Of a stretch of DNA of 64,000 nucleotides, positions 1 to 64,000 are shown piece after piece. Location of the stretch: NCBI RefSeq assembly GCF_024609325.1, contig NZ_JANHMQ010000001.1, positions 124,001 through 188,000 on the forward strand, given 5' to 3'. Below the pieces are notes generated by a model. It saw only the letters and a program-made list of their open reading frames with translations, ran no database searches and had not been told where the DNA came from. This DNA is from Geothrix fuzhouensis. Lineage in GTDB: Bacteria > Acidobacteriota > Holophagae > Holophagales > Holophagaceae. Positions within the stretch are counted from its first letter, which is position 1. Every line of letters begins with the position of its first letter. Made by a program: the position numbers and the translations under genes.

Positions 1-2
1 TC

Positions 3-350
3 GTGCAGTACGATCCGGACACCCGCACAGCCCAGCGGATTGAACTGGCTCGGGCCGTGCAGGACTTCCCCCTGCTGGGGATCCTGCTGGATCCTGCGCG
101 GATCGCGACACTCTACCGGGCCGAATCGCTGGGCGGCGACGCGGTGAGGCTGGTCCCCCGGTCGCCGGAGGTGCCCGCGCTCAAGGCCACTGGCCGCAAG
201 GGTCTGCTCCACACCCTCGAATGGACGGATCCCACCGGCGCGCACCAGCGGTTGGAACTCCTGGATGCCAAGACGCTGCCTCCGCCGGGGCCTGGCGCCT
301 TCAAGCCCCAGGTGCCGGCGGGAACGCGCTGGGCGACCCCGAACGGCTGA
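3..350 (+). CDS. C-terminal part of a LolA-like periplasmic lipoprotein carrier (partial)
   Basis: The reading frame is open at the left edge, so the true start lies outside the window; 115 codons are visible. The visible start reads QYDPDTRTAQRI, which resembles the Y-D-P strand of LolA-type outer-membrane lipoprotein carriers. The remainder alternates hydrophobic and charged strands and ends in a short F-x-P-x-V-P-x-G stretch like the final strand of that fold. LolA ferries lipoproteins across the periplasm from LolCDE to the outer membrane. The gene converges with the phosphatase gene, with only 4 bp between stop codons. The family call rests on a short tail and could be wrong; another LolA/LppX-fold protein is possible. 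Confidence 0.4.
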   Translation: MQYDPDTRTAQRIELARAVQDFPLLGILLDPARIATLYRAESLGGDAVRLVPRSPEVPALKATGRKGLLHTLEWTDPTGAHQRLELLDAKTLPPPGPGAFKPQVPAGTRWATPNG

Positions 351-354
351 AGGC

Positions 355-1059
355 CTATTCCGAACGACTGAAGGCGTCGAACCATTCAGGCTGGGGGAAG
401 CGGACGCGGAGCCAGGCGTCCAGTTCCGGCACCCCGTCGAAGATGCGCTCCGCACCGGCTTGTTCCAGTTCTTCGTGGCTGCCGTAGCCCCAGCCCACGC
501 CAATGGCTTCCAGCCCATGGTCGTGGGCCGCGGTCATGTCCACGCCGCGATCACCGATGAACACACCGCCGGGCCAGATGGAGCCCCGTTCCACGAGGCT
601 CGCCAGCACTTCGGTCTTGGGCTGCCAGCGGCCTTTCAGGTTGCTGCCGAAGATATCGTCGAAGATGAGGTTGAGGTCGAACTGATAGGCGATGCGACGG
701 GCGAAGAGGGTGGGCTTGGCGGATACGATGTAGATACGGTGGCCTTGGCGCTTCAACCGGTGCAGCAGGTGGAAGACACCGGGATACAGCTCATGCTCGA
801 AGACGCCATCCTCCCGGTAGCGCTCCCAGTAGAAATCCAGGGCGTCCTCCAACCGGGCCGGATCTTCAAGGCCCTTGAGCGTGGCGAGGGATTCGCGCAT
901 GCCAAAACCGATCCAGGCGCGGACCGCTGCCTCGTCTGGAAGCTGAAGGCTGAAGGCCTCACAGGTCTTCCGCACGCAGTTCCGGACCCCCAGCAGAGGA
1001 TCCACCAGGGTGCCATCCAGGTCGAAGCAGACGAGGCCTGGGGTCTCCGGTGAGGTCAT
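355..1059 (-). CDS. gph: HAD-superfamily phosphatase, phosphoglycolate-phosphatase type
   Basis: This is a 234-residue HAD hydrolase. HAD motif I is DLDGTLVD near residue 16, with the nucleophile and acid Asp. Motif II is the VSAKPT serine in the middle, and motif IV is GDRGVDMTAA near residue 175. A helical cap lies between motifs I and II, as in Gph/PpaX enzymes of 215-240 residues. Family members hydrolyse 2-phosphoglycolate or other small phosphate esters, and substrate cannot be read from sequence. It begins 6 bp after the ppa stop codon, so the two are probably co-transcribed. The pairing fits phosphate-monoester and pyrophosphate housekeeping. Pyrophosphatase PpaX activity is an alternative. 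Confidence 0.8.
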   Translation of the reverse strand: MTSPETPGLVCFDLDGTLVDPLLGVRNCVRKTCEAFSLQLPDEAAVRAWIGFGMRESLATLKGLEDPARLEDALDFYWERYREDGVFEHELYPGVFHLLHRLKRQGHRIYIVSAKPTLFARRIAYQFDLNLIFDDIFGSNLKGRWQPKTEVLASLVERGSIWPGGVFIGDRGVDMTAAHDHGLEAIGVGWGYGSHEELEQAGAERIFDGVPELDAWLRVRFPQPEWFDAFSRSE

Positions 1060-1065
1060 CGCCGG

Positions 1066-1593
1066 CTACTTCTTCTGCCGGTTGAAGGCTTCGATGGAGG
1101 CCCGCACGAAGGCATGGGCTTCGGCCTTGCCCCCCCATCCATCACTGGACACGCTCTTGCGCTCCAGATCCTTGTAGGTGAGGAAGAAGTGCTCCACCTC
1201 AAGCAGGAAGTGCGGGGGCAGATCCGTACGGGAAGTCACATGGGCATAAGTGGGGTCGTCCGTGGCCACGGCGAGGATCTTGGCGTCGTGCCCCTTGTCG
1301 TCGGTCATGCGGAGCAAGGCGATCGGACGGGCGCGGATCACCACGCCGGGATAGGTGGAGCCATTGATGAGCACCAGGATGTCCGCGGGATCGCCATCCT
1401 CTGCCAGGGTGCCGGGGATGAAGCCGTACTCGGCCGGGTAGTGGAAGGGCGAGAAGAGCACGCGGTCCACATGGACCAGGCCCGTATGATGGTCGATCTC
1501 GTACTTGATGCGGGACCCCGTGGGGATCTCGACGATGGCGTTGACGATTTCAGGCGCCTGCCTGCCGGGATCGAGGTTGACCAGGGACGACAT
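1066..1593 (-). CDS. ppa: Inorganic pyrophosphatase (family I)
   Basis: This is a soluble family I pyrophosphatase of 175 residues, the normal bacterial length. It hydrolyses PPi to two phosphates and so drives biosynthetic reactions. The metal-binding signature is visible as EDGDPADILVL, the D-x-D-P-x-D motif, with upstream EIPTGSRIKYEID and the H-Y-P-A-E-Y-G-F-I-P strand that are hallmarks of the family. The ATG at 1593 is preceded by GGAG five bases upstream. The gph gene follows 6 bp downstream. A separate unit ends just upstream, where the HEAT gene stops at 1648, and the 54-bp gap must hold any promoter. Confidence 0.95.
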   Translation of the reverse strand: MSSLVNLDPGRQAPEIVNAIVEIPTGSRIKYEIDHHTGLVHVDRVLFSPFHYPAEYGFIPGTLAEDGDPADILVLINGSTYPGVVIRARPIALLRMTDDKGHDAKILAVATDDPTYAHVTSRTDLPPHFLLEVEHFFLTYKDLERKSVSSDGWGGKAEAHAFVRASIEAFNRQKK

Positions 1594-1647
1594 GGGCGCT
1601 CCGCAAAGACACCTATTTTCACATGCCCTGTGACTTGCGTCACGCAG

Positions 1648-3897
1648 TCATGGGGCCTGCGGAGGTGCCAGGAGCTGGATGAGGGCTACACGGGTTTCGC
1701 CTTTGGGCTCGGCATCGAGCACCCGCTGGAGGGCCTGGCGAGCCTCGGGCAGGCCCAGTGCCAACAGGGCCCGGGCGGCAGACAGTCTGATCACCTGAGG
1801 TTCCGAGGCGGCGAACAGGCCCCGCCGCCGCAGCAGCTCGGCCAGCATGGGGAGGCTCCGCGGTGAGGCGATGAGCCCCAGGGTGTTGATGGCCTGGATT
1901 CTGAGGCGCTCCCCGGTCCGCCTGTCCTGGGCCAGCTCGGCGATTGGGACGGCGCTGCTCTCAGCACGGAGCTGCCCCAACGCGAAGAGGATCTCGTGGA
2001 GGGTCTCCGGATCCGTCTCCTTCAAGCGGGCGAGCAGCTGTGGCTCGGAGGCCGGACCGCCAAGCTTCCAGAGTGCCCGCACCGCCGTCCGGCGCACCCT
2101 GGGCTCAGGGTGGCGGAGGAGCGGGGCGATGGCCGGCAGGCAGCCTGCATCTCCCAGGTCGGCCAGCAGGGTGAGGGCGTTCCGCACCAGATACCACGCT
2201 GGCGAAGCCAACACCTCGAGCAGGGGTGGGAGCGACAGGGGGCCAAGGCTCCGCAAGGCCTCTACGAGGCGACCGCGCCGGGTCCGGTCCCCTTCTTCCC
2301 CGAGGCGGCCCACCAGATGGCGGGCCATGGGCGCCCCGAGGAATTCCAGATAAGGCTGCACCTCGGCAGACATCTGATGGCGGTCCACGCTCAGGATATG
2401 GTTGGCTGCGGCGTCCAGCAGGTCGGGCCGGGCCAGGGCGGTGCGCTGGCGGTCCAGGGCTTCCAGGCGCCAGGGCTGCGGTTCGTCAAGGAAGGCGCAG
2501 AGCCCTTCGAGCTCCTGCAGATCGGCGATTCCCCGGCCCAGCTCACCCCGGTGGATCTGGGCCGACAGCAGGGCAACCAGCGCCTCGGCGGTCCATCGGT
2601 GGACTGGGGGGTCCGGCTCCCAGGCGAAGTGCGCGCGGAGGGCCTCCGCCAAAGGGCCCTCGCCGTCCGGAGGCAGGCCTGGGGCCAGGGCCCAGTCGGC
2701 GACCCCTGCCAAAGTCTGAGCGGCTTTGAGGCGGATCTGCAGGCGATCATCGCGAAGCGCCTCCAAGAGCAGATCCTGCACCTGGAGGAAGGCATCATAC
2801 CGGCGGAGGTCCAGGAGTTCCCGGAGGAAGGCCAGGCGCTGGGCCAGGCTCAGCTCGAACAGGTAGTCCTCCTCGAGCACCCTCACGAGCTTGGCCTCAA
2901 GGCTGAGGGTGTCCCAGTCGGTCAGGTGGAGCAGGGCCTCCGCCTGGGTGGCGTCCAGGCCCATGCCGCGAAGATGTGCCACCAGCGTGCGCACAAGGGC
3001 CTCCCGATCGGGCAGGGGCAGCAGGATGTGTTCAAGGGGACCATGGAGCTGGGGCCAGGTGGCGCCCAGGGCCAGGGCGGAGCCGACCGCCACGGAGAGG
3101 ATCTCGCCCGCCAGGGCCTTCACGCCCAGGGCCAACCCAGTCGGGTGATCCGGGAGAGAAGCCAGCCCCGCCAGGAGGCTCAGCTGCACATCCGGTTCCA
3201 GGCCCATGAGGACTTGCCGGAGGGTGCCAAGCTGGGCTGGCGACGGCATGGTGTCCTCCAGGCCCAGCTCGTGACCGAGGGGGCCGAGGCCGCTCAGGTC
3301 CGCCGCCTGGAAGCCCCGCAGGAAACCAAGGCCGCGCCGCTCGCCAGGGCCGGCCGGGCCGGGAACCCCGGACAAGGCAGCCAGGAGGGCCTCGCGGATG
3401 GCCTTCACAAGAGGATCCTGGGGCGGGCCCGGCAGGCTGGCGGGTGTGCGGTCCTCGGGGCCTTCCTCGCCTTCCTGGACAGCCTGGTACCTGACCTGGG
3501 AGACCTTGATGTGCCGGACGTCCGCCGCCTGGAGGACGAATTCGATGCCGCCCTGCTCTTCGAGCTTCTGGGGCTTGAGGGACAGGGCCTGGAGGAACGT
3601 GAGACATTCGCCTTCGGTCACCCCCCGTTCAAAAACGAAGCCGCTCACGTTGCGTTCGGACACGAGCCGGACCAGCGTCGTCAGGTGAGGATTGCGCCCG
3701 TCCTGCACCACACCGTCCACGAAGGCCTTGGCGCCGGTGACGACGAACTGCAGGCGACCGCTTTCCGCCAGCCAGCGGTCCAGCGCCGCATGAGCGGTCG
3801 TCACGGTTCCCTTGGCCCTCGGGTGCGCCGCGGTGTACATCTGGAGTGACTTGAGGGCCATGACCAGGGTCTGGGCGAGCTGCAGGAAGTCGTTCAT
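1648..3897 (-). CDS. HEAT-repeat protein of unknown function
   Basis: The protein has 749 residues with no signal peptide. The first ~200 residues start MNDFLQLAQTLVMALKSLQMY and look like a helical sensor or adaptor domain. From about residue 330 on it is leucine- and alanine-rich helix, and the last ~250 residues contain clear HEAT/PBS-lyase-like repeats (for example L-x-D-L-G-D-A-G-C-L-P-A-I-A-P-L-L and V-R-R-T-A-V-R-A-L-W-K-L-G). Such repeats are protein-binding scaffolds. The start at 3897 overlaps the stop of the HD-domain gene by ATGA, and an upstream in-frame extension to 4101 is rejected because it would overlap that gene. It is the last gene of the MFS-hutH-HD unit. Function is unknown. 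Confidence 0.75.
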   Translation of the reverse strand: MNDFLQLAQTLVMALKSLQMYTAAHPRAKGTVTTAHAALDRWLAESGRLQFVVTGAKAFVDGVVQDGRNPHLTTLVRLVSERNVSGFVFERGVTEGECLTFLQALSLKPQKLEEQGGIEFVLQAADVRHIKVSQVRYQAVQEGEEGPEDRTPASLPGPPQDPLVKAIREALLAALSGVPGPAGPGERRGLGFLRGFQAADLSGLGPLGHELGLEDTMPSPAQLGTLRQVLMGLEPDVQLSLLAGLASLPDHPTGLALGVKALAGEILSVAVGSALALGATWPQLHGPLEHILLPLPDREALVRTLVAHLRGMGLDATQAEALLHLTDWDTLSLEAKLVRVLEEDYLFELSLAQRLAFLRELLDLRRYDAFLQVQDLLLEALRDDRLQIRLKAAQTLAGVADWALAPGLPPDGEGPLAEALRAHFAWEPDPPVHRWTAEALVALLSAQIHRGELGRGIADLQELEGLCAFLDEPQPWRLEALDRQRTALARPDLLDAAANHILSVDRHQMSAEVQPYLEFLGAPMARHLVGRLGEEGDRTRRGRLVEALRSLGPLSLPPLLEVLASPAWYLVRNALTLLADLGDAGCLPAIAPLLRHPEPRVRRTAVRALWKLGGPASEPQLLARLKETDPETLHEILFALGQLRAESSAVPIAELAQDRRTGERLRIQAINTLGLIASPRSLPMLAELLRRRGLFAASEPQVIRLSAARALLALGLPEARQALQRVLDAEPKGETRVALIQLLAPPQAP

Positions 3898-4574
3898 CCA
3901 GGGGTCCCCTTCATGGGGTCGGACCATTCCCGGCGCAACTGCGCGTAGTGGGCCTCCAGGAAGGCCAGGCGTCTCTGGCCCTCCTCCCGGGCGGGGGCAG
4001 TGTTGAAGCTGGCGGTGATGCCCCGGGCCAGATCCAGCCAGGTCTCTCCACGGCGCAGGATCTCGGCCGTGGTGATGGGTTGGAACGCGCCGCTGATGCA
4101 ACCGAAGTGGATGAGGCTGGCAGCACCGATTTTGCTGAGCTTATCGCAATCCCAGAGGCAGGCGGTATCGATGGGCTCCAGCCGCTTCGTGAGCTTCAAG
4201 CCCACGTGATGCTCAATGGCGTGGCGCACCGCCGGGATTTTTCCGGGCGGGAAATCTGTGCCTTCGAGAATCTCGGGCACTCGCGCCGAGGCATCCTGGG
4301 CGTGGGTGTCCTTGCCCTGCTGATCCTTCAGACGCTTGGCCACGTCATGCAGCCAGGCGGCACATTCGACCACCTCCAGGTCGGCGCCCACGAGGGGCGC
4401 GAGCCAACGGGCCAGGAGCACCGCGGCATAGGTGTGCTCGAAGCGGTAGTTGAAGATGGGCTGATAAACCCCGTCCACCTCGTGGCCGATGCCCCAGACC
4501 CGGATCGCATCCGCGTCCGAAAAACTCCGCAGGGCTTGTTCGCAGGCCGGCCGCCAGGGGGTGGGCTGAGTCAT
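3894..4574 (-). CDS. HD-domain metal-dependent phosphohydrolase-like protein
   Basis: This 226-residue protein carries an HD domain: H-T-Y-A-A-V-L-L-A-R near residue 47, the WLHDVAKR doublet near residue 74, and further His residues in AIEHHVG. Together these match the H...HD...D metal-binding pattern of HD phosphohydrolases, which cleave nucleotides or other phosphate compounds. The tail from about residue 160 is unassigned. Its ATG overlaps the hutH stop by 4 bp and its own stop overlaps the next start by 4 bp, so translation is probably coupled to both neighbours. Substrate cannot be inferred. Confidence 0.75.
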   Translation of the reverse strand: MTQPTPWRPACEQALRSFSDADAIRVWGIGHEVDGVYQPIFNYRFEHTYAAVLLARWLAPLVGADLEVVECAAWLHDVAKRLKDQQGKDTHAQDASARVPEILEGTDFPPGKIPAVRHAIEHHVGLKLTKRLEPIDTACLWDCDKLSKIGAASLIHFGCISGAFQPITTAEILRRGETWLDLARGITASFNTAPAREEGQRRLAFLEAHYAQLRREWSDPMKGTPG

Positions 4575-6061
4575 GGGCAGGCTTCCTGATGGGCCCGGAG
4601 GGCGCCGAGGGTGGCGTTGAGCTCTTCGTACATCACCCGATCCGTCCAGGGGGCGCAGGCCTCCGCTAGCCGGGCGACCAGCGGCTGAAGTCCGGCCGCG
4701 GGGGCCAGCCCGATGATGCGGAGTCCTTCGAGCGCCATGCGGGCCTCGATGGCCAGCACCTGCTCCAGGGCGTCCACGGCGCGTAGCAGCTTGCGGGCGG
4801 CGATGGGGCCCATGCTGACGTGGTCCTCCTTGCCTGCGCTGGTGGGGATGGTGTCCACGCAGGCGGGATGGGCCAGACCCTTCATCTCGCTCACCAGGGC
4901 CGCGGAAGTGACGTGGGCCATCATGAACCCGGATTCGAGACCGCCGTTCTGGGTCAGGAAGGCCGGTAGGTCCGAATAGGCCGGGTTCACGAGGCGCTCC
5001 TGGCGGCGCTCGGAGATGCTGGCGAGGTCCGCCGCCGCGATGGCAAGGACATCGCAGGCGAAGGCGGGGTACTGGCCGTGGAAGTTGCCACCGGAACGGG
5101 ACTCCTGGGTGTCTGTGAAGATCATCGGATTATCCGTGGCACTGTTGAGTTCCCGCTCGAGGATGGCGCCGGCGAACTGGAGCGCGTCTTGCGTCACGCC
5201 GTGGACCTGAGGGATGCAGCGCAGGCTGTAGGCGTCCTGCACACGGTGGCAGTCCTTGTGGCTTTCCGAGATTTCGCTGGAGGCACCCAGGATTCCTCTC
5301 ATACGCTCGGCCACCGCGATCTGGCCGGGATGGGGCCGTGCGGCGTGAATGCGCGGATCGAAGGCGGCACGGGTGCCGCGCAGGGCCTCCAGGCTGAGAC
5401 CCGCGATCTCGTCCGCCAGGGCCGCCAGGCGGGTGAACTTCTCGGCCGCCAGGTTGCCCAGAGACGTAATGAGCTGGGTGCCGTTGATGAGGGCGAGACC
5501 CTCCTTGGCCTGGAGGGTCACGGGCTTCAGACCGGCCTTGGCCAGGGCTTCCCCGCCGGGGATCTGTCCATCGCTGCCCCAGGCCAATCCTTCCCCTACC
5601 AGCAGGAGCGCCATGTGGGCCAGGGGGGCCAGGTCGCCACTGGCGCCCACGCTGCCCTGGCTGGGCACCACGGGAACCACATCGCGGTTCAGGCATTCCG
5701 TCAGCAGGTGGATGGGCTCGGGTCGGATCCCGCTGTGGCCCTTCAACAGACAGTTGATACGGGCGGCCATGAGGGCGCGGGTTTGGTCCTTCGGCAGGGG
5801 CTCACCCACACCAGCGGCATGGCTGCGGATCAAGTTGAGCTGGAGCAGCTGGAGCTGGTCCGGGGGAATGACCACCGTGGCGAACTGGCCGAAGCCCGTA
5901 TTGATGCCATAGACCGTGCGGCCTTCCGCTACGATGCGATCCACCACGGCGCGGTTCTCGGCCACCAGGGCCAGGGCGCCTTCGTCCAGGATGACGCCCT
6001 CGCCGCCGGCGATGCGCGCCAGCAGGGGGGCGGTGAGGGACTGTCCATCGAGGCGGATCAT
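4571..6061 (-). CDS. hutH: Histidine ammonia-lyase
   Basis: The enzyme deaminates L-histidine to urocanate. At 496 residues it has the usual length. The MIO cofactor triad A140-S141-G142 lies in GSVGASGDLAPL. The family tyrosine is Y51 in YGINTGFG. The substrate-selecting pair reads S80-H81 in LIRSHAAGVG, the Ser-His form typical of histidine rather than tyrosine or phenylalanine lyases. C-H-R-V-Q-D-A-Y-S-L-R-C supplies further conserved residues. It overlaps the MFS gene by ATGA upstream and the HD gene by ATGA downstream. No hutU, hutI or hutG is visible, so further histidine catabolism must be encoded elsewhere, or urocanate or ammonia may be the end product used. Confidence 0.93.
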   Translation of the reverse strand: MIRLDGQSLTAPLLARIAGGEGVILDEGALALVAENRAVVDRIVAEGRTVYGINTGFGQFATVVIPPDQLQLLQLNLIRSHAAGVGEPLPKDQTRALMAARINCLLKGHSGIRPEPIHLLTECLNRDVVPVVPSQGSVGASGDLAPLAHMALLLVGEGLAWGSDGQIPGGEALAKAGLKPVTLQAKEGLALINGTQLITSLGNLAAEKFTRLAALADEIAGLSLEALRGTRAAFDPRIHAARPHPGQIAVAERMRGILGASSEISESHKDCHRVQDAYSLRCIPQVHGVTQDALQFAGAILERELNSATDNPMIFTDTQESRSGGNFHGQYPAFACDVLAIAAADLASISERRQERLVNPAYSDLPAFLTQNGGLESGFMMAHVTSAALVSEMKGLAHPACVDTIPTSAGKEDHVSMGPIAARKLLRAVDALEQVLAIEARMALEGLRIIGLAPAAGLQPLVARLAEACAPWTDRVMYEELNATLGALRAHQEACP

Positions 6062-7329
6062 GCAGGCACCTTGCGGGAGAGGGTGAGGGCGAGGCAGAGG
6101 GCCAGGGCCAGGGTGAGTCCGGCCACGGTGTAGGAGGTCTGGCCGCCCCAGCGGGCGAACGTGAAGGTGCCCACCGCGGGGCCGATGATGCGGCCCAGGC
6201 CGGTCATGGCGTTCAGCACACCGAAGAGGCTGCCCTGGTCTTCCGGTGGGGTCAGCCGGCTGGCGAGGGCTGAGCCGGCGGTGTTGCCCATCCCGCTACC
6301 CCAGGAGAGGGGGATCAGCAGGAGCAGGAAGGGCCAGAACCGCAGGGCCTCCGACATCATCGGCATCATGGGTAGCGCCAGACCCATGAGCACCAGGCCG
6401 GTGATGAGGGCCGTCCGCTCGGGAATGCGCTTGGACACCACCCGGACGAGGCCCCCCTGGTAGATCACCAGGAGGATGCCGATGCCGGCGAAGAGGTAGC
6501 CCACCTCCCGCTGGTGGAAATCAAAGTCCTTGTGGACCAGCAGGGCGAAGGTGCCTTCCATCATCGCGAAGCCCGCCATGGCGAGCATGGACACCCCCAG
6601 AAGCTGGGGCATCCCCGGGCGCTTGAAGGCTTTCACCAGGGCATGGCCACGGGTCTCGCGGGACCGGGCCTGCGCCGCCTTGTCCAGCGTTTCAGGCACC
6701 CACAGCGCCACCAGGAGCGAGGCGGTCAGGGACAGCCCCGCCGCCACGAAGAAGGGGAGATGCCAGCCGCGAGTCGCCAGCAGGTGATGCCCGAAGGCGC
6801 TGCCGCTGAGCACGCCGGCCATGGCCGGCCCCAGCACGAAGCCCAGGCCAAAAGCGGCGCCGATCATGCCCATGGCCTTGGAGCGCTCTTCGGGGGCCGA
6901 GCTGTCTGCCATGGCCGCCTGGGCGACGGAGATGTTGCCGCCGGTGATGCCATCCAGGATCCGGGCGGCGAGCATCCATTCGAAGCGGCTGGTGAGGGCC
7001 AGCATCAGGTAGCCTACCGAGGAGCCCACCAGGCTCATCCAGAGCACCGGCTTGCGACCCATCTTGTCCGAAGCCCGCCCCAGAATGGGCGAAGCGATGA
7101 ACTGCATGAGGCTGAAACTGAGAAAGCCCACGCCGGCCCAGAAGGCGCCCGGGGTGGTGCCGGTTCCGCCGAGGCCGAGGAAATGATTGACGCTCGCCAT
7201 CCAGGCGCTCGGGTGATCGGCGATCTCCTTGGCGTAGAGGGGCAGGATCGGGATGACGATGCCGAAGCCCAGCAGGTCAGTGAACACGGTGAGGAAGATG
7301 GCCAGTCTGGCGCGCTTGGAAGACGGCAT
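6058..7329 (-). CDS. MFS transporter, TetA/Bcr-like drug:H+ antiporter family
   Basis: This is a 423-residue integral membrane protein with 12 predicted hydrophobic segments. The start LAIFLTVFTDLLGFGIVIPILPLYA is a classic DHA1-type first helix. The cytoplasmic A-motif between helices 2 and 3 reads G-R-A-S-D-K-M-G-R-K-P. The longer loop after helix 6, which contains the polar SRETRGHALVKAFKRPG stretch, separates the two halves. DHA1 members export small molecules in exchange for protons. Here it is the first gene of a translationally coupled unit with hutH, so import or export of histidine, urocanate or a related compound is a possible role. That link is inferred only from the operon. Confidence 0.85.
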   Translation of the reverse strand: MPSSKRARLAIFLTVFTDLLGFGIVIPILPLYAKEIADHPSAWMASVNHFLGLGGTGTTPGAFWAGVGFLSFSLMQFIASPILGRASDKMGRKPVLWMSLVGSSVGYLMLALTSRFEWMLAARILDGITGGNISVAQAAMADSSAPEERSKAMGMIGAAFGLGFVLGPAMAGVLSGSAFGHHLLATRGWHLPFFVAAGLSLTASLLVALWVPETLDKAAQARSRETRGHALVKAFKRPGMPQLLGVSMLAMAGFAMMEGTFALLVHKDFDFHQREVGYLFAGIGILLVIYQGGLVRVVSKRIPERTALITGLVLMGLALPMMPMMSEALRFWPFLLLLIPLSWGSGMGNTAGSALASRLTPPEDQGSLFGVLNAMTGLGRIIGPAVGTFTFARWGGQTSYTVAGLTLALALCLALTLSRKVPA

Positions 7330-7367
7330 GAGGTTCTCCAGCCGACCAGTTTAGCTTGGGATGCGCC

Positions 7368-10199
7368 TCAGCTTCTCAGGGCCTTCTGGACCACGGCCTT
7401 CAGCTCCTTGATCTGGTAGGGCTTCTGGAGGAAACCCGCCGGCCCGCCGTCCGGGAAGGTCTGCAGGGAGTCCTGTTCCGAATACCCGCTGCTGAGGACC
7501 ACGGGGATGGTCGGATCCAGGCTCCGCATGGTGAGGAAGGCCTCCCGCCCATCCAGGCGCGGCATGGTGAGGTCCATGATCACCAGATGGAGGTCCTTCC
7601 CATGTTCCCGGAAGCGCTCCAGGGCCTCCAGGCCATCCTGGGCGACCAGCACCTGGAAGCCGAGGGAATCGAGGGCCATCCCCGTGGTCCGGAGGATCTG
7701 CTCCTCATCGTCCACGAGCAGGACCAGGCCGCGGAAGGAAGGCTTGTCGGGCACCGGGGCCTGGGGCGCCCCGCAGGGGGTGGCCTGCTCCGCGGCGGGG
7801 AAGCAGAGCCTGAAGCGGGTACCCCGGCCCACCTGGCTGCTGATATTCAGCCCTGCGCCATGGCCGCGAAGGATCCCGAGCATGGCAGAAAGCCCCAGGC
7901 CGCGGCCCGTGGCTTTGGTGGTGAAGAAGGGGTCGAAGATCCGCTCCAGCACTTCGGGTGTCATGCCGCAACCCGTGTCCTCAACCTCCAGGACGACATG
8001 GCGGCCGGCTTTGGGGGCCTCGAGTCTGAACTCGTTCCGGAGGGCAGTGAGGCCGAGATCCGGGGCCGAGGTGGTGATATGGATGGCGCCTTCCTGATCG
8101 CCGATGGCGTCGGAGGCGTTGGTGACCAGGTTCATGACCACTTGCTGGAACTGGGCCGCATCGGCCTGGATCGCGGGGAGGTTCGGAGCCAGTTCCAGGT
8201 GCAAGCGGACCTTCTTGGAGATGGAGACCTCAAGCAGGTGGGTGAGGTCCCGGACGACGGCATTGAGGTCGTGGGGCCGGACCTCGAAGTGGCCCCGCCC
8301 TGAGTACGCCAGCATCTGCTTGGTCAATTCCGTGGCGCGCAGAATGGCGGCTTCCATGTTGACGAGGTAGGGGCGGGCCTGGGAGGTGTCCTCGAGCTTG
8401 AGCTGGGCGAGGTTCAGGTTCCCCAGCACCACCGTGAGCAGGTTGTTGAAGTCATGGGCGATGCCCCCAGCCAGCACACCAAGGCTCTCCAGTTTCTGGG
8501 TCTGGCGGAGGGCCTCCTCGGCCCGGCGGCGGTCCGTGAGATCCAGGAGGTAGCCCAGGTGGTAGCCCGGATCAGTGCCGTGACTCGCCACCGCGACGCT
8601 GAAGTCATAGAACCAGCGGTACTCGCCGTTCGCAGTGCGGAGGCGGTAATGCTGTTCGTAGTGGTTCAGCCCCTGCGCCTTGAACTCGGCCGCGGCTTGA
8701 TGGATGGCCACTACGTCATCGGGATGCACCAGCGAGTTGTAGGAGACGCGGCCGCTGACCAGAGCTTCGGGCGGGTAGCCGAGGATGGTCTGGATGTTGG
8801 GGGACACGTAGTCCACCGGCCAGCCTTCCTCGATGCGCCACTTCACGACCATCACCGGGCCGCCCACGAAGAGGCCGCGTTCCGCGAGGAGGGCTTCCTC
8901 CGCCTGCTGGCGTTCGGTGACATCCGTGGCAATGCCGATGATGGATTCAAGGCGGCCACGATCGTCGAGGACGGGCGTGAGCAGATTGTCGAAGATCCGG
9001 TCCCGGAAGCGGGCCACTTGGCGGGAAGGTTGGCCCTGGAGGCTCCGGCGGATCTGGTCCAGCACCATCGGATCCCAGCCGGCGGGCTCCAGGAGGGAGG
9101 AGTGTCCCACCACCTGGCCGGGTCGCAGGCCGATCTTGGCGAGCCCCAGACCTTCGGACAGGGTGAAGCGGCCCTCGGGATCCAATTGGTAGATGATGGC
9201 CTCGGAATAGGCCAGAACGGTCCGGAGGCGTCGCTCCGCGCTGCGGAGCGCCTGTTCCACGGCCTTGCGATCTGTGATGTCGCGGGTGATGGAGAGCAGA
9301 CAAGGGGTACCGTCCACCTCCATAATCTTTCCGGACATGAGGCCGGTGACGATCGTGCCGTCCTTTCGTCGGAAGGGGGCTTCGAGGCTCGTGAAGGCCC
9401 CGTGCTCTCGGATGAGCTGGACAGCCTGGTCCCGATCCTCGGGGTCGACCCAGATCCCCAGGTCCAGGGCCGAGCGGCCGATGGCCTCCTCTCGCGTCCA
9501 GCCCGTGAGGCGGGTGAAGCCTTCGCTGACGTCGAAGTAGGTGCCGTCCTCCAGCCGGGTGAGGTTGATGGCATCCGGGCTGGCCTGGAAGGCCTTCGAG
9601 AACTTGTCCTCGCTGAGCCGGAGGCCATCCTCAGCCGCCCTGCGCTCGATGGCCATGGCCACCTGCCCCGATACGAAGACAAGCAGATCCCGCTCCTCGG
9701 GGGTGTAGTGCCGGTCGCCCGTATAGATCTGGATGGCCAGGACTCCGAATACGCCCCGGGCGCCAATGAGAGGAACCCCCAGCCAGTCCAGGGTATCCGT
9801 TCCGAGGGGTTCGACCTCGCCAGAAGCTTCCAGGCTATGGAGGATCTCCGGATCCAGGAGGAGGGGCTTCTCCGTGCGCAGCACGTATTCCGTCAATCCC
9901 CGGCGAAAGGTCCGGGGCGGAGGGACAGGATCCGATTCATCCACGAAGTAGGGGAAGGAAACCGTTCCCGAAGTCCGATCCCAGAGGGCGAAGTACAGGT
10001 TCTCAGCCGGCATGAGATCACGGGCGATGGCGTGGACCCGGCTGTAGAGTTCCTGCAGGTCCGTGGCGCGCAGGGCGGCCTCGGCGATGCGGTAGGTGGC
10101 CTTCAGATATCGGCGTACCAGGGCCAAAGCCTCGACCGGATCCCGGGGTTCCTTTGGTGGATGCATGGATCCGTTATCGACCCTTCTGGGCGACCGCAC
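7368..10199 (-). CDS. Hybrid sensor histidine kinase (GAF, multiple PAS, HisKA, HATPase, receiver)
   Basis: This is a cytoplasmic hybrid kinase of up to 943 residues without clear membrane segments. In order it has a GAF domain (about 40-190), three PAS domains (about 205-320, 325-440, 445-560), a HisKA helix with GGIAHDFNNLLTVVLGN carrying the phospho-His near residue 587, a HATPase_c domain with D-T-G-C-G-M and G-L-G-L-S boxes, and a C-terminal receiver with LVDDEE and the phospho-acceptor in VIMDLTMPR. The GTG at 10199 gives the longest form. An ATG eleven codons later (10166) is an equally plausible start. It sits 15 bp after the ABC permease gene and so may be co-transcribed with the exporter. 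The signal is unknown. Confidence 0.88.
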   Translation of the reverse strand: MRSPRRVDNGSMHPPKEPRDPVEALALVRRYLKATYRIAEAALRATDLQELYSRVHAIARDLMPAENLYFALWDRTSGTVSFPYFVDESDPVPPPRTFRRGLTEYVLRTEKPLLLDPEILHSLEASGEVEPLGTDTLDWLGVPLIGARGVFGVLAIQIYTGDRHYTPEERDLLVFVSGQVAMAIERRAAEDGLRLSEDKFSKAFQASPDAINLTRLEDGTYFDVSEGFTRLTGWTREEAIGRSALDLGIWVDPEDRDQAVQLIREHGAFTSLEAPFRRKDGTIVTGLMSGKIMEVDGTPCLLSITRDITDRKAVEQALRSAERRLRTVLAYSEAIIYQLDPEGRFTLSEGLGLAKIGLRPGQVVGHSSLLEPAGWDPMVLDQIRRSLQGQPSRQVARFRDRIFDNLLTPVLDDRGRLESIIGIATDVTERQQAEEALLAERGLFVGGPVMVVKWRIEEGWPVDYVSPNIQTILGYPPEALVSGRVSYNSLVHPDDVVAIHQAAAEFKAQGLNHYEQHYRLRTANGEYRWFYDFSVAVASHGTDPGYHLGYLLDLTDRRRAEEALRQTQKLESLGVLAGGIAHDFNNLLTVVLGNLNLAQLKLEDTSQARPYLVNMEAAILRATELTKQMLAYSGRGHFEVRPHDLNAVVRDLTHLLEVSISKKVRLHLELAPNLPAIQADAAQFQQVVMNLVTNASDAIGDQEGAIHITTSAPDLGLTALRNEFRLEAPKAGRHVVLEVEDTGCGMTPEVLERIFDPFFTTKATGRGLGLSAMLGILRGHGAGLNISSQVGRGTRFRLCFPAAEQATPCGAPQAPVPDKPSFRGLVLLVDDEEQILRTTGMALDSLGFQVLVAQDGLEALERFREHGKDLHLVIMDLTMPRLDGREAFLTMRSLDPTIPVVLSSGYSEQDSLQTFPDGGPAGFLQKPYQIKELKAVVQKALRS

Positions 10200-10214
10200 A
10201 AGTAATGGAAGGCA

Positions 10215-11279
10215 TCAGGCCCAGCGGAACCGGCGCACCGCCAGGGCGAAGGCGGCCAGGCCCCAGGCGGCTACGATGGCCAGGCCCACTTCGTGTCCAG
10301 CCAGGCTGCCGCCGTCGTTGAACACGGCCCGCAAGGCACGGAGGAAGGGCGCCAGCGGCATCACGGCGACGGTGTGCTGCAGCCAGGCCGGGGCGGAATC
10401 CAGGGTGAAGTAGACACCGCTGAGCATCATCAACGGGAAGAACACCAGGTTCGAGAGGGCGGCGTAGCCCTCTGAGGTGTCCGCGAAGCCGCTGAGGGCG
10501 AAGCCGAAGGCCATGAAGCAGCCCGTGCCGAGGGTCATGATGAGGAACAGATCGAGGAACGAGCCCTGGTTCTGGATGCCGAAGACCAGACGACCCACCA
10601 GCAGCAGGATGGCGGCCTGGATAACCGTGACCGTCAGGCGGTGCAGCACCTGGCCCAGCAGGAAGAGCCACTTGGGCAGCGGGGTGACGGCCAGGCGGCG
10701 GAACTTGCCCTTTTCGCGGTAGGACACGTTCACCATGCCCACGCTGAAGAGCCCCATGCTCACGAGGTTCAGCCCCAGCAGGCCCGGCAGCAGGAAAGAG
10801 GCGTAGTTGGCGGAGTGCTTGTGGCCGGGACTCTCCACCGAGATGGGGATGCGGCCAGGCTCGGGGGCCCCGTTCAGCCGGGCCTGCGCCATGAGCCAAG
10901 CCTGGTTCACCAGCCCTGCTGTGGCGCCCGCCTGGGCCATGAGGTAGCTGTTTAGACGCAGGCGGTACCCCGCGCCATCCGACTCCACCTGGGCGGCGGT
11001 CTCGCCCCGCGCCCAGCGGGCCTCGGCCTCAGCCTTCGGGAGGGCCTGCACCTTGAGCTGGACGTCTGCCAGGGCCTGGTCCAGGGCCGTGTCCTGCGGG
11101 CCCGGCGCCGGAGCCTGTACTCGCACCACGGAGAGCTTTGGCCCGCCCCCGTCCCGGAAGATGAGCCCGAAGCCCAGCAGCAGGACCACGGGGAAGGCGA
11201 AGGTCCAGAACATGGCCACGCGGTCCCGGCGGTAGAGCCGCCATTCCATCGCGAACTGACGCCAGAGCATCATCATCAT
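10215..11279 (-). CDS. ABC-2 type transporter permease
   Basis: This 354-residue permease has one N-terminal membrane segment (VAMFWTFAFPVVLLLGFGLIF), a large extracytoplasmic region of about 150 residues, and five or so C-terminal helices, the arrangement of ABC-2 and DrrB/YhhJ-like exporters. The motif FRRLAVTPLP-like stretch before the core helices (K-G-K-F-R-R-L-A-V-T-P-L-P) is typical of the family. It starts at a run of four ATG codons; the first overlaps the ATPase stop by ATGA, so translation is coupled. With the preceding ATPase it forms a minimal exporter. Substrate is unknown, though the preceding gene is a prenyltransferase fusion. Confidence 0.88.
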   Translation of the reverse strand: MMMMLWRQFAMEWRLYRRDRVAMFWTFAFPVVLLLGFGLIFRDGGGPKLSVVRVQAPAPGPQDTALDQALADVQLKVQALPKAEAEARWARGETAAQVESDGAGYRLRLNSYLMAQAGATAGLVNQAWLMAQARLNGAPEPGRIPISVESPGHKHSANYASFLLPGLLGLNLVSMGLFSVGMVNVSYREKGKFRRLAVTPLPKWLFLLGQVLHRLTVTVIQAAILLLVGRLVFGIQNQGSFLDLFLIMTLGTGCFMAFGFALSGFADTSEGYAALSNLVFFPLMMLSGVYFTLDSAPAWLQHTVAVMPLAPFLRALRAVFNDGGSLAGHEVGLAIVAAWGLAAFALAVRRFRWA

Positions 11280-12196
11280 TCCCTCAGGCTGCGGCCGGTG
11301 CGGTGCAGGAAGACGTCCTCCAGCGTGGCCCGCCGGATGTGGACCTGCTGGAAGGGGACGGCGGCGGCTTCCGCGGCCTCGAGCAACCGGGGCAGCAGGG
11401 CCTTGGGGTCCGGCGTGGGGATCTCCCACAAATCCGCGCGGCGCTCCACGGTCTGGTCCAGCCGTGCGGCGAAAGCCGCTGGCTCGGGGGCGGCGCCCTC
11501 GAAGGTCAGCTCCACGACGCTGGGAATGGCCAGGTCGGCAATGAGCGAGGTCGGCGTGCCCGTGGCGATGACCTGGCCGTGGTCCATGATGGCCAGGCGG
11601 TCACAGAGGGCTTCGGCCTCGTCCATATAGTGGGTGGTGAGCATGACCGTCCGCCCCTCGGCCTTCATGCGGCGGACCACATCCCACAGGCTGCGTCGCG
11701 CCTGGGGATCGAGCCCGGTGGTGGGTTCGTCCAGGAAGACCAGCTCCGGATCGTTCACCAGGGCCAGTGCCAGGGCCAGCCGCTGCTGCTGCCCACCGCT
11801 GAGGGTGATGTGGTAGGCGTCGGCCTTCTCCTGGAGCTGCACCAAGTCCAGCAGATCGTCGGTGCCCCGGCGTTTCGGGTAATAGCTGCCATAGAGGTCC
11901 AGGGCCTCTCGGGGCGTGATCTTGTTGAAGAGGCTGGTGCTCTGGAGCTGCACGCCGATGCGGGCGCGGATCTCCTGGCCCTGTTCCGCCCAGGTCAGGC
12001 CCAGGATCTCGATCTCGCCCGTGTCAGCTTCGGTCAGGCCTTCGATGATCTCGAGGGTGGTCGTCTTGCCGGCGCCGTTGGGGCCCAGCAGACCGAAGAC
12101 CTCACCCCGCGCCACGTCGAGGTCCACACCGGCCACGGCCACCACCTTGGGGAAAGCCTTGCGAAGACCACGAATGTGGAGGGCGGAACCGGACAT
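11276..12196 (-). CDS. ABC transporter ATP-binding protein (DrrA-like)
   Basis: This is a 306-residue ABC ATPase powering the ABC-2 permease encoded immediately after it. Walker A is GPNGAGKTT, the signature is LSGGQQQRL, Walker B is LVFLDEPTTGLD, and the H-loop is TTHYMDEAEAL. The extra C-terminal ~80 residues are usual for DrrA/NodI/CcmA-type exporters. The start at 12196 is supported by a GAGGT four bases upstream; an in-frame ATG run at 12220 would add eight residues. Long open frame further upstream on this strand is a shadow of the fused prenyltransferase gene. Family members export drugs, polyketides, lipids or polysaccharides. Confidence 0.92.
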   Translation of the reverse strand: MSGSALHIRGLRKAFPKVVAVAGVDLDVARGEVFGLLGPNGAGKTTTLEIIEGLTEADTGEIEILGLTWAEQGQEIRARIGVQLQSTSLFNKITPREALDLYGSYYPKRRGTDDLLDLVQLQEKADAYHITLSGGQQQRLALALALVNDPELVFLDEPTTGLDPQARRSLWDVVRRMKAEGRTVMLTTHYMDEAEALCDRLAIMDHGQVIATGTPTSLIADLAIPSVVELTFEGAAPEPAAFAARLDQTVERRADLWEIPTPDPKALLPRLLEAAEAAAVPFQQVHIRRATLEDVFLHRTGRSLRE

Positions 12197-12252
12197 GAAG
12201 ACCTCGGAACCCATCATCATGCCCGGGCCGGCGCCTGTGGGGACAGGGAGAT

Positions 12253-13824
12253 TCAGGACAGGTGGGCCAGGGGGATGATCCCGAACCACAGGAGGTAGGT
12301 CAGGGCCAGGGCCATGATGCCGTCGATGCGTTCGCAGGGCGCACCCCGGCGGAGGTAGCGGAGGATGGCGCGGACCAGCAGAAGCGCGTGGGGGACGGCC
12401 AGGAAGATGGCGACTCCGCTGGCTCCGCCGAAGAGGCCCCACTGCTGCCAGAGCACCCCACAGGCGGCAGCGGCCACCGCGAATCCCAGGGCGGCCCAGG
12501 CGGCCCCCCGGCGGCCCAGCAGCACCGCCAGCGTCCGCTTGGCCACGGCCCCGTCCGCCTCGTGATCTGGCAAGGCGGACAGCGTGATGGCCGAAAGGGT
12601 GGCCAGGAACAGGGGCAGGCCCACAAGCCAGGGGAAGGGGTCCCGCCAGAGGCCGGACTGGAGCAGGCCTCCTACGAAAATGGCCGCGAAGCTGTGGGTG
12701 AGGCCCACGTCCAGCTCCCCCAGGCCCCGGTAGACGAGCCTCAGGGGGGGCACGGTGTAGCCCACGGCAAGCACCGCCAGGGCGATCATCGCCGCCAGAC
12801 CCGGTCGGCCGGCCGGGGCAAGGGCGGCGCCCAGGGCCGCCAGCCCCGTGCCCAGTGCCAAGGCCAACCCGGCCATGGCCCGCCGGACGCTGCTGGGGCC
12901 GAGCTCTCCGTCCGCCAGTACGCGGCTGCCGCCGTTGAAGGGGCCCGCGTGGCGGTTGAGCCGGTCCGTGCCCTGGTCGAACCACTCGTTGCTGACCACG
13001 GTGAGCGCCTCCATCAGGAAGAGGCACAGGTAGCCGAGCCAGTAGGTCCGGGTCGAGAAGGCGCCCCCGTGGCGCGACCCCGCCAGGGCGCCGATGGTGT
13101 AGGCCACCCAGGCCATGGGGTAGAACTGCAGGCGAAGCAACCGCAGCCACGCCCCGGCCCGTGCGCGCAGGCGGTGGCGGCGGAGGCGTCCGGGCAGTCG
13201 GGTCGCCTCCAACCGGACCTGTTCCAGCCACCGGGTCCGGGCCTCGGCGGTGGCGGGCTTCACGGGGGCGAAGGTGGAGATGAAGGTGGGCGCCACGCCG
13301 CAGAAGCCCAGCGTGGCCCGCCGCATGGCCTGGTGGCCGGGCTGGCGGTAGATGAGCCGGTAGACCCAGGATGGCGTGTCCATGGTCACCAGTAGATGGG
13401 CCGAGCGCCCCTTCAGGAGCTTCGTCCAGGTGGCGGGATCCTCCTCGTCGGTCGCGAAGGCGAAGCCGGGCGTGAGCACGCGGTCCAGGAAGCCCTTGAG
13501 CAGGGCAGGCAGGGTGCCCCACCAGGCGGGGTAGACGAAGACCAGGTGGTCAGCCCAACGGATCAGGGCCTGGGCCCGGGCCAGGTCCGGCTCCAGGGCC
13601 TGGTCCCGGGGCGAGGGCAGCCACACGTGGGGGTCGAAGGCGAGGTTGGCGAGGTCGAGGCGCTCGACCTCGAACCCGGCGGATCGGGCGCCTGCCTCAT
13701 AGGCCCCGGCGAGGGCCCCGCAGAAGCTGTCCACGCGGGGATGGCCGAGGATCACGAGAACCCTGGGCGTCGCGCCTTCCGTGGATGCCGCCACCTGCCC
13801 TCCGTCCGGATGGGATGGGGTCAT
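12253..13824 (-). CDS. Fusion of flavodoxin-fold NAD(P)H:quinone oxidoreductase-like domain and UbiA prenyltransferase
   Basis: This single frame of 523 residues joins two enzymes. Residues 20-205 look like the flavodoxin-fold quinone reductases of the MdaB/KefF/NQO type: VLVILGHPRVDSF at the FMN loop, F-V-Y-P-A-W-W-G-T-L-P at 97-106, and G-F-A-F further on. Residues 222-523 are a polytopic UbiA-type prenyltransferase. The first Asp motif is N279-x3-D283-x3-D287 and the second is D420-x3-D424 followed by A-K-R-T. UbiA enzymes transfer isoprenyl chains onto aromatic acceptors, as in ubiquinone, menaquinone and heme O synthesis. AGGAG lies 5 bp before the ATG. It follows ispE by 17 bp. The acceptor is unknown. 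Confidence 0.85.
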   Translation of the reverse strand: MTPSHPDGGQVAASTEGATPRVLVILGHPRVDSFCGALAGAYEAGARSAGFEVERLDLANLAFDPHVWLPSPRDQALEPDLARAQALIRWADHLVFVYPAWWGTLPALLKGFLDRVLTPGFAFATDEEDPATWTKLLKGRSAHLLVTMDTPSWVYRLIYRQPGHQAMRRATLGFCGVAPTFISTFAPVKPATAEARTRWLEQVRLEATRLPGRLRRHRLRARAGAWLRLLRLQFYPMAWVAYTIGALAGSRHGGAFSTRTYWLGYLCLFLMEALTVVSNEWFDQGTDRLNRHAGPFNGGSRVLADGELGPSSVRRAMAGLALALGTGLAALGAALAPAGRPGLAAMIALAVLAVGYTVPPLRLVYRGLGELDVGLTHSFAAIFVGGLLQSGLWRDPFPWLVGLPLFLATLSAITLSALPDHEADGAVAKRTLAVLLGRRGAAWAALGFAVAAAACGVLWQQWGLFGGASGVAIFLAVPHALLLVRAILRYLRRGAPCERIDGIMALALTYLLWFGIIPLAHLS

Positions 13825-13841
13825 CCTACTCCTGGGATCGA

Positions 13842-14678
13842 TCAGACACGCCAGAGGTCCCAGTCGGGCCGGAGGCCGGAGATCCGCGCCGCGGCGGCGT
13901 CCCGGTCCTGAACGCGGGCGTACCGGGCCGCCCAGCAGCTGCCGGAGCCACAGAGCAGGGGCTCGCCGCTGGTGTCACGCAGGGCGTCACGCACCTCGGC
14001 CAGGGGCGGGCACACCCACAGGGCCGCGCCCGTGAGGTCGTTGCGCCAGGGCGGCACGGCGCCTTCAGGTTGCGAGGCCAGGGCCTCGGGAAAGGGATAG
14101 CCCACGTCCTGGAGGGCCCGGTACACGCTGGGCGTGCTCACATGCAGGCCCGGATGGACCAGCAGGATGGGTTCCAGCGGCACCGGCCGCAGGGGAAACA
14201 CCCGCTCGCCCCGGCCCAGGCCCAGCACGGTGCCGCCCAGCAGGAACAGGGGCACGTCGCTGCCCAGGCGGGCGGCCATCCTCAGCAGCACCTGATCTTC
14301 CAAGCCCAGGTCGAACATCCGGTTGCCCAGGCGGAGGGCGGCCGCCGCATCGCTGCTGCCGCCGCCGAGGCCCGCGCCGTGGGGGATGCGCTTCTCCAGG
14401 TGCAGGGTCGCAGGCAGGGGACGCTTCGCCTCTTCCTCCAGCAGGCGCCAGGCCTTGAGCACCAGGTTGGATTCGTCGGCCACCAAGCCATCACCCGTGG
14501 GGCCCGTGATGGCCAGGGTGAGGGTTGAAGCCGGTTCACCTTCCAGCGTGTCCGTCAGGTTGGCCACACCTTCCAGCACGGTGGTGACCAGCTCCAGTTC
14601 GTGGAACCCGTCCGCCCGTCGCCCGAGGACGGCGAGAAAGCGGTTGAGCTTGGCGGGAGCCTGGATTGCGAGAACCAT
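13842..14678 (-). CDS. ispE: 4-diphosphocytidyl-2-C-methyl-D-erythritol kinase
   Basis: This is the GHMP-family kinase of the MEP pathway, which phosphorylates CDP-methylerythritol with ATP on the way to IPP and DMAPP. The 278-residue length is usual. The N-terminal A-P-A-K-L-N-R-F-L-A-V and R-R-A-D-G-F-H-E-L motifs bind substrate, and the ATP loop IPHGAGLGGGSSDAAA is complete. The C-terminal C-G-S-G-S-C-W-A replaces the more common M-S-G-S-G. The ATG at 14678 is preferred over a TTG six codons upstream at 14696. It is the first gene of a minus-strand run that continues into the UbiA fusion, which would consume isoprenoid product. Confidence 0.93.
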   Translation of the reverse strand: MVLAIQAPAKLNRFLAVLGRRADGFHELELVTTVLEGVANLTDTLEGEPASTLTLAITGPTGDGLVADESNLVLKAWRLLEEEAKRPLPATLHLEKRIPHGAGLGGGSSDAAAALRLGNRMFDLGLEDQVLLRMAARLGSDVPLFLLGGTVLGLGRGERVFPLRPVPLEPILLVHPGLHVSTPSVYRALQDVGYPFPEALASQPEGAVPPWRNDLTGAALWVCPPLAEVRDALRDTSGEPLLCGSGSCWAARYARVQDRDAAAARISGLRPDWDLWRV

Positions 14679-14716
14679 GGCTCCAAGGTAGCGCAACCAT
14701 CCGTTACGCTCAGAGG

Positions 14717-15220
14717 ATGGTTCTGTTCTTCCGCACCCTCTGGAAACTGCTCACGCTCTGGCGCCGTCCGGCCCTGGATCCCATGGGCGTCTCCGTGCTC
14801 CATTTCCGCGTGTGGCCCAACGACCTGGACATGAACGTCCACATGAACAACGGACGCTTCCTCAGCATCATGGACCTGGGCCGGTTCGACCTCACCTTCC
14901 GGACGAAGCTGGGCCGGGCCATGCTGGGCCACCGCTGGAAGCCGCTGGTCGGCGGCATCACCATGCGCTACCGCCGCAGCCTCGAGCTGTTCGAGCCCTT
15001 CACCCTGCACACGCGGCTGCTGGGCTGGGACGAGAAGTGGGTCTTCCTGGAGCAGCGCTTCCTGAAGCGGGACGGCGACCTCGCCGCCGAAGGCGTCGTG
15101 AAGGCCCTCTTCCGGGGGAAGGCCGGCAACGTCCCCATGGCCGAGGTGCTCCGCCTGATGGATTACGAAGGGCCCCAACTCGAATTGCCGGAAGCCATCA
15201 AGCGGTGGGCGAAAGGGTAA
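14717..15220 (+). CDS. Acyl-CoA thioesterase-like protein (hotdog fold, THEM6 type)
   Basis: This 167-residue protein resembles the 4HBT/THEM6 group. It has a hydrophobic N-terminus, then V-W-P-N-D-L-D-M-N-V-H-M-N-N-G-R-F, in which the Asp-x-N-x-H-x-N-N pattern is the family hallmark, and L-E-Q-R-F-L near residue 115. Hotdog thioesterases of this type hydrolyse acyl-CoA or act on acyl carrier thioesters. The start at 14717 follows CAGAGG almost directly, an unusually close ribosome site, so a start a few codons downstream cannot be excluded. It is divergent from ispE with 38 bp between starts. Confidence 0.75.
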   Translation: MVLFFRTLWKLLTLWRRPALDPMGVSVLHFRVWPNDLDMNVHMNNGRFLSIMDLGRFDLTFRTKLGRAMLGHRWKPLVGGITMRYRRSLELFEPFTLHTRLLGWDEKWVFLEQRFLKRDGDLAAEGVVKALFRGKAGNVPMAEVLRLMDYEGPQLELPEAIKRWAKG

Positions 15221-15302
15221 GTCGAAAACGCATACGCGATTTCCGTAGGCGCACGGGTGCAGCCAGCGCCTGAGGCCTGAAGACTGGACCCTGAGGACTG
15301 CC

Positions 15303-16100
15303 CTACAGTCCGTCCTCCAGCTCGAATTCAGGATCCGGGATGCTCAGGATCTCCGGGCCATCCTTGGTGATGGCGATGTCGTGCTCGAACTGGGCGGAGA
15401 GCTGGCCGTCGCGGGTGCGGACGGTCCAGCCATCGGGCTCCACCAGGCACTTGTGGCTGCCGATGTTGAGGATGGGCTCGATGGTGATGGTCATGCCCGG
15501 CTCCATGCGGAAGCCGGTGCCCGGGCGCTGGTCGGCGAAGACCACCTGGGGATCCTCGTGCAGGTCGCGCCCCAGGCCATGGCCGATGTACTCGCGCACG
15601 ATGGAGTAGCCGCGCTCCTCGGCGAAGGTCTGCACGGCGGTGGCCATGTCGCCCAGGCGCTCGCCGGGACGGCAGTGCTCGATGCCCACGAACATGGCCA
15701 GCTGGGCGGTCTGGATGAGGCGCCGGGCCTCGTCGCTGATCTTGCCCACACCCACGGTCAGGCAGGTGTCGCCATGGTAGCCGTCGAGCTTGGCGCCGCA
15801 GTCGATGGCGATGATGTCGCCTTCCTGGAGCACGTATTTCGAGGGGATCCCGTGCACCACCTTGTCGTTCACGGAGGTGCAGAGGGTGGCGGGGAAGCCG
15901 TGGTAGCCCTTGAAGCTGGGGGAAGCCCCTTGCTGGCGGATATAGGCCTCGGCTACGCGGTCGATCTCCAGCAGGCTCACACCGGGTTTCGCGGCGCGGG
16001 CGGCCAGGCGCAGGGCGTTGGCGGCCACGCGGCCCGCCTCGCGGAGTTTCTCGATCTCCTTGCGGCTCTTGTAGCGGATCTGTTCTCGGATCAGGACCAT
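15303..16100 (-). CDS. map: Methionine aminopeptidase, type I
   Basis: This metalloenzyme removes the initiator Met from nascent proteins. The pita-bread fold spans the 265 residues. Visible metal and catalytic ligands are H83, D100 and D111 (D-C-G-A-K-L-D-G-Y-H-G-D), the later His in YIGHGLGRDLHEDP, and Glu in EPGMTITIEP and QFEHDIAI. The length and lack of an insert fit type I. The start at 16100 is supported by GAGGG four bases upstream; longer in-frame extension to 16412 has no such site and overlaps the divergent lipoprotein gene. It is transcribed divergently from that gene. Confidence 0.95.
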   Translation of the reverse strand: MVLIREQIRYKSRKEIEKLREAGRVAANALRLAARAAKPGVSLLEIDRVAEAYIRQQGASPSFKGYHGFPATLCTSVNDKVVHGIPSKYVLQEGDIIAIDCGAKLDGYHGDTCLTVGVGKISDEARRLIQTAQLAMFVGIEHCRPGERLGDMATAVQTFAEERGYSIVREYIGHGLGRDLHEDPQVVFADQRPGTGFRMEPGMTITIEPILNIGSHKCLVEPDGWTVRTRDGQLSAQFEHDIAITKDGPEILSIPDPEFELEDGL

Positions 16101-16146
16101 CTTGCCCTCGATCTCCAGTCTAGCGGGGTGGCGGTAGAATGTCGGC

Positions 16147-16500
16147 ATGGCGCGACCTACGACGATCCTGGTGACGACAGCCTTGCTGCCCCTCGCTCTG
16201 GCAGCTGGCCTAATGGCTTGCCGCGGCATCCCATCCCGCCCCGCCTCCGTGCCGCCCGAAGCCAAGTGGTGCGCCGAGGCCAAGGAGGGGGTTTTCCTCA
16301 AGGTTGGCAGCCACCAGGGCACCCTGTGGCAGCTGGAGATCTGGGACCGGAAGGGGCAGCTCCTGGGCTCGGGCTCCTTCCGCCTGCGTGGCTTCGCCAA
16401 GGCGACAATCATCCCGGAGGAAGTGCAGGCCTGGCAGAACGGCGTGCTTCAATTGAAAGATGGCACGGTGCTGGTGTCTGAAGCTCCGGCTGCGCGTTGA
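16147..16500 (+). CDS. Small putative lipoprotein
   Basis: This is a 117-residue protein of unknown function. It has a signal peptide with a hydrophobic stretch (residues 6-24) ending in a plausible lipobox, L-M-A-C at residues 22-25, so lipidation at C25 is likely. The mature part has the strand-rich stretch GTLWQLEIWDRKGQLLGSG and no motif I recognise. Its TGA overlaps the ATG of the next gene by TGATG, and that gene overlaps the one after it, forming a coupled three-gene unit of unknown role. It is divergent from map. Confidence 0.7.
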   Translation: MARPTTILVTTALLPLALAAGLMACRGIPSRPASVPPEAKWCAEAKEGVFLKVGSHQGTLWQLEIWDRKGQLLGSGSFRLRGFAKATIIPEEVQAWQNGVLQLKDGTVLVSEAPAAR

Positions 16501-17123
16501 TGACCTACACCCGCGAGGAGAAAGACTGGCTGGAGCGCGAGTGGGCCTTCCGGGCCTGGGGCCGTGCCGGCCTGCTCAGCACCGACGACTACCGTCAAGT
16601 ATTGGCCTGGGAAGCCGGTGACGTGCCCATGGATCTCGTGGTATCGGCCCTCAACGCATTCTTCGACCGCCGGGAGAAGCGCGAGAAGCCACGCACCTTC
16701 GTGGCCCTAAAACACATCGACCGCGACGTGGCCAAGGCCGTGAAGCTGCGCGAGGCCGTGGTCCGGGCCGGCCCCGAACTGGCTGCCGGCAAGGGCTGGA
16801 TCCAGGTGAAGGCGCCCTTGAAGGACGATCCAGCCGCGAAGGCCGCCTTCGAAGCGTGGCAGCGGCTGCGGGCCGCGGTGCCCTCACCCGAATCCGCGGG
16901 CTACCTGGCTCACCACGATCAGGAGCGGGAGGCCCGGGCAGCCCTGCTGGCCCTGGCTGAAGCGGCCCTGGGCCCGGCGGCCGAGGCGCTGAGGACCGAC
17001 CTCCGCCAGCGGCTCGAAGCTTCCGACATGAAGGCGGGCAGCCTGGTGTGGAAGCGTGCCTGGAACCACCACTGGGCGCGCCTCGTGGCCGCGGCCTGGG
17101 ACCTGCCGTTGGAGGGCGCATGA
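16500..17123 (+). CDS. Hypothetical protein, second gene of coupled trio
   Basis: The product is 207 residues, soluble and mostly helical by composition, with no signal peptide. The N-terminal third is aromatic and charged (KDWLEREWAFRAWGRAGLL), and later parts are alanine- and glutamate-rich. I do not recognise a family. The ATG at 16500 overlaps the lipoprotein stop, and its own TGA overlaps the next ATG at 17120, so all three are probably co-translated. An ATP or metal site is not apparent. Confidence 0.65.
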   Translation: MTYTREEKDWLEREWAFRAWGRAGLLSTDDYRQVLAWEAGDVPMDLVVSALNAFFDRREKREKPRTFVALKHIDRDVAKAVKLREAVVRAGPELAAGKGWIQVKAPLKDDPAAKAAFEAWQRLRAAVPSPESAGYLAHHDQEREARAALLALAEAALGPAAEALRTDLRQRLEASDMKAGSLVWKRAWNHHWARLVAAAWDLPLEGA

Positions 17124-18427
17124 CCGTGGATCCCCGCTGGCAGCAGGAGCTGGAGGCTCCCACGGAGCGGTTCTTCGAGGCCTTCGCGGCCCAGCTCGCT
17201 CAGCCCGACGGCGTGCGCGACGGCATCCGCGAAGCGGTGAAGACGCTCGTCCCCCGCATCGACTGGGAGGCCTACCTGCCCCACGTGCCGCACGGCATCC
17301 TCGGCCTGCGCGCGGTGCTGCGCCTGCAGCCCCTGCTGAGCCAGGGGGGCTTCCACCGAGCCCTGGCCACGCAGCTTCACATGGCTGCCCACGAAGGGCG
17401 CCGGTCACCCCAGGTCCTGGCCCAGGTGTCGGCGGCCAAGGGCAGCGGCCAGTGGCGGAACCTGGAGGCCTTCATCCAGTCCCGCCGTCCGGGTCTGGCG
17501 TACGCCGAGGCCCAGGGCTTCGATCTGCCTGGTGAGGTGGATTTCCAACGTCTGCGTGAGCTCACAGAGCTGGATATGGCCACAGTGGGGCACAAAGCCG
17601 TGGTGTGCGACCACCTCGCCGACCTGCACGAGCGGCTGGAACGGCCCAGAGCCACAGGGCGGAAGCTCTTCGGCTTGGCGGCCTGGGTGGCGGCTTCGCC
17701 TGAGGACACCTTCTGGGCCCGCCGGGCCGCCAAGCGGCTGGGCGAATCGGGGGAAACCGTGCCCTGGACCCCGCCAGTACTCGACTTCTCGGCCTGGGAA
17801 GCGCAGGTGCGCGAAATCTGCGACCTGGGCCTGGTGGCCGTCCTGGATGGGTTCACCGCCCGCCTGAAGGCGGGCCAGGGAAGCGGGGACACCCTGGCGA
17901 CCCTGGTGCTGGCCGCCTCAGAAAAGCAGCTGGATGCCCGCCGCGACCTGGAGGGCAAGACCGCGTGGACCTACGTCTACCTGGCCAGCGTCGCGCGCGC
18001 CCGCCCAGCGGATCCCCGCATCTGGTGTCAGGCCGCGGCCCTGGTGAACCTCTTTCCCACGGATGAGCCCGAGGAGCGGGTGCGGGCCGCCAAGATCGGA
18101 GCACCGGACGCTACGGCCCTGACGGATGCGGTGCTGGACGTGGAACCAGCCCTGGCCATGGCCCACGCTGGCGGCTTGGCGAGGGCCGGCCGAACCGAGG
18201 CGGTCCTGTCGGCCCTGGCTGAGGCAGCCGCCCAGGACGATCCCACCTTCAACCACGCCCACCGGCTGTTCGCCGTGGCGGCGGCAGCGGACCTGCTGCC
18301 CGACCTGCCGCCTCCGGTGCAGGAGGCCATGCTGGTGGCCCTGGCCAAGAGCCTGGCCAACAGCCAGGGCAGCGGGGACCTGGGGCGGCTGGCGGACCGG
18401 GCGCTGGCTGCAGCCGGGCGTTCATAG
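17120..18427 (+). CDS. Hypothetical helical protein, third gene of coupled trio
   Basis: The product is 435 residues with no signal peptide and is rich in Ala, Leu, Glu and Arg. It contains scattered histidines in helical contexts: L-H-M-A-A-H-E-G-R-R-S-P near residue 95, N-H-A-H-R near 378 and V-G-H-K-A-V-V-C-D-H-L-A near 160. These could form a metal or cofactor site, but I do not recognise the family. The start overlaps the previous stop by ATGA, so a longer open extension upstream is rejected. It ends 93 bp before the potassium channel gene. Function is unknown. Confidence 0.65.
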   Translation: MTVDPRWQQELEAPTERFFEAFAAQLAQPDGVRDGIREAVKTLVPRIDWEAYLPHVPHGILGLRAVLRLQPLLSQGGFHRALATQLHMAAHEGRRSPQVLAQVSAAKGSGQWRNLEAFIQSRRPGLAYAEAQGFDLPGEVDFQRLRELTELDMATVGHKAVVCDHLADLHERLERPRATGRKLFGLAAWVAASPEDTFWARRAAKRLGESGETVPWTPPVLDFSAWEAQVREICDLGLVAVLDGFTARLKAGQGSGDTLATLVLAASEKQLDARRDLEGKTAWTYVYLASVARARPADPRIWCQAAALVNLFPTDEPEERVRAAKIGAPDATALTDAVLDVEPALAMAHAGGLARAGRTEAVLSALAEAAAQDDPTFNHAHRLFAVAAAADLLPDLPPPVQEAMLVALAKSLANSQGSGDLGRLADRALAAAGRS

Positions 18428-18520
18428 GGCGCCCTCAAGCCACTTGCCCGACGGCATTCACAAGCTTGCCCGTGGCCCCGAGAGTCATGGAACAATCGCG
18501 AACCCGAGTCGAGGTCGAGC

Positions 18521-19126
18521 ATGGGCAAGAACCGGCTGGAAGCCTTCAGTGACGGCGTGCTGGCCATCATCATCACGATCATGGTCCTGGAACTGCGAGC
18601 GCCCCGCGGCGATTCCTTCGGGGTCCTCAGGCCACTTCTGCCAACCTTTGTGGGCTATGCGCTGAGCTTCATCTACATCGCCATCTACTGGAACAACCAC
18701 CACCACATGCTCCACGCGGCCAGGAAGGTGAACGGACCGATCCTGTGGGCCAACACGCACCTGCTGTTCTGGCTCTCCCTGGTGCCGTTCGCCACGGCCT
18801 GGATGGGGGGCAACCAGTTTGCGGCTAGGCCCGTGGCGCTCTACGGGTTCGTCCTGCTCATGGCTGCCCTGGCCTATTACCTGCTGAGCCAGTGCCTCAT
18901 CCACCACCACGGACGGGGGTCGCTTCTGGAGGCTGCGGTGGGCGGGGACTTCAAGGGCAAGATCTCCATTGCGATCTATGCCGCCGCCATCCTGTTGTCC
19001 TTCGCCAATCGCTGGGCCGGCTTCGCACTCTATTGGGTGGTGGCCCTCATCTGGTTGGTACCAGATCGGCGCATCGAGCGGATCCTGGCCCGCGAGGCCG
19101 CCGGGGAGGGCGGATTCAGGCCCTGA
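18521..19126 (+). CDS. TMEM175-family potassium channel subunit (DUF1211)
   Basis: This 201-residue integral membrane protein opens with RLEAFSDGVLAIIITIMVLEL, containing the R-x3-F-S-D filter-gate motif that defines TMEM175/DUF1211 channels, followed by five more hydrophobic segments. Bacterial members are single-repeat, six-helix proteins that assemble as tetramers and conduct K+. A cluster of His residues (NNHHHMLHAARK) lies after helix 2. The length matches bacterial homologues. It stands alone between the unknown trio and a convergent DUF3187 gene, which ends 17 bp downstream. Confidence 0.88.
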   Translation: MGKNRLEAFSDGVLAIIITIMVLELRAPRGDSFGVLRPLLPTFVGYALSFIYIAIYWNNHHHMLHAARKVNGPILWANTHLLFWLSLVPFATAWMGGNQFAARPVALYGFVLLMAALAYYLLSQCLIHHHGRGSLLEAAVGGDFKGKISIAIYAAAILLSFANRWAGFALYWVVALIWLVPDRRIERILAREAAGEGGFRP

Positions 19127-19143
19127 AGGGGCTGGGAGACCCC

Positions 19144-20214
19144 TCAGAACCGGTGGGTGAGGCCCGCCGCGAAGGAGGCGTCGTCGGTGTTCTCATTGTG
19201 GGTGATGTTGTTCACGTAGCGGAAGGTGAGCGTGGTCCGCGCATCCAGGTAGACGTGGAGACCCACGTCATGCTGGAGGCTGCCGTCATGCAGCTTGGCG
19301 AAGGGTTGGGGGGTGCTGAAGCCGCTCAGGAAGTAGAGCTGGATGAACGGCTGGACCTTCTTGTTCCGGCGTCCCTGCCAGGTCACGTGGGCGCCCATGT
19401 CGGAGGTGTAGTCCAGCTGGTTGTAGGCGGCATTGCCGCGTCCCCGGTGGGTGTAGGCGACTCCGGCGTAGATCACCTGGGTGGGCGTCGCCTGCCACCA
19501 GCCACTGAGCCCCCCCTCGACGTCCCATCCGGATTCGAAGGAGCCGTAGGTCCGGACCAGGGGCGGCTTCACGGTGAAGGTGGCACTGAGGCCCGTGGCC
19601 GCATCCTGGTGGATCAAGTGGACCAGGCCGAACAGGGGATCCTGGACACGGGTGGGCTGGGCGCCGACCCGGACGAAGCCCAGGCGCCCGTACCGGATGG
19701 TGGCCACCACGGCCTGATTCCGGGCGACCTCGGTGCGGCCCCACTGCTCGAAGCCGAAGGTCTTGTGGAAGTCCTCGATGACGGCATCCAGATCGCCGCC
19801 GCCGTGGCGCTCCACGGGCAGCTCCGCCCACACGTCCGTGCGGTCCGTGAGGCCCCGGCGCACCTGCAGGGTGGTACGGGCGATCTCCTCGTCGAAGTAG
19901 AAGACGAAGGGGGCCGTGGGATACTCCGCCGCCAGCGCCTCCAGGGCGGCGCGGTCCATCTGGTGGCGGCCTTGGAACCACGCGGGCGGGTGGTCCTTGA
20001 TCAGGTCGGAGAACTCGAAGACGTTGGCCCGGACATGGGTGAGGGTTACCTGCCACCTACCCGCACCGATGGGGCGCGGGGCCTGGGGCTGGTAGGTCAT
20101 GGGGGCCTGGAGCAGGGTGAACATGTTCCGGGTGGGCAGGGGGCCCATCTCGGGGTAGGGCTCGTCCTGGGCCTGGAGGGACAAGCCGAGGGCCAGCGCG
20201 AGAATGGCGCGCAT
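19144..20214 (-). CDS. DUF3187-like outer-membrane or periplasmic protein
   Basis: This is a 356-residue exported protein with a short signal peptide (MRAILALALGLSLQAQ). The sequence reads as alternating beta strands, ends in L-T-H-R-F with a terminal Phe like an outer-membrane barrel, and resembles the DUF3187 family (L-T-H-V-R-A-N-V-F and the D-F-H-K-T-F-G-F region). The start at 20214 has GGAG eight bases upstream; the longer frame to 20379 lacks support. A divergent AT-rich region separates it from the HxlR regulator, which may control it. A barrel fold is inferred from strand pattern only. Confidence 0.7.
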   Translation of the reverse strand: MRAILALALGLSLQAQDEPYPEMGPLPTRNMFTLLQAPMTYQPQAPRPIGAGRWQVTLTHVRANVFEFSDLIKDHPPAWFQGRHQMDRAALEALAAEYPTAPFVFYFDEEIARTTLQVRRGLTDRTDVWAELPVERHGGGDLDAVIEDFHKTFGFEQWGRTEVARNQAVVATIRYGRLGFVRVGAQPTRVQDPLFGLVHLIHQDAATGLSATFTVKPPLVRTYGSFESGWDVEGGLSGWWQATPTQVIYAGVAYTHRGRGNAAYNQLDYTSDMGAHVTWQGRRNKKVQPFIQLYFLSGFSTPQPFAKLHDGSLQHDVGLHVYLDARTTLTFRYVNNITHNENTDDASFAAGLTHRF

Positions 20215-20405
20215 GGGAGGTGCTCCTTGGGTAAAGTCGGGTCGATGACCCTTCCCAGCCACGCGGGGATGCCGCTGGCGATGGGTGGTTGGATGCCGGA
20301 GTCGTCCGGTTTGTGCTTTCTTTTGGGAAGCCTGTTTCCCTATGAAAGCAATATTGAGAATATGACTTCCCCTTGTCAAGCAGCTTTCTTTGGGATAGTT
20401 TTGTG

Positions 20406-20783
20406 ATGCCCCCGAACTCCGCCGGGCCCATGGACCGCCTCATGAACCTCCCCGAATCACCCAGCTGCCGCTGCTTCCGCATGGCCATCGACCTGCTGGG
20501 CAAGCCCTGGACTGGCCAGATCCTGTGGATCCTCCAGGAGGGGCCCCTGCGCTTCAATGAGCTGGCCACTAGGGTGCAGGGCATTGGCGAGAAGGTCCTC
20601 TCGGCCCGCCTGAAGGAGCTGGAGTGCCAGGGCCTGCTGGTGCGGCGCGTCCTGCCCACCACGCCGGTGCGCGTGGAATACGAGCTCACTTGCAAGGGAC
20701 AGGGCTTCCGCCAGGTGGTGGAGGCTGTCACGCATTGGGGAACCCAGATCGCGGAACCCGAAGCGCAGGATCAGGCGCGGTAG
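20406..20783 (+). CDS. HxlR-family transcriptional regulator
   Basis: This small winged-helix regulator of up to 125 residues contains F-R-M-A-I-D-L-L-G-K-P-W-T-G-Q-I-L-W-I-L, G-P-L-R-F-N-E-L and K-V-L-S-A-R-L-K-E-L, the classic HxlR core, plus two Cys in S-C-R-C-F near the N-terminus. HxlR proteins often sense electrophiles or redox state through such a Cys. The start is uncertain: ATG codons at 20406, 20430 and 20442 are all in frame and none has a strong ribosome site. An AT-rich segment (20340-20400) with TTGTCA at 20374 lies just upstream. It is convergent with the Lrp gene. Confidence 0.85.
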   Translation: MPPNSAGPMDRLMNLPESPSCRCFRMAIDLLGKPWTGQILWILQEGPLRFNELATRVQGIGEKVLSARLKELECQGLLVRRVLPTTPVRVEYELTCKGQGFRQVVEAVTHWGTQIAEPEAQDQAR

Positions 20784-21244
20784 TTCGGCATCACCTGGCC
20801 CTTGGCCCACTCGAAGATGAGGCTGGTCTGGATGTGGGCCACCTCGGGCCGAGTGGTGAAGGCATCCAGGGCCAGATCCCGCAGGTGATGCGCATCCCGC
20901 ACGGCCACATGCACCTGGAAATCGTGGGTGCCCGCCACGTGGAAGACGGAGAGAACCTCCGGCAGCCCCAGGGCGTGCTTCCAGAAGGCCTTCACCTGGG
21001 CGCGGCTGTGTTGGCGCAGCTGCACGGCGATGAGGGCCTGGAGGCCCACCCCCAGGGCCTGGGGATCCACCTCTGCATGGGCGCCCCGCAGCACACCCTC
21101 GGAACGCAGGCGCTGCACCCGTGCCAGGCAGGAGGACGGGGCCAGACCCACGGCCGCGGCGAGTTCCTTGTTGGACAGCCGTGCATCCTTCTGTAGAAGG
21201 CTCAAAAGGTCGCAGTCGATTCGGTCAAGTGGCATAGAAACCAT
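20771..21244 (-). CDS. Lrp/AsnC-family transcriptional regulator
   Basis: The protein has 157 residues. The N-terminal helix-turn-helix reads L-D-R-I-D-C-D-L-L-S-L-L-Q-K-D-A-R-L-S-N-K-E-L-A and the C-terminal RAM domain contains the H-D-F-Q-V-H-V-A-V-R-D ligand region. Lrp-family proteins bind amino acids and act as octamers. It is divergent from the PLP gamma-lyase gene, with 68 bp between starts, so that gene is the likely target. The ATG at 21244 or the one three codons in (21235) may be used. Its 3' end overlaps the 3' end of the convergent HxlR gene by 13 bp. Confidence 0.88.
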   Translation of the reverse strand: MVSMPLDRIDCDLLSLLQKDARLSNKELAAAVGLAPSSCLARVQRLRSEGVLRGAHAEVDPQALGVGLQALIAVQLRQHSRAQVKAFWKHALGLPEVLSVFHVAGTHDFQVHVAVRDAHHLRDLALDAFTTRPEVAHIQTSLIFEWAKGQVMPNYRA

Positions 21245-21312
21245 TGTTTCACGAAATAAATTCGAGGGATTGGCGAATCGTCGAAACCTACATTGGTGAC
21301 AGGAGTGTCTCC

Positions 21313-22527
21313 ATGTCCAAGCCCCTCGCCTCGACCTCATTGGAAACCCAGGCCGTCCATGCTGGCCGCGAGGTGCTGCACGAGCAGGGCATCCACGCCA
21401 TGCCCATCGATCTCAGCAGCACTTATCCCTTGACTGATCTGGACGAGGGCGGACGCAGCCTGGAGGCCATGGCCATGGGCGGCCTGCCGGTGGGCAGCCC
21501 TGTCTATGCACGGCTCTACAACCCCACGGTGGCTCGCTATGAGCAGGCCCTGGCCCAGTTGGAGGGTGCCGAGGAGGCCGTGGCCTTTGGCTCGGGCATG
21601 GCGGCCGTGACGGCGTGTCTCATGGCGGCCAAGCAGCGCGGCAGCCACATCGTGGCCGTGCGCCCCGTCTACGGCGGCACCGACCACCTGCTGGCCTCCG
21701 GCATGCTGGGGCTGGAAGTGACCTGGGCGGAGGCCGACGGCATCGCCGCCGCGATCCGGCCTGACACGGCCATGGTCATCGTGGAAACCCCCGCCAATCC
21801 GACCCTGGCCCTGCTGGACCTGGACGACGTGGTGCGCCAGGCCGGCCAGGTGCCCGTGCTGGTGGACAACACGTTCGCCACGCCCATCCTGCAGAATCCC
21901 ATCAAGCACGGGGTGACCCTGGTCCTCCATAGCGCCACGAAGTTCCTGGGCGGCCACGGCGACGTGCTGGCGGGCCTGGTGGCCACCAACAACGACTGGG
22001 CCACGGAGCTGCGCAAGGTCCGCGTCATCACCGGCAACGTGCTGCATCCGCTGGCGGCCTACCTGCTGCATCGCGGTCTGCCCACACTGCCCCTGCGGGT
22101 ACGGGCCCAGCAGGAGGGCGCCAAGATCATCGCCGAGCGCCTGGCCAAGCATCCTGCCGTGTCCGCCGTCCACTTCCCGGGCCTGGCTGGCCAGGATCCC
22201 ATGGGTCTCCTGGGCCGCCAGATGAAGGGCCCCGGCTCGCTCATGGCCTTCGAGCTGAAGGGTGGTTTCGAGGCCGCCTCCGTGGTGATGGCTGAAGTAA
22301 AGCTCATGACGCCTGCAGTGTCGTTGGGCAGCGTGGACACCTTGATCCAGCATCCGGCGGCCCTCACCCATCGGGTGGTGAACGCCGAGGCCCGCGAGCA
22401 CAGCGGTGTCTCCCAGTCGCTCATGCGGCTCTCCGTGGGCCTGGAAGGCCCCGAGGACCTGTGGGCCGATCTGGAGCAGGCGCTGGCGAAGGCCATGGCA
22501 CGACAGACCGTGGGCTCGGCTCGCTGA
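21313..22527 (+). CDS. Cys/Met metabolism PLP enzyme, methionine gamma-lyase-like
   Basis: This 404-residue enzyme belongs to the cystathionine gamma-lyase family. The PLP lysine is K210 in HSATKFLGGHGD, the ring-stacking Tyr is in P-V-Y-A-R-L-Y-N-P-T, and D185 lies in LVDNTFATP. Members cleave methionine, cystathionine or homocysteine, or make methionine from O-acyl-homoserine. The family alone does not decide between these. AGGAG seven bases upstream fixes the ATG at 21313. The divergent Lrp gene suggests amino-acid-responsive control and favours a catabolic methionine gamma-lyase, which would give 2-oxobutyrate, ammonia and methanethiol. Confidence 0.85.
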   Translation: MSKPLASTSLETQAVHAGREVLHEQGIHAMPIDLSSTYPLTDLDEGGRSLEAMAMGGLPVGSPVYARLYNPTVARYEQALAQLEGAEEAVAFGSGMAAVTACLMAAKQRGSHIVAVRPVYGGTDHLLASGMLGLEVTWAEADGIAAAIRPDTAMVIVETPANPTLALLDLDDVVRQAGQVPVLVDNTFATPILQNPIKHGVTLVLHSATKFLGGHGDVLAGLVATNNDWATELRKVRVITGNVLHPLAAYLLHRGLPTLPLRVRAQQEGAKIIAERLAKHPAVSAVHFPGLAGQDPMGLLGRQMKGPGSLMAFELKGGFEAASVVMAEVKLMTPAVSLGSVDTLIQHPAALTHRVVNAEAREHSGVSQSLMRLSVGLEGPEDLWADLEQALAKAMARQTVGSAR

Positions 22528-22602
22528 CCGTCCCGACCGGGTCACCGGGAGCCTGAGTTGACCCGAGTCGTATGCTGGGGTGTCCTCACCTCGGAGCGAT
22601 CC

Positions 22603-23313
22603 ATGGCTTCGTCCGGCGCCCTGATCCATCTGCACTGCGGCGACGCTTCTGCAGAGGTGCACCGGCGGTCCGGTCTGCCTGGTTCCGTGCGCATCTGGCG
22701 GGACTCCCCAGCGGTGGGCCCCTGGACGGCGGACGCTGCTCGGCTGCCGGGCCTGAGGGCCGCCTGGTGGGGCTTGCCCGAGGAGGAGGCGCCGGCGCGG
22801 CTCACCCTGGAAGATCTGGGCGGCACTGCGGAACCGGTCCTGTGGTTCGGCCCCGATCCCTGGGAACAGGCCTGCCTGCTGTGGGTGCTTGCTGAGCTGC
22901 CCGAAGGGGCCCTGTCGGACTTGGTCCCCCTCGACCGCAGCGTGGCGCAAACCCCGCCTGCCGCCTTGCCGGGCCTCTTCGCCGGGCGGGTCCTGTTGGG
23001 GGAAGAGATTCTGGCCCAGGGCCGAAGCCTCTGGAGCGGCTTTCTGGAAGGGGGGTGGCGGGCCCTGGCCGGCTGCGGCATCCCCGCCCTGCCATGGATG
23101 GCCCGAGCTCTGGCGCGGCTGGCCGAGGACCATCCCGTCGACGGCCCCGGCCGCACCCAGATCCAGATCCGAGGGTTGATGGAGCGAGGGGCGCTGGACC
23201 TGCCGGCCCTCATGGCGGGCCTCCGGAAACTGGAGGACCCTCATCACGGTGCGTGGTACGGCGATCGCTTCGTGGTGAAGGTGGTCGAGTCCATGGAGGC
23301 GCGGCTAGGCTGA
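22603..23313 (+). CDS. DUF1835-domain protein
   Basis: This protein of 236 residues has near its start L-I-H-L-H-C-G-D-A-S-A-E-V-H-R-R-S-G-L followed by S-V-R-I-W-R-D-S-P-A-V-G-P, the pattern of DUF1835 domains (usually H-I-V-x-G-D-S-A-A and V-W-R-D-x-L-x-x-G-P). A second part after residue 130 is DUF3658-like at best. Function of the family is not established. The ATG at 22603 has GGAG seven bases upstream. It ends 10 bp before recG, so they may share a transcript. Confidence 0.7.
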   Translation: MASSGALIHLHCGDASAEVHRRSGLPGSVRIWRDSPAVGPWTADAARLPGLRAAWWGLPEEEAPARLTLEDLGGTAEPVLWFGPDPWEQACLLWVLAELPEGALSDLVPLDRSVAQTPPAALPGLFAGRVLLGEEILAQGRSLWSGFLEGGWRALAGCGIPALPWMARALARLAEDHPVDGPGRTQIQIRGLMERGALDLPALMAGLRKLEDPHHGAWYGDRFVVKVVESMEARLG

Positions 23314-23323
23314 AGCAGCCGCC

Positions 23324-25408
23324 ATGACCCTTGCGCCCCTCCCCCTTTCCTCGAAGATCACGGTCCTCCGGGGCCTGGGACCGGCGCGGGCGGCGGCGCT
23401 GCAGGAGGCGGGGCTCGACAGCCTGAGGGATCTGCTGTGGAGCCTGCCCTACCGCTACGTGGACCGGGGCAGCCTGAGGCCCCTGGGCAGTCTCGAGCTG
23501 CGGGGCCTTGAGGCGGCAGACCCCGGCATCGTGACAGTCCTGGGTACCTTGCGGGACCTGCGCCAGAGCACCACCCACGTGCAGCGCATGGCCCTCACGG
23601 AAGCCTTGCTGGAGGACGGCACCGGAACCTTGCGCCTGATCTGGTTCAACCAGCCCTACCTGGCCCGCGCGATGAAGGTGGGGGACCGTCTGCTGGTGTT
23701 CGGCACCCTCTCGGTGGGTCGGCACGGGCTGGAGATGCGGGGCCCGCAGTTTGAGCTGATGGGCCGCGGCGAGGATCTCGGCTGGGTCCGACGGTTTCTC
23801 CCGCTGTACCGGAAACTGGGCCCGCTCACGGGCCGGGTCCGGCAGAAGCTGGTGCAGGAGGCCCTGGTCCGGGCCCACGCGGCGGAGGAATGGCTGCCCC
23901 TGGACCTTGCGAAGGATCTGCCGGATGGCATGACCGCCTTTCGGCTGCTGCACGACCCCCCGGACGACAGTGATCCGGTGCTGCTGGACAAGGGCCTCTC
24001 GCCGGCCCACCAGCGCCTGGCGGCAGAAGAGCTCTTTGCGTTCTCCCTGGGCGTGGCCCTGCGGCGGGCGGGGCGCCTCAAACGCAGGGGCCTCGTGGTG
24101 CCCACCTCACCCGCATTGCGTGAACGCTTGAGATCGTTTCTGCCCTTCCGGCTGACCACTGCCCAGCGCCGGGCCTTCAAGGAGATCGTGGACGACCTGA
24201 CCTCGGGCCGCGTCATGAACCGCCTGCTCCAGGGCGATGTGGGCAGCGGCAAGACGCTGGTGGCGCTGTTGTCCATGGCCATGGTCGCGGAAACGGGTGG
24301 CCAGGGGGCCCTGCTGGTACCCACGGAGGTGCTGGCCCGCCAGCACGCCGCCAGCTTCCGCCGCTACCTGGGGGAGCACGCCGAGGGCATGCAGCTGCTG
24401 CTGGGCGGAATGAAGGCCGCGGAGAAGCGGGCGGCCCTGGTCCGCATCGCCAGCGGCGAAGCCCGCTACGTGGTGGGCACCCATGCCCTGTTTCAGGAAG
24501 CCGTTGCTTTTCATCAGTTGCAGCTCGTCGTGGTGGACGAGCAGCATCGCTTCGGCGTGAAGCAGCGTGAGGCGTTGAAGGAAAAGGGTGGCGATCCCCA
24601 CTGGCTGGTCATGAGCGCCACGCCCATCCCGCGCTCGCTGGCCCTGGCGGTCTTCGGCGACCTGGACCAGAGCGTGCTGGACGAGCTGCCCCCGGGCCGC
24701 CAGCCCATCACCACGAAGCTGCACAAGCCGGAGTTCGCCGAACGGGCCTGGGAGCAGGTCCGCCGCGAGCTGGCCGAGGGCCGCCAAGCCTTCGTGGTGA
24801 GCCCCAGCATCGATCCCTCGGATGAAGGCAAGGTTCAGCTCCGCGACATCCAGGCCATGGAGGCCCTGCTGCGCAGCATCTTCCCAGACGAGGGCATCGA
24901 GGTGGTCCATGGCCGCCTGAAGACCGACGAGATGGCCTCCCGCATGGGCCGCTTCGTGTCTGGCGAGGCGAAGATCCTTCTGGCCACCACGGTCATCGAG
25001 GTGGGCGTGGACGTGCCTAACGCGACGGTGATGGTGGTGGACCACGCCGAGCGCTTCGGCCTCAGTCAGCTGCACCAGCTGCGCGGTCGCGTGGGCCGTG
25101 GCGCCCACCGCAGCCACTTCCTCATGATCAGCGGATCGGAGACGGAGCGTTTGCAGACGCTGGTCGAAACCCAGGACGGCTTCCGCATCGCCCAGCGCGA
25201 CCTGGAGCTGCGGGGGCCCGGCGAGTTCTTCGGCGTGCGCCAGGCCGGCCTCCCCCAGTTCCAGGTGGCGGATCTGGTCCGGGATCGGCTTCTCCTGGCC
25301 CGGTGCCGTGATACGGCAGAGCGAACCCTGGCCCATGGCCTCAGCGAAGCTCAAGCCGCCTGGCTGAAACGGGAACAGGTGCGGCTCAGGCTGGCCGAGG
25401 TCAGCTGA
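23324..25408 (+). CDS. recG: ATP-dependent DNA helicase RecG
   Basis: This 694-residue superfamily 2 helicase regresses stalled replication forks and processes Holliday junctions. The N-terminal part includes the H-h-H-like G-L-G-P-A-R-A-A-A-L-Q-E-A-G and the OB/wedge domain (Y-R-Y-V-D-R, then T-L-R-L-I-W-F-N-Q). Walker A is GDVGSGKTLVALL, motif II is VVDEQHRFG, motif III SATPIPR, motif VI R-G-R-V-G-R-G. Length is that of standard RecG. The helicase hairpin region near the C-terminus (D-G-F-R-I-A-Q-R-D-L-E-L-R-G-P-G-E) is intact. Confidence 0.96.
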   Translation: MTLAPLPLSSKITVLRGLGPARAAALQEAGLDSLRDLLWSLPYRYVDRGSLRPLGSLELRGLEAADPGIVTVLGTLRDLRQSTTHVQRMALTEALLEDGTGTLRLIWFNQPYLARAMKVGDRLLVFGTLSVGRHGLEMRGPQFELMGRGEDLGWVRRFLPLYRKLGPLTGRVRQKLVQEALVRAHAAEEWLPLDLAKDLPDGMTAFRLLHDPPDDSDPVLLDKGLSPAHQRLAAEELFAFSLGVALRRAGRLKRRGLVVPTSPALRERLRSFLPFRLTTAQRRAFKEIVDDLTSGRVMNRLLQGDVGSGKTLVALLSMAMVAETGGQGALLVPTEVLARQHAASFRRYLGEHAEGMQLLLGGMKAAEKRAALVRIASGEARYVVGTHALFQEAVAFHQLQLVVVDEQHRFGVKQREALKEKGGDPHWLVMSATPIPRSLALAVFGDLDQSVLDELPPGRQPITTKLHKPEFAERAWEQVRRELAEGRQAFVVSPSIDPSDEGKVQLRDIQAMEALLRSIFPDEGIEVVHGRLKTDEMASRMGRFVSGEAKILLATTVIEVGVDVPNATVMVVDHAERFGLSQLHQLRGRVGRGAHRSHFLMISGSETERLQTLVETQDGFRIAQRDLELRGPGEFFGVRQAGLPQFQVADLVRDRLLLARCRDTAERTLAHGLSEAQAAWLKREQVRLRLAEVS

Positions 25409-25481
25409 CCGACCGGTTCCAGAGAAACTGCGTCTCCGTGGTGGATTCCGCGTTTTCAGCGGAGCACGGGGGTTGTTGACA

Positions 25482-25509
25482 TTGAGTTTGTAAATGACCA
25501 CCGTATCGA
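25482..25509 (+). promoter_or_regulatory. Possible sigma-70 promoter for the subtilase gene
   Basis: TTGAGT at 25482-25487 and TATCGA at 25504-25509 are separated by 16 bp in an AT-rich patch between recG and the S8 peptidase gene. A TTGACA at 25476 lacks a matching -10 at normal spacing. The call is tentative. Confidence 0.3.
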
Positions 25510-25595
25510 AATTCAATCATTGTTTTTTCAATGGAGCGGTTCGTCAATACAACCCCCGCTGCCGGCAAGCCGACGGCCCTTGAAGGAGATGAACG

Positions 25596-26921
25596 ATGAA
25601 ATGCCTTCCAACCAGGCTCTTCCTCGCACTCGTACTGGCCGGGGGTGCCTCCCTTGCCGCGGACGCCCCGCGTCCCTACCTGATCCTGACCAAGGGGCAG
25701 GGCACCGGCAGCGTGAGCCTGGACGATCTGATGGCCTCGGCGGGTGGCACCATCACGGGCCGACTTCCTGAAATCGGTGTCGTGCTGGCCTCTTCCGACA
25801 ACCCTGCCTTCCTAACCCTCGTCACCGCCGATCCCCGCGTGCAACAAGCCGCCGAGGACCTTGAGGTGCCGTGGTTACCCGACGAACACGCCACCGCGGC
25901 CCAGGAAGCCGAACCTCAGGTTTCCGGCGTGAACAGCGAGCCCTACTACGCCACCTACCAATGGAACCTCCGTCAGATCCACGCGGACCAGACTGCAGCG
26001 AACGGCGATCAGGGCTGGGATGTGAAGCGGGCACGGGTGGCGGTCCTCGATTCGGGGATCTGGAGCGGCCATCCCGATATCGGGCCCAACGTCAACCTGG
26101 CGCTGAGCCGGTCGTTCGTTCCCACCGAGCCCGGCATTGACCCGTCCGTGTACGGGTTCAACCACGGCACCCATGTGGCCGGCATCATCGCCGCCCCGAT
26201 CAACAATCGCGGCATCCAGGGCGTGGCCCCTCTCGCCGAGATCGTGGCCGTCAAGGTCCTCCGCAGCACCAACGGCAGCGGATCGTTCTCGTGGATCATC
26301 TCGGGCATCTTGTACGCAGCCGGTCCAGACGTGCGGGCGGATGTCATCAACATGAGCCTGGGCGCCACCTTCGACCGCATCAATGCCGGCGGTGGCGGAT
26401 CCGGACCCCTGGTTGCCGCCCTCAACCGGGCGATTACCTACGCCACGGCGGCCGGCACCCTGTGCATCAGTGCGGCCGGGAACGAGGGCGTCAATCTTGA
26501 CAGTCGACTCTGGGCGATCCCCGCCCAGTCAGGCAACGGGATGGCCGTGTCCGCCACCGGCCCGTACGCGCTGGCCGACTTCGACCGGGCCGCCTCGTAC
26601 ACCAACTACGGCGTTTCGGTGGTGAATGTGGCCGCTCCCGGCGGCGACACTGCCTCCGCTGCGGGAATCCCGTACGACATGGTCATCAGCCCGGCAGGCC
26701 GAAACAGCGGCGGTGCTTGGCAGTACTACTTCGCCGCCGGCACTTCCATGGCGGCGCCCCATGTTTCCGGAGTGGCGGCGCTGATCGTGGGCAAGTACGG
26801 CAGGATGGCGCCCGCGGAGCTGAAGCGGAGGATCCAGCAAAGCGCTGATGACATCCTCAAGCCCGGGGTCGATCCCTATTCGGGCAAGGGCCGTGTGAAC
26901 GCCCTGGAAGCGCTCCGCTGA
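25596..26921 (+). CDS. Secreted subtilisin-like serine peptidase (S8)
   Basis: The product has 441 residues. A signal peptide covers about residues 1-22 ([14 protein letters not shown]). Residues 24-100 form a short pro-region of the I9 type (Y-L-I-L-T-K-G-Q-G, then loss-of-turnover strand). The catalytic triad is D152 in [15 protein letters not shown]193 in NHGTHVAGI and S384 in [11 protein letters not shown]; the oxyanion Asn is N296 in SAAGNEG. The enzyme should be exported and active as an endopeptidase. AGGAG eight bases before the ATG supports the start. No dedicated C-terminal anchor is seen. It is flanked by recG and a PPOX gene and seems to be its own unit. Confidence 0.93.
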
Positions 26922-27018
26922 CCTAGGTAGGCAGCGGAGCATCAGCGAGCGGCTCCACCCTTGCCAGGGGGTGGGGCCGCAGGCGTTGCGGGTGTTACCG
27001 TGAATCCGGAGGCGTCCC

Positions 27019-27390
27019 GTGATCCTCGATGCAACTATCCGCGCCGTGCTTGGGGCCGAAGGTTCCGCAACGTTCCTGACGAACGGAGCCGATGGGCCGC
27101 ACCTCGTCGCGACGTGGCAGAGCTACCTCGAGGTGGTAGACGATGAAACTCTTGCCTTCCCCGCCGGGGGCTACCGGGTGACGGAGGCGAATCTCGCCCG
27201 GGATCCCTCGGTCCAGATGATCATCGCCGACAAGCGCAGTCCCGCGGGCCCTGCCATCGGCTTCAGACTGACCGGGGCGGCCGAAGTGCAGTCGGGAAAC
27301 GCGCTCCACGAGCGGCTGAAGGTGAAATACTCCTGGTGCCGGGGCGTGGTCGTGATGCACGTGAAGCACCTCGAACGGATTCTCGGCTAG
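27019..27390 (+). CDS. Pyridoxamine 5'-phosphate oxidase-like FMN-binding protein
   Basis: This 123-residue split-barrel protein starts at a GTG preceded by GGAGG seven bases upstream. G-S-A-T-F-L-T-N-G-A-D-G-P-H-L-V-A-T-W, then E-T-L-A-F-P-A-G-G-Y and the strand V-Q-M-I-I-A-D give the PNPOx-like flavin-binding core. Such small proteins bind FMN, heme or F420 and are often annotated as general stress or FMN-binding proteins; the substrate is unknown. It converges with coaD, with 5 bp between stops. Confidence 0.75.
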   Translation: MILDATIRAVLGAEGSATFLTNGADGPHLVATWQSYLEVVDDETLAFPAGGYRVTEANLARDPSVQMIIADKRSPAGPAIGFRLTGAAEVQSGNALHERLKVKYSWCRGVVVMHVKHLERILG

Positions 27391-27395
27391 GGCTC

Positions 27396-27878
27396 CTACC
27401 CCTTCTTCAGGCGCTCGGCGATCCGCTCCCGCAGCATGTCCGGCACCAGGTCCGCCAGGTTGCCGCCCATGCTGCCGATCTCGCGCACAAAGCGGCTGCT
27501 CACGGCGCTGTACTTCTCCTTGGGCATGAGGAAGACGGTCTCCAGTTCCGGGGCCAGCTTGCGGTTCATGAGGGCCATCTGGAATTCGTACTCGAAATCG
27601 CTGAACGCCCGCACCCCGCGAATGATGAACTGGGCGTTCTGGGCCTTGGCAAAGTCCACCAGGAGGCCGTGGAAGGTGGTCACCTCGACCTGGGGCAGCG
27701 AGGCCGTCAGTTCCTCGAGCATGGCGGCGCGCTCATCCACGGTGAAGGCGGGGGACTTGGTGGGGTTGTGGAGCACGGCCACCACCAGCCGGTCCACGAG
27801 CTTCGCGGCCCGCTGGATGAGGTCCCAGTGGCCAAGGGTCACGGGATCGAAAGAGCCTGGATAAATGGCCGACCGCAC
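27396..27878 (-). CDS. coaD: Phosphopantetheine adenylyltransferase
   Basis: CoaD makes dephospho-CoA from 4'-phosphopantetheine and ATP. The product is 160 residues, the normal length. It starts with A-I-Y-P-G-S-F-D-P-V-T-L-G-H; the T-x-G-H nucleotidyl-transfer motif carries H at about residue 17, with Leu where Asn is usual. The C-terminal Y-S-A-V-S-S-R-F-V-R-E is the I/V-S-S-x-x-x-R motif. The start is GTG at 27878 with GGAG five bases upstream; earlier in-frame codons overlap the ddl promoter region. It is divergent from ddl. Confidence 0.94.
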   Translation of the reverse strand: MRSAIYPGSFDPVTLGHWDLIQRAAKLVDRLVVAVLHNPTKSPAFTVDERAAMLEELTASLPQVEVTTFHGLLVDFAKAQNAQFIIRGVRAFSDFEYEFQMALMNRKLAPELETVFLMPKEKYSAVSSRFVREIGSMGGNLADLVPDMLRERIAERLKKG

Positions 27879-27975
27879 GGGCGCTCCGGAAGGATGGGAA
27901 ATCAGCCTAGCGCAATGGGGCCGGTACGGGGCGGCACAGTGCGCGATCCGGGTTGGTTGGAGGTACAGTGGAGGC

Positions 27976-29073
27976 ATGAACGAGCATCTGAGCGTCGGCC
28001 TTCTCTTCGGCGGGGAGTCCCCCGAGCACGAAGTCTCCATCGTCACGGCCCGGGCCATTGCCGAGCACCTCGATCCCATCCGGTTCCTGGTCCGGCCCAT
28101 GGGCATCGCCCGGAATGGCGTATGGGTGGTGACGGGCGACCCCTTCGCCCGGCTGGCGGCGGGTGAACTGCCGGAGCGCAGCGACCATCCCTTCCTGCCC
28201 CTGGAGAAGGGGGCCGAGGCTACGCCGCTGCCGGACCTGTTCTTCAACGCCCTGCATGGGGCCGGCGGCGAGGACGGTCAGATCCAGGGCTACCTGGAGC
28301 TGTTGCACCGGCCCTACACGGGAGCTGGCCTGCTGGCCATGGCCGCCGGCATGGACAAGTGGATCACCAAGCGCCTTTGGGAGTCCGAAGGCCTGCCCGT
28401 GGTGCCCTACGTGGGACTCACCGAGGAACGCTGGCGGCGCGAGCAGGCTGTCTGCCTTTCGGAGTGCGCCAAGCTGGGCCTGCCTCTCTTCGTGAAGCCA
28501 GCCAACCTGGGAAGCAGCATCGGCGTGGAGAAGGTCAAGCGGGCCGAGGATCTGGCCGCGGCTCTGGACCGGGCCTTCACCTTCGACCGGCGCGTCTTGG
28601 TGGAGCAGGGACTGGATATCCGCGAGATCGAGGTGGCGGTACTGGGGGGCGACGAGCCCCTGGTCTCGAAGCCGGGCGAGGTGATCGTGGCCGACGAGTT
28701 CTACACCTTTGAAGACAAGTATCTGCATGGCAAGAGCCGGACCGAAATCCCGGCCAACATCCCCGAGGAACTAGCCGATCTGGTGCGGAAACTGGCCGCC
28801 AAGGCCTTCGCGGCCTCGGACGGCTACGGCATGGCCCGGGTGGACTTCTTCCTGGAGCGACTCTCGGGTCGGGTGTTCTTGAACGAGCTGAACTTCATCC
28901 CCGGCTTCACCAGCATCTCCATGTATCCCAAGATGATGGCCGCCAGCGGAGTGCCCTACGCCGAACTCCTGACCCGGCTCATCGACCTGGCCCTGGCCCG
29001 CCACGCCCAGACTACCGTGAAGCAGAAGGGCTTCCAGTCCGGGAGCGACTGGTTCCGCAGCGCCCAGGGGTAG
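27976..29073 (+). CDS. ddl: D-alanine--D-alanine ligase
   Basis: This ATP-grasp enzyme of 365 residues makes the D-Ala-D-Ala dipeptide for peptidoglycan. Recognised motifs are L-F-G-G-E-S-P-E-H-E-V-S at the N-terminus, N-A-L-H-G-A-G-G-E-D-G near residue 90, K-P-A-N-L-G-S-S-I-G-V in the ATP-grasp fold, and L-N-E-L-N-F-I-P-G-F-T at the metal site, where Phe replaces the usual Thr. The longer ddlA-type length includes the omega loop (Y-T-F-E-D-K-Y). GGAGG lies two or three bases before ATG 27976. The divergent neighbour is coaD, and the envelope genes downstream (PDZ protein, deacetylase) fit a cell-wall context. Confidence 0.95.
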   Translation: MNEHLSVGLLFGGESPEHEVSIVTARAIAEHLDPIRFLVRPMGIARNGVWVVTGDPFARLAAGELPERSDHPFLPLEKGAEATPLPDLFFNALHGAGGEDGQIQGYLELLHRPYTGAGLLAMAAGMDKWITKRLWESEGLPVVPYVGLTEERWRREQAVCLSECAKLGLPLFVKPANLGSSIGVEKVKRAEDLAAALDRAFTFDRRVLVEQGLDIREIEVAVLGGDEPLVSKPGEVIVADEFYTFEDKYLHGKSRTEIPANIPEELADLVRKLAAKAFAASDGYGMARVDFFLERLSGRVFLNELNFIPGFTSISMYPKMMAASGVPYAELLTRLIDLALARHAQTTVKQKGFQSGSDWFRSAQG

Positions 29074-29160
29074 GGCTGCTCTCCAATCCAGCGAGTGCCG
29101 GGATTTCGTGGACGGCTGATAGCTGACAGCCGAGCGCCCATTTCCACGTAGACTATCTTC

Positions 29161-30324
29161 ATGCACGCCCGAACCTGGCTCTCGGTCCTCTCCTTCCCCC
29201 TCGTGGCCGCCTTCACCCTGCCGGTGCTCCAGCAGGGCGAGCAGCCCCGGGCGCAACCCAAACCGGGCGTCAAAGCCCCGCCTCAGGATCCCCTGGCGGG
29301 CCTCTCGGACATCCAGGATGTGCTGGCCCTGGTGCAGCAGAACTACGTGGACCCCCCCAACATGGAGAAGGTGGTGTCCGGTGGCATCCAGGCGGTGCTG
29401 GAGCGCTCACACCCCATGAATTCCTATCTGTCGGCCGAGGACCTCCGGTTGCCGGATCCTGGACCGGCCGAGGCGGGCCTGGTGGTCATGAAGCGGGGCA
29501 TCTATGCCACGGTACTGGCGGTGACATCCGGCGGACCCGCGGCCAAGGCGGGCATCCAGCCCGGAGACGTGATCCGCAAGGTGGACGGGGATTCGGTGGG
29601 CCTGCTCAGTGCCTGGGCGCTGGAGCGCCGCATGTTCGGCCCGGACGGATCGACCCTCGACCTCTACCGCTACAACGCCACGGGTGATCTCACGAAGACG
29701 ACCCTGCAGCGACAGCGCCTGCCCAAGGCCGCCGTGACTCTCAAGCAGGGGACTGGTGCAGTGATGATCTCCTTACCGGACCTGAACCCAGGGCGGGCTG
29801 CGGAACTGAAGAAGCTGCTGGCACCGGTCGAGCATGGCCAAACGCTGGTGCTGGATTTGCGCCAGTGTCGGAATGGATCCGCAGAGGAGGCCACCGCTGT
29901 GGCGGGCGTGCTGGGCGTCAAGGGGACCTTTGGCACCCTTCAGGAGGCTGGCAAACCCGACCGGGCAGTGGCCGTGGTCGGCACAGGAACGCCCTTCGCC
30001 CATCTGGCGCTCCTGGTGGGCCGCTCGACCCTGGGCCTTCCCGAAGTTCTGGCTTCCTGCCTGAAGAAGGGCGGCGCCAAGACCTTTGGCGAAAAAACGC
30101 CCGGTCTGGGTGTGGAGCGGAGCCGCTTCCTCCTGAAGCAGGGTGGGGCCGTGGAGTTGGTGTCCCGCCGTTGGGTGGGCCTCGGTGGCGAGAAGCTGGA
30201 CCGCCAGGGCGTGGCGCCGGACCAGGTCCTGAAGCTCACAGACTCGGACGATGCCCTGGCCAAGGTGATGGCGGCCCTGCAGGCGCCTGCACCTGCCGCA
30301 CCCGCGCCCGCGAAGGCTTCCTAG
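29161..30324 (+). CDS. S41 (CtpA-like) PDZ protein with degenerate catalytic residues
   Basis: This is a 387-residue exported protein. A signal or anchor segment (residues 6-22) is followed by an S41 N-terminal helix region (D-V-L-A-L-V-Q-Q-N-Y-V-D), a PDZ domain at about 105-185 (G-G-P-A-A-K-A-G-I-Q-P-G-D-V-I) and a C-terminal-processing-peptidase-like core. In active members a Ser sits three residues before a conserved Glu, and a Lys in G-K-G follows. Here the matching sites are G292 (R-S-T-L-G-L-P-E) and L316 (G-L-G), so it is probably not a protease. It ends 1 bp before the deacetylase start. A binding or scaffold role is likely. Confidence 0.72.
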   Translation: MHARTWLSVLSFPLVAAFTLPVLQQGEQPRAQPKPGVKAPPQDPLAGLSDIQDVLALVQQNYVDPPNMEKVVSGGIQAVLERSHPMNSYLSAEDLRLPDPGPAEAGLVVMKRGIYATVLAVTSGGPAAKAGIQPGDVIRKVDGDSVGLLSAWALERRMFGPDGSTLDLYRYNATGDLTKTTLQRQRLPKAAVTLKQGTGAVMISLPDLNPGRAAELKKLLAPVEHGQTLVLDLRQCRNGSAEEATAVAGVLGVKGTFGTLQEAGKPDRAVAVVGTGTPFAHLALLVGRSTLGLPEVLASCLKKGGAKTFGEKTPGLGVERSRFLLKQGGAVELVSRRWVGLGGEKLDRQGVAPDQVLKLTDSDDALAKVMAALQAPAPAAPAPAKAS

Positions 30325-30325
30325 C

Positions 30326-31240
30326 TTGGCGCGAGGCAAGGGGAAGCGCACGTCCACCCTGGCCCTGTTGGGCTGGGCCACCTTCACGCTGCTGTTGGGC
30401 CTGGGCGCGGGCGTGATGCTCGGCCAGCAGGGCTGCGGCCGGCGCGAGGCGCCGGCGAAACATGAGGCCCCCAAACCTGAACCCAAAAAACCGGAGAAGA
30501 AAGCCGCCGAGCCGAAGGCCAGGGCCACCTCCGAGGCTGCCAAGCCTCAGAGCCCTGAGTCGGAACGCACGCTGCCCCGCCTCGCCCTAGTGATCGACGA
30601 CCTCGGCTACGTGCAACCGGAGCTGGTGACGCGGCTGTGCAGCCTGCCTGTGCCCTTCAGCGTGGCGGTGCTGCCTTACCAGGAGTTCACGCGAGACAGC
30701 GCGGACATCGCGTACCGCCTAGGCAAGGAGGTCATGCTGCACCTGCCCATGGAGCCCATCGGCTACCCGGGGCCGGGCCGCGATCCGGGTCCCAATGCCA
30801 TCCTCTACAACCTGCCGGAACCTGAGGTCCGCCGCCGCGTGCGGATGGCCCTGGATGGCATCCCCCACCGCGCGGGCGTGAACAACCATATGGGCAGCCG
30901 TATCACGCCCGACCGCACGCGCATGGGTTGGGTGCTCCAGGAACTCAAATCCCGGAAGCTCTTCTTCGTGGACAGCCGCACGGAGAAGGACAGCGTGGCC
31001 TTCGATGTGGCCGAGCAGCTGGGCATTCCGGCCGTCCAACGGAAAGTATTCCTGGACGACGACAAGACCTTCCCCGAGATGGAGAAGCAGTGGGACCGGG
31101 CCATCAAGCTCGCGGAAAAGGATGGTTCGGTGCTCATGATCGGCCACATCTACCCCGAGACCGTCGAGGCCCTGGAGAAGCTGGTGCCCCGTAGCAAAGG
31201 CCAGGTGCGCTTCGTGAAGGCGAGCGACTTGGCCAAGTGA
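30326..31240 (+). CDS. Divergent polysaccharide deacetylase family protein (YibQ-like)
   Basis: The product has 304 residues: a TM anchor at about 12-34, a Lys/Pro/Glu/Ala-rich linker to residue 80, then the domain starting L-P-R-L-A-L-V-I-D-D-L-G-Y. Conserved features are the I-D-D-L-G metal-site start, E-V-M-L-H-L-P-M-E-P near the middle, and G-V-N-N-H-M-G-S-R, all usual for the divergent deacetylase (DUF610/YibQ) family of the NodB-like fold. Its natural substrate is not established; the setting next to an S41-like gene matches the common envC-ctp-yibQ order and suggests peptidoglycan work. Translation starts at a TTG just after the previous stop (30326). Confidence 0.83.
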   Translation: MARGKGKRTSTLALLGWATFTLLLGLGAGVMLGQQGCGRREAPAKHEAPKPEPKKPEKKAAEPKARATSEAAKPQSPESERTLPRLALVIDDLGYVQPELVTRLCSLPVPFSVAVLPYQEFTRDSADIAYRLGKEVMLHLPMEPIGYPGPGRDPGPNAILYNLPEPEVRRRVRMALDGIPHRAGVNNHMGSRITPDRTRMGWVLQELKSRKLFFVDSRTEKDSVAFDVAEQLGIPAVQRKVFLDDDKTFPEMEKQWDRAIKLAEKDGSVLMIGHIYPETVEALEKLVPRSKGQVRFVKASDLAK

Positions 31241-31251
31241 TAGGCTGGTTC

Positions 31252-31320
31252 CTGGCGATGGCGTCCGCCCCATAACCGCCCCATCGGCTGATGACGCCTG
31301 TGACTCCTGGAGGACACAGG
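31252..31320 (+). promoter_or_regulatory. Fluoride riboswitch (crcB motif) upstream of crcB
   Basis: The segment GGCGATGGCGTCCGCC, a spacer with AACCGCC, then GGCTGATGACGCCT matches the fluoride-aptamer consensus in order and spacing, starting at 31254. It is followed by CCTGTG (31297-31302), which can pair with CACAGG (31315-31320). The crcB Shine-Dalgarno GGAGG (31309-31313) lies between those arms, so fluoride binding probably opens or exposes the ribosome site. This makes a translational switch likely. The fluoride channel gene starts at 31322. Confidence 0.9.
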
Positions 31321-31321
31321 C

Positions 31322-31708
31322 ATGGCTTTCTATTCCTTTCTGGCGGTGGGTGTTGGTGCGGCTCTGGGCGCGTGGCTGCGCTGGGGCCTGGGCGCCCTCC
31401 TGAATCCATTTGTTCCCTCACTGCCCCTTGGGACGCTGGCGGCGAACCTGCTGGGGGGCTACCTTGTGGGCGTGGCTGTAGCCGTGTTCACCCAGCATCC
31501 GGGTTTGGCGCCTGAAGCGAGGCTCCTCATCATCACTGGGTTCCTGGGGGGGCTCACCACCTTTTCGACGTTCTCCGCCGAGGCGGTGCATCTCCTGACC
31601 CGGGGCGAGTACGCCTGGGCCGCCGGCCACATGGCGCTCCACCTCGCGGGCTCCCTTGCCATGACCCTGCTGGGGCTGTTGACGGTGAAGGCATTCATGA
31701 AGGCCTGA
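31322..31708 (+). CDS. crcB: Fluoride ion channel CrcB/FluC
   Basis: This 128-residue protein with four membrane helices is the fluoride exporter that acts as an antiparallel homodimer in the inner membrane. The signature [15 protein letters not shown] holds the phenylalanine box, and an upstream [11 protein letters not shown] carries the conserved Asn. The ATG sits two bases from the riboswitch hairpin, so expression should rise with fluoride. DUF190 follows 9 bp downstream. Single-gene CrcB forms a homodimer, unlike paired crcB genes in Firmicutes. Confidence 0.96.
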
Positions 31709-31717
31709 GGAGGAACC

Positions 31718-32047
31718 ATGAAGGGCACCTACCTGACCTTCTTCGTCCAGGAAGACCGGACTCACCACGGGATCCTGGTCTATGAATGGCTCCTGAAGGA
31801 AGCGCGGCGGCTCGGCCTCAAAGGCGGCACGGCCTTCAAGGCCATCGCGGGCTTCGGCCGCCACGGGTTGATTCATGCGGACCACTTCATCGAGCTGGCC
31901 GGGGACCTGCCCGTCGAGGTGACCTTCATGGCCACGGAGGAGGAGGCGGAGCGCCTGATCACCTTCATCGAGGCGGAAGGCCTGTCCATGTTCTACATCA
32001 GCGTGCCGGCCGAATGCGGCTTCATCAACCAGCAGGTGCGCTCTTAG
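31718..32047 (+). CDS. DUF190-family protein, fluoride-linked
   Basis: This 109-residue protein starts with a strong AGGAGG ribosome site just upstream. The sequence has the DUF190 pattern: E-D-R-T-H-H-G-I-L-V-Y-E-W-L-L-K-E-A, then G-T-A-F-K-A-I-A-G-F-G and a final V-T-F-M-A-T-E-E-E-A-E-R-L ferredoxin-like strand. Its fold resembles PII-like ligand binders. DUF190 genes recur beside crcB, and its place under the fluoride riboswitch suggests a regulatory or partner function. No biochemical role is proven. Confidence 0.83.
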   Translation: MKGTYLTFFVQEDRTHHGILVYEWLLKEARRLGLKGGTAFKAIAGFGRHGLIHADHFIELAGDLPVEVTFMATEEEAERLITFIEAEGLSMFYISVPAECGFINQQVRS

Positions 32048-32050
32048 CTC

Positions 32051-32680
32051 CTAGTGCCCGCAGCCGCAGCCGCCCGTGAAGGCCGCGCTCCGCGCGGCGC
32101 GCACCATGCCAAGGCCCTCTTTCCCGATGAGCAGCGCCAAACCCAGTGCGGCTGCGGCATCCACCCACCAGAGGGCGGGGACGAGCAGGAACAGCAGGCT
32201 GCCGAGGAAGAGCACCACGGAAAGCTGGATGCAGGCCAGGCTGCAGGCGGCGTCCGCCTCCACCGTGGCACTGTCCAGGGCTTTGGCCGTCTTCAGCTTG
32301 GCGCGCCAGAGGAAGGCCATGAACGACAGGGACAGGATCGAGATGATGAGGCCCGGCACCGTGGTGGGCGGATGGGTGCGGGCCGTGAGCTGCAGGATAG
32401 CCCCGCCCGCGATGCCCAGGGCCAGGAAGAGGAACAGCCAGCCGATGCCGCGCGTGGCCTTACGCTCGCGCTCGAGATTGCCGTGATCCAGCAGCTTCCA
32501 CAGCACCAGCAGGGCCGAGGCCACCTCGATGAAACTGTCCGCGCCGAAGCCGAAGAGGGCCACGGAATCGTCCGCCCAACCGAACGCCATGGACACCAGG
32601 CCTTCCACCAGGTTGTAGGCGATGGTCAGCCCGGCGAGCCAGAGGGCCCGGCGCCGCCAGTCCACCGGCTTCGTCGTCAC
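32051..32680 (-). CDS. Short CDF-like cation efflux membrane protein
   Basis: This 209-residue polytopic membrane protein resembles the transmembrane part of cation diffusion facilitators (A-G-L-T-I-A-Y-N-L-V-E-G-L, then S-V-A-L-F-G-F-G-A-D-S-F-I-E-V, whose Asp lies where the zinc site is expected, and W-W-V-D-A-A-A-A-L-G in the last helix). The usual cytoplasmic metal-binding domain is absent, and it instead ends with a short G-G-C-G-C-G-H tail. It starts at GTG 32680, overlapping the upstream anti-sigma stop by GTGA. The metal is unknown. Confidence 0.7.
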   Translation of the reverse strand: MTTKPVDWRRRALWLAGLTIAYNLVEGLVSMAFGWADDSVALFGFGADSFIEVASALLVLWKLLDHGNLERERKATRGIGWLFLFLALGIAGGAILQLTARTHPPTTVPGLIISILSLSFMAFLWRAKLKTAKALDSATVEADAACSLACIQLSVVLFLGSLLFLLVPALWWVDAAAALGLALLIGKEGLGMVRAARSAAFTGGCGCGH

Positions 32681-33117
32681 GGATGCGGCTCGCGGACCTT
32701 CCTGGCCTTCACAAGCACCAGGGTTGAACCCGCAGGGTGGCACTCCATGTGCACTTCATCCATCACCTGACGCATGAAGAACACCCCGCGACCACCGGGC
32801 TTCAGCAGGTTTTCCGGCAGGTTGGGATCGGGCAGGGCCTCCAGGTCCACGCCGGGCCCCCGGTCTTCGATGCGGATCTCGAAACGATCAGTCTTGGGCG
32901 TGAAGGTGACCTTCACAGGCTTGTCCCGGTCCAGCTTGTTGCCATGGCGCATGGCGTTGGCGATGCCCTCCTGGATCGCCAGCCACAGGCGCTCGCCATC
33001 CTCCTGGGTGAAGCTCAGATGCTTCAGGAACTCCGCACCCACCACCTGGATCAGGTCGATGAAGCGCAGGTCCGTGTTGCAAGTGAGGACGACGGGCAGT
33101 AGGGCGGGGTGGGCCAT
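32677..33117 (-). CDS. RsbW-like anti-sigma or serine-kinase ATPase
   Basis: This 146-residue GHKL ATPase of the HATPase_c_2 type has W-L-A-I-Q-E-G-I-A-N-A-M-R-H-G-N (N box), E-D-R-G-P-G-V-D (G1 box) and G-G-R-G-V-F-F-M-R (G2 box). Such proteins bind and inhibit a sigma factor or phosphorylate an anti-sigma antagonist. No partner sigma or antagonist gene lies nearby. It is translationally coupled to the CDF-like gene and divergent from the NO-reductase gene. Confidence 0.83.
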   Translation of the reverse strand: MAHPALLPVVLTCNTDLRFIDLIQVVGAEFLKHLSFTQEDGERLWLAIQEGIANAMRHGNKLDRDKPVKVTFTPKTDRFEIRIEDRGPGVDLEALPDPNLPENLLKPGGRGVFFMRQVMDEVHMECHPAGSTLVLVKARKVREPHP

Positions 33118-33331
33118 AAGACGGAAATTCCCTTTCAGAGATCCGGAGTACCAAGGTCAAGGTACTTGGATTCTGCCCTCGGGGGCTAGAGGTTTTGCCA
33201 GAGCGCACAAGGCATTCGAACCGGCCAGAGGGCGTGGCGAAGATCACAATTAAGAATTAATGGTCCTAAATGTGGAGAATTTGTGGAACACTGCTTTTCG
33301 GCGCCCAGAGCGGGCATGTACGGAGGTTCCA

Positions 33332-35563
33332 ATGAAGGCAAGGTGGTGGCTGGTGTTGCTGGTGCTCCTCGCGGGCTTCGGCGTGCTGGGACTGGGTGGG
33401 CGGCAGATCGCCCAGAATGCGCCCCCCATCCCGCAGCGGATTGTGGCAGAGGACGGCACCCAGCTGGTGGGCCCCGGACAGATCCTCGAAGGCCAGGTCA
33501 GCTACCTGGGCCACGGCGGCCAGCACATCGGATCTGTTTGGGGCCACGGGGCCTACCTGGCGCCGGACTGGTCCGCCAAGGCCCTGCACCAGTGGGCCGC
33601 CCACACGCTCGACGGCGTGAAAGCCCAGGGGGTCTCCGTCGCGGATGCCAAGGCAAGCACTATATCAATATTTCAGAATAATCGGTATGAATTATCCACC
33701 AACACCCTGACGCTGAATGCCGCCCAGGCCGCCGCCTATTTGGCGACCCGCGCCGAATTGGCGAAGGTCGCGGTGGAAGGCGACAAGGGTGCGGCCATTC
33801 CTGCCCGGTGGATCCCCACCATGCAGGAGGGGGAACGGGTAGCCGATTTCTGGCTGTGGACGGCCTGGGCCGCCGCGGCCCGTCGTCCCGGCGCCGATCA
33901 CAGCTACACCCAGAACTGGCCCCAGGAGCCCCTGGTGGGCAACACCATCACGCCCATCAGCCACCTCTGGAGCATCCTCTCCATCATTCTGCTGATTCTG
34001 GGCGTGGGCCTCATGGTCTGGCATCACGCCACCCAGCCGGCCGAGGAGTTCCCCGATCCCAAGCCCATCCCGCCCGCCCCGGCCACCCCCAGCCAGCGGT
34101 GGTCAGCCATCTACTTTGCCGTGGCCATGGCCTTGTTCCTCGTGCAGGTCGGGATGGGTGTCCTGACGGCTCATGACGCGGTGGAGGGCAACGGCCTCTA
34201 CGGACTGGATCTTTCGCACATCCTGCCCTATGCGGCTTCCCGCACCTGGCACCTGCAGCTGGCCGTCTTCTGGATCGCCACCTGCTGGCTGGCCACGGGT
34301 CTCTACCTCGGTCCCAAGCTCAGCGGCAAGGAGCCCAAGGGCCAGTGGCTGGGTGTGGCGGGCCTGCTGGCCGCTCTGGTGGTGGTCGTCGTCGGGGCTC
34401 TCGTGGGCGCCCACCAGGCCATCGTGGGCAAGCTGTCAGGTTCTTTCATGCTGGGCACCCAGGGCTACGAGTACGTCGAGCTGGGCCGCCTCTGGCAGAT
34501 CCTGCTGACAGTGGGCATGGTCATCTGGCTGGTCCTGGTAGTGCGTGCCCTGCTGCCCGCCCTGAAGGGCGAGAAGGGTCGTCTGGGCCTGCTCAAGCTC
34601 TTCGTGTTGTCCGCCATCGCCATCCCGCTCTTTTACTCCGCGGGCTTCATGTACACCCGTGAGACCCACCTCGCCATGGCCGAGTACTGGCGCTGGTGGG
34701 TGGTCCACCTCTGGGTCGAGGGCTTCTTCGAGGTCTTCGCCACCGTCGCCATCGCGCTGCTTTCCACCCGCATGGGCCTGCTCCGCGAAAGCACTGCCCT
34801 GCGCGCCGTGAGTCTCTCCATGGGTCTGTTCCTGGGCAGTGGCGTCATCGGCACCTTCCACCACCTGTACTTCACTGGCTCCCCGGCCTCCATCTCCGCT
34901 CTGGGCTCCGTGTTCAGCGCCCTGGAGATCGTGCCGCTCACCATCGTGGGTTTCGAGATCGCCATGAGTCTCAAGGCCGGCCGGGCCCTCGGTAGCGGCT
35001 ATGAGTGGCCGTTCAAGTACTTCGCGGCAGTCTGCTTCTGGAACCTGCTGGGCGCCGGTGTCTTCGGCATGCTCATCAATCCGCCCTCCGTGCTCTACTT
35101 CGGCCAGGGCCTCAACACCACGCCCATCCACAGCCACGCCGCGCTCTTCGGGGTCTACGGCTTCCTGGCGATCTCCCTCATGCTCTTCGCCCTGCGCGGC
35201 ATGACGCCGGACAAGGCCTGGGACGAGAAGTGGCTGAAGTGGGGCTTCTGGGGCCTGAACCTGGGCCTGGTCCTGATGCTGGCGCTGTCGCTGATCCCCA
35301 GCGGCTTCTACCAGGTGGCCCAGAGCCTCGAACACGGCACCTGGTATGCCCGCAGTGCCGCGGTGGTCCAGTCGCCTTTGATGCGCACCTTCACCTGGCT
35401 GCGCATGCCCGGCGACACCCTCTTCGGCCTCGGCGCCCTCGCCGTGATCATCTTCACCTTCAAGGCCGTCATCGGCGCCTGGGGCTGGAGGACCGCCGAG
35501 GAGACCAAGCCTGCCCGCACGGAGGTGGACGCGGCCCCCGCCTTCGCGGTGGTCGAGGACTGA
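33332..35563 (+). CDS. norZ: Quinol-dependent nitric oxide reductase (qNor)
   Basis: This single-subunit enzyme of 743 residues reduces 2 NO to N2O using quinol. The N-terminal ~220 residues hold one TM helix and a periplasmic domain (G-Q-I-L-E-G-Q-V-S-Y-L-G-H-G-G-Q-H-I-G-S-V-W-G-H-G), followed by a 12-plus-helix heme-copper-oxidase-type core. Heme and non-heme iron ligands can be seen as R-T-W-H-L-Q, V-V-H-L-W-V-E-G-F-F-E, T-F-H-H-L and H-S-H-A-A-L-F-G. No cytochrome c motif C-x-x-C-H occurs, so the quinol type is favoured. GGAGG lies five bases before the ATG. Confidence 0.93.
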   Translation: MKARWWLVLLVLLAGFGVLGLGGRQIAQNAPPIPQRIVAEDGTQLVGPGQILEGQVSYLGHGGQHIGSVWGHGAYLAPDWSAKALHQWAAHTLDGVKAQGVSVADAKASTISIFQNNRYELSTNTLTLNAAQAAAYLATRAELAKVAVEGDKGAAIPARWIPTMQEGERVADFWLWTAWAAAARRPGADHSYTQNWPQEPLVGNTITPISHLWSILSIILLILGVGLMVWHHATQPAEEFPDPKPIPPAPATPSQRWSAIYFAVAMALFLVQVGMGVLTAHDAVEGNGLYGLDLSHILPYAASRTWHLQLAVFWIATCWLATGLYLGPKLSGKEPKGQWLGVAGLLAALVVVVVGALVGAHQAIVGKLSGSFMLGTQGYEYVELGRLWQILLTVGMVIWLVLVVRALLPALKGEKGRLGLLKLFVLSAIAIPLFYSAGFMYTRETHLAMAEYWRWWVVHLWVEGFFEVFATVAIALLSTRMGLLRESTALRAVSLSMGLFLGSGVIGTFHHLYFTGSPASISALGSVFSALEIVPLTIVGFEIAMSLKAGRALGSGYEWPFKYFAAVCFWNLLGAGVFGMLINPPSVLYFGQGLNTTPIHSHAALFGVYGFLAISLMLFALRGMTPDKAWDEKWLKWGFWGLNLGLVLMLALSLIPSGFYQVAQSLEHGTWYARSAAVVQSPLMRTFTWLRMPGDTLFGLGALAVIIFTFKAVIGAWGWRTAEETKPARTEVDAAPAFAVVED

Positions 35564-35580
35564 CGCTTCAATGAACCGGG

Positions 35581-35616
35581 AAAGGCCCCCGCCGCGAGGT
35601 GGGGGCCTTTCTCTTG
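35581..35616 (+). terminator. Rho-independent terminator after qNor gene
   Basis: AAAGGCCCCC (35581-35590) pairs perfectly with GGGGGCCTTT (35601-35610) across a 10-nt loop, followed by CTCTT. It lies 18 bp after the NO-reductase stop and separates that gene from the band-7 gene. Confidence 0.88.
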
Positions 35617-35670
35617 CCCAGGTCGCCGAAGAACGCCCTGTTAACCTGATCCGCCCCTTGGAGGTGCTCT

Positions 35671-36582
35671 TTGGTTCTCTTTGCTCTTCTGCTGTTCATC
35701 GTGGGTGCGCTGGCTTGGCGATGGAAGACCAAGGTTGGGTATCCCCTGTCCGCCCGTCTGATCATCGTCCAGTGGGTGGGGCTCGGGCTGGGTGTGGTTG
35801 TTCTCCTCGCATCCATGGCGGTCATCGTGCCCCCGGGTCAGGCGGGGATCCAGGTGCTGTTCGGCAAAGTGAACAGCGAGCCCCTGCCTTCCGGCCTGCA
35901 CTTCATCAACCCCTTCGCCCAGGTGGTGGAGATGGAAGTCCGCACCCGGAACTACACCATGTCGAATGTCGGTGACGAGGGCCAGCGGAAGGGGGACGAC
36001 TCCATCTCGGTCATCAGCAATGACGGCCTCACCGTGAAGCTGGACGCCACCATCTTCTACTCGCTGCAGCAGGCCCGCCTGCCGGAGATCTACCGCACCA
36101 TCGGCCCCGACGTGGAGGAGCGCATCGTCCGCAGCGAGATCCGCGCCAGCCTGCGGGACGCCGCCGCCGCCCTCTCCGCCACCGAACTGTACACGTCCAA
36201 GCGCCAGGCCTTCGTGGACCAGGTGTCGAAGACGCTCAAGGCGGCCTTCGAGGCCCGTGGCATCACCCTGGAGCAGATGCTGCTCCGCAATGTCATCCTG
36301 CCGGACCAGATCACCAAGTCCATCAACGACAAGATCAGTGCGGACCAGGATGCCCAGAAGATGGCCTTCGTGCTCCAGAAGGAAAAGCAGGAGGCGGAGC
36401 GTAAGCGCATCGAAGCCGAAGGCCAGGCCAAGGCCCAGCAGATCGTGAGCCAGAGCCTGACGCCCCAGATCATCGAATATCAGCGCATCCAGGCCCTGCG
36501 GGACATCGGCGCCAAGGGCAACCTGATCATCACGCCCATGGGGGGAGCCACGCCCATGATTCAGGTGCCGGCCAGGAAGTAG
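35671..36582 (+). CDS. Prohibitin/band-7 (SPFH) family membrane protein
   Basis: The product is 303 residues: two hydrophobic N-terminal segments (about 1-16 and 28-50), then an SPFH domain from V-P-P-G-Q-A-G-I-Q-V-L-F-G to about residue 190, and a charged coiled coil (Q-E-A-E-R-K-R-I-E-A-E-G-Q-A-K-A-Q-Q). Prohibitin-like proteins form ring-shaped membrane scaffolds and often modulate FtsH proteolysis. The start is TTG at 35671, supported by GGAGG seven bases upstream. A hairpin terminator follows. Confidence 0.87.
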   Translation: MVLFALLLFIVGALAWRWKTKVGYPLSARLIIVQWVGLGLGVVVLLASMAVIVPPGQAGIQVLFGKVNSEPLPSGLHFINPFAQVVEMEVRTRNYTMSNVGDEGQRKGDDSISVISNDGLTVKLDATIFYSLQQARLPEIYRTIGPDVEERIVRSEIRASLRDAAAALSATELYTSKRQAFVDQVSKTLKAAFEARGITLEQMLLRNVILPDQITKSINDKISADQDAQKMAFVLQKEKQEAERKRIEAEGQAKAQQIVSQSLTPQIIEYQRIQALRDIGAKGNLIITPMGGATPMIQVPARK

Positions 36583-36625
36583 AGGGCCCATCCACCGGGC
36601 ACTGCCTGATCCAGGCGCTTTCATC

Positions 36626-36671
36626 TCTCCGCGAACGGTGCATCCGCATCTTTCGCGGAGATCTTCTTCAG
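36626..36671 (+). terminator. Likely terminator after band-7 gene
   Basis: TCTCCGCGAA (36626-36635) pairs with TTCGCGGAGA (36652-36661), 10 bp with a 16-nt loop, followed by TCTTCTTCAG. It lies 44 bp after the stop. Confidence 0.6.
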
Positions 36672-36759
36672 ACTGAAACTGGCTGAACAACTGGCCAGGT
36701 TGTGGGGTAGAGGAATAAACAGTTCCTCATTAGGCCTCCGCCTATCCCGTCACGATGCC

Positions 36760-36788
36760 TTGACGACGATAGAGGGTGGCAGTAGATT
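36760..36788 (+). promoter_or_regulatory. Possible sigma-70 promoter for the S53 peptidase gene
   Basis: TTGACG at 36760-36765 and TAGATT at 36783-36788 are separated by 17 bp, about 100 bp before the ATG at 36885. Confidence 0.4.
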
Positions 36789-36884
36789 CCCGTGCCGTTT
36801 CATATATGTGAGACACGGTATCAATTACCACGGAGTCTTGAATGATGTCCGGGGCTCCCGGGCACGACGCCATAGGAGGGCGGC

Positions 36885-38078
36885 ATGCGACGGACGATTC
36901 TATTTGCGTTGATCTTCAGCCTAGGGCTGGCTCTGGCTCCGCTCGCGGGGCAGGAGGCTCCCCCGGTCATCCATGGAGACATCCTGATCCCGGATACCAG
37001 CCTGGAGGCCCGGCAGGACATCGGGATCCGATCCCATACGAACCACCTGGTGCTGCTCCGTCCGGCCGGTGGACTGGGGCCCGGGGGCGGCATGTCCCCG
37101 ACGCAGCTCCGCGACTTCTACAACCTTCCCGCCACCGGGGGCCACGATGTCATCGCCATCATCGACGCCTACGACTACCCGTCGGCCCTGAGCGACTTCA
37201 ACACCTTCTCCGCCTCGTTCGGCCTGCCTCAGGAAACATCCACCAACCCCACGGCCTCCTCCAACACGGTCTTCCAGGTCGTCTACCAGGGTGGGAAGAA
37301 ACCCCGGACCAATGCCGGGTGGGCCCTGGAGGCGGCGCTCGACATCGAGTGGGTCCACGCCATGGCGCCCAACGCGAAGATCATCCTCGTGGAGGCCCAG
37401 TCCAACAGCAACGCGAACCTCTACGCCGCGGTGGATCTCGCAGTGTCCCTCGCGGGCGTGAAGCAGGTGTCCATGAGCTGGGGCGGCAGTGAATCCTCGG
37501 GGGAGACCGCCTACGACACGCACTTCAACATAAATGGCCCCAGCTTCTTCGCGGCCAGCGGGGACACCGGCGGCAAGACCATCTATCCCTCCACCTCACG
37601 GTATGTCGTGGCCGTGGGGGGCACCAGTGTGGCCACGGATGCCAACGGCGCCTTCACCGGCGAGACCGGCTGGAGCTCCGGGGGTGGTGGCAACAGCCCC
37701 TATGAGACCAAGCCCAGCTGGCAGACGGCGGTATCCATGACGGGTTCCGGCCGCGGCGTGCCGGACATCTCCTCCGACGCGGATCCGCAAACGGGTGTGG
37801 CGGTGTACGACACCACACGCTACCAGGGGCGATCCGGGTGGTGGGTGGTGGGGGGCACCAGCGTCTCCTCACCTTGCATGGCCGGCATGGTGAACCTGGG
37901 CGGCGGGACCTTCACCAACACCACCCAGTTGCTCACGGCCATCTATGCCAACTACCTGAATCCCCCAGCCACTCCGGCCTTCCGCGATATCACCTCCGGG
38001 AACAACGGCTTCCCGTGCCTGGTGGGCTGGGACTACGTCACGGGCGTCGGCTCGCCCCAGGGAACGGCAGGGTTCTGA
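36885..38078 (+). CDS. Secreted S53-family (sedolisin/kumamolisin-like) peptidase without pro-domain
   Basis: The product has 397 residues with a signal peptide (about 1-22). The catalytic Glu and Asp are E149 and D153 in W-A-L-E-A-A-L-D-I-E-W, the oxyanion Asp is D227 in A-A-S-G-D-T-G-G, and the Ser is S326 in V-G-G-T-S-V-S-S-P. The order and E-x3-D spacing match sedolisins. Typical members carry a ~200-residue pro-domain; here only about 50 residues lie between signal peptide and the core at about 70. Calcium-site residues near the C-terminus (G-W-D-Y-V-T-G-V-G-S-P) are visible. AGGAGG is placed well before the ATG. It is convergent with ppc. Confidence 0.88.
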   Translation: MRRTILFALIFSLGLALAPLAGQEAPPVIHGDILIPDTSLEARQDIGIRSHTNHLVLLRPAGGLGPGGGMSPTQLRDFYNLPATGGHDVIAIIDAYDYPSALSDFNTFSASFGLPQETSTNPTASSNTVFQVVYQGGKKPRTNAGWALEAALDIEWVHAMAPNAKIILVEAQSNSNANLYAAVDLAVSLAGVKQVSMSWGGSESSGETAYDTHFNINGPSFFAASGDTGGKTIYPSTSRYVVAVGGTSVATDANGAFTGETGWSSGGGGNSPYETKPSWQTAVSMTGSGRGVPDISSDADPQTGVAVYDTTRYQGRSGWWVVGGTSVSSPCMAGMVNLGGGTFTNTTQLLTAIYANYLNPPATPAFRDITSGNNGFPCLVGWDYVTGVGSPQGTAGF

Positions 38079-38096
38079 ACGGCTCTACGGCTTGGT

Positions 38097-38127
38097 GAAC
38101 CTGGGCCTGCCTCCGAGGTCCAGGTTC
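38097..38127. terminator. Bidirectional hairpin between S53 and ppc genes
   Basis: GAACCTGG (38097-38104) pairs with CCAGGTTC (38120-38127). The repeat lies between convergent stops and overlaps the ppc stop codon, so it can end transcripts from both sides. There is no strong U run. Confidence 0.5.
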
Positions 38128-40876
38128 AGCCGCTGTTTCGCAGGCCCGCGGCGATGCCGTTGATGGTGAGGAGGATGCTGCGCACGGTGAGGTCGTCGCT
38201 GTCGCTGGCCCGGTAGCGGCGCAGCAGCTCCACTTGGAGGTGGTTCAAGGGGTCGAGGTAGGGGAAGCGATGCTGGATGGAGCGCTTCAGGGCGGGATTG
38301 TCCTCCAGCAATTCACGTTGCCCGGTGATGGCCTTAAGCGCGCGGATGGAGGCAGCGCACTCCTCCTGCAGGCGGCCGAAGATCCGGTCTCTCAAGGCCG
38401 TATCGCTCACCAGGTCCGCATAGCGGGAGGCGATCCCAAGGTCCACCTTGGCGAGCACCATGTCCATGTTGGAGAGCAGGTCGCGGAACGTGGGCCAGCG
38501 GGCGTGCATCTCCCGCAACAAGGTCAGACCGACTTCGCCGCGCTCCCGTTGGAAGGCTTCGACCGCCGCACCGAACCCGTACCAGCCCGGCAGCATCAGG
38601 CGGCATTGGCTCCAGCTGAAGACCCAGGGGATGGCGCGGAGGTCCGTGATGGCGTGGCCCGCCTTCCGGCTGGCCGGCCTCGAGCCGATGTTGAGCTGGG
38701 CAATCTCGGCGATGGGCGTGGACTCCCAGAAGAACTGCTCAAAGCCCTCCGTTCCGTACACGAGATCGCGATAGGCCCGGCAGGCCTCGTTCGAGAGCGC
38801 ATCCATGGCTTCCGGGAAGCGGGGGTCCATCCTCACGCCATCGGCATCCGGAAGGCTCCCCTCCAGAGTGGCGGCTACCAGCACGTCAAGGTTGCGGCGG
38901 GCCACGGCCGGATGACCGTACTTGGCGGCGATCACCTCGCCCTGCTCGGTCAGGCGGATCTGGCCGCGCACCGCACCAGGCGGCTGGGCGAGGATGGCCT
39001 CGTAGCTGGGTCCGCCGCCCCGGCCCACGGACCCGCCGCGGCCATGGAAGAGTCGCAGGCGGATGCCATGGCGCCTGGCCACCTCCACCAGGCGCAACTC
39101 AGCTTTATAGAGCTCCCACCGCGAGGTGAGAAACCCGCCGTCCTTGTTGCTGTCTGAATAGCCCAGCATCACCTCCTGCACGTTGTCGCGGCTGTCCAGC
39201 AGCCGCCGGTAGAAGGGCAGCCGGAGCAATCCATCCATGATGTCGCCGCAACGCTGCAGGTCCTCGATGGTTTCGAAGAGGGGGATGAGGTTGCTGTCGA
39301 GGCGGCTCTGCGCTGGGCGCAGGATCCCCGCCTCCCGCAGCATCACGGCGGCTTCCAAGAGATCGGAGACGCTCTCCGTGTGGCTGACGATGCAGCTGGG
39401 GAGGGTCTCCACCCCCAGGCGTTGCTGGGCCTCGGCAGCGGCGCGGAACAAAGCCAGCTCGCCCTGGGCCTCCTCGCTGTACGGCAAGTAGGGCGAGGCG
39501 AGAGGACGCGGGCTACCCAACTCGGACACCAGCAAGGCCACCCGTTCCGCTTCGCCCAAGCCCAGGTACCTGGTGCCTGGCCGCACGGCCTCCAGCAGCT
39601 CGGCCACCACCCGTTCATGGACCTCGGAGCTCTGCCGCAGGTCCAGCGGCGCGAGGTGGAAGCCGAACACTGATATCGACCGGCGCAGGTCCCGCAGGCG
39701 GCCCCGGGCCAGCAGCCGGCCCCCGTGGGCGCGCAAAGAACGGTCCAGCGTGTCCAGATCCGCTGTCAGCTCTACGGGTGTGCGATAGGGCTCCACTGGT
39801 CCGGGTAGGGGAGCTGCCTCAGAGGCCACCTCGTTCCGATGGGTGGCCGAGAGCCGCTCGAAGATCAACGAGAGGGCCCGCCGATAGACTTCGTCCACAT
39901 GCTGGGGAGATTTGTCCGGAGACCGTTCCGCCAAGTCCTGAACCTCCTGGGAGGCCCGGGTGACTTGCAGGCTGAGGGAGAGTTCCTCGCCGAGGGCGCG
40001 CGTCTCCCGAAGCAGGAATTCCAGGATGGTGCGGGACTGCATCCGCAGCGTCTGCTGAAGCACTTGGGCGGTGACAAAGGGATTGCCGTCCCGATCGCCG
40101 CCGATCCAGCTGCCGACCTGGAAGAAGGGGGGCAGCTCAGTCTCACCCCAGGCCGGGTCCAGCCCGAGCCGATCCTCCAGATCCGCATAGAGGGCAGGAA
40201 CCTCCTTCAGGAAGGTGCGGTCGAAGTAGGAGAGGGCGCCGGTTACCTCGTCGGCCACCGCCGGCCGCTGGGGCCGCAGCATGCGGGTCTGCCAGAGCAG
40301 CAACACCTGCCGCTGCAAGTGTTCGTCCCGGAGCGCCGTTTCTCTTGGAGTCGAGGCATGGCGGTCACGCTCATCGAGCAGTCGGGCGATCTCCATCTGG
40401 GCATGCAGGATGCTTTTGCGCTGTACTTCGGTGGGATGGGCGGTCAGCACAGGGCGGACCTGGGCGCTGGCGAAGAAGGCCCGCAGGCCAACTGCATCCA
40501 GCCCCGCACGGGCGGCCCGGTTAAGGGCGTGGCCCAGGGAACTGGGCCTGGGTGGGGCGCTCCCCATGTGGTGGGCGCGGGAGCGCCGGATGTGGTGCTG
40601 GTCCTCCGCCAGGTTGGCGAGCTGGGAGAAGTAGCTGAAGGCGCGAACCACCAGAATGGCGCGTCCGGGACTGAGGTCTTTCAGGATGGCCTTCAGCTCA
40701 ATATCAGCGCTTGGATCCAGCGCCCTGTGGAAGCGCACCGAACTTTGCCGGATCCGCTCGACGAGCTGGAAGGTCTCCTCGCCTTCCTGCAGCCGGACCG
40801 TGTCCCCCAGCAGCCGCCCGAGCAGACGGATGTCCTCCTTCAGGGGGAAATCCTTGTCAGGGTGGTCGGAGTCCAT
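38126..40876 (-). CDS. ppc: Phosphoenolpyruvate carboxylase
   Basis: PEPC carboxylates PEP with bicarbonate to oxaloacetate, replenishing the TCA cycle. The product is 916 residues, the bacterial norm. Catalytic and signature stretches are present: V-L-T-A-H-P-T-E-V-Q-R-K near residue 150, F-H-G-R-G-G-S-V-G-R-G-G-G-P, and M-L-G-Y-S-D-S-N-K-D-G-G. The C-terminus I-N-G-I-A-A-G-L-R-N-S-G is close to the family end R-N-T-G. The start at 40876 (MDSDHPDKDF) is taken because the upstream open frame is antisense to ispH. It is divergent from the ispH fusion. Confidence 0.96.
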   Translation of the reverse strand: MDSDHPDKDFPLKEDIRLLGRLLGDTVRLQEGEETFQLVERIRQSSVRFHRALDPSADIELKAILKDLSPGRAILVVRAFSYFSQLANLAEDQHHIRRSRAHHMGSAPPRPSSLGHALNRAARAGLDAVGLRAFFASAQVRPVLTAHPTEVQRKSILHAQMEIARLLDERDRHASTPRETALRDEHLQRQVLLLWQTRMLRPQRPAVADEVTGALSYFDRTFLKEVPALYADLEDRLGLDPAWGETELPPFFQVGSWIGGDRDGNPFVTAQVLQQTLRMQSRTILEFLLRETRALGEELSLSLQVTRASQEVQDLAERSPDKSPQHVDEVYRRALSLIFERLSATHRNEVASEAAPLPGPVEPYRTPVELTADLDTLDRSLRAHGGRLLARGRLRDLRRSISVFGFHLAPLDLRQSSEVHERVVAELLEAVRPGTRYLGLGEAERVALLVSELGSPRPLASPYLPYSEEAQGELALFRAAAEAQQRLGVETLPSCIVSHTESVSDLLEAAVMLREAGILRPAQSRLDSNLIPLFETIEDLQRCGDIMDGLLRLPFYRRLLDSRDNVQEVMLGYSDSNKDGGFLTSRWELYKAELRLVEVARRHGIRLRLFHGRGGSVGRGGGPSYEAILAQPPGAVRGQIRLTEQGEVIAAKYGHPAVARRNLDVLVAATLEGSLPDADGVRMDPRFPEAMDALSNEACRAYRDLVYGTEGFEQFFWESTPIAEIAQLNIGSRPASRKAGHAITDLRAIPWVFSWSQCRLMLPGWYGFGAAVEAFQRERGEVGLTLLREMHARWPTFRDLLSNMDMVLAKVDLGIASRYADLVSDTALRDRIFGRLQEECAASIRALKAITGQRELLEDNPALKRSIQHRFPYLDPLNHLQVELLRRYRASDSDDLTVRSILLTINGIAAGLRNSG

Positions 40877-41011
40877 GGCTGGGATCCCCTCAGGCTCTTG
40901 AAATAAAGGCCGGCCTGGACCCCAGCGTAAAGGAATTCGGGATTTCAAGGATTGTGGATGTGGCGACAGACACGCTGTGCGTTGGGTCGGTGGGAGCGCT
41001 ATGATGAATAA

Positions 41012-41030
41012 CCTGACCAACCCGGTCAGG
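41012..41030 (+). promoter_or_regulatory. Palindromic operator-like site upstream of the ispH fusion
   Basis: CCTGACC (41012-41018) and GGTCAGG (41024-41030) form a perfect 7-bp inverted repeat with a 5-nt spacer. TATGAT at 41000-41005 lies just upstream as a possible -10 box, so the repeat would sit at the transcription start. The arms and spacing resemble Rrf2/IscR-type sites; a 5'-UTR hairpin is the alternative. Confidence 0.4.
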
Positions 41031-41044
41031 ATTCTGGGGCACCC

Positions 41045-42766
41045 ATGAAAGTCATCGTCGCCAAGACTGCGGGGTTCTGCTGGGGCGTCAAGCGCGCCAT
41101 GGACGCGGTACTGGAAGCTTCCATGCGGAACGACGGCCGCACCGTCCAGACCTTGGGGCCCCTCATCCACAATCCCCAGGCGCTGGCCCTCATCGGCAAG
41201 CGGGGGGTGGCGGTGGCCGAGGCCCCGGACCAGGTCCAAGCCGGAACGGTGGTGATCCGTGCGCATGGCATCCCCATCCAGGATCTGCGCGGACTCAAGG
41301 AGCGCCAGGCCAAGGGCGAGCTGAAGATCGTGAACGCCACGTGCCCCGAGGTGGCCAAGGTCCACCACAAGATCAAGAAGTGGAGCCCCAAGGGCTACTT
41401 CACCGTGATTCTGGGCAGCCATGGCCATGCGGAAAGTTTGGCCCACCGCAGTTTTGCGGACAGTGGGTCGCTGATCGTGTCGAATATGGCCGAAGCCGAG
41501 GCCCTCACGGATGCACAGCTCAGGAAAGTGCTGGTGGTGGCCCAGACCACCTTCACCGTGAAGGACTACCACGCCATCACGGATTACATCCGGACCCGGG
41601 CCGTGGACGGAGTCTTTGAAAACACCATCTGCGAAGACACCTGGATGCGCCAGGACGAGGCCAAGGAACTGGCCCGCACGGTGGATACGGTGATTGTCGT
41701 GGGCGGCAAGACCTCCAGCAACACCAAGCATCTGGCCGAACTGGCCCACCACTACGGTAAGCCCGTGCAATACGTGGAGACCGCGGCGGAATTGGATCTG
41801 AAGGCTTTCACCGGCCGGGAAACCGTAGGCGTGCTGGCTGGTGCCTCCACGCCCACCTGGTTGGTGGACGAGGTGGTGGATGTGCTTGAGCAGTTGGGGG
41901 ACGGCCCGAGCCGCTGGCGCAGCTTCCTCCAGGCGGCCTTCGGCAGTTCTTCGCTGCTGGCCATGGGGGCGGGCTTCATGACCCTCGGTGTGCACAAGTG
42001 GCTGGGCTTGCCCCTGGGCTGGCGTTACCCACTCCTGGCGGGAACCTACGTACTGGCGATGTACCTGTTGACCCCCTACCTGGACCCGCTGGGGCTTGGC
42101 GCCAAGGGCCCAGCGCGGGCGCGGTTCCTAGAGCGTAATCGCAGCATCCTGCTGTCCGCGGGTCTGGTGGCCCTGACCCTCACGCTGGGACTGGCGGCCA
42201 CCCTGGGCCTGAAGGCTCTGGTCGTGGCAGTGGGGGCCTCCGTGGTGGGTGCGGGCTACAAGCGGCGCTTCCAGGTGGGCCGTCGCGTCTTCAGCCTGCG
42301 CAGCATCCCCGGCTCCAAGGATGTGGTGGTGGCCCTGGCGCTAGCCACGGTGGCGGTGATTATGCCGGTTTGGCAGGAGGGGCGGGTCTGGGACCTGCGC
42401 GCCTTCGCCGCCGTCTTCCTGGTGGGCGTCCTGGCGTTCGTCCGCACCGTCATCTACGAAATCCGGGACATGCAGAATGATCAGATCGTCGGCAAGGAGA
42501 CCCTGCCGATCCTCATGGGCAAAGCAGCCACCAAGGCGGTGCTGGTGGGATTGCTGGGCATCCTTCTGGCTGGGACTCTCTGGCTGACCTTCGACAACCG
42601 CCAGAATGGACATCCCCTGGCCGTGGCGCTGGTCCTGGTGGTCTGCGCCGCCTACCCGGTGCTGTATCTGTGGCTCTTCCATGAGCGCTTCACCGCCGGG
42701 AGGCACCGGTTCGAACTGAGCGTGGACCTGAGTTTCTGGCTGGTGGGCTTGCTGGCCATCGTGTAG
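41045..42766 (+). CDS. ispH: IspH (HMBPP reductase) fused to a UbiA-type membrane domain
   Basis: This is one uninterrupted 573-residue frame. Residues 1-282 form complete IspH, the [4Fe-4S] enzyme that makes IPP and DMAPP: cysteines C12 (G-F-C-W-G-V-K-R-A), C100 (N-A-T-C-P) and C196 (N-T-I-C-E-D-T), plus I-H-N-P, R-A-H-G, G-S-H-G-H-A-E and T-T-F. Residues 295-573 are eight or so hydrophobic helices of UbiA type, with the second Asp motif Y-E-I-R-D475-M-Q-N-D479 followed by G-K484-E-T-L-P. The first Asp motif region (about 341-360, Y-L-D-P-L-G-L-G-A-K-G-P-A-R-A-R) is degenerate. The second half may bind prenyl substrates or act as an anchor. Confidence 0.87.
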   Translation: MKVIVAKTAGFCWGVKRAMDAVLEASMRNDGRTVQTLGPLIHNPQALALIGKRGVAVAEAPDQVQAGTVVIRAHGIPIQDLRGLKERQAKGELKIVNATCPEVAKVHHKIKKWSPKGYFTVILGSHGHAESLAHRSFADSGSLIVSNMAEAEALTDAQLRKVLVVAQTTFTVKDYHAITDYIRTRAVDGVFENTICEDTWMRQDEAKELARTVDTVIVVGGKTSSNTKHLAELAHHYGKPVQYVETAAELDLKAFTGRETVGVLAGASTPTWLVDEVVDVLEQLGDGPSRWRSFLQAAFGSSSLLAMGAGFMTLGVHKWLGLPLGWRYPLLAGTYVLAMYLLTPYLDPLGLGAKGPARARFLERNRSILLSAGLVALTLTLGLAATLGLKALVVAVGASVVGAGYKRRFQVGRRVFSLRSIPGSKDVVVALALATVAVIMPVWQEGRVWDLRAFAAVFLVGVLAFVRTVIYEIRDMQNDQIVGKETLPILMGKAATKAVLVGLLGILLAGTLWLTFDNRQNGHPLAVALVLVVCAAYPVLYLWLFHERFTAGRHRFELSVDLSFWLVGLLAIV

Positions 42767-42823
42767 AACTTGCCCTTTCGTTAAGGGCTGCTAGCCTTGG
42801 GGCACCTTTTCAAGGAGAGTACC

Positions 42824-43111
42824 ATGCGTATGAAGTCTCTCGCCGTCCTAACCGCTACGGTCATGCTGGGCGCTGCCCTCGGCTGGGCCGCTGCCGCCGC
42901 GAGCTATCAGAAGACCGGCACCGTGAAGGAAGTGGGCCCGGACAGCTTCACCTTGGACCTCGGCAAGGAAGCCTGGCGCTTCTACACCGACAGTGGTACC
43001 GGCGGAAAGGAAGCCCTCAAGGTCGGCGACAAGGTGACCGTCACCTACAAGCAGGTGGCAACCAAGATCGAAGCCAAGGCTGCCGCCAAGGCTCCTGCAA
43101 AGAAGAAGTAG
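42824..43111 (+). CDS. Small exported Lys/Ala-tailed protein
   Basis: The product is 95 residues. A signal peptide (MRMKSLAVLTATVMLGAALGWAA-like, about 1-24) precedes a short beta-rich domain (T-G-T-V-K-E-V-G-P-D-S-F-T-L-D and K-V-G-D-K-V-T-V-T-Y), then an alanine/lysine tail ending in K-K-K. This resembles small periplasmic OB-fold-like proteins of unknown function. AAGGAGA precedes the ATG. A strong hairpin follows about 85 bp later. Confidence 0.7.
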   Translation: MRMKSLAVLTATVMLGAALGWAAAAASYQKTGTVKEVGPDSFTLDLGKEAWRFYTDSGTGGKEALKVGDKVTVTYKQVATKIEAKAAAKAPAKKK

Positions 43112-43195
43112 TCCATTCAGACGGAGGATGCTTCGGCCGCCTCGCGTATGGCCACAGGCCGTACCAAGAAGAAGTAGTTCCACCGCAGGTGGCAC

Positions 43196-43231
43196 CAGAG
43201 AAACGGGGCGCGGATGCGCCCCGTTTCTCTG
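43196..43231 (+). terminator. Strong hairpin terminator after the small exported gene
   Basis: CAGAGAAACGGGGCGC (43196-43211) pairs perfectly over 16 bp with GCGCCCCGTTTCTCTG (43216-43231) around GGAT. No U run follows, so it may act with another factor or as an RNA stabiliser. The SDR gene begins 19 bp later. Confidence 0.75.
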
Positions 43232-43250
43232 GGTGTGGAAAGATGGCTGC

Positions 43251-44081
43251 ATGCGGAACTGGGTCCTCATCACAGGTTGTTCGACAGGCATCGGGCGGGC
43301 CCTGGTGCCGCTCTGCCGCGCGTCCGGTTGGGGCGTGGTCGCCACGGCGCGGCGGGTGGAGACGCTGGCGGACCTTCCCCCGGGTGAAGACCTGCGCGTG
43401 CTGCCGCTTGATGTGACCGAGGCGGCCAGCATCGCTGCCGCAGTCACCGCCTGTGAAGATTTGTCCCTCAAGGCCCTGGTGAACAACGCCGGCTATGGCC
43501 AGGTAGGACCGCTTGAGCTTCTGCGCCCAGAGGAACTCCGCGCACAATTCGAAACAAATGTCATCGGCCTGCACCAAGTGACGAACGCCTTCCTGCCCCT
43601 GTTGCGGCGGGAACCCGGTGCGCGGATCCTCCAAGTGGCCTCCATGCTGGGACGCCTGTCCATCCCCCTGGCGGGCCCCTACAATGCCTCCAAGCATGCG
43701 GTGGTGGCCCTGGCGGAAAGCCTGCGCCTGGAGATCGGCGAGGAGGTGGCCGTGGTGCTGGTGGAGCCGGGCGCCATCCGCACGGAGTTCCGGGAGACGC
43801 TGACCAAGGCCTGGGGCGACCTACCCGAGCGGGCCCGCGGCACGCGCTACGAAGCCATCCTCGCCCGCTACCTGGCGGTGCGGAAGCATCAAAGCGAGCG
43901 CTTCGCCATGGATGCGGGGCGCTGCGCCGGGAAGATCCTGAAGGCCCTGGTCGCTGAACGTCCCCCGCGGCGCGTGGTCATCGGGCGGGATGCCTTCTGG
44001 GTGGGCAAGGTGAAGGCCCTCCTGCCCGCGGCCTGGTGGGAGGCGATCCTGCGCCGGGCCTACGGACTGAAGCGACCCTGA
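43251..44081 (+). CDS. Short-chain dehydrogenase/reductase (SDR)
   Basis: This 276-residue Rossmann-fold enzyme has V-L-I-T-G-C-S-T-G-I-G-R-A at the N-terminus for NAD(P), N-N-A-G-Y-G near residue 80, and the catalytic S...Y-x3-K arrangement with Y-N-A-S-K-H-A in the middle. It belongs to the classical SDRs of the oxidoreductase/retinol-dehydrogenase-like type. The substrate is unknown. The start ATG at 43251 has no strong ribosome site. It ends 24 bp before the repeated polA heads. Confidence 0.88.
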   Translation: MRNWVLITGCSTGIGRALVPLCRASGWGVVATARRVETLADLPPGEDLRVLPLDVTEAASIAAAVTACEDLSLKALVNNAGYGQVGPLELLRPEELRAQFETNVIGLHQVTNAFLPLLRREPGARILQVASMLGRLSIPLAGPYNASKHAVVALAESLRLEIGEEVAVVLVEPGAIRTEFRETLTKAWGDLPERARGTRYEAILARYLAVRKHQSERFAMDAGRCAGKILKALVAERPPRRVVIGRDAFWVGKVKALLPAAWWEAILRRAYGLKRP

Positions 44082-44105
44082 GGCGAGTCCTGCCAGACTG
44101 AGGGC

Positions 44106-44216
44106 ATGACCGAAGACCGCCTTTACCTGATCGACACCTTTGCCTTCATTTTCTCGGTATCCGCTGCGCGGATACGCGAGACCTCGCCGCTGGACCTGGA
44201 GGTGACCCGTGGCTGA
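44106..44216 (+). CDS. Mini-ORF 1 of the duplicated polA head
   Basis: This 36-codon frame starts ATG-ACC-GAA-GAC and encodes M-T-E-D-R-L-Y-L-I-D-T-F-A-F-I-F, essentially the first 16 residues of PolA, then continues into the spacer as S-V-S-A-A-R-I-R-E and ends at TGA. Its stop overlaps the next GTG start by GTGGCTGA. It is either a real leader peptide or a by-product of duplication. It differs from copies 2 and 3 at the start (ATGACC versus GTGGCT), so the array is not freshly made from one copy. Confidence 0.4.
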   Translation: MTEDRLYLIDTFAFIFSVSAARIRETSPLDLEVTRG

Positions 44217-44319
44217 GGACCGCCTTTATCTCATCGACACCTTTGCCTTCATCTTCTCGGTATCCGCTGCGCGGATACGCGAGACCTCGCCGCTGGACCT
44301 GGAGGTGACCCGTGGCTGA
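44209..44319 (+). CDS. Mini-ORF 2 of the duplicated polA head
   Basis: This is a second 36-codon frame, GTG-GCT-GAG-GAC, encoding M-A-E-D-R-L-Y-L-I-D-T-F-A-F-I-F then the same spacer-encoded tail S-V-S-A-A-R-I-R-E ending in TGA at 44317-44319. It has GGAGG before its GTG and overlaps the polA start by eight bases, so polA translation could be coupled to it. Whether it is translated is not known. Confidence 0.4.
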   Translation: MAEDRLYLIDTFAFIFSVSAARIRETSPLDLEVTRG

Positions 44320-47110
44320 GGACCGCCTTTATCTCATCGACACCTTTGCCTTCATTTTTCGAAGCTACTTTGCCAATCCGCGGTTGAAGAACGGCGCCGC
44401 CTACACCTTCACGCGCCTGGTGCTCCAGTTGCTGGAGAAGCACCAGCCCACGCACATCGCCTGCGTGTTCGACATGCCGGGGCCCACCTTCCGGCACGAG
44501 ATCTATCCTGAGTACAAGGCCAACCGCGCCGAGATGCCCGAGGATCTGCGTCCGCAGATCCCCATGATCCGCCAGCTGGTCGAGGCACTGAACATCCCCA
44601 TCGTGGAACTGTCGGGCTATGAGGCGGATGACGTGATGGGCACGCTGGCCCGGGAATCGGCGGCTCACGGCCTGCCGGCGGTCATCGTCAGCCCGGACAA
44701 GGACTTGCTGCAGCTCGTGGACGATAACCTCCAGATCCAGGTGCTGAACACCAAGGACGGCGAGATCTGGCATGACCGCGAGGGCGTGAAGACTCGCATG
44801 GGCGTGTGGCCCGAGCAGGTCGTGGATTTCCTCAGCCTGGTGGGCGACGCCTCCGACAACGTCAAAGGCGTGCCGGGCATTGGCGAGAAGGGTGCGGCCC
44901 TGCTGCTGGAGAAGTACGGCGCCCTGGACGGCGTCATCGCCGCGAAGGCGGAGCTGAAACCCAAGCAGCGCGAGGGCCTGGATGCCGCGGCCGAGTGGCT
45001 GGAGCTGACCAGGCGGCTCGTCACCGTGGTGACGGATTTGACGCTGCCTCTGCATCCCAAGGATCTGGTCTACCCCGGCGTGGACGAGGCCAAGGCTCGG
45101 GAGACCTTCAAGGCCCTGGGCTTCCAGACCCTCACAAAAGAGTTCACCCAGAGCGCCAAGCAAGCGGGCAACGAGCGGAAGTACCGAGCCGCGACCACCC
45201 TGGCGGACCTGGAAGCGGCCGTGGCCGCCTGCCGGGTCGCGGGCCGCTTCGGCCTTGACACGGAGACCACCAGCCTCGATCCCACGCGAGGTCATATCGT
45301 CGGTCTGAGCCTGGCTTGGGCGCCCAATGAGGGCCTCTACGTGCCTTTGGCCCACCTGAAGCCGGCCACCGCGGACACAGAAGGTTCCCTGCCGGGGCTG
45401 CTGCCAGACAGCGGCCTGCCCACAGCCCTGCTGGACCTGCGTGGAGACGCGGGGGCCTTCTTTGCCGAGCTGGCGCCCCACCTGGATCCCCGGAACGTGC
45501 CCTTCGTAGGGGCCCGGCGCGTCCTCGCCCCACTGTTCGCGGACCCCGCGGTGGGCAAGTGCGGCCAGAACCTCAAGTACGACCTCCAGGTGCTGGCCCG
45601 CCACGGTCTGCCGGTGGCGGGGTTGGCGGACGACAGCATGGTGCTGAGCTTCCTGCTGGAAAGCGGTGTCCGCCACAACCTGGACGACCTGTCCGTGCGC
45701 TTGTTGGATGTGAAGCCCATCGCCTTCGAGGAGGTGGTGGGGAAGGGCAAGGTGCAGAAGCGCTTCGACGAGGCCGAGTTCGAGCACGCTGTGCAGTACG
45801 CCGCGGAGGACGCCGATCTCGCGCTCCAGCTCTGCGACAAGCTGCGGACCATGCTCACGGACGACCGGTTGAAGCGGCTCTACGAAGAGGTGGATCTGCC
45901 CTTGGTGGATGCGCTGGCTGCCTTGGAAGGCCACGGAGTTCGACTTGATTTGGCCGTCCTTTCCCAACTCGCCGTGCGCATGCACGGCGAGCGCAAGCGC
46001 GCGGAAGCTCGCGTGACCGAACTCGCTGGCGAGCCCTTCAACCTGAACAGCCCCACCCAGCTGGGCGCCATCCTGTTTGGCAAGCTGGGCTACAAGCCCG
46101 TGAAGTACACTGGCAAGACCAAAGCGCCCAGCACGGACGAAGACGTACTCCAGGAACTGGCGGAGAAGCAGGGTGCCGAGATCGCCAGCGAACTGCTGCG
46201 CCACCGGCAGATGGTGAAGCTGCTGGGCACCTACGTGGAGGCCCTACCCCAGATGGTGAACCCCGTCACCGGGCGGGTGCACACGCGTCTGCATCAGGCG
46301 GCCGTAGCCTCGGGACGGCTGGCCTCCAGTGATCCCAACCTGCAGAACATCCCGATCCGCACCGAGGAAGGCCGCGCCATCCGGGGCGCCTTCGTGCCCG
46401 AGCCCGGCTGGGTGCTGCTGGACGCCGACTACAGCCAGATCGAACTGCGGGTGGTGGCGGCCTTGGCCCAGGATCCCGTGCTGCTGGGCGCCTTCGAGGC
46501 CGGCGAGGACATCCACCGTCGCACCGCCTCCGAGGTCTTCAACGTGCCCATGGATCAGGTCACCTCGGAGCAGCGCAGTGCGTCCAAGGCCGTCAACTTC
46601 GGCCTGCTCTACGGCCAGGGGGCCTTCGCCCTCGCTGCCAACATCGGCGTCAGCCAGAAGGAAGCCAAGGCCTTTATCGAGCGGTACTTCGAGCGCATGC
46701 CCAAGGTGGCCGCCTGGATCGAGCGCGCCAAGGAGCAGGCCCTGGCCGAGGGTCTGGTGCGCACCCACTGGGGCCGCATCCGGCGTATCCCGGAATTGGA
46801 GAGCCCCAACAAACAGTTCCAGGCCCAGGGCCTGCGCGAGGCGGTCAACACCATCGTGCAGGGCACCGCCGCGGACCTCATCCGCCGGGCCATGGTGCGC
46901 CTACACCATAGCCTCCGAGCAACAGGGCTTCGGGCGCGGCTGCTGCTGCAGGTCCATGACGAACTGCTGATGGAAGCGCCGCCAGAGGAAGTGGACCGCA
47001 CCTCGGCCCTGCTGAAGGAGGCCATGGAAGGCGCCGACGACCTGGGGGCCCTGGGCGTGAAGCTGGCGGCCGAGGTCCGCACTGGAGACAGCTGGCTGGC
47101 CTGCAAGTAG
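44312..47110 (+). CDS. polA: DNA polymerase I
   Basis: PolA fills gaps and removes RNA primers. The product is 932 residues. It has a 5'-3' exonuclease domain (about 1-290, with D-R-L-Y-L-I-D-T-F and E-A-D-D-V), a 3'-5' proofreading domain (about 300-490) that keeps D-T-E-T-T, N-L-K-Y-D and a Y-A-A-E-D final Asp, so it appears proofreading-competent, and the polymerase (D-A-D-Y-S-Q-I-E-L-R, the O helix R-S-A-S-K-A-V-N-F-G-L-L-Y-G-Q-G and V-H-D-E). Start is GTG 44312 with GGAGG six bases upstream, the third of three head copies. Two partial heads lie just before it. Confidence 0.96.
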   Translation: MAEDRLYLIDTFAFIFRSYFANPRLKNGAAYTFTRLVLQLLEKHQPTHIACVFDMPGPTFRHEIYPEYKANRAEMPEDLRPQIPMIRQLVEALNIPIVELSGYEADDVMGTLARESAAHGLPAVIVSPDKDLLQLVDDNLQIQVLNTKDGEIWHDREGVKTRMGVWPEQVVDFLSLVGDASDNVKGVPGIGEKGAALLLEKYGALDGVIAAKAELKPKQREGLDAAAEWLELTRRLVTVVTDLTLPLHPKDLVYPGVDEAKARETFKALGFQTLTKEFTQSAKQAGNERKYRAATTLADLEAAVAACRVAGRFGLDTETTSLDPTRGHIVGLSLAWAPNEGLYVPLAHLKPATADTEGSLPGLLPDSGLPTALLDLRGDAGAFFAELAPHLDPRNVPFVGARRVLAPLFADPAVGKCGQNLKYDLQVLARHGLPVAGLADDSMVLSFLLESGVRHNLDDLSVRLLDVKPIAFEEVVGKGKVQKRFDEAEFEHAVQYAAEDADLALQLCDKLRTMLTDDRLKRLYEEVDLPLVDALAALEGHGVRLDLAVLSQLAVRMHGERKRAEARVTELAGEPFNLNSPTQLGAILFGKLGYKPVKYTGKTKAPSTDEDVLQELAEKQGAEIASELLRHRQMVKLLGTYVEALPQMVNPVTGRVHTRLHQAAVASGRLASSDPNLQNIPIRTEEGRAIRGAFVPEPGWVLLDADYSQIELRVVAALAQDPVLLGAFEAGEDIHRRTASEVFNVPMDQVTSEQRSASKAVNFGLLYGQGAFALAANIGVSQKEAKAFIERYFERMPKVAAWIERAKEQALAEGLVRTHWGRIRRIPELESPNKQFQAQGLREAVNTIVQGTAADLIRRAMVRLHHSLRATGLRARLLLQVHDELLMEAPPEEVDRTSALLKEAMEGADDLGALGVKLAAEVRTGDSWLACK

Positions 47111-47264
47111 ATTTTGACGATCTGTAGGTCCGGAGAGCCGAAACTTGCCTTTTCGGTCGGAATTGTGATGGCGGTCGGAGCTCAAACCTAACGGGGAGGT
47201 CATGATTGGGCGGTCCCGGCGCGGCTTTGCGCCTGGGCAAGCCCCCTTCCCGCAGGAGCCGATC

Positions 47265-48383
47265 ATGAGCCAATACAACATCGCCTGGTTGCCCGGTGAC
47301 GGCGTGGGCGTCGAGGTCATGGAGGCGGCGAAGATCTGCCTGGATGCCCTGAAGTTCGACGCCGCCTACACCCACGGCGACATCGGCTGGGAGTTCTGGT
47401 GCAAGGAGGGGGAGTCCTTCCCCCAGCGCACCATCGACCTGCTCAAGAACAGCCACGCCGCCATGTTCGGCGCCATCACCTCCAAGCCCGTGAAGGATGC
47501 CGAGGCCGAGCTGATCCCCGAGCTGAAGGGCAAGGGGCTGATCTATCGCAGCCCCATCGTCCGCATGCGGCAGATGTTCGACCTCTACACCTGCCTGCGG
47601 CCCTGCAAGGCCTACCCGGGCAACCCGCTGAACTACAAGGAAGGCATCGACATGGTGATCTTCCGCGAGAACACGGAGGATCTCTATTCCGGCGTCGAGT
47701 TCGCCCCCGTTCCCGACGAGCTGAAGGACAGCCTGAAGCGGCTCAGCAAACCGTTCAGCCACTTCGCGGACCTGCCGGGCGACCAGTTCGCCATCACCTG
47801 CAAGATCAACACGGTGAAGGGCTGCGACCGCATCATCCGCGCCGCCTTCGAGTACGCGAAGACCTTCGGCTATCCCAAGGTCACGGTCATCCATAAGGCC
47901 AATGTGGTGCGGGCGACGGAAGGCATGTTCCTGGAGACCGGCAAGCGCATCGCCAGGGAATACCCCGGCATCCAGATGGACGACGCCAACGTGGACGCCA
48001 TCACCATGTGGATGCTGAAGAACCCGAAGAACTACGGCGTGATGGTGGCCACGAACCTCTTCGGCGACATCGTCAGCGACCTGGCGGCCCAGATGGTGGG
48101 TGGCCTTGGCTTCGGCTGCTCGGGCAACATCGGCGACAAGCTGGCGGTCTTCGAGCCCAGCCACGGCAGCGCGCCAAAGTATGCGGGCCAGTACAAGGTG
48201 AACCCCATCGCCACCATTCTCGCCGCCAAGATGATGCTGGATTGGCTGGGCGAGCCGGAGAAGGGCGCCCGCCTGGAAAAGGCCGTGGCCGCCGTCATCG
48301 CCGAAGGCCAGGTGCGCACCTACGACATGGGCGGCAGCGCCTCGACCCTCGACATGGGCGAAGCCATCGCGAAAAAACTTTGA
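47265..48383 (+). CDS. Isocitrate/isopropylmalate-type beta-decarboxylating dehydrogenase
   Basis: The enzyme has 372 residues of the ICDH/IPMDH fold. Motifs are W-L-P-G-D-G-V-G near the start, F-R-E-N-T-E-D-L-Y-S-G-V-E for substrate Arg/Tyr contacts, and F-E-P-S-H-G-S-A-P-K-Y-A-G as the NAD/metal region. The residues around the substrate gamma-group (S-P-I-V-R-M-R-Q-M-F-D-L-Y) resemble homoisocitrate-type more than isocitrate-type enzymes, so substrate is open: isocitrate, homoisocitrate, isopropylmalate or 3-methylmalate. GCAGGAG precedes the ATG. It is gene 1 of a cluster of five. A hairpin repeat follows directly. Confidence 0.85.
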   Translation: MSQYNIAWLPGDGVGVEVMEAAKICLDALKFDAAYTHGDIGWEFWCKEGESFPQRTIDLLKNSHAAMFGAITSKPVKDAEAELIPELKGKGLIYRSPIVRMRQMFDLYTCLRPCKAYPGNPLNYKEGIDMVIFRENTEDLYSGVEFAPVPDELKDSLKRLSKPFSHFADLPGDQFAITCKINTVKGCDRIIRAAFEYAKTFGYPKVTVIHKANVVRATEGMFLETGKRIAREYPGIQMDDANVDAITMWMLKNPKNYGVMVATNLFGDIVSDLAAQMVGGLGFGCSGNIGDKLAVFEPSHGSAPKYAGQYKVNPIATILAAKMMLDWLGEPEKGARLEKAVAAVIAEGQVRTYDMGGSASTLDMGEAIAKKL

Positions 48384-48387
48384 TTGA

Positions 48388-48460
48388 AACCGCAGATGAC
48401 GCAGATGCCGCAGATAAAAACCTCGAAATTCCATCTGCGAAATCTGCGTCATCTGCGGTT
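48388..48460. repeat. Inverted repeat, copy 1 (CGCAGAT family)
   Basis: A 28-bp arm starting AACCGCAGATGACGCAGAT (48388-48415) faces its reverse complement (48433-48460) with 2 mismatches and a 17-nt loop. Each arm contains three CGCAGAT words spaced 9 bp apart. It fills nearly the whole gap between the dehydrogenase and lyase genes. A closely related copy lies at 49376-49446. Confidence 0.9.
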
Positions 48461-48478
48461 AATCACTAAAGGTTTGTC

Positions 48479-49387
48479 ATGAATCCCATCCTCATCCACG
48501 AAGTCGGCCCCCGCGATGGCCTCCAGGTCGAGGCTGCGGTGGTGCCGACGGAGGTCAAGCTCGACTGGATCCGCCGCGTGGCGGATTCGGGTGTGGACAT
48601 CGTGCAGGTGGGCTCCTTCGTGCGGGGCGACAAGGTGCCCCAGATGGCCGACACCGATGAGCTGTTCCGCATCCTTGCCAAGGAAGCCCACCACGCCTTG
48701 TTGTCAGGCCTGGTCTTGAACGAGAAGGGCCTGGAGCGGGCCCTGGAGGTGGGCGTGCCACTTATCTGCCTGGGCGTGTCCGCTTCGGAAACGCATAGCC
48801 GGAAGAACACCGGCATGGGTACCGACGAGGCCCAGCGTCGCATCATCGCCACGGCCCTGGCGGCGAAGCAGGCCGGCCGGAAGGTCCAGGTGAGTGTCCA
48901 GAGCGCCTTCGGTTGCGGTTTCGAAGGCCCCATTCCCGAGGCTCGCGTCATGGGCATCGTGGCGGCCTATCTGGAGGCCGGATTGACTTCCATCAGCCTC
49001 GCGGACACAGCCGGTCACGCCCATCCGGCCCAGGTCCGGCGCTACGTGCAGAGCGTGCTGGCCCTGGATCCCAACACCGAACTCACCGCCCACATCCACA
49101 ACACCTATGGCCTGGGCATGGCCAGCGTCTATGCCGCCATGGAAGCCGGAGCAAAAGCCATCGAGACCAGCTTCGGCGGCCTCGGCGGCTGTCCCTTCAC
49201 CAAGGTGGCCGCCGGTAACGTGGCCACCGAGGATCTGGTGCACGTCCTCCAGCGGACCGGACAGCGCCTGGACATCGACCTGGCGGCTCTCATCGGCGTC
49301 AGCCGGGATGTCGCCCGGCACCTCGGGCGGGAGCTTCCCGGCTGCGTGTACAAGACCGGACCGATTCAAGAAAGCAACCGCAGATGA
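48479..49387 (+). CDS. HMG-CoA-lyase-like aldolase
   Basis: The 302-residue TIM-barrel enzyme of the HMGL/isopropylmalate-synthase superfamily has H-E-V-G-P-R-D-G-L-Q near the start with the catalytic Arg-Asp, D-T-A-G-H-A, A-H-I-H-N-T-Y-G-L-G-M with metal-binding His, and G-L-G-G-C-P-F with the active-site loop Cys. HMG-CoA lyases cleave HMG-CoA to acetyl-CoA and acetoacetate, but near relatives cleave citramalyl-CoA and other acyl-CoAs. The last codons (S-N-R-R and TGA) are contributed by the second hairpin repeat. Confidence 0.85.
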   Translation: MNPILIHEVGPRDGLQVEAAVVPTEVKLDWIRRVADSGVDIVQVGSFVRGDKVPQMADTDELFRILAKEAHHALLSGLVLNEKGLERALEVGVPLICLGVSASETHSRKNTGMGTDEAQRRIIATALAAKQAGRKVQVSVQSAFGCGFEGPIPEARVMGIVAAYLEAGLTSISLADTAGHAHPAQVRRYVQSVLALDPNTELTAHIHNTYGLGMASVYAAMEAGAKAIETSFGGLGGCPFTKVAAGNVATEDLVHVLQRTGQRLDIDLAALIGVSRDVARHLGRELPGCVYKTGPIQESNRR

Positions 49388-49446
49388 CGCAGATTCCGCA
49401 GATGGAAATGCGCTTTTTATCTGCGCCATCTGCGTCATCTGCGGTT
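49376..49446. repeat. Inverted repeat, copy 2 (CGCAGAT family)
   Basis: A 28-bp arm (49376-49403) nearly identical to copy 1 (27 of 28 bases) faces its reverse complement (49419-49446) with 2 mismatches. It overlaps the last codons and stop of the lyase gene and precedes the CoA-transferase gene. Confidence 0.9.
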
Positions 49447-49475
49447 CAAAACCAAAGCACCTCACAGGTCATCCC

Positions 49476-50675
49476 ATGAGCATAAAAATCCTCGAAGGCA
49501 TCAAGGTCCTGGACCTCACCAACGTCCTGTCAGGCCCCTTCACCACCCTGCATCTGGCCCTCCTCGGGGCCGAAGTCATTAAGGTGGAGAACCCCAAGGA
49601 TGGCGATCTGGCCCGCAAGCTGGGCATCGTGCCTGAGCTGAACAAGAAGCTCATGGGTACTAGCTTCCTGGCTCAGAACTGCAACAAGAAATCCATCACA
49701 CTGAACACCAAGTCGCCCGAAGGCAAGGAGCTGTTCCGGAAGCTGGCGAAGGATGCGGATGTGGTGGTGGAGAATTTCCGACCCGGTGTCATGGATCGCC
49801 TGGGCATCGGCTACAAGGTCCTGGCGGAGCTCAACCCCCGCTTGATCTACTGCGCCATCTCCGGCTTCGGGCAGACCGGCCCGGATGCGCTGAAACCCGC
49901 CTACGACCAGATCATCCAGGGCCTGTCGGGCGAGATGGCGGTCAATGGCGATGAGCGGCTGAACCCCCTGCGCACGGGGTTCCCCGTCTGCGATACGGTC
50001 GGTGGCCTCAATGCCGCCTTCGCCGTGATGGCGGCGCTCTTCCACCGGGAGCGCACGGGGCAGGGACAGTCCATCGACGTGGCCCTGCTGGACAGCATCA
50101 TGCCCCTCATGGGCTGGGTGGCGGCCAACCTGCTCATCGGCGGCGAGCAGCCGGTGCTCATGGGCAATGACAACTTCACGGCGGCGCCCAGCGGCACCTT
50201 CCGCACCCAGGATGGCCACATCAATATCGCGGCCAACAAGCAGGAGCAGTGGGAGGCGGTCTGTGAGGTGCTGGAGCTTCCCGAATTGAAGACTGACCCA
50301 CGGTTCCAGGAGCGCGACACCCGCAAGAAGAACCGCGAGGTGTTGACGCCGCTATTGGAGGCCCGGCTGACCCAGAAACCCACCGGTTTCTGGGTGGGGG
50401 CACTGAACGCGAAGGATGTTCCCAGCGGGGAGATTCTGGGACTTCAGGAAGCCCTTCGGCAGCCGCAGATCCAGCACCGTGAGGTACTGCGGAAGGTGCA
50501 GGTCGCGGGCGTGGGCGAGATCGAGGTCTTCGGCCTGACGGCGCTGTTCGAGAAGACCCCCGGGTCCGTGGAGGCACCGCCACCCCTGCTGGGTGAGCAC
50601 AATGCCGAGATCTACGGGCGCTTGGGCCTGGCCGAGTCCGATCTGACTGAATTGAAGACCAAAGGCGTCATCTGA
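49476..50675 (+). CDS. Class III (CaiB/BaiF) CoA-transferase
   Basis: The 399-residue enzyme starts L-E-G-I-K-V-L-D-L-T-N-V-L-S-G-P-F-T-T and continues with G-A-E-V-I-K-V-E-N-P-K, N-F-R-P-G-V-M-D-R-L-G and R-L-I-Y-C-A-I-S-G-F-G-Q-T-G-P, all typical of the CaiB/Frc family. The catalytic aspartate typical of the fold lies in A-Y-D-Q-I-I-Q-G-L-S-G. Members move CoA between carboxylic acids, here plausibly between a C4-C6 dicarboxylate and succinate or acetate. The aconitase-like large subunit begins 10 bp downstream. Confidence 0.88.
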   Translation: MSIKILEGIKVLDLTNVLSGPFTTLHLALLGAEVIKVENPKDGDLARKLGIVPELNKKLMGTSFLAQNCNKKSITLNTKSPEGKELFRKLAKDADVVVENFRPGVMDRLGIGYKVLAELNPRLIYCAISGFGQTGPDALKPAYDQIIQGLSGEMAVNGDERLNPLRTGFPVCDTVGGLNAAFAVMAALFHRERTGQGQSIDVALLDSIMPLMGWVAANLLIGGEQPVLMGNDNFTAAPSGTFRTQDGHINIAANKQEQWEAVCEVLELPELKTDPRFQERDTRKKNREVLTPLLEARLTQKPTGFWVGALNAKDVPSGEILGLQEALRQPQIQHREVLRKVQVAGVGEIEVFGLTALFEKTPGSVEAPPPLLGEHNAEIYGRLGLAESDLTELKTKGVI

Positions 50676-50685
50676 GGAGGCAGTT

Positions 50686-51972
50686 ATGGGCATGACGGTC
50701 GTCGAGAAAATCTTGGCCCGCGCGGCGGGCTTGCCGTCCGTGAAAGTCGGGGATGTGGTGGAGCCCAAGGTGGACCTTGCCATGTCCCACGAGAACGCGG
50801 CGCTGGTCATCAACCAGTTCCAGGAGGTGTTCCAGGGTACCGGGCTCCCCGCGAAGGTGTGGGACCCGTCCCGGATCGCCATCATCTTCGACCATCGCGT
50901 ACCGGCAGAATCTCCGAAGACCGCCACGAATCAGAAAAAGATCCGCGGTTTTGTAGCGGACCACGGCATCACAAAGTTCCACGACATTCGCGGCGATGTG
51001 GGCGGCATCTGCCACCAGATCCTGCCGGAATACGGCTACGTCCGGCCGGGCTACGTGGTGGTGGGGACCGACTCCCACACCACCAGTCATGGGGCCCTGG
51101 GCGCCTTCAGCTTCGGCATCGGCGCCACGGAAATGGCCTCAGTGTGGAGCCTGGGAATCGCCGTCAACATCGAAGTGCCGGCCACCATCAAGGTGGTGGT
51201 GAAGGGCGAGTTCCCGCCCTTCGTGGGGCCCAAGGATCTGATTCTCCATGTCATTGGCAAGCTGACCGCCCAGGGGGCCAACTACAAGGTGCTGGAGTTC
51301 CATGGCGAGACCATCCGGAAGATGAGCACCAGCGGCCGCATCGCCATCTGCAACATGAGCGTGGAAGCCGGCGCCACCTCGGGCATCGTTCCCGGTGATG
51401 CGGAGACCCTGCGCTACCTGCGGGAGGAGGCGGGCGTCACCGATCCTATCCCCTGCGTCACCCCCGATCTGGACGCGAGCTACGTACAGACCTTGGACAT
51501 CGATGTGACCAGGTTGGTGCCACAGATCGCCTGCCCCCACATGGTGGACAACGTGAAGCCCATCGGTGAAGTTGTGGGTACGCGCATCCAGCAGATCGTC
51601 ATCGGCAGCTGCACGAATGGGCGGTTGGACGATCTGGCCGCCGCCGCCGACATCCTGCGGGGCAAGAAGGTGGCCCAGGGCACGCGCATGCTGGTGTTCC
51701 CGGCCTCGAGCAAGATCTTCGCCCAGGCTCTGGACAAGGGCTATGTCCACGACCTGATGAAGGCCGGCGCCGTGGTGATGAACTCCGGCTGTGGGCCCTG
51801 TCTGGGCGTCCACGAAGGCGCCCTGGGTGATCACGAAAAGGCGCTCAGCACCACCAACCGCAACTTCAAGGGGCGCATGGGCAATCCCACGGGCGAGGTC
51901 TACCTCTGCAGCCCTGCGGTGGCCGCCGCCTCCGCCATCACCGGCGTCATCACCGATCCGAGAAAGGGCTGA
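50686..51972 (+). CDS. Aconitase/isopropylmalate-isomerase-type large subunit (LeuC2-like)
   Basis: The 428-residue protein is a separate large subunit of the aconitase family. The [4Fe-4S] cysteines are in V-I-G-S-C-T-N-G and N-S-G-C-G-P-C-L-G, with the H-E-N, D-S-H-T-T and G-A-L-G patterns typical of LeuC2/HacA/DmdA enzymes. It needs the small subunit next door to work. Family members isomerise isopropylmalate, homocitrate, citraconate/methylmalate or dimethylmalate. The specific substrate is best judged from the cluster. GGAGG six bases upstream supports the start. Confidence 0.9.
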   Translation: MGMTVVEKILARAAGLPSVKVGDVVEPKVDLAMSHENAALVINQFQEVFQGTGLPAKVWDPSRIAIIFDHRVPAESPKTATNQKKIRGFVADHGITKFHDIRGDVGGICHQILPEYGYVRPGYVVVGTDSHTTSHGALGAFSFGIGATEMASVWSLGIAVNIEVPATIKVVVKGEFPPFVGPKDLILHVIGKLTAQGANYKVLEFHGETIRKMSTSGRIAICNMSVEAGATSGIVPGDAETLRYLREEAGVTDPIPCVTPDLDASYVQTLDIDVTRLVPQIACPHMVDNVKPIGEVVGTRIQQIVIGSCTNGRLDDLAAAADILRGKKVAQGTRMLVFPASSKIFAQALDKGYVHDLMKAGAVVMNSGCGPCLGVHEGALGDHEKALSTTNRNFKGRMGNPTGEVYLCSPAVAAASAITGVITDPRKG

Positions 51973-51975
51973 GCC

Positions 51976-52467
51976 ATGGCGAAAGTGATCATCAAACTCG
52001 AGAACGACATCAGCACCGACGACATCTATCCGGGCCGCTTCATGGCCACTGTGCTGCCCACCGAAACGCCCCAGTTCGCCTTCTTCGACCGCACGGAGTT
52101 CAACGCCCAGCTGAAGGCCAAGGCCTTTGCACCTGGTTCCATCATTGTGGGGGGCGAGAACTTCGGCTGTGGCTCCAGCCGCGAGCAGGCCTGCTCCACG
52201 CTCAAGGGTCACGACGTGGCGGTCATCGCCAAGAGCATCTCCCGGATCTTCCTCCAGAACAGCATCAACCTGGGCCTCCAGGTCGTGATCTGTCCGGGGC
52301 TCGAGGCCAGCGAGGGCGATGACCTGGAGATCACCGCGGATCAGGTGATCAACAAGACCACCCACAAGGTCTTTGACCAGGTGAAGCTGCCTGCCGCCCG
52401 CAAGGGCATCATGGACGCCGGAGGGCTCATCCCGTACACCCGGGCGAGGCTCATGGCGAAGGGCTGA
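51976..52467 (+). CDS. Aconitase/isopropylmalate-isomerase-type small subunit (LeuD2-like)
   Basis: The 163-residue swivelling domain protein contains G-G-E-N-F-G-C-G-S-S-R-E-Q-A, the substrate-binding G-S-S-R motif, plus D-D-I-Y-P-G near the N-terminus. It pairs with the large subunit encoded 3 bp upstream to form a functional isomerase. The size fits the stand-alone LeuD2/HacB/DmdB type. It is the last gene of the cluster; a long hairpin follows. Confidence 0.9.
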   Translation: MAKVIIKLENDISTDDIYPGRFMATVLPTETPQFAFFDRTEFNAQLKAKAFAPGSIIVGGENFGCGSSREQACSTLKGHDVAVIAKSISRIFLQNSINLGLQVVICPGLEASEGDDLEITADQVINKTTHKVFDQVKLPAARKGIMDAGGLIPYTRARLMAKG

Positions 52468-52486
52468 GTTCCTAGGTTCAATCACA

Positions 52487-52576
52487 GGAACACAGAGGGC
52501 ACAGAATTCAGCAGAGAACACCGAGAAGAAGTCTTTTCTCTGTGTTCTCTGCGGGTTTCTGAGTCCTCTGTGTTCC
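52487..52576. repeat. Long imperfect hairpin after the isomerase gene (ACACAGAG family)
   Basis: GGAACACAGAGG (52487-52498) pairs perfectly with 52565-52576, and an inner 17-bp arm (52511-52527) pairs with 52536-52552 with one mismatch across an 8-nt loop. The words ACACAGAG and CAGAGAAC recur. It is a different sequence from the CGCAGAT repeats. It could end the operon transcript and that of the convergent tpx gene. Confidence 0.85.
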
Positions 52577-52583
52577 GCTTTTC

Positions 52584-53129
52584 TTATTCCGTGCTCTCGA
52601 GAGCGTCCTCAGGGCAGGGATGGTGGTGGCTCCGGATGGCGTGGACAGCCAGATCGTAATCAGGCTCCCGCGTCAGCTCGGGCACAAGCTCGGTGTGGAT
52701 GACCGTCCCATTCTCATCCAGCGCTACGACGGCCCTGGCAAGAAGGCCACGCATGGGCCCATCGATGAGGGTGACGCCGAACTGGGCGCCGAACTCCGGA
52801 TGTCGGAAGGTGGAGGCGGGAACGGCGCGCTCCAGGCTCTTGGAACCGCAGAAGAGATCCTGGGCGAAGGGCAGGTCCATGGACACGCACAGCAACACCG
52901 TGTCAGTCAGATCCGCCGTCAGGGCGTTGAATTTCCGCACGCTCTCCGCGCAGGTCGACGTGTCGAGGCTGGGGAAGATGCTCAGCAGCACCCGTTTTCC
53001 CTCCAGGTCCACGCTGGTCAGGTCGCGGAGATCCGTGCGGGTGAGGGTGAACACGGGGGTGGGGGAACCAACCGCGGGCAGCTCGCCGCAGGTGTGGATG
53101 GGATTCCCGTTCAGGGTGATCGTGGCCAT
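52584..53129 (-). CDS. tpx: Thiol peroxidase
   Basis: Tpx reduces hydroperoxides with electrons from thioredoxin. The 181-residue product places the peroxidatic Cys at C60 (P-S-L-D-T-S-T-C) and the resolving Cys at C94 (F-C-G-S-K-S), almost the positions known for E. coli Tpx. The last ~15 residues (H-H-H-P-C-P-E-D-A-L) form a tail beyond the core. GGAGG five bases before the ATG supports the start. It is convergent with the isomerase operon. Confidence 0.94.
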   Translation of the reverse strand: MATITLNGNPIHTCGELPAVGSPTPVFTLTRTDLRDLTSVDLEGKRVLLSIFPSLDTSTCAESVRKFNALTADLTDTVLLCVSMDLPFAQDLFCGSKSLERAVPASTFRHPEFGAQFGVTLIDGPMRGLLARAVVALDENGTVIHTELVPELTREPDYDLAVHAIRSHHHPCPEDALESTE

Positions 53130-53285
53130 GGTGACCTCCGGGCGGGCCCATCCTACTCCCGATCCGGGAAATGGGGGTGGCGCCATTCACGATCTGCGGA
53201 TGATCTTTTTGGAGATCGCCCACGGAATCCCTCGTCTGGCCCCAACGCGCTGGCGGGATCTGGCTTAGGTATCTAGGCTTGTGGC

Positions 53286-54371
53286 ATGGGTCCCGCGGGG
53301 ATGAAATGGCGCTGGTACTGGGGCATCTGGGCTCTCCTGGGGCTCTACATGGCCACCTGGGACCTGGCCCTGTACCCTTCGGCCCCGGCCCTCCGGATGC
53401 TGGTGCTGAACCTCCTCCAGAATGGAACTTGGGCCGTGTTGGGCCTCTTCCTGATCTGGCTGGCGGAATGTCGCCCCATTGAATCCTTCGCCTGGTCCCA
53501 ATGGCGGATCTGGGGTCTTCACCTCCTGGCCAGCGTCGTCGTCGCGGCCTTGGGACTCTTCCTGGCCTACCTGATCTCCCTCGCGGTGGCGGCCGGCTGG
53601 GAGAAGCCGATGGATCCGGCTCGGCTCTGGATGGGCCTGCCACGGTTCTATCGGACGTATTTCCACATGAATCTGCTCTTCATGTGGGCCGTGGTGGCGG
53701 CCTTCCATGGCATGCGGATCTATCGGAAGTACAAGGCCCGCGAGGTGCAGGCCGCCCAGCTGGAGGCCCGGTTCGCCGAGGCCCAGAACCTGGCCCTGCG
53801 CATGCAGCTCCAGCCGCACTTCCTCTTCAATACGCTCAACTCCATCTCCGCGCTCGTCCACTCCAACCCGGAGGGTGCGGATGACATGATCAGCCGACTG
53901 GGGGACTTCCTCCGGATGACCCTGGACGCTTCACCCGATCAGATGGTGCCCCTGCGGAAGGAACTGGCTTTCATCCGGGCCTATCTCGCGATTGAGCAGG
54001 TGCGCTTCCAAAGCCGCTTGCGAGTGGAACTGGATGTGCCCTCAGGCCTGCAGGACTACCTGCGGGTGCCCAGCTTCATCCTCCAGCCCCTGGTGGAAAA
54101 CGCACTGAAGCACGGCCTGGCCGACCGCACCCAAGGCGGAACCCTGCGTCTGCGGGCCTCCCGGGATTCGGAGTACCTCACCTTGGAGGTGCAAGACGAC
54201 GGGGAAGGCTACCAGCCGGGCCCTGAAGGGGTGGGTCTCGGGAACGTCCGGGCCCGCCTGGGGCTGATCTACAAGGGGAACTACCAACTAGATATCATGG
54301 GCATTCCCGGCCGGGGCACCCTGGTGGTGCTTCGGTTGCCTCTGGACGACATTGGTGGGGAGGGATCGTGA
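53286..54371 (+). CDS. LytS-type sensor histidine kinase
   Basis: The 361-residue kinase has four membrane helices in the first ~145 residues, then the His_kinase domain with Q-L-Q-P-H-F-L-F-N-T-L-N-S-I-S, where the His is the phosphorylation site, a dimerisation helix, and a HATPase domain (L-V-E-N-A-L-K-H-G, D-D-G-E-G, G-V-G-L-G-N-V-R-A-R-L). It overlaps the LytTR regulator gene by GTGA, so the pair is one two-component system. The start could also be the ATG at 53301. The signal is not known. Confidence 0.92.
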   Translation: MGPAGMKWRWYWGIWALLGLYMATWDLALYPSAPALRMLVLNLLQNGTWAVLGLFLIWLAECRPIESFAWSQWRIWGLHLLASVVVAALGLFLAYLISLAVAAGWEKPMDPARLWMGLPRFYRTYFHMNLLFMWAVVAAFHGMRIYRKYKAREVQAAQLEARFAEAQNLALRMQLQPHFLFNTLNSISALVHSNPEGADDMISRLGDFLRMTLDASPDQMVPLRKELAFIRAYLAIEQVRFQSRLRVELDVPSGLQDYLRVPSFILQPLVENALKHGLADRTQGGTLRLRASRDSEYLTLEVQDDGEGYQPGPEGVGLGNVRARLGLIYKGNYQLDIMGIPGRGTLVVLRLPLDDIGGEGS

Positions 54372-55120
54372 ACCTCCGTGCCCTGGTGGTGGATGATGAG
54401 GCGCTGGCCCGCCAGCGGGTCCGCCATCTGCTTCGCCGGTCCACGGATATCGAGGTGGTGGGGGAGTGTGCCAATGGCCTGGAAGCGGTGCAGGCCATCG
54501 AGGAGCTCGCGCCGGAACTGGTCTTCCTGGATATCCAGATGCCCGAGTTGGACGGCTTCGGCGTGGTGGAAGCGGTGGGGACGGATCGCATGCCGGTGAC
54601 ACTCTTTGTCACGGCCTACGACCAGCACGCCCTTCGTGCCTTCGAGGTCCACGCCGTGGACTATCTGCTCAAGCCCTTCTCGCCCGAACGGTTCCATCAG
54701 GCGTTGGAACGAGCGCGCCGCTGGTGCCAGCACACTTTGGCCGAGCCGAGGCCGGACCTGGAAGCCCTGATGGTCAGCCTGAACAAGGACCGACCTTGGG
54801 TGGACCGCCTCCTGGTGCGGCAGGGGGACCGGCATGTCCTGGTGAAGACGGAGTCTCTCCAGTGGATCGAGGCCGAGGACAACTATGTCCGCCTGCACGT
54901 CGAGGGCACCTCCCACCTGCTCCGTCAGACCATGGCCGGTCTGCTTGCGCGATTGGACCCCGCCCGGTTTCGGCGCATCCACCGCTCGGCCATCGTGAAC
55001 CTCGACTGCATCCGCGAATTCCAATCCTGGACCGGCGGGGACCAGCTGGTGATCATGCGTGACGGTACCAAGCTGACCCTGAGCCGAACCTACCGGGAGC
55101 AATTCGGGGAGTGGTTTTGA
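54368..55120 (+). CDS. LytTR-family response regulator
   Basis: The 250-residue regulator has a receiver domain (V-V-D-D-E-A-L-A-R-Q, phospho-Asp in L-V-F-L-D-I-Q-M-P) and a LytTR DNA-binding domain from about residue 145 (W-I-E-A-E-D-N-Y-V-R-L-H and H-R-S-A-I-V-N-L). It begins at GTG 54368 overlapping the kinase stop. Targets are not evident. A terminator follows directly. Confidence 0.93.
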   Translation: MNLRALVVDDEALARQRVRHLLRRSTDIEVVGECANGLEAVQAIEELAPELVFLDIQMPELDGFGVVEAVGTDRMPVTLFVTAYDQHALRAFEVHAVDYLLKPFSPERFHQALERARRWCQHTLAEPRPDLEALMVSLNKDRPWVDRLLVRQGDRHVLVKTESLQWIEAEDNYVRLHVEGTSHLLRQTMAGLLARLDPARFRRIHRSAIVNLDCIREFQSWTGGDQLVIMRDGTKLTLSRTYREQFGEWF

Positions 55121-55122
55121 TG

Positions 55123-55153
55123 CAGAAAGGCCCGGCGGGGCCGGGCCTTTCTG
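55123..55153 (+). terminator. Rho-independent terminator after the LytTR gene
   Basis: CAGAAAGGCCCGG (55123-55135) pairs perfectly over 13 bp with CCGGGCCTTTCTG (55141-55153). It can also serve the convergent gene ending at 55168. Confidence 0.85.
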
Positions 55154-55167
55154 GGTGGCGGGACGGG

Positions 55168-55737
55168 TCATTCCGATGGGAGAACCGCGATGGTGGCCAT
55201 GCCTTTCTCACGGAGCACCAGCGTGGACTTCTGGGCCAGTTCGCGGTTGGGCAGGATCACGTCCACGGTGCCGATGAGACGGTCCGTGACAAGCAGTTCA
55301 CCCCGGGTGCCGTCGCCGAGGCTGAACACCGCCCCCTGCTTGAGCGCCACGGGGGTGGTTCCGATGGCCGGGACGCCCCTTTGCCCAAGCTGGGAGATGG
55401 CCAAGGTGGCGCCGAAGGATCCGTCGCGGAACATGCGATCACCCGGCAGCAGCACCAGGTAGTCGGCCTTGCGGTTGGCGATGAGGTGGGCGGCGGGGAC
55501 CGCCTGCTCGACGCGCCGGGTATCAGCCACGGTGATGAAGGCGCCCTCTCCCGCGGCCTTGGCCAGCGCCATCACTTCGTCCCGGCTCGCGTTGAAGTCG
55601 CAGATCACGCCGAGGTGCAGCTTCGCCGGCCAGGTGGTCTGGGTGGCCTTCATCAACGGCTGGAAGTCTTCGGCGTGAAGGGCCAGGCCAGCGAAGGCCG
55701 TCACAGCCACAAAGAGGGACGTCGAAATTCGGTTCAT
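55168..55737 (-). CDS. Small exported protein related to ABC-substrate-binding-like family
   Basis: The 189-residue product has a signal peptide (about 1-22). The mature part contains H-L-G-V-I-C-D-F-N-A-S, then A-D-Y-L-V-L-L-P-G-D and a stretch V-P-A-I-G-T-T-P-V-A-L-K-Q-G-A-V-F-S-L-G-D-G, which resembles the C-terminal half of ABC_sub_bind (YtlI/TpX-like) periplasmic proteins, about half the usual length. It may be a stand-alone ligand-binding lobe. GGAGG four bases before ATG 55737 fixes the start. Confidence 0.55.
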   Translation of the reverse strand: MNRISTSLFVAVTAFAGLALHAEDFQPLMKATQTTWPAKLHLGVICDFNASRDEVMALAKAAGEGAFITVADTRRVEQAVPAAHLIANRKADYLVLLPGDRMFRDGSFGATLAISQLGQRGVPAIGTTPVALKQGAVFSLGDGTRGELLVTDRLIGTVDVILPNRELAQKSTLVLREKGMATIAVLPSE

Positions 55738-55996
55738 GTTGCCTCCGGCGGGAAGGCCGTCGGGGGGTGCCACCGGCGGCAGATAGAAGGAGAGCCCGGT
55801 GCGGCGATCCGGCGGGCGGGTGAATGCCCAACAACATGCGCAGGGGCCCCGGATCAGGCCACAGATCTGGGGTGAAGTGGCCTGAGACTGGGTGAAGGGG
55901 GTCATTGAGGGGGCAGGCCGGGGGAATCGAGGGACCCAGAATCCCCGGCGAACGGAGTACGGGCGGCCTGGGCGATACTGGGAGGCGGAGGCACCC

Positions 55997-57301
55997 ATGA
56001 AGATCCTGCTCCTCGGCGCTGGTGGCCGGGAACATGCCCTGGCCCTGAAGCTCAAGGCCTCGCCCACTCCCGTGGGGCTGGTGTCGGCACCGGGCAGCGA
56101 CGCCCTGGCGGAGCTGGGGACCTGCGTGGCGCTCGATCTGGAGGCTCCTTCAGCTGTGGCCGCCTGGTGCGCCATGAACCGTCCGGATCTGCTGGTGGCT
56201 GGGCCTGAGGTGCCCCTGGTGGCTGGCGTCGCCGATGCGGTGCGGGCCCTGGGCATCCCCGTGTTTGGTCATGACGCCGCCACGGCGCGGCTGGAGGGCA
56301 GCAAGGCGGTGGCCAAGGCCTTCATGGAACGGCACGGCATCCCCTGCGCCGCGAGCCACACCGTGACGGATCTCGCCGAAGGAGAAGGGCTTATCCACAC
56401 CTGGCCCCACGGCTATCCCATCGTCCTCAAGGCCGATGGCCTGGCCGCAGGCAAGGGCGTCGTGCTGGCTGAGAGCGAAGAAGACGCTCTGGCTACATTC
56501 CGGGCTTTCCTGGCCGGCCAGTTCGGGGAAGCGAGCAAGACGGTGGTGTTCGAGGAACCCTTGATCGGCATGGAACTGTCGCTGCATGTCCTGGTGGACG
56601 TGGACGCTCAACATGCCGCCTTCGCGATCCTGCCTGCCTGTCAGGACCACAAGCGCATCTTCGAGGGGGACCGGGGCCCCAACACGGGGGGCATGGGTGC
56701 TTTCGGCCCCATCCCGTTCCTGCGTCCTGAGGACATCCAGAGGATGAGAACCGAGCTGGTGGAGCCCACCGTTCAGGGTCTCCAGAAGGACGGTCTCGTG
56801 GCGCGGGGGGTGCTGTTCCTTGGCGTCATGTGGACCGCGGCAGGACCCAAGTTGCTGGAGTACAACGTTCGCTTCGGGGATCCGGAAACCCAGGTGCTCA
56901 TGCAGCTGCTGGACGAGGATCTGGTGGCCCTGTTGCTGGAGGTCGCCCAAGGCCGGCTGGTTTCCCGCGAACTGAAGCTCAAGCCCCACACGGCCATCAC
57001 CGTGGTGCTGGCCGCCGAAGGCTACCCCGACGGGGCGAAGAAGGGCGTGCCCATCCAGATCGGGGCCCCGGAAGTCACCCTCATCCACGCGGGCACCCGC
57101 AAGCAGGACGGACGCTGGCTCACGAATGGGGGCCGTGTGATGAACCTGGCCACCTCGGCACCGGACCTCGCCATGGCTCGGGCGGCCATCGAGGCCGCCT
57201 TGGCCCAGGTCCAGTGGCCCGGCATGCAAGTCCGGCACGACATCGGCCTCAAGGCTCTGAACCACGCCAAGGCGGGTAAGACCGTTCAGGATCCGTGGTG
57301 A
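55997..57301 (+). CDS. purD: Phosphoribosylamine--glycine ligase
   Basis: PurD makes glycinamide ribonucleotide in purine synthesis. The 434-residue ATP-grasp enzyme has L-L-G-A-G-G-R-E-H-A at the start, K-A-D-G-L-A-A-G-K-G-V in the ATP loop, D-H-K-R-I-F-E-G-D-R-G-P-N-T-G-G-M-G-A-F in the middle and E-Y-N-V-R-F-G-D-P-E-T-Q near the metal site. GGAGG five bases upstream fixes the ATG. It ends back-to-back with a convergent membrane-protein gene. Confidence 0.96.
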   Translation: MKILLLGAGGREHALALKLKASPTPVGLVSAPGSDALAELGTCVALDLEAPSAVAAWCAMNRPDLLVAGPEVPLVAGVADAVRALGIPVFGHDAATARLEGSKAVAKAFMERHGIPCAASHTVTDLAEGEGLIHTWPHGYPIVLKADGLAAGKGVVLAESEEDALATFRAFLAGQFGEASKTVVFEEPLIGMELSLHVLVDVDAQHAAFAILPACQDHKRIFEGDRGPNTGGMGAFGPIPFLRPEDIQRMRTELVEPTVQGLQKDGLVARGVLFLGVMWTAAGPKLLEYNVRFGDPETQVLMQLLDEDLVALLLEVAQGRLVSRELKLKPHTAITVVLAAEGYPDGAKKGVPIQIGAPEVTLIHAGTRKQDGRWLTNGGRVMNLATSAPDLAMARAAIEAALAQVQWPGMQVRHDIGLKALNHAKAGKTVQDPW

Positions 57302-57652
57302 CTACCTGTGATTGCGTAGGAACCAAGTTGCCAGAGTCAGTACCGCCAGCACGAGGGTGAGCGCACCGGCAGCCCGGTGGACACGGGGGAGGCCGGAGCG
57401 CTCACTGCGACCCTCCCGCCAAGCCAGCGCAGCGCGGCCCAGGAGCATGGTTGAGCCGGCAGCGACCAGGACTGCCAGCCACAAGGCAAGGTGCAGCGGC
57501 CCCAGCCCTCGGGGGTGGAGGATGACCCGCAGGCCGATCACGGTGAAGGTGGCCATCATGAGATGGCCATGGAGCCGGTACTCCCCCCGCCGGACGGCGC
57601 GCAGGGCGAAGCCCAGGAGAATGGCGGCGGGGATGAGCAGCAGGTCCAGCAT
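57302..57652 (-). CDS. Small four-helix membrane protein
   Basis: The 116-residue product has four hydrophobic segments and the word R-L-H-G-H-L-M-M-A-T-F near the first loop, with H-R-A-A-G before the last helix, reminiscent of DUF420/cytochrome-b561-like small proteins. Conserved histidines could bind heme. No neighbour points to function, and the stop codons of this gene and purD are adjacent. Confidence 0.6.
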   Translation of the reverse strand: MLDLLLIPAAILLGFALRAVRRGEYRLHGHLMMATFTVIGLRVILHPRGLGPLHLALWLAVLVAAGSTMLLGRAALAWREGRSERSGLPRVHRAAGALTLVLAVLTLATWFLRNHR

Positions 57653-57676
57653 CCGGGCCAGACTACCTCAGGTGGA

Positions 57677-58564
57677 TCAGAGGGGAAGGGGCTCCTGGCG
57701 CTTCTCGCCCTCCCAGCGGTAGAAACCAGCGCCGGATTTTCGGCCCAAGCGACCGGCGGCCACCAGTTGGCGCAACACCGAGGGGGCCTTGAAGCGGGGT
57801 TCGCCAAAGGCTTCGAAGAGCACTTCGGCCACGCTCTGCATGGTGTCCAGACCGATGAAATCGCTGAGGTGCAGGGGGCCCATGGGGTGGCCGCAGCCCA
57901 GTTTCATGGCGGTGTCGATGTCCTCGATCGTCGCCAACTTCTGTTCGGCGCAGCGCAGGGCGTCCAGAAGATAGGGCACCAGGAGCCGGTTCACCACGAA
58001 GCCGGGGGCATCCGGCGCCAGCACGGCCGTCTTGCCAAGCCGCTGGACGAAGGCCTTCAGGGCCTCCAGCGTGTCCGCGTCCGTGGCGAGGGTGCGGACG
58101 ATCTCAACGAGAGGCATGGCGGGCACAGGGTTGAAGAAGTGCAGGCCCGCCAGCCGGGGCAGGCGGCCCGGTGACAGCACGGGGCTGAGGTGGGCGACCG
58201 TGAGGCTGGAGGTGTTGGTGCAGAGCAGGGCGCCTGCGGCCATGACCTTGTCCAGTTCGGCGAAGGTCTCGAGCTTGAGCTCCATGCGCTCCGGGACGGC
58301 CTCGATGACCAGATCGCAGGTGGCCATGGCGGCGAAGCTGACGGTGCCGTGGAGCCGGCTGCTGAAGGCAGTCTTCTGGTCTTCGGTGATCTTGCCCTTG
58401 CCCACGGCCCGCTCCCAGGTGCCCTGGATCCGGCCCAGGCCCTTGGCGAGGAGGGACTCGTCCGCCTCCTTCACCCAGACTTCGCAGCCCGCCTCCGCGG
58501 CGCACTGTGCGATGCCCGAGCCCATGAGTCCGCAACCGACGATGCCGATGCGCTGGATGTCCAT
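57677..58564 (-). CDS. hbd: 3-hydroxybutyryl-CoA dehydrogenase
   Basis: The 295-residue enzyme oxidises or forms 3-hydroxybutyryl-CoA with NAD(P). The Rossmann fingerprint is G-I-V-G-C-G-L-M-G-S-G-I-A-Q, and H-F-F-N-P-V-P-A-M carries the catalytic His, with E-I-V-R beyond. The family C-terminal stretch A-P-G-F-V-V-N-R is present. Role could be fermentation, polyhydroxybutyrate or fatty-acid catabolism; no neighbour decides. It is in minus orientation and preceded by a divergent DinB gene. Confidence 0.92.
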   Translation of the reverse strand: MDIQRIGIVGCGLMGSGIAQCAAEAGCEVWVKEADESLLAKGLGRIQGTWERAVGKGKITEDQKTAFSSRLHGTVSFAAMATCDLVIEAVPERMELKLETFAELDKVMAAGALLCTNTSSLTVAHLSPVLSPGRLPRLAGLHFFNPVPAMPLVEIVRTLATDADTLEALKAFVQRLGKTAVLAPDAPGFVVNRLLVPYLLDALRCAEQKLATIEDIDTAMKLGCGHPMGPLHLSDFIGLDTMQSVAEVLFEAFGEPRFKAPSVLRQLVAAGRLGRKSGAGFYRWEGEKRQEPLPL

Positions 58565-58687
58565 AACGAGCCCCCTGTTGGAATGGTGATGGCCTGGTCC
58601 CCATTCTCTGCTGGTTACACACCGGGCGGGAGGATGACCTGCGGTAGGCTTCTTTCGCTATGATCGGCCAGTACCCGGGGGGTGCCC

Positions 58688-59170
58688 ATGACCGGCCTGC
58701 TCAAGGATCTTCTCGGCCATCAGGCCTGGGCCGACGCGATGTTCTTCCACGCCTGGGGCAAGTCGGCCTGTCGGGAGGACCCCGAGTTGCAGACCCGGAC
58801 TGGCCATCTGGTGGATGTGCAGGAGGCGTTCCTAGGCATTCTCAAGGGTGAAGCAGGAGTGCCGGAGGCTCGTCCCATTCAGGATTTTGAGACGTTGAAA
58901 AGGCGCTGCCGGGCCAACCACGAGGCCTTCGGTGCCCTGGGCCGCGGTCTCGACGCGGCCGCCCTGGCGCGCATCGTGCGGGTGCCCTGGTTCCCGGACC
59001 CGCCCTGCCTGGTGTCCGTGGCGGAGGCACTGGCCCAGGTCTGCCTGCATACCCAGCACCACCGCGCCCAGAACATGACGCGCCTCAAGGCCCTGGGCGG
59101 CGTGCCGAAGAATGTGGACTACATCATCTGGCTCTGGAAACAGAAGCCGGAGGGCCACTGGGAACTTTGA
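58688..59170 (+). CDS. DinB-family protein
   Basis: The 160-residue four-helix-bundle protein has L-L-G-H-Q-A-W-A-D-A-M-F-F near the start and V-C-L-H-T-Q-H-H-R-A-Q-N-M near residue 120, the spaced histidines typical of DinB metal sites. DinB proteins often act as thiol-dependent transferases or stress proteins. The ATG at 58688 is preferred over GTG 58682 because of the GGGGG run before it. Its substrate is unknown. Confidence 0.85.
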   Translation: MTGLLKDLLGHQAWADAMFFHAWGKSACREDPELQTRTGHLVDVQEAFLGILKGEAGVPEARPIQDFETLKRRCRANHEAFGALGRGLDAAALARIVRVPWFPDPPCLVSVAEALAQVCLHTQHHRAQNMTRLKALGGVPKNVDYIIWLWKQKPEGHWEL

Positions 59171-59206
59171 GAAAGGGGACAGTTGGTGACCACTTCGGGA
59201 AACCCT

Positions 59207-59689
59207 ATGGCGACTGAGCCTGATCCCCTGCGCTTCATGCGGCGCGCCATCGAGCTCTCCAGCCTTCACATGGCGGAAAATGGAGGCGGCCCGTTTGGTG
59301 CGGTGATCGTGAAGGACGGCGAGATCCTGGGCGAGGGGTGGAATCGCGTAACCTCCAGCCACGACCCCACGGCTCACGCAGAAGTGGTGGCCATCCGCCA
59401 GGCTTGCGGGAAGCTGAACACTTTCGAGCTGAGGGGATGCGAGATCTACACGAGCTGCGAACCCTGTCCCATGTGCCTGGCGGCCATCTACTGGGCGAGG
59501 CTGGATCGGATCTGGTACGCCAATGGCCGGGCGGACGCCGCGGCCATCCAGTTCGATGACGCATGGCTCTATCACGAAGTGGCATTGCCCCCCGGTGAAC
59601 GAAGCCTGCCCGCTACCCAGCTGCTGCGCGAGGAAGCCCTGGCCGTCTTCCGCGCCTGGGACGCCAAGCCGGACAAGATTCCCTATTGA
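59207..59689 (+). CDS. Guanine deaminase-like zinc enzyme (CDA fold)
   Basis: The 160-residue cytidine-deaminase-fold protein has T-A-H-A-E-V-V-A for the zinc His and catalytic Glu, and S-C-E-P-C-P-M-C for the two zinc cysteines. The surrounding I-Y-W-A-R-L and the C-terminal W-D-A-K-P match Bacillus-type GuaD, which converts guanine to xanthine; tRNA adenosine deaminase TadA is the main alternative. A GTG at 59186 with AGGGG upstream would add seven residues. Confidence 0.8.
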   Translation: MATEPDPLRFMRRAIELSSLHMAENGGGPFGAVIVKDGEILGEGWNRVTSSHDPTAHAEVVAIRQACGKLNTFELRGCEIYTSCEPCPMCLAAIYWARLDRIWYANGRADAAAIQFDDAWLYHEVALPPGERSLPATQLLREEALAVFRAWDAKPDKIPY

Positions 59690-59698
59690 TAGCCGAAG

Positions 59699-61594
59699 CT
59701 AAATTTCCAGATAGGTGTGGAGCTTCCGCTCTTCGGTGAGCAGAGCCCGCAGGGCTTCGGCGGCATCACTCTTGGGGCTGGTCTTCCGCTTGGTCTGGGG
59801 GCCCTGGATCAGCACGTCCGGATCGTAGTGGACACTGCGGAGCACGTGGTCAACGGTATCGCCCTTGACCAGGTGCTGCACCTTGAAGGTGTCGTCTTCG
59901 TGGACCACGATGTGGGCTTCGTTGGGCGCGCCGAAGAGGTTGTGCCGCATGCCAAGGATGTCCTGGTAGGCGCCGGTGAGGAAGAAGGCCACGTAGTAGG
60001 ACTCGCCGCCGCGGGGCTCATGGAAGGGGAGCTCGTCCCTCACATCCTTCAGGTCGATGAATTTTTCCATCTTCCCGTCGCTGTCGCAGGTGATGTCGCA
60101 GAGGGTGGCGGACAGCGCGGGCTTCTCCTTCAGCCGATGGATGGGCATGACGGGGAAGAGCTGCTCGATGGCCCAGTGGTCGGGCATGGACTGGAAGATG
60201 CTGAAGTTGGCGATGAGCTTGTCCGCCAGACTCTTGTTGAGGTCCTGGAACTCCTCGGGAATGTACTTCAGGCTCTTGCTGGTGAGGATGCGGGACAGCT
60301 TGCGGCAGACCTCCCAGAACAGCGTCTCGCCCTTGCTGCGGTCCTCCAGGCCCAGGTAGCCCAGATTGAAGAGGGTGAGCAGCTCGTCCTTCTGGGTGAT
60401 GGCGTCGTGGTACATCTCGGCGAAGTTCTTCACGGAGATGTTGTCTCGGGTGTAGGCCAGCTCCTTGAGGATCTGGGGCTCGTTGCCCGTGAGCGTGACG
60501 GAGTACTTGGTATGGGTCGTGTCGATGAGGCCGATGATGTCGACTACCACCACCTCGTGATAGGCCACGATGGCGCGGCCCGATTCGCTGAGCAGGTCCG
60601 GCATGGGCACCTGCTCCTGGGTGCAGATGTCCTTGGTGGTGTAGACCACGTCCGCCGCATATTCGGCGATGGTGTAGTTCATGGAACTGCTGAAGGTGGT
60701 CTTGCTGCCGTCGTAGTCCACGCCGAGGCCGCCGCCCACGTTGAGGTAGCGGATGGGCAGGCCCATCTTGCGGAGCTTGGCGTAGATACGGGTGGCTTCC
60801 TTCATGGCCGACTTGATCTTGCGGATGTCCGTGATCTGGCTGCCGATATGGAAGTGCAACTCGATGACGCTATCCAGCAGGTCGCGCTTCTCCAGCACCT
60901 CGATGGCGTCCAGGATCTCGCGAGTGGTGAGGCCGAACTTCGCGTGGTCGCCCGCGCTGGTCTCCCACTTTCCGCTGCCCTGGGCGTTGAGCTTGGCCCG
61001 CAGTCCGATGAGCGGCTCGACCTTCAGCTCCTTGGCCACCTTCAGGATCAAAGGCAGCTCGGTCATCTTCTCGACCGTGATGACCACCTTGCGCCCGGCC
61101 TTGCGGGCCAGCAGCGCCATGCGGATGAAGGATTCGTCCTTGTACCCGTTGCACAGCACCAGGGCCTCGGGATGCAGATCCAGGCTCAGGGCGATCATCA
61201 GCTCGGGCTTGGAGCCTGCCTCCAGGCCGTAGTGGTATTTGTTGCCGGAGCGGACGATCTCTTCGACCACTTCCTTCGTCTGGTTGGTCTTCACCGGGTA
61301 GACGCCCTGGTAGCTGCCCTCGTACCCGAATTCGCTGATGGCGCGGCGGAAGGCCTCGTTGACCTCGACCACGCGGTGGTCCAGCACCTGGGGGAAACGC
61401 AGGTTCACCGGGGTGCGGATGCCCTTCTTCTTCAGATGCTGCACGATCTCGTAGACGTCGCAACTGAGGGACTCGTCCTTGGTGGGCGTGATCTCCAGAT
61501 GGCCCTTGGCATTGATGCCGAAGTAGCCGTTCCCCCACTCTTTCACGCCGTAAAGGGTTGCGGCGTCCTGGACCGTCCAGTGCTTCATGGGCAT
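59699..61594 (-). CDS. speA: Biosynthetic arginine decarboxylase
   Basis: SpeA decarboxylates arginine to agmatine, the first step to putrescine and spermidine. The 631-residue PLP enzyme (alanine-racemase fold) has P-V-K-T-N-Q-T-K-E-V-V with the PLP Lys, H-F-H-I-G-S-Q in the middle and L-N-V-G-G-G-L-G-V-D-Y at the phosphate loop. The length matches E. coli SpeA. GAGGAGG eight bases before 61594 fixes the start, and a -10/-35 pair lies upstream. It ends 10 bp after the GuaD stop on the other strand. Confidence 0.95.
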   Translation of the reverse strand: MPMKHWTVQDAATLYGVKEWGNGYFGINAKGHLEITPTKDESLSCDVYEIVQHLKKKGIRTPVNLRFPQVLDHRVVEVNEAFRRAISEFGYEGSYQGVYPVKTNQTKEVVEEIVRSGNKYHYGLEAGSKPELMIALSLDLHPEALVLCNGYKDESFIRMALLARKAGRKVVITVEKMTELPLILKVAKELKVEPLIGLRAKLNAQGSGKWETSAGDHAKFGLTTREILDAIEVLEKRDLLDSVIELHFHIGSQITDIRKIKSAMKEATRIYAKLRKMGLPIRYLNVGGGLGVDYDGSKTTFSSSMNYTIAEYAADVVYTTKDICTQEQVPMPDLLSESGRAIVAYHEVVVVDIIGLIDTTHTKYSVTLTGNEPQILKELAYTRDNISVKNFAEMYHDAITQKDELLTLFNLGYLGLEDRSKGETLFWEVCRKLSRILTSKSLKYIPEEFQDLNKSLADKLIANFSIFQSMPDHWAIEQLFPVMPIHRLKEKPALSATLCDITCDSDGKMEKFIDLKDVRDELPFHEPRGGESYYVAFFLTGAYQDILGMRHNLFGAPNEAHIVVHEDDTFKVQHLVKGDTVDHVLRSVHYDPDVLIQGPQTKRKTSPKSDAAEALRALLTEERKLHTYLEI

Positions 61595-61643
61595 CCGAGG
61601 TGCCTCCTCAAAACCGGGGCGGCCACCTTTGGCCGGAAGTTCG

Positions 61644-61673
61644 TTTATATGGAAAAAAGCCAAACAGTTCCAA
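61644..61673 (-). promoter_or_regulatory. Likely sigma-70 promoter of speA
   Basis: Read on the minus strand, TTGGAA (61673-61668) is followed after 18 bp by TATAAA (61649-61644), about 50 bp before the speA ATG. A short hairpin (CGGCCA/TGGCCG, 61620-61635) lies in the leader between them. Confidence 0.55.
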
Positions 61674-61680
61674 TGAAAAA

Positions 61681-62649
61681 TCAAGAATCGAGGATTCGGG
61701 CCAGGGTAGCGCGCCAGTGGCGGTCCCTCACGCGCCTCAGGGCGGTGCGTCGGGTGAGCTTCCGCCACTGGGCTGCCCCCCGGGGTAGATCCTCCGCAGA
61801 CCGGGTGTGGAGGGGGCTGGAGCCGCCCCAGAGGGCCGGATCACCCCAGAGCGGGGCCCGATTCCAGGGGCAGACCTCCTGGCAGGCGTCGCACCCCGCG
61901 GCCCAGCGGCTCTCCGCCAGGGCGGCAGCGACCTCGGGAGGGGGCTCGGCTTCGGTCTCGATGGTGTAGGTGGTCAGGCAGCGGGAGGGGTCGAGGCGGA
62001 AGGGGGTCAGGGCCCCTGAGGGACAGGCCTCCAGGCAGGCGGTGCAGGTCCCGCACTGTTGGGTTCCAAAGGGCTTGTCCGGCGGCAGTTCGAGGGAGAG
62101 CAGCAGCACCCCGAGAAAGCCCCAGGAGCCGCCCTTCCCGGCGATCAACAGCGTGTGCTTGCCCTGCCAGCCCAGGCCTGCGCGGACCGCCAGCTGGCGC
62201 TCCAGCAGCGGCGCCGTGTCCACGCAGACCCGGCCCTCCAGGCCAGGCCACCAGGCCTGGGCCGCCTCCAGCAAACGGGCCAGTCGGGGCTTGAGGAGCA
62301 TGTGGTAGTCCGGCCCCCACAGGTACCGGCTGAGTTTCAGGCTGCCAGGCGCGCTGCCGGGCACCGCCTCGGGCCGCCCGTAGGGAAAGAAGCCCACCAG
62401 AGCCGTGCGGGCCTGAGGCCAGAGGGCCCGGGGATCCAGGAGCGTCGCAGGATCCAGGTAGGGGAGCAGGGTGCCTCGTCCCTCCTGGAACCAGGTCCGG
62501 AGCTGATCCTCCTCTGCCTGGAAAGGATCGCAGCCCGAGAACCCGACCCGGGCGAATCCGGCGGCAAGGGCCTCGGATCGAAGCCAGGCCTTGAACGGCA
62601 GTGGATCGGGGTGCTCGGCTGGCACGTGAACGCCACCTCCCAGGACCAT
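61681..62649 (-). CDS. queG: Epoxyqueuosine reductase
   Basis: QueG reduces epoxyqueuosine in tRNA to queuosine, using cobalamin and two [4Fe-4S] clusters. The 322-residue product has D-T-A-P-L-L-E-R-Q-L-A-V-R-A-G-L-G-W-Q-G-K-H-T in the cobalamin region and two 4Fe-4S motifs, C-G-T-C-T-A-C-L-E-A-C-P and C-D-A-C-Q-E-V-C-P-W-N. ATG 62649 has AGGAGG five bases upstream; GTG 62655 is the alternative. It is divergent from pgsA. Confidence 0.95.
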   Translation of the reverse strand: MVLGGGVHVPAEHPDPLPFKAWLRSEALAAGFARVGFSGCDPFQAEEDQLRTWFQEGRGTLLPYLDPATLLDPRALWPQARTALVGFFPYGRPEAVPGSAPGSLKLSRYLWGPDYHMLLKPRLARLLEAAQAWWPGLEGRVCVDTAPLLERQLAVRAGLGWQGKHTLLIAGKGGSWGFLGVLLLSLELPPDKPFGTQQCGTCTACLEACPSGALTPFRLDPSRCLTTYTIETEAEPPPEVAAALAESRWAAGCDACQEVCPWNRAPLWGDPALWGGSSPLHTRSAEDLPRGAAQWRKLTRRTALRRVRDRHWRATLARILDS

Positions 62650-62750
62650 CCTCACCTCCTGGGCCGGTTGCTGTCACGGGCTTCTGGGCGCAGGACGGCA
62701 TGGTCATTCAGGAAATGGGGGTAGGCTGGATGCGGAGCCGAACGTCTGCC

Positions 62751-63398
62751 ATGAACCTGCCCAACATCCTGTCGCTCGCACGGATCCTCATGGTCCCGGT
62801 TCTGGTCGTGGTCCTCATGACCAAGGTGACGAACCACGAGGTGATCGGCGTACTGGTGTTCTGGGCAGCCTCCATCACGGATGCCCTGGATGGCTATTTC
62901 GCTCGGCGCTGGAAACAGGTGACCACCCTTGGCAAGCTGCTGGACCCGCTGGCCGACAAACTGCTGGTGTCCGGGGCCCTGATCTCCCTGGTGGAGTTGA
63001 ACCTCGCGCCGGCCTGGATGACCTTCATCATCCTGGCCCGGGAATTCGCGGTCACCGGGTTGCGTGGCATCGCCAGCGAGGAGGGTCACACCATTCCGGC
63101 CGGCACCATTGGCAAGTGGAAGATGGGCTTCCAGGTGGCGGCCATCTCCTGCCTCATCCTTGGCCCCAGGCTCGACTACTGGCTGTACGAATGGACCCAC
63201 AAGGACATCTTCCACTTCTTCATCCAGCTCAACCGGCCCTACAGCTTCTTCTGGGGCATGGGTGTGCTGCTGCTCTGGGGTGCGGTCATACTCGCCATCT
63301 GGAGTGCCATTTCCTATTTCCATGGCTTCTGGAAGGCGGTGGGGCCGAGCATCATGGCCGAGGACGGCCACCTAACCGGCCACAAGGACCCTGAATGA
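62751..63398 (+). CDS. pgsA: CDP-diacylglycerol--glycerol-3-phosphate 3-phosphatidyltransferase
   Basis: PgsA makes phosphatidylglycerol phosphate from CDP-diacylglycerol and glycerol-3-phosphate in the inner membrane. The 215-residue membrane protein has the CDP-alcohol transferase signature D-A-L-D-G-Y-F-A-R-R followed by G-K-L-L-D-P-L-A-D-K. It begins M-N-L-P-N-I-L-S-L-A-R-I, typical of the family. The tail after residue 180 is slightly longer than usual. Its stop overlaps the next start by ATGA. Confidence 0.93.
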   Translation: MNLPNILSLARILMVPVLVVVLMTKVTNHEVIGVLVFWAASITDALDGYFARRWKQVTTLGKLLDPLADKLLVSGALISLVELNLAPAWMTFIILAREFAVTGLRGIASEEGHTIPAGTIGKWKMGFQVAAISCLILGPRLDYWLYEWTHKDIFHFFIQLNRPYSFFWGMGVLLLWGAVILAIWSAISYFHGFWKAVGPSIMAEDGHLTGHKDPE

Positions 63399-64000
63399 TC
63401 CGCAAGTATCTCCTCGCCGGCCTGTTTACCTTGTTGCCCCTGGTGGTGACGCTCTGGATCCTGAGGGGCATCTTCACGGCCCTCGTGGGCATCTTCAGGG
63501 AACCGCTGACTTTCCTGGCCCACCTGGCGCACGTGCCGGATCCCCCGACCTGGGCGCTGGCCCTGTTCTCCGCCCTGGCTACCGTGCTGCTGCTGCTGGT
63601 GGTGGGCGCCTTGATGGGCAACTTCATCGGCCTCCAGCTCTTGTCCTGGATGGACGATCTGATGATGTCGCTGCCGGTGGTGAAGACTGTCTACGGTGCC
63701 ACCCGGCAGCTCATGGGGGCCATCCAGTCGGGCCAGGGCGGGAGCTTCAAGGAGGTGGTGGTCGTGGAGTGGCCCCATCCCGGCTCCTACACCCTGGGCT
63801 TCGTGGCCAGCCGGGACTGTTCCTGGGCCATCCCGGGCGGGCAGGGCATGCTCGCCGTCTACATTCCGACCGCCCCCAATCCAACCTCAGGCTACGTGAT
63901 CATGATCGAGGCCTCGAAGGTGAAGCCGGCGGACCTCAGCGCCGACCAGGCCCTGACTTGGGCCATCAGTGGTGGCGTGGTGGTACCGCCCCGAACGGGG
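63395..64000 (+). CDS. DUF502-family membrane protein (partial, runs off the window)
   Basis: The ATG overlaps the pgsA stop (ATGA) and the frame is open to the window edge, giving at least 202 residues with no stop. Two hydrophobic segments (L-L-A-G-L-F-T-L-L-P-L-V-V-T-L-W and A-T-V-L-L-L-L-V-V-G-A-L-M-G) and the conserved G-A-T-R-Q-L and V-Y-I-P-T-A-P-N-P-T-S-G-Y words identify DUF502. Such proteins are membrane proteins of unknown function. The 3' end lies outside the window. Confidence 0.85.
   Translation, partial: MIRKYLLAGLFTLLPLVVTLWILRGIFTALVGIFREPLTFLAHLAHVPDPPTWALALFSALATVLLLLVVGALMGNFIGLQLLSWMDDLMMSLPVVKTVYGATRQLMGAIQSGQGGSFKEVVVVEWPHPGSYTLGFVASRDCSWAIPGGQGMLAVYIPTAPNPTSGYVIMIEASKVKPADLSADQALTWAISGGVVVPPRTG

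Follow-up and report, generated by a model that had tools for sequence, protein, structure and literature searches.

An IspH-UbiA fusion conserved in Holophagaceae, with a UbiA fold kept and its active site partly lost

Background

IspH is the last enzyme of the MEP isoprenoid-precursor pathway and converts HMBPP into IPP and DMAPP. Cells that have the MEP pathway as their sole route to these precursors cannot live without it; it has drawn interest as a drug target and is usually handled as a soluble protein. In the window, the whole stretch of 64,000 nucleotides analysed here, IspH is encoded in one frame with a membrane domain resembling the UbiA prenyltransferases, and the question is whether this second half is an enzyme, an anchor or something else.

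An earlier sequence-only reading of the locus pointed out the linkage. It is not unreported: IspH-UbiA fusions were described in 2015 by Rao et al. (PMC4746011), who listed 47 such 'Rosetta stone' proteins, primarily from Desulfobacterales, which they called sulfate-reducing anaerobes, and gave the function of the UbiA part as unknown. The UbiA half of their fusions is said to hold two DXXXD repeats. One other paper names Rao et al. 2015 in its reference list; a literature search by title and start of abstract, with most subscription papers outside its scope, found no further study of the fusion.

The UbiA site is read here against AfUbiA (PMC4106721), in which N68, D72, D198 and D202 coordinate Mg2+ whereas D76 is too distant for direct binding, no residue is more conserved than Y139, and both Asp motifs face the cytoplasm. 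The mutations N68A and D72A abolish GPP binding, D198A and D202A being comparatively mild, and EcMenA loses function on mutation of the equivalents of N68, D72, D198, D202 or Y139 (PMC4106721).

Methods

The fused protein was modelled on an alignment of 27 fusions, with a mean pLDDT of 83.5 and a pTM of 0.73. The conservation analysis started from 172 frames of at least 480 aa scoring above 200 bits, among which 94 fusions are distinct as judged by their last 400 residues; the partial loci L045, L052, L053 and L054 were left out. Counts over this set are not independent, since 54 of the 94 are from Holophagaceae, the window's own protein included. The name Holophagaceae was carried to the window's family (f1) via near-identical sequences.

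The first Asp motif was placed in register by aligning the protein, with HMMER, to L220, a stand-alone relative whose own motif is intact. A weak hhalign comparison of the UbiA half with six UbiA/MqnP-like paralogs (probability 6.7, E 0.0054), used for the register only, agrees with it.

A set of 396 Acidobacteriota genomes was searched for the fusion, scoring the best three candidates or fewer per genome, and with a profile of the UbiA half, scoring the best five or fewer. The IspH-domain tree comprised 54 rows, 34 fused and 20 stand-alone; the latter were 18 chosen among the listed Acidobacteriota matches plus those of two genomes of family f3, and the root was not inferred. Changes of the UbiA site were counted on a second tree, made by a quick method from 52 rows (14 Holophagaceae with the window, 38 others), with the five key columns kept in and the second copies L122 and L123 left out.

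Domain architecture and fold

Translation confirmed the single frame that had been read from the sequence, 573 residues followed by a stop (Table 1). The search of domain databases that had been proposed for it returned LYTB and then UbiA, both above the Pfam cut-offs: PF02401 at residues 3-281 (E 1.4e-78, 264.3 bits against a cut-off of 24.5) and PF01040 at residues 370-546 (46.6 bits against 34.2). Among the NCBIfam models, TIGR00216 (ispH_lytB) is matched at 251.3 bits, above its cut-off of 187.85, and the named prenyltransferase models match weakly, the best at 38.2 bits against a cut-off of 238.

Table 1. Features of the fused gene, in positions of the window.
Feature	Position	Strand	Evidence
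ispH-ubiA fusion gene, 573 codons plus stop	41045..42766	+	translated frame, Pfam
IspH (LytB) half, residues 1-285; C12, C100, C196, E130	41045..41899	+	PF02401, TIGR00216, 3szu
UbiA-fold membrane half, residues 286-573	41900..42763	+	PF01040, structure model, 4od5
First Asp motif remnant, residues 343-351: T343 (N68 of AfUbiA), D347 (D72), L351 (D76)	42071..42097	+	
Y405, counterpart of Y139, a tyrosine found in nearly all UbiA proteins; Tyr in 92/94	42257..42259	+	
IPGSKD segment, residues 421-426; K425 kept in 92/94	42305..42322	+	
Second Asp motif D475-M-Q-N-D479 (D198, D202 of AfUbiA)	42467..42481	+	

The UbiA-like nature of the second half was upheld by the structure model as well as by Pfam. 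In a fold search the IspH half of the model matches 3szu (Z 31.3), and residues 297-573 match the UbiA homolog 4od5 (Z 18.2, rmsd 3.3 over 251 residues). A UbiA-fold domain thus extends over residues 297-573 or so, after IspH at 3-281, in a single chain. Its long helices in the model span residues 287-320, 327-346, 366-387, 389-405, 424-445, 451-477, 493-517, 524-551 and 562-571.

Two findings had been named in advance as speaking against a fused IspH-UbiA protein, and both were looked for. The first was a C-terminal half without a UbiA fold; the fold is that of UbiA (4od5, Z 18.2). The second was a conserved internal start, searched for as Met: none is conserved in the linker of the 94 fusions, and residues 280-299 are free of Met in 76 of them. 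Met does occur at residue 312 (56/94) and at residue 307 (8/94), but both positions lie inside the first membrane helix.

The suggestion that the second half might be a repurposed transporter-like domain drew no support. The fold search showed 50 entries and, IspH aside, all are chains of the UbiA fold or of the isoprenyl-diphosphate-synthase type, although the lack of other folds among them proves nothing because one domain can fill such a list. The HMGCR-UBIAD1 complex 8djk appears at rank 37 (Z 14.0), as one UbiA-fold chain among many helical matches.

The IspH half appears complete. C12, H42, H74, C100, H128, E130 and C196 are invariant in all 94 distinct fusions, the window's included, as the claim of a complete IspH with C12, C100 and C196 would have it. 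From IspH structures we take these three to be the cluster cysteines, and the His and Glu residues to belong to the active site.

Like the fusions of Rao et al. 2015, the window protein has IspH at the N-terminus and a UbiA-like membrane domain at the C-terminus, in a genome that also holds a separate UbiA/MenA. Unlike those described in that paper, it is found in Holophagaceae and other groups, and its first motif is broken: the second DXXXD repeat is present and the first reads T-x3-D-x3-L. Because the paper gives the repeats as an observation and not as a criterion, we keep the window protein as a variant of the same kind of fusion. With the canonical prenyltransferases (AfUbiA 4tq3, ApUbiA 4od5, EcMenA) it shares the fold, the second Asp motif and the pocket Tyr, but their first motif is N-x3-D-x3-D.

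Two further systems are related more distantly. The IspH-RPS1 fusions (PMC4746011; NCBIfam NF000907) also join IspH to a C-terminal partner, which consists of S1 repeats, not a membrane domain, and is not essential for IspH catalysis (PMC4746011); the window protein reaches 262.3 bits against a cut-off of 624 for NF000907, over residues 1-284 only. In the complex of UBIAD1 with HMG CoA reductase (PMC9314443) a UbiA-fold protein is likewise joined to a key reductase of isoprenoid-precursor synthesis, and binds and protects it; with another reductase and pathway, two separate proteins and a eukaryotic host, this is an analogy only.

State of the UbiA active site

The second Asp motif had been reported as kept, and by translation D475, D479 and K484 are all in place. 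The accompanying statement that most of the first motif is lost stands for the Asn, replaced by T343, and for the last Asp, replaced by L351, but the middle Asp (D347) is retained. Set against the motifs of the UbiA superfamily, the window protein thus carries the DxxxD of the second motif and T-x3-D-x3-L where NDxxDxxxD is expected for the first, and we therefore speak of a UbiA-fold half and not of a UbiA-type enzyme.

Among the 94 fusions, residue 343 is Asn in 37, residue 347 Asp in 75, residue 405 Tyr in 92, residue 475 Asp in 87 and residue 479 Asp in 92. The complete set N68-D72-Y139-D198-D202 is present in 23 of them, L202 for one. By group, it is complete in 2 of the 54 Holophagaceae, in 11 of 11 fusions of the L047 phylum, in 7 of 16 of the L049 phylum and in 3 of 6 of family f2, and in none of the five from other Acidobacteriota or of the two second copies. 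Of the 54 Holophagaceae, 48 carry Thr or Ser at residue 343, and D347, Y405, D475 and D479 are retained together in 50. A Ser or Thr at residue 343 could still bind Mg2+.

The losses vary by lineage. The Asn is changed to Ser, Thr or Ala, 19 of the 94 have Arg, Asn, Glu, Ser or Ala at the D72 position, and the Asp residues of the second motif give way to Ile, Val, Asn, Ser or Ala. Residue 351, the position of the third Asp of the first motif (D76), is never acidic in the 94 fusions, and some of those outside Holophagaceae have an acidic residue nearby, at 349. The columns of L121 and L123 are less sure: both are among the most divergent fusions, and Pfam UbiA scores only 17.8 bits in L123 and finds nothing at E <= 0.01 in L121.

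Part of the pocket is nevertheless among the most conserved features of the UbiA half. Residues kept in at least 95% of the 94 fusions are G402, Y405, P422, K425, P441, D479, G483, P488 and G492, with D479 as frequent as the Tyr and Lys (92/94 each).

The UbiA half is under purifying selection. When the window was compared with 18 loci from Geothrix or Holophagaceae, dN/dS lay between 0.04 and 0.12 in IspH and between 0.08 and 0.22 in the UbiA half, which exceeds IspH in all 18 comparisons yet stays far below 1. Given these low values and the conserved pocket residues, there is no overall decay of the UbiA half.

Distribution and evolutionary history

Among the 396 Acidobacteriota genomes, the fusion was found in all 39 drawn from the window's family, reaching residue 570 or beyond in 38 and residue 530, at a contig edge, in G390. 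Six genomes of family f2 of the same class also carry it, as do one of f9, two of f20, one of f27 and one of f28. Two f3 genomes of the same class have IspH without the UbiA half, and the lower matches, among those listed, cover the IspH part only.

The UbiA-half profile gave 51 places in 50 of these genomes at E <= 1e-20, all in fused frames of at least 525 aa. No stand-alone UbiA half was found at that threshold in the 396 genomes, with the best five or fewer candidates scored in each. One stand-alone relative did turn up, the 274-aa frame L220 in G429 (E 2e-14, 54.6 bits), and its first motif is intact (N-K-W-T-D-T-D-E-D).

Outside Acidobacteriota, the 24 genomes of the L049 phylum (labelled Nitrospinota, Nitrospinaceae or Nitrospirae) comprise 16 with the full-length fusion, four with partial matches and four with none. 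In the L047 phylum (labelled Nitrospinia) the fusion occurs in 11 of 77 genomes; 56 others have matches at E <= 1e-10 that are IspH-only frames or fragments, and 10 have no match. Within the sample as a whole, the fusion of G312 could be a binning error, because that genome is 76% complete.

LYTB was also searched in 12 genomes, 10 of which carry the fusion. A single LYTB match was obtained in eight of these ten; G282 and G314 each gave a pair, and both members of the pair are fused. The second copies in these two genomes, L122 5054-6604 (+) and L123 4915-6459 (-), are about 515 aa long; their UbiA half is shorter and more eroded, and their IspH residues are intact.

The window's own genome (3.3 Mb, 97% complete; closest named relatives in Geothrix, G. 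campi and G. oryzisoli, at 93%) has a single LYTB match, the fusion, so that the fused IspH is the sole IspH found in it. One GcpE/IspG was found, and IspE lies in the window at 13842-14696 (TIGR00154, above cut-off). Five UbiA-family proteins exceed the Pfam cut-off, the fusion and four others. By eye, the first motif of these four is N-x3-D-x3-D in two, N-x3-D-x3-G in one and N-x3-E-x3-D in one; the last is nearest to heme O synthase, yet below the cut-off of that model. One of the four scores above the cut-off of TIGR01475, a model for a UbiA-like subfamily.

The IspH-domain tree gives the fused proteins a common origin, placing them together with two stand-alone IspH proteins of family f77 on one side of a branch (100/96). 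Fusions alone as one clade are rejected by the AU test, at a modest p of 0.034, because the two f77 proteins fall inside. With the root not inferred, the simplest reading is one gain of the fusion followed by one loss in f77. L120 and L121 are on long branches and their positions in the tree are unsure.

In the two f77 genomes the UbiA half seems to have been lost and IspH kept beside hpnC; the profile used for the Acidobacteriota search finds no UbiA half in either at E <= 1. The stand-alone IspH is directly followed by HpnC (L198 4991-9035, L199 4909-6637), and in L198 HpnD and HpnE come after HpnC, giving a squalene-type operon headed by IspH. HpnC in both loci, and HpnD and HpnE in L198, are all above the NCBIfam cut-offs.

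On the second tree, switches between a complete and a broken UbiA site require at least five changes, or four when only the starred branches are counted. From the sequences it looks as if a prenyltransferase domain joined IspH once and parts of its catalytic site were then lost in several lines, the fusion staying in place.

Function of the fused protein

The fusion is real, conserved and of an already known kind. What appears to be new is a host range broader than that described by Rao et al. 2015 (PMC4746011), and a damaged UbiA active site that seems to go unmentioned in that paper's description of the fusions. The choice posed by the sequence-only reading, between a catalytic second half and an anchor, is narrowed by two observations that pull apart: residues needed by EcMenA have been lost in several lineages, and the pocket Tyr and Lys and the last Asp are nearly invariant.

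The reading that we favour, and in which we place about even confidence, is an IspH tethered to the membrane by a UbiA half that is largely non-catalytic and whose pocket perhaps still binds a ligand. The IspH half would be a normal [4Fe-4S] enzyme making IPP and DMAPP from HMBPP. The UbiA half would descend from a prenyltransferase and, in the Acidobacteriota searched, seems to persist only as a tail of IspH; in the Geothrix lineage, without the Asn and the last Asp of the first motif, it has most likely given up classical prenyl transfer. Its absence from the two f77 genomes, whose IspH falls inside the fusion clade, speaks for a domain that can be dispensed with. Anchoring of a soluble iron-sulfur enzyme, as proposed in the earlier reading, is supported as a likely consequence of fusion to a UbiA fold (4od5), which is expected to insert into the membrane. 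As both Asp motifs of AfUbiA are cytoplasmic (PMC4106721), the N-terminal IspH is plausibly at the same face, and tethering could bring the benefit of holding it near membrane enzymes that use prenyl diphosphates.

Tethering alone would explain both the fusion and the erosion of the site. It explains the conserved pocket less well, since Y405, K425 and D479 are conserved beyond what a plain anchor needs. The retained Tyr, Lys and Asp-x3-Asp may bind a phosphate-bearing or lipid ligand (a prenyl diphosphate, another phosphate or a lipid). Two further points weigh against a loss of catalysis: D76 of AfUbiA, whose counterpart is non-acidic in all 94 fusions, makes no direct contact with Mg2+ (PMC4106721), and some fusions outside Holophagaceae have the acidic residue at 349.

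A UbiA half that is still an active prenyltransferase, acting on an unknown acceptor and fed by prenyl diphosphates derived from IspH's own IPP and DMAPP, is possible but on the unlikely side. Rao et al. 2015 (PMC4746011) prefer a view close to this one, and it would fit the purifying selection, the four residues kept in 50 of 54 Holophagaceae and the full set of five in 23 of 94 fusions. In the L047 phylum (11 of 11) and in part of the L049 phylum (7 of 16) all five are kept, so that the domain could be an enzyme there, and it is above all in such lineages that activity appears possible. A methyltransferase of the PF00891 type directly downstream, which might be expected of a pathway to a lipid or quinone, is seen at two loci only (L049, L051). 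Against this reading, the residues needed by EcMenA are lost at different positions across lineages with the fusion retained, and the window's genome has four other UbiA-family proteins above the Pfam cut-off. The products of IspH, moreover, are C5 units that have yet to be lengthened by a polyprenyl synthase.

It is rather improbable that the UbiA half serves as a sensor, binding a prenyl diphosphate and adjusting the activity or stability of IspH, much as UBIAD1 binds GGPP and controls HMG CoA reductase. UBIAD1 N102 is homologous to AfUbiA N68 (PMC4106721), where most Holophagaceae (48/54) have Thr or Ser, and the mutant N102S, said to blunt enzymatic activity, is the form in which the complex with HMGCR was solved (PMC9314443). 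The conserved pocket residues point the same way; 8djk is also among the fold matches, but as no more than one of many helical chains with the UbiA fold. The substitutions at the D72 position in 19 of 94 fusions tell against it, as N68A and D72A abolish GPP binding in AfUbiA (PMC4106721), and the likeness to UBIAD1, being by analogy only, is a lead and not a test. The more specific idea of a retired prenyltransferase turned membrane sensor, in which the Tyr/Lys/Asp pocket would bind a downstream prenyl diphosphate and feed back on the last MEP step, is a long shot that draws on the same analogy; if true, bacteria would have evolved on their own a counterpart to the pair of UBIAD1 and HMG CoA reductase.

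That the fusion is an artefact of chance read-through, assembly error or an internal start has hardly any probability: the two Met positions in the first membrane helix (307 in 8/94, 312 in 56/94) would allow for it, but the architecture is identical in 39 of 39 family genomes and recurs in other phyla, and no separate UbiA half turned up at E <= 1e-20 among the best five or fewer candidates of each Acidobacteriota genome.

A membrane IspH found throughout a family, with the fold kept and the chemistry partly lost, offers a natural test of why isoprenoid-precursor synthesis should be anchored. With complete and eroded natural variants and one lineage without the domain, it can also be asked whether UbiA folds serve as binding or sensing modules.

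Genomic neighbourhood

The neighbours of the fusion in the window are a phosphoenolpyruvate carboxylase on the opposite strand, a 104-aa frame and an SDR-type frame that scores below cut-offs. Operon context was considered as a clue to function and set aside, as the neighbours at the 13 loci listed do not converge on any one partner. The phosphoenolpyruvate carboxylase occupies the last 916 residues of a mechanical frame of 1289 aa at window positions 38126-41995 (-), whose upstream part, antisense to ispH, is probably non-coding.

In family f2, a xylose-isomerase-like TIM barrel (PF01261) is found immediately upstream of the fusion, by Pfam in L112 and L115 and by sequence likeness in L111. 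The PF00891-type methyltransferase, which has a dimerisation domain, directly follows the fusion at L049 7774-8790 (+) and L051 7749-8756 (+). Adjoining the fusion of L120 (G286), at 3599-5506 (-), is a 635-aa frame that begins with a POR (pyruvate:ferredoxin oxidoreductase) gamma-type domain and continues with a tRNA synthetase domain of class I (W and Y) and an S4 domain.

Another UbiA fusion is present in the window. A 523-aa frame at 12253-13824 (-), beside ispE, carries Flavodoxin_2 and, after it, UbiA; within the window's family a near-full-length match to it was obtained in 11 of 61 genomes, and any match in 33.
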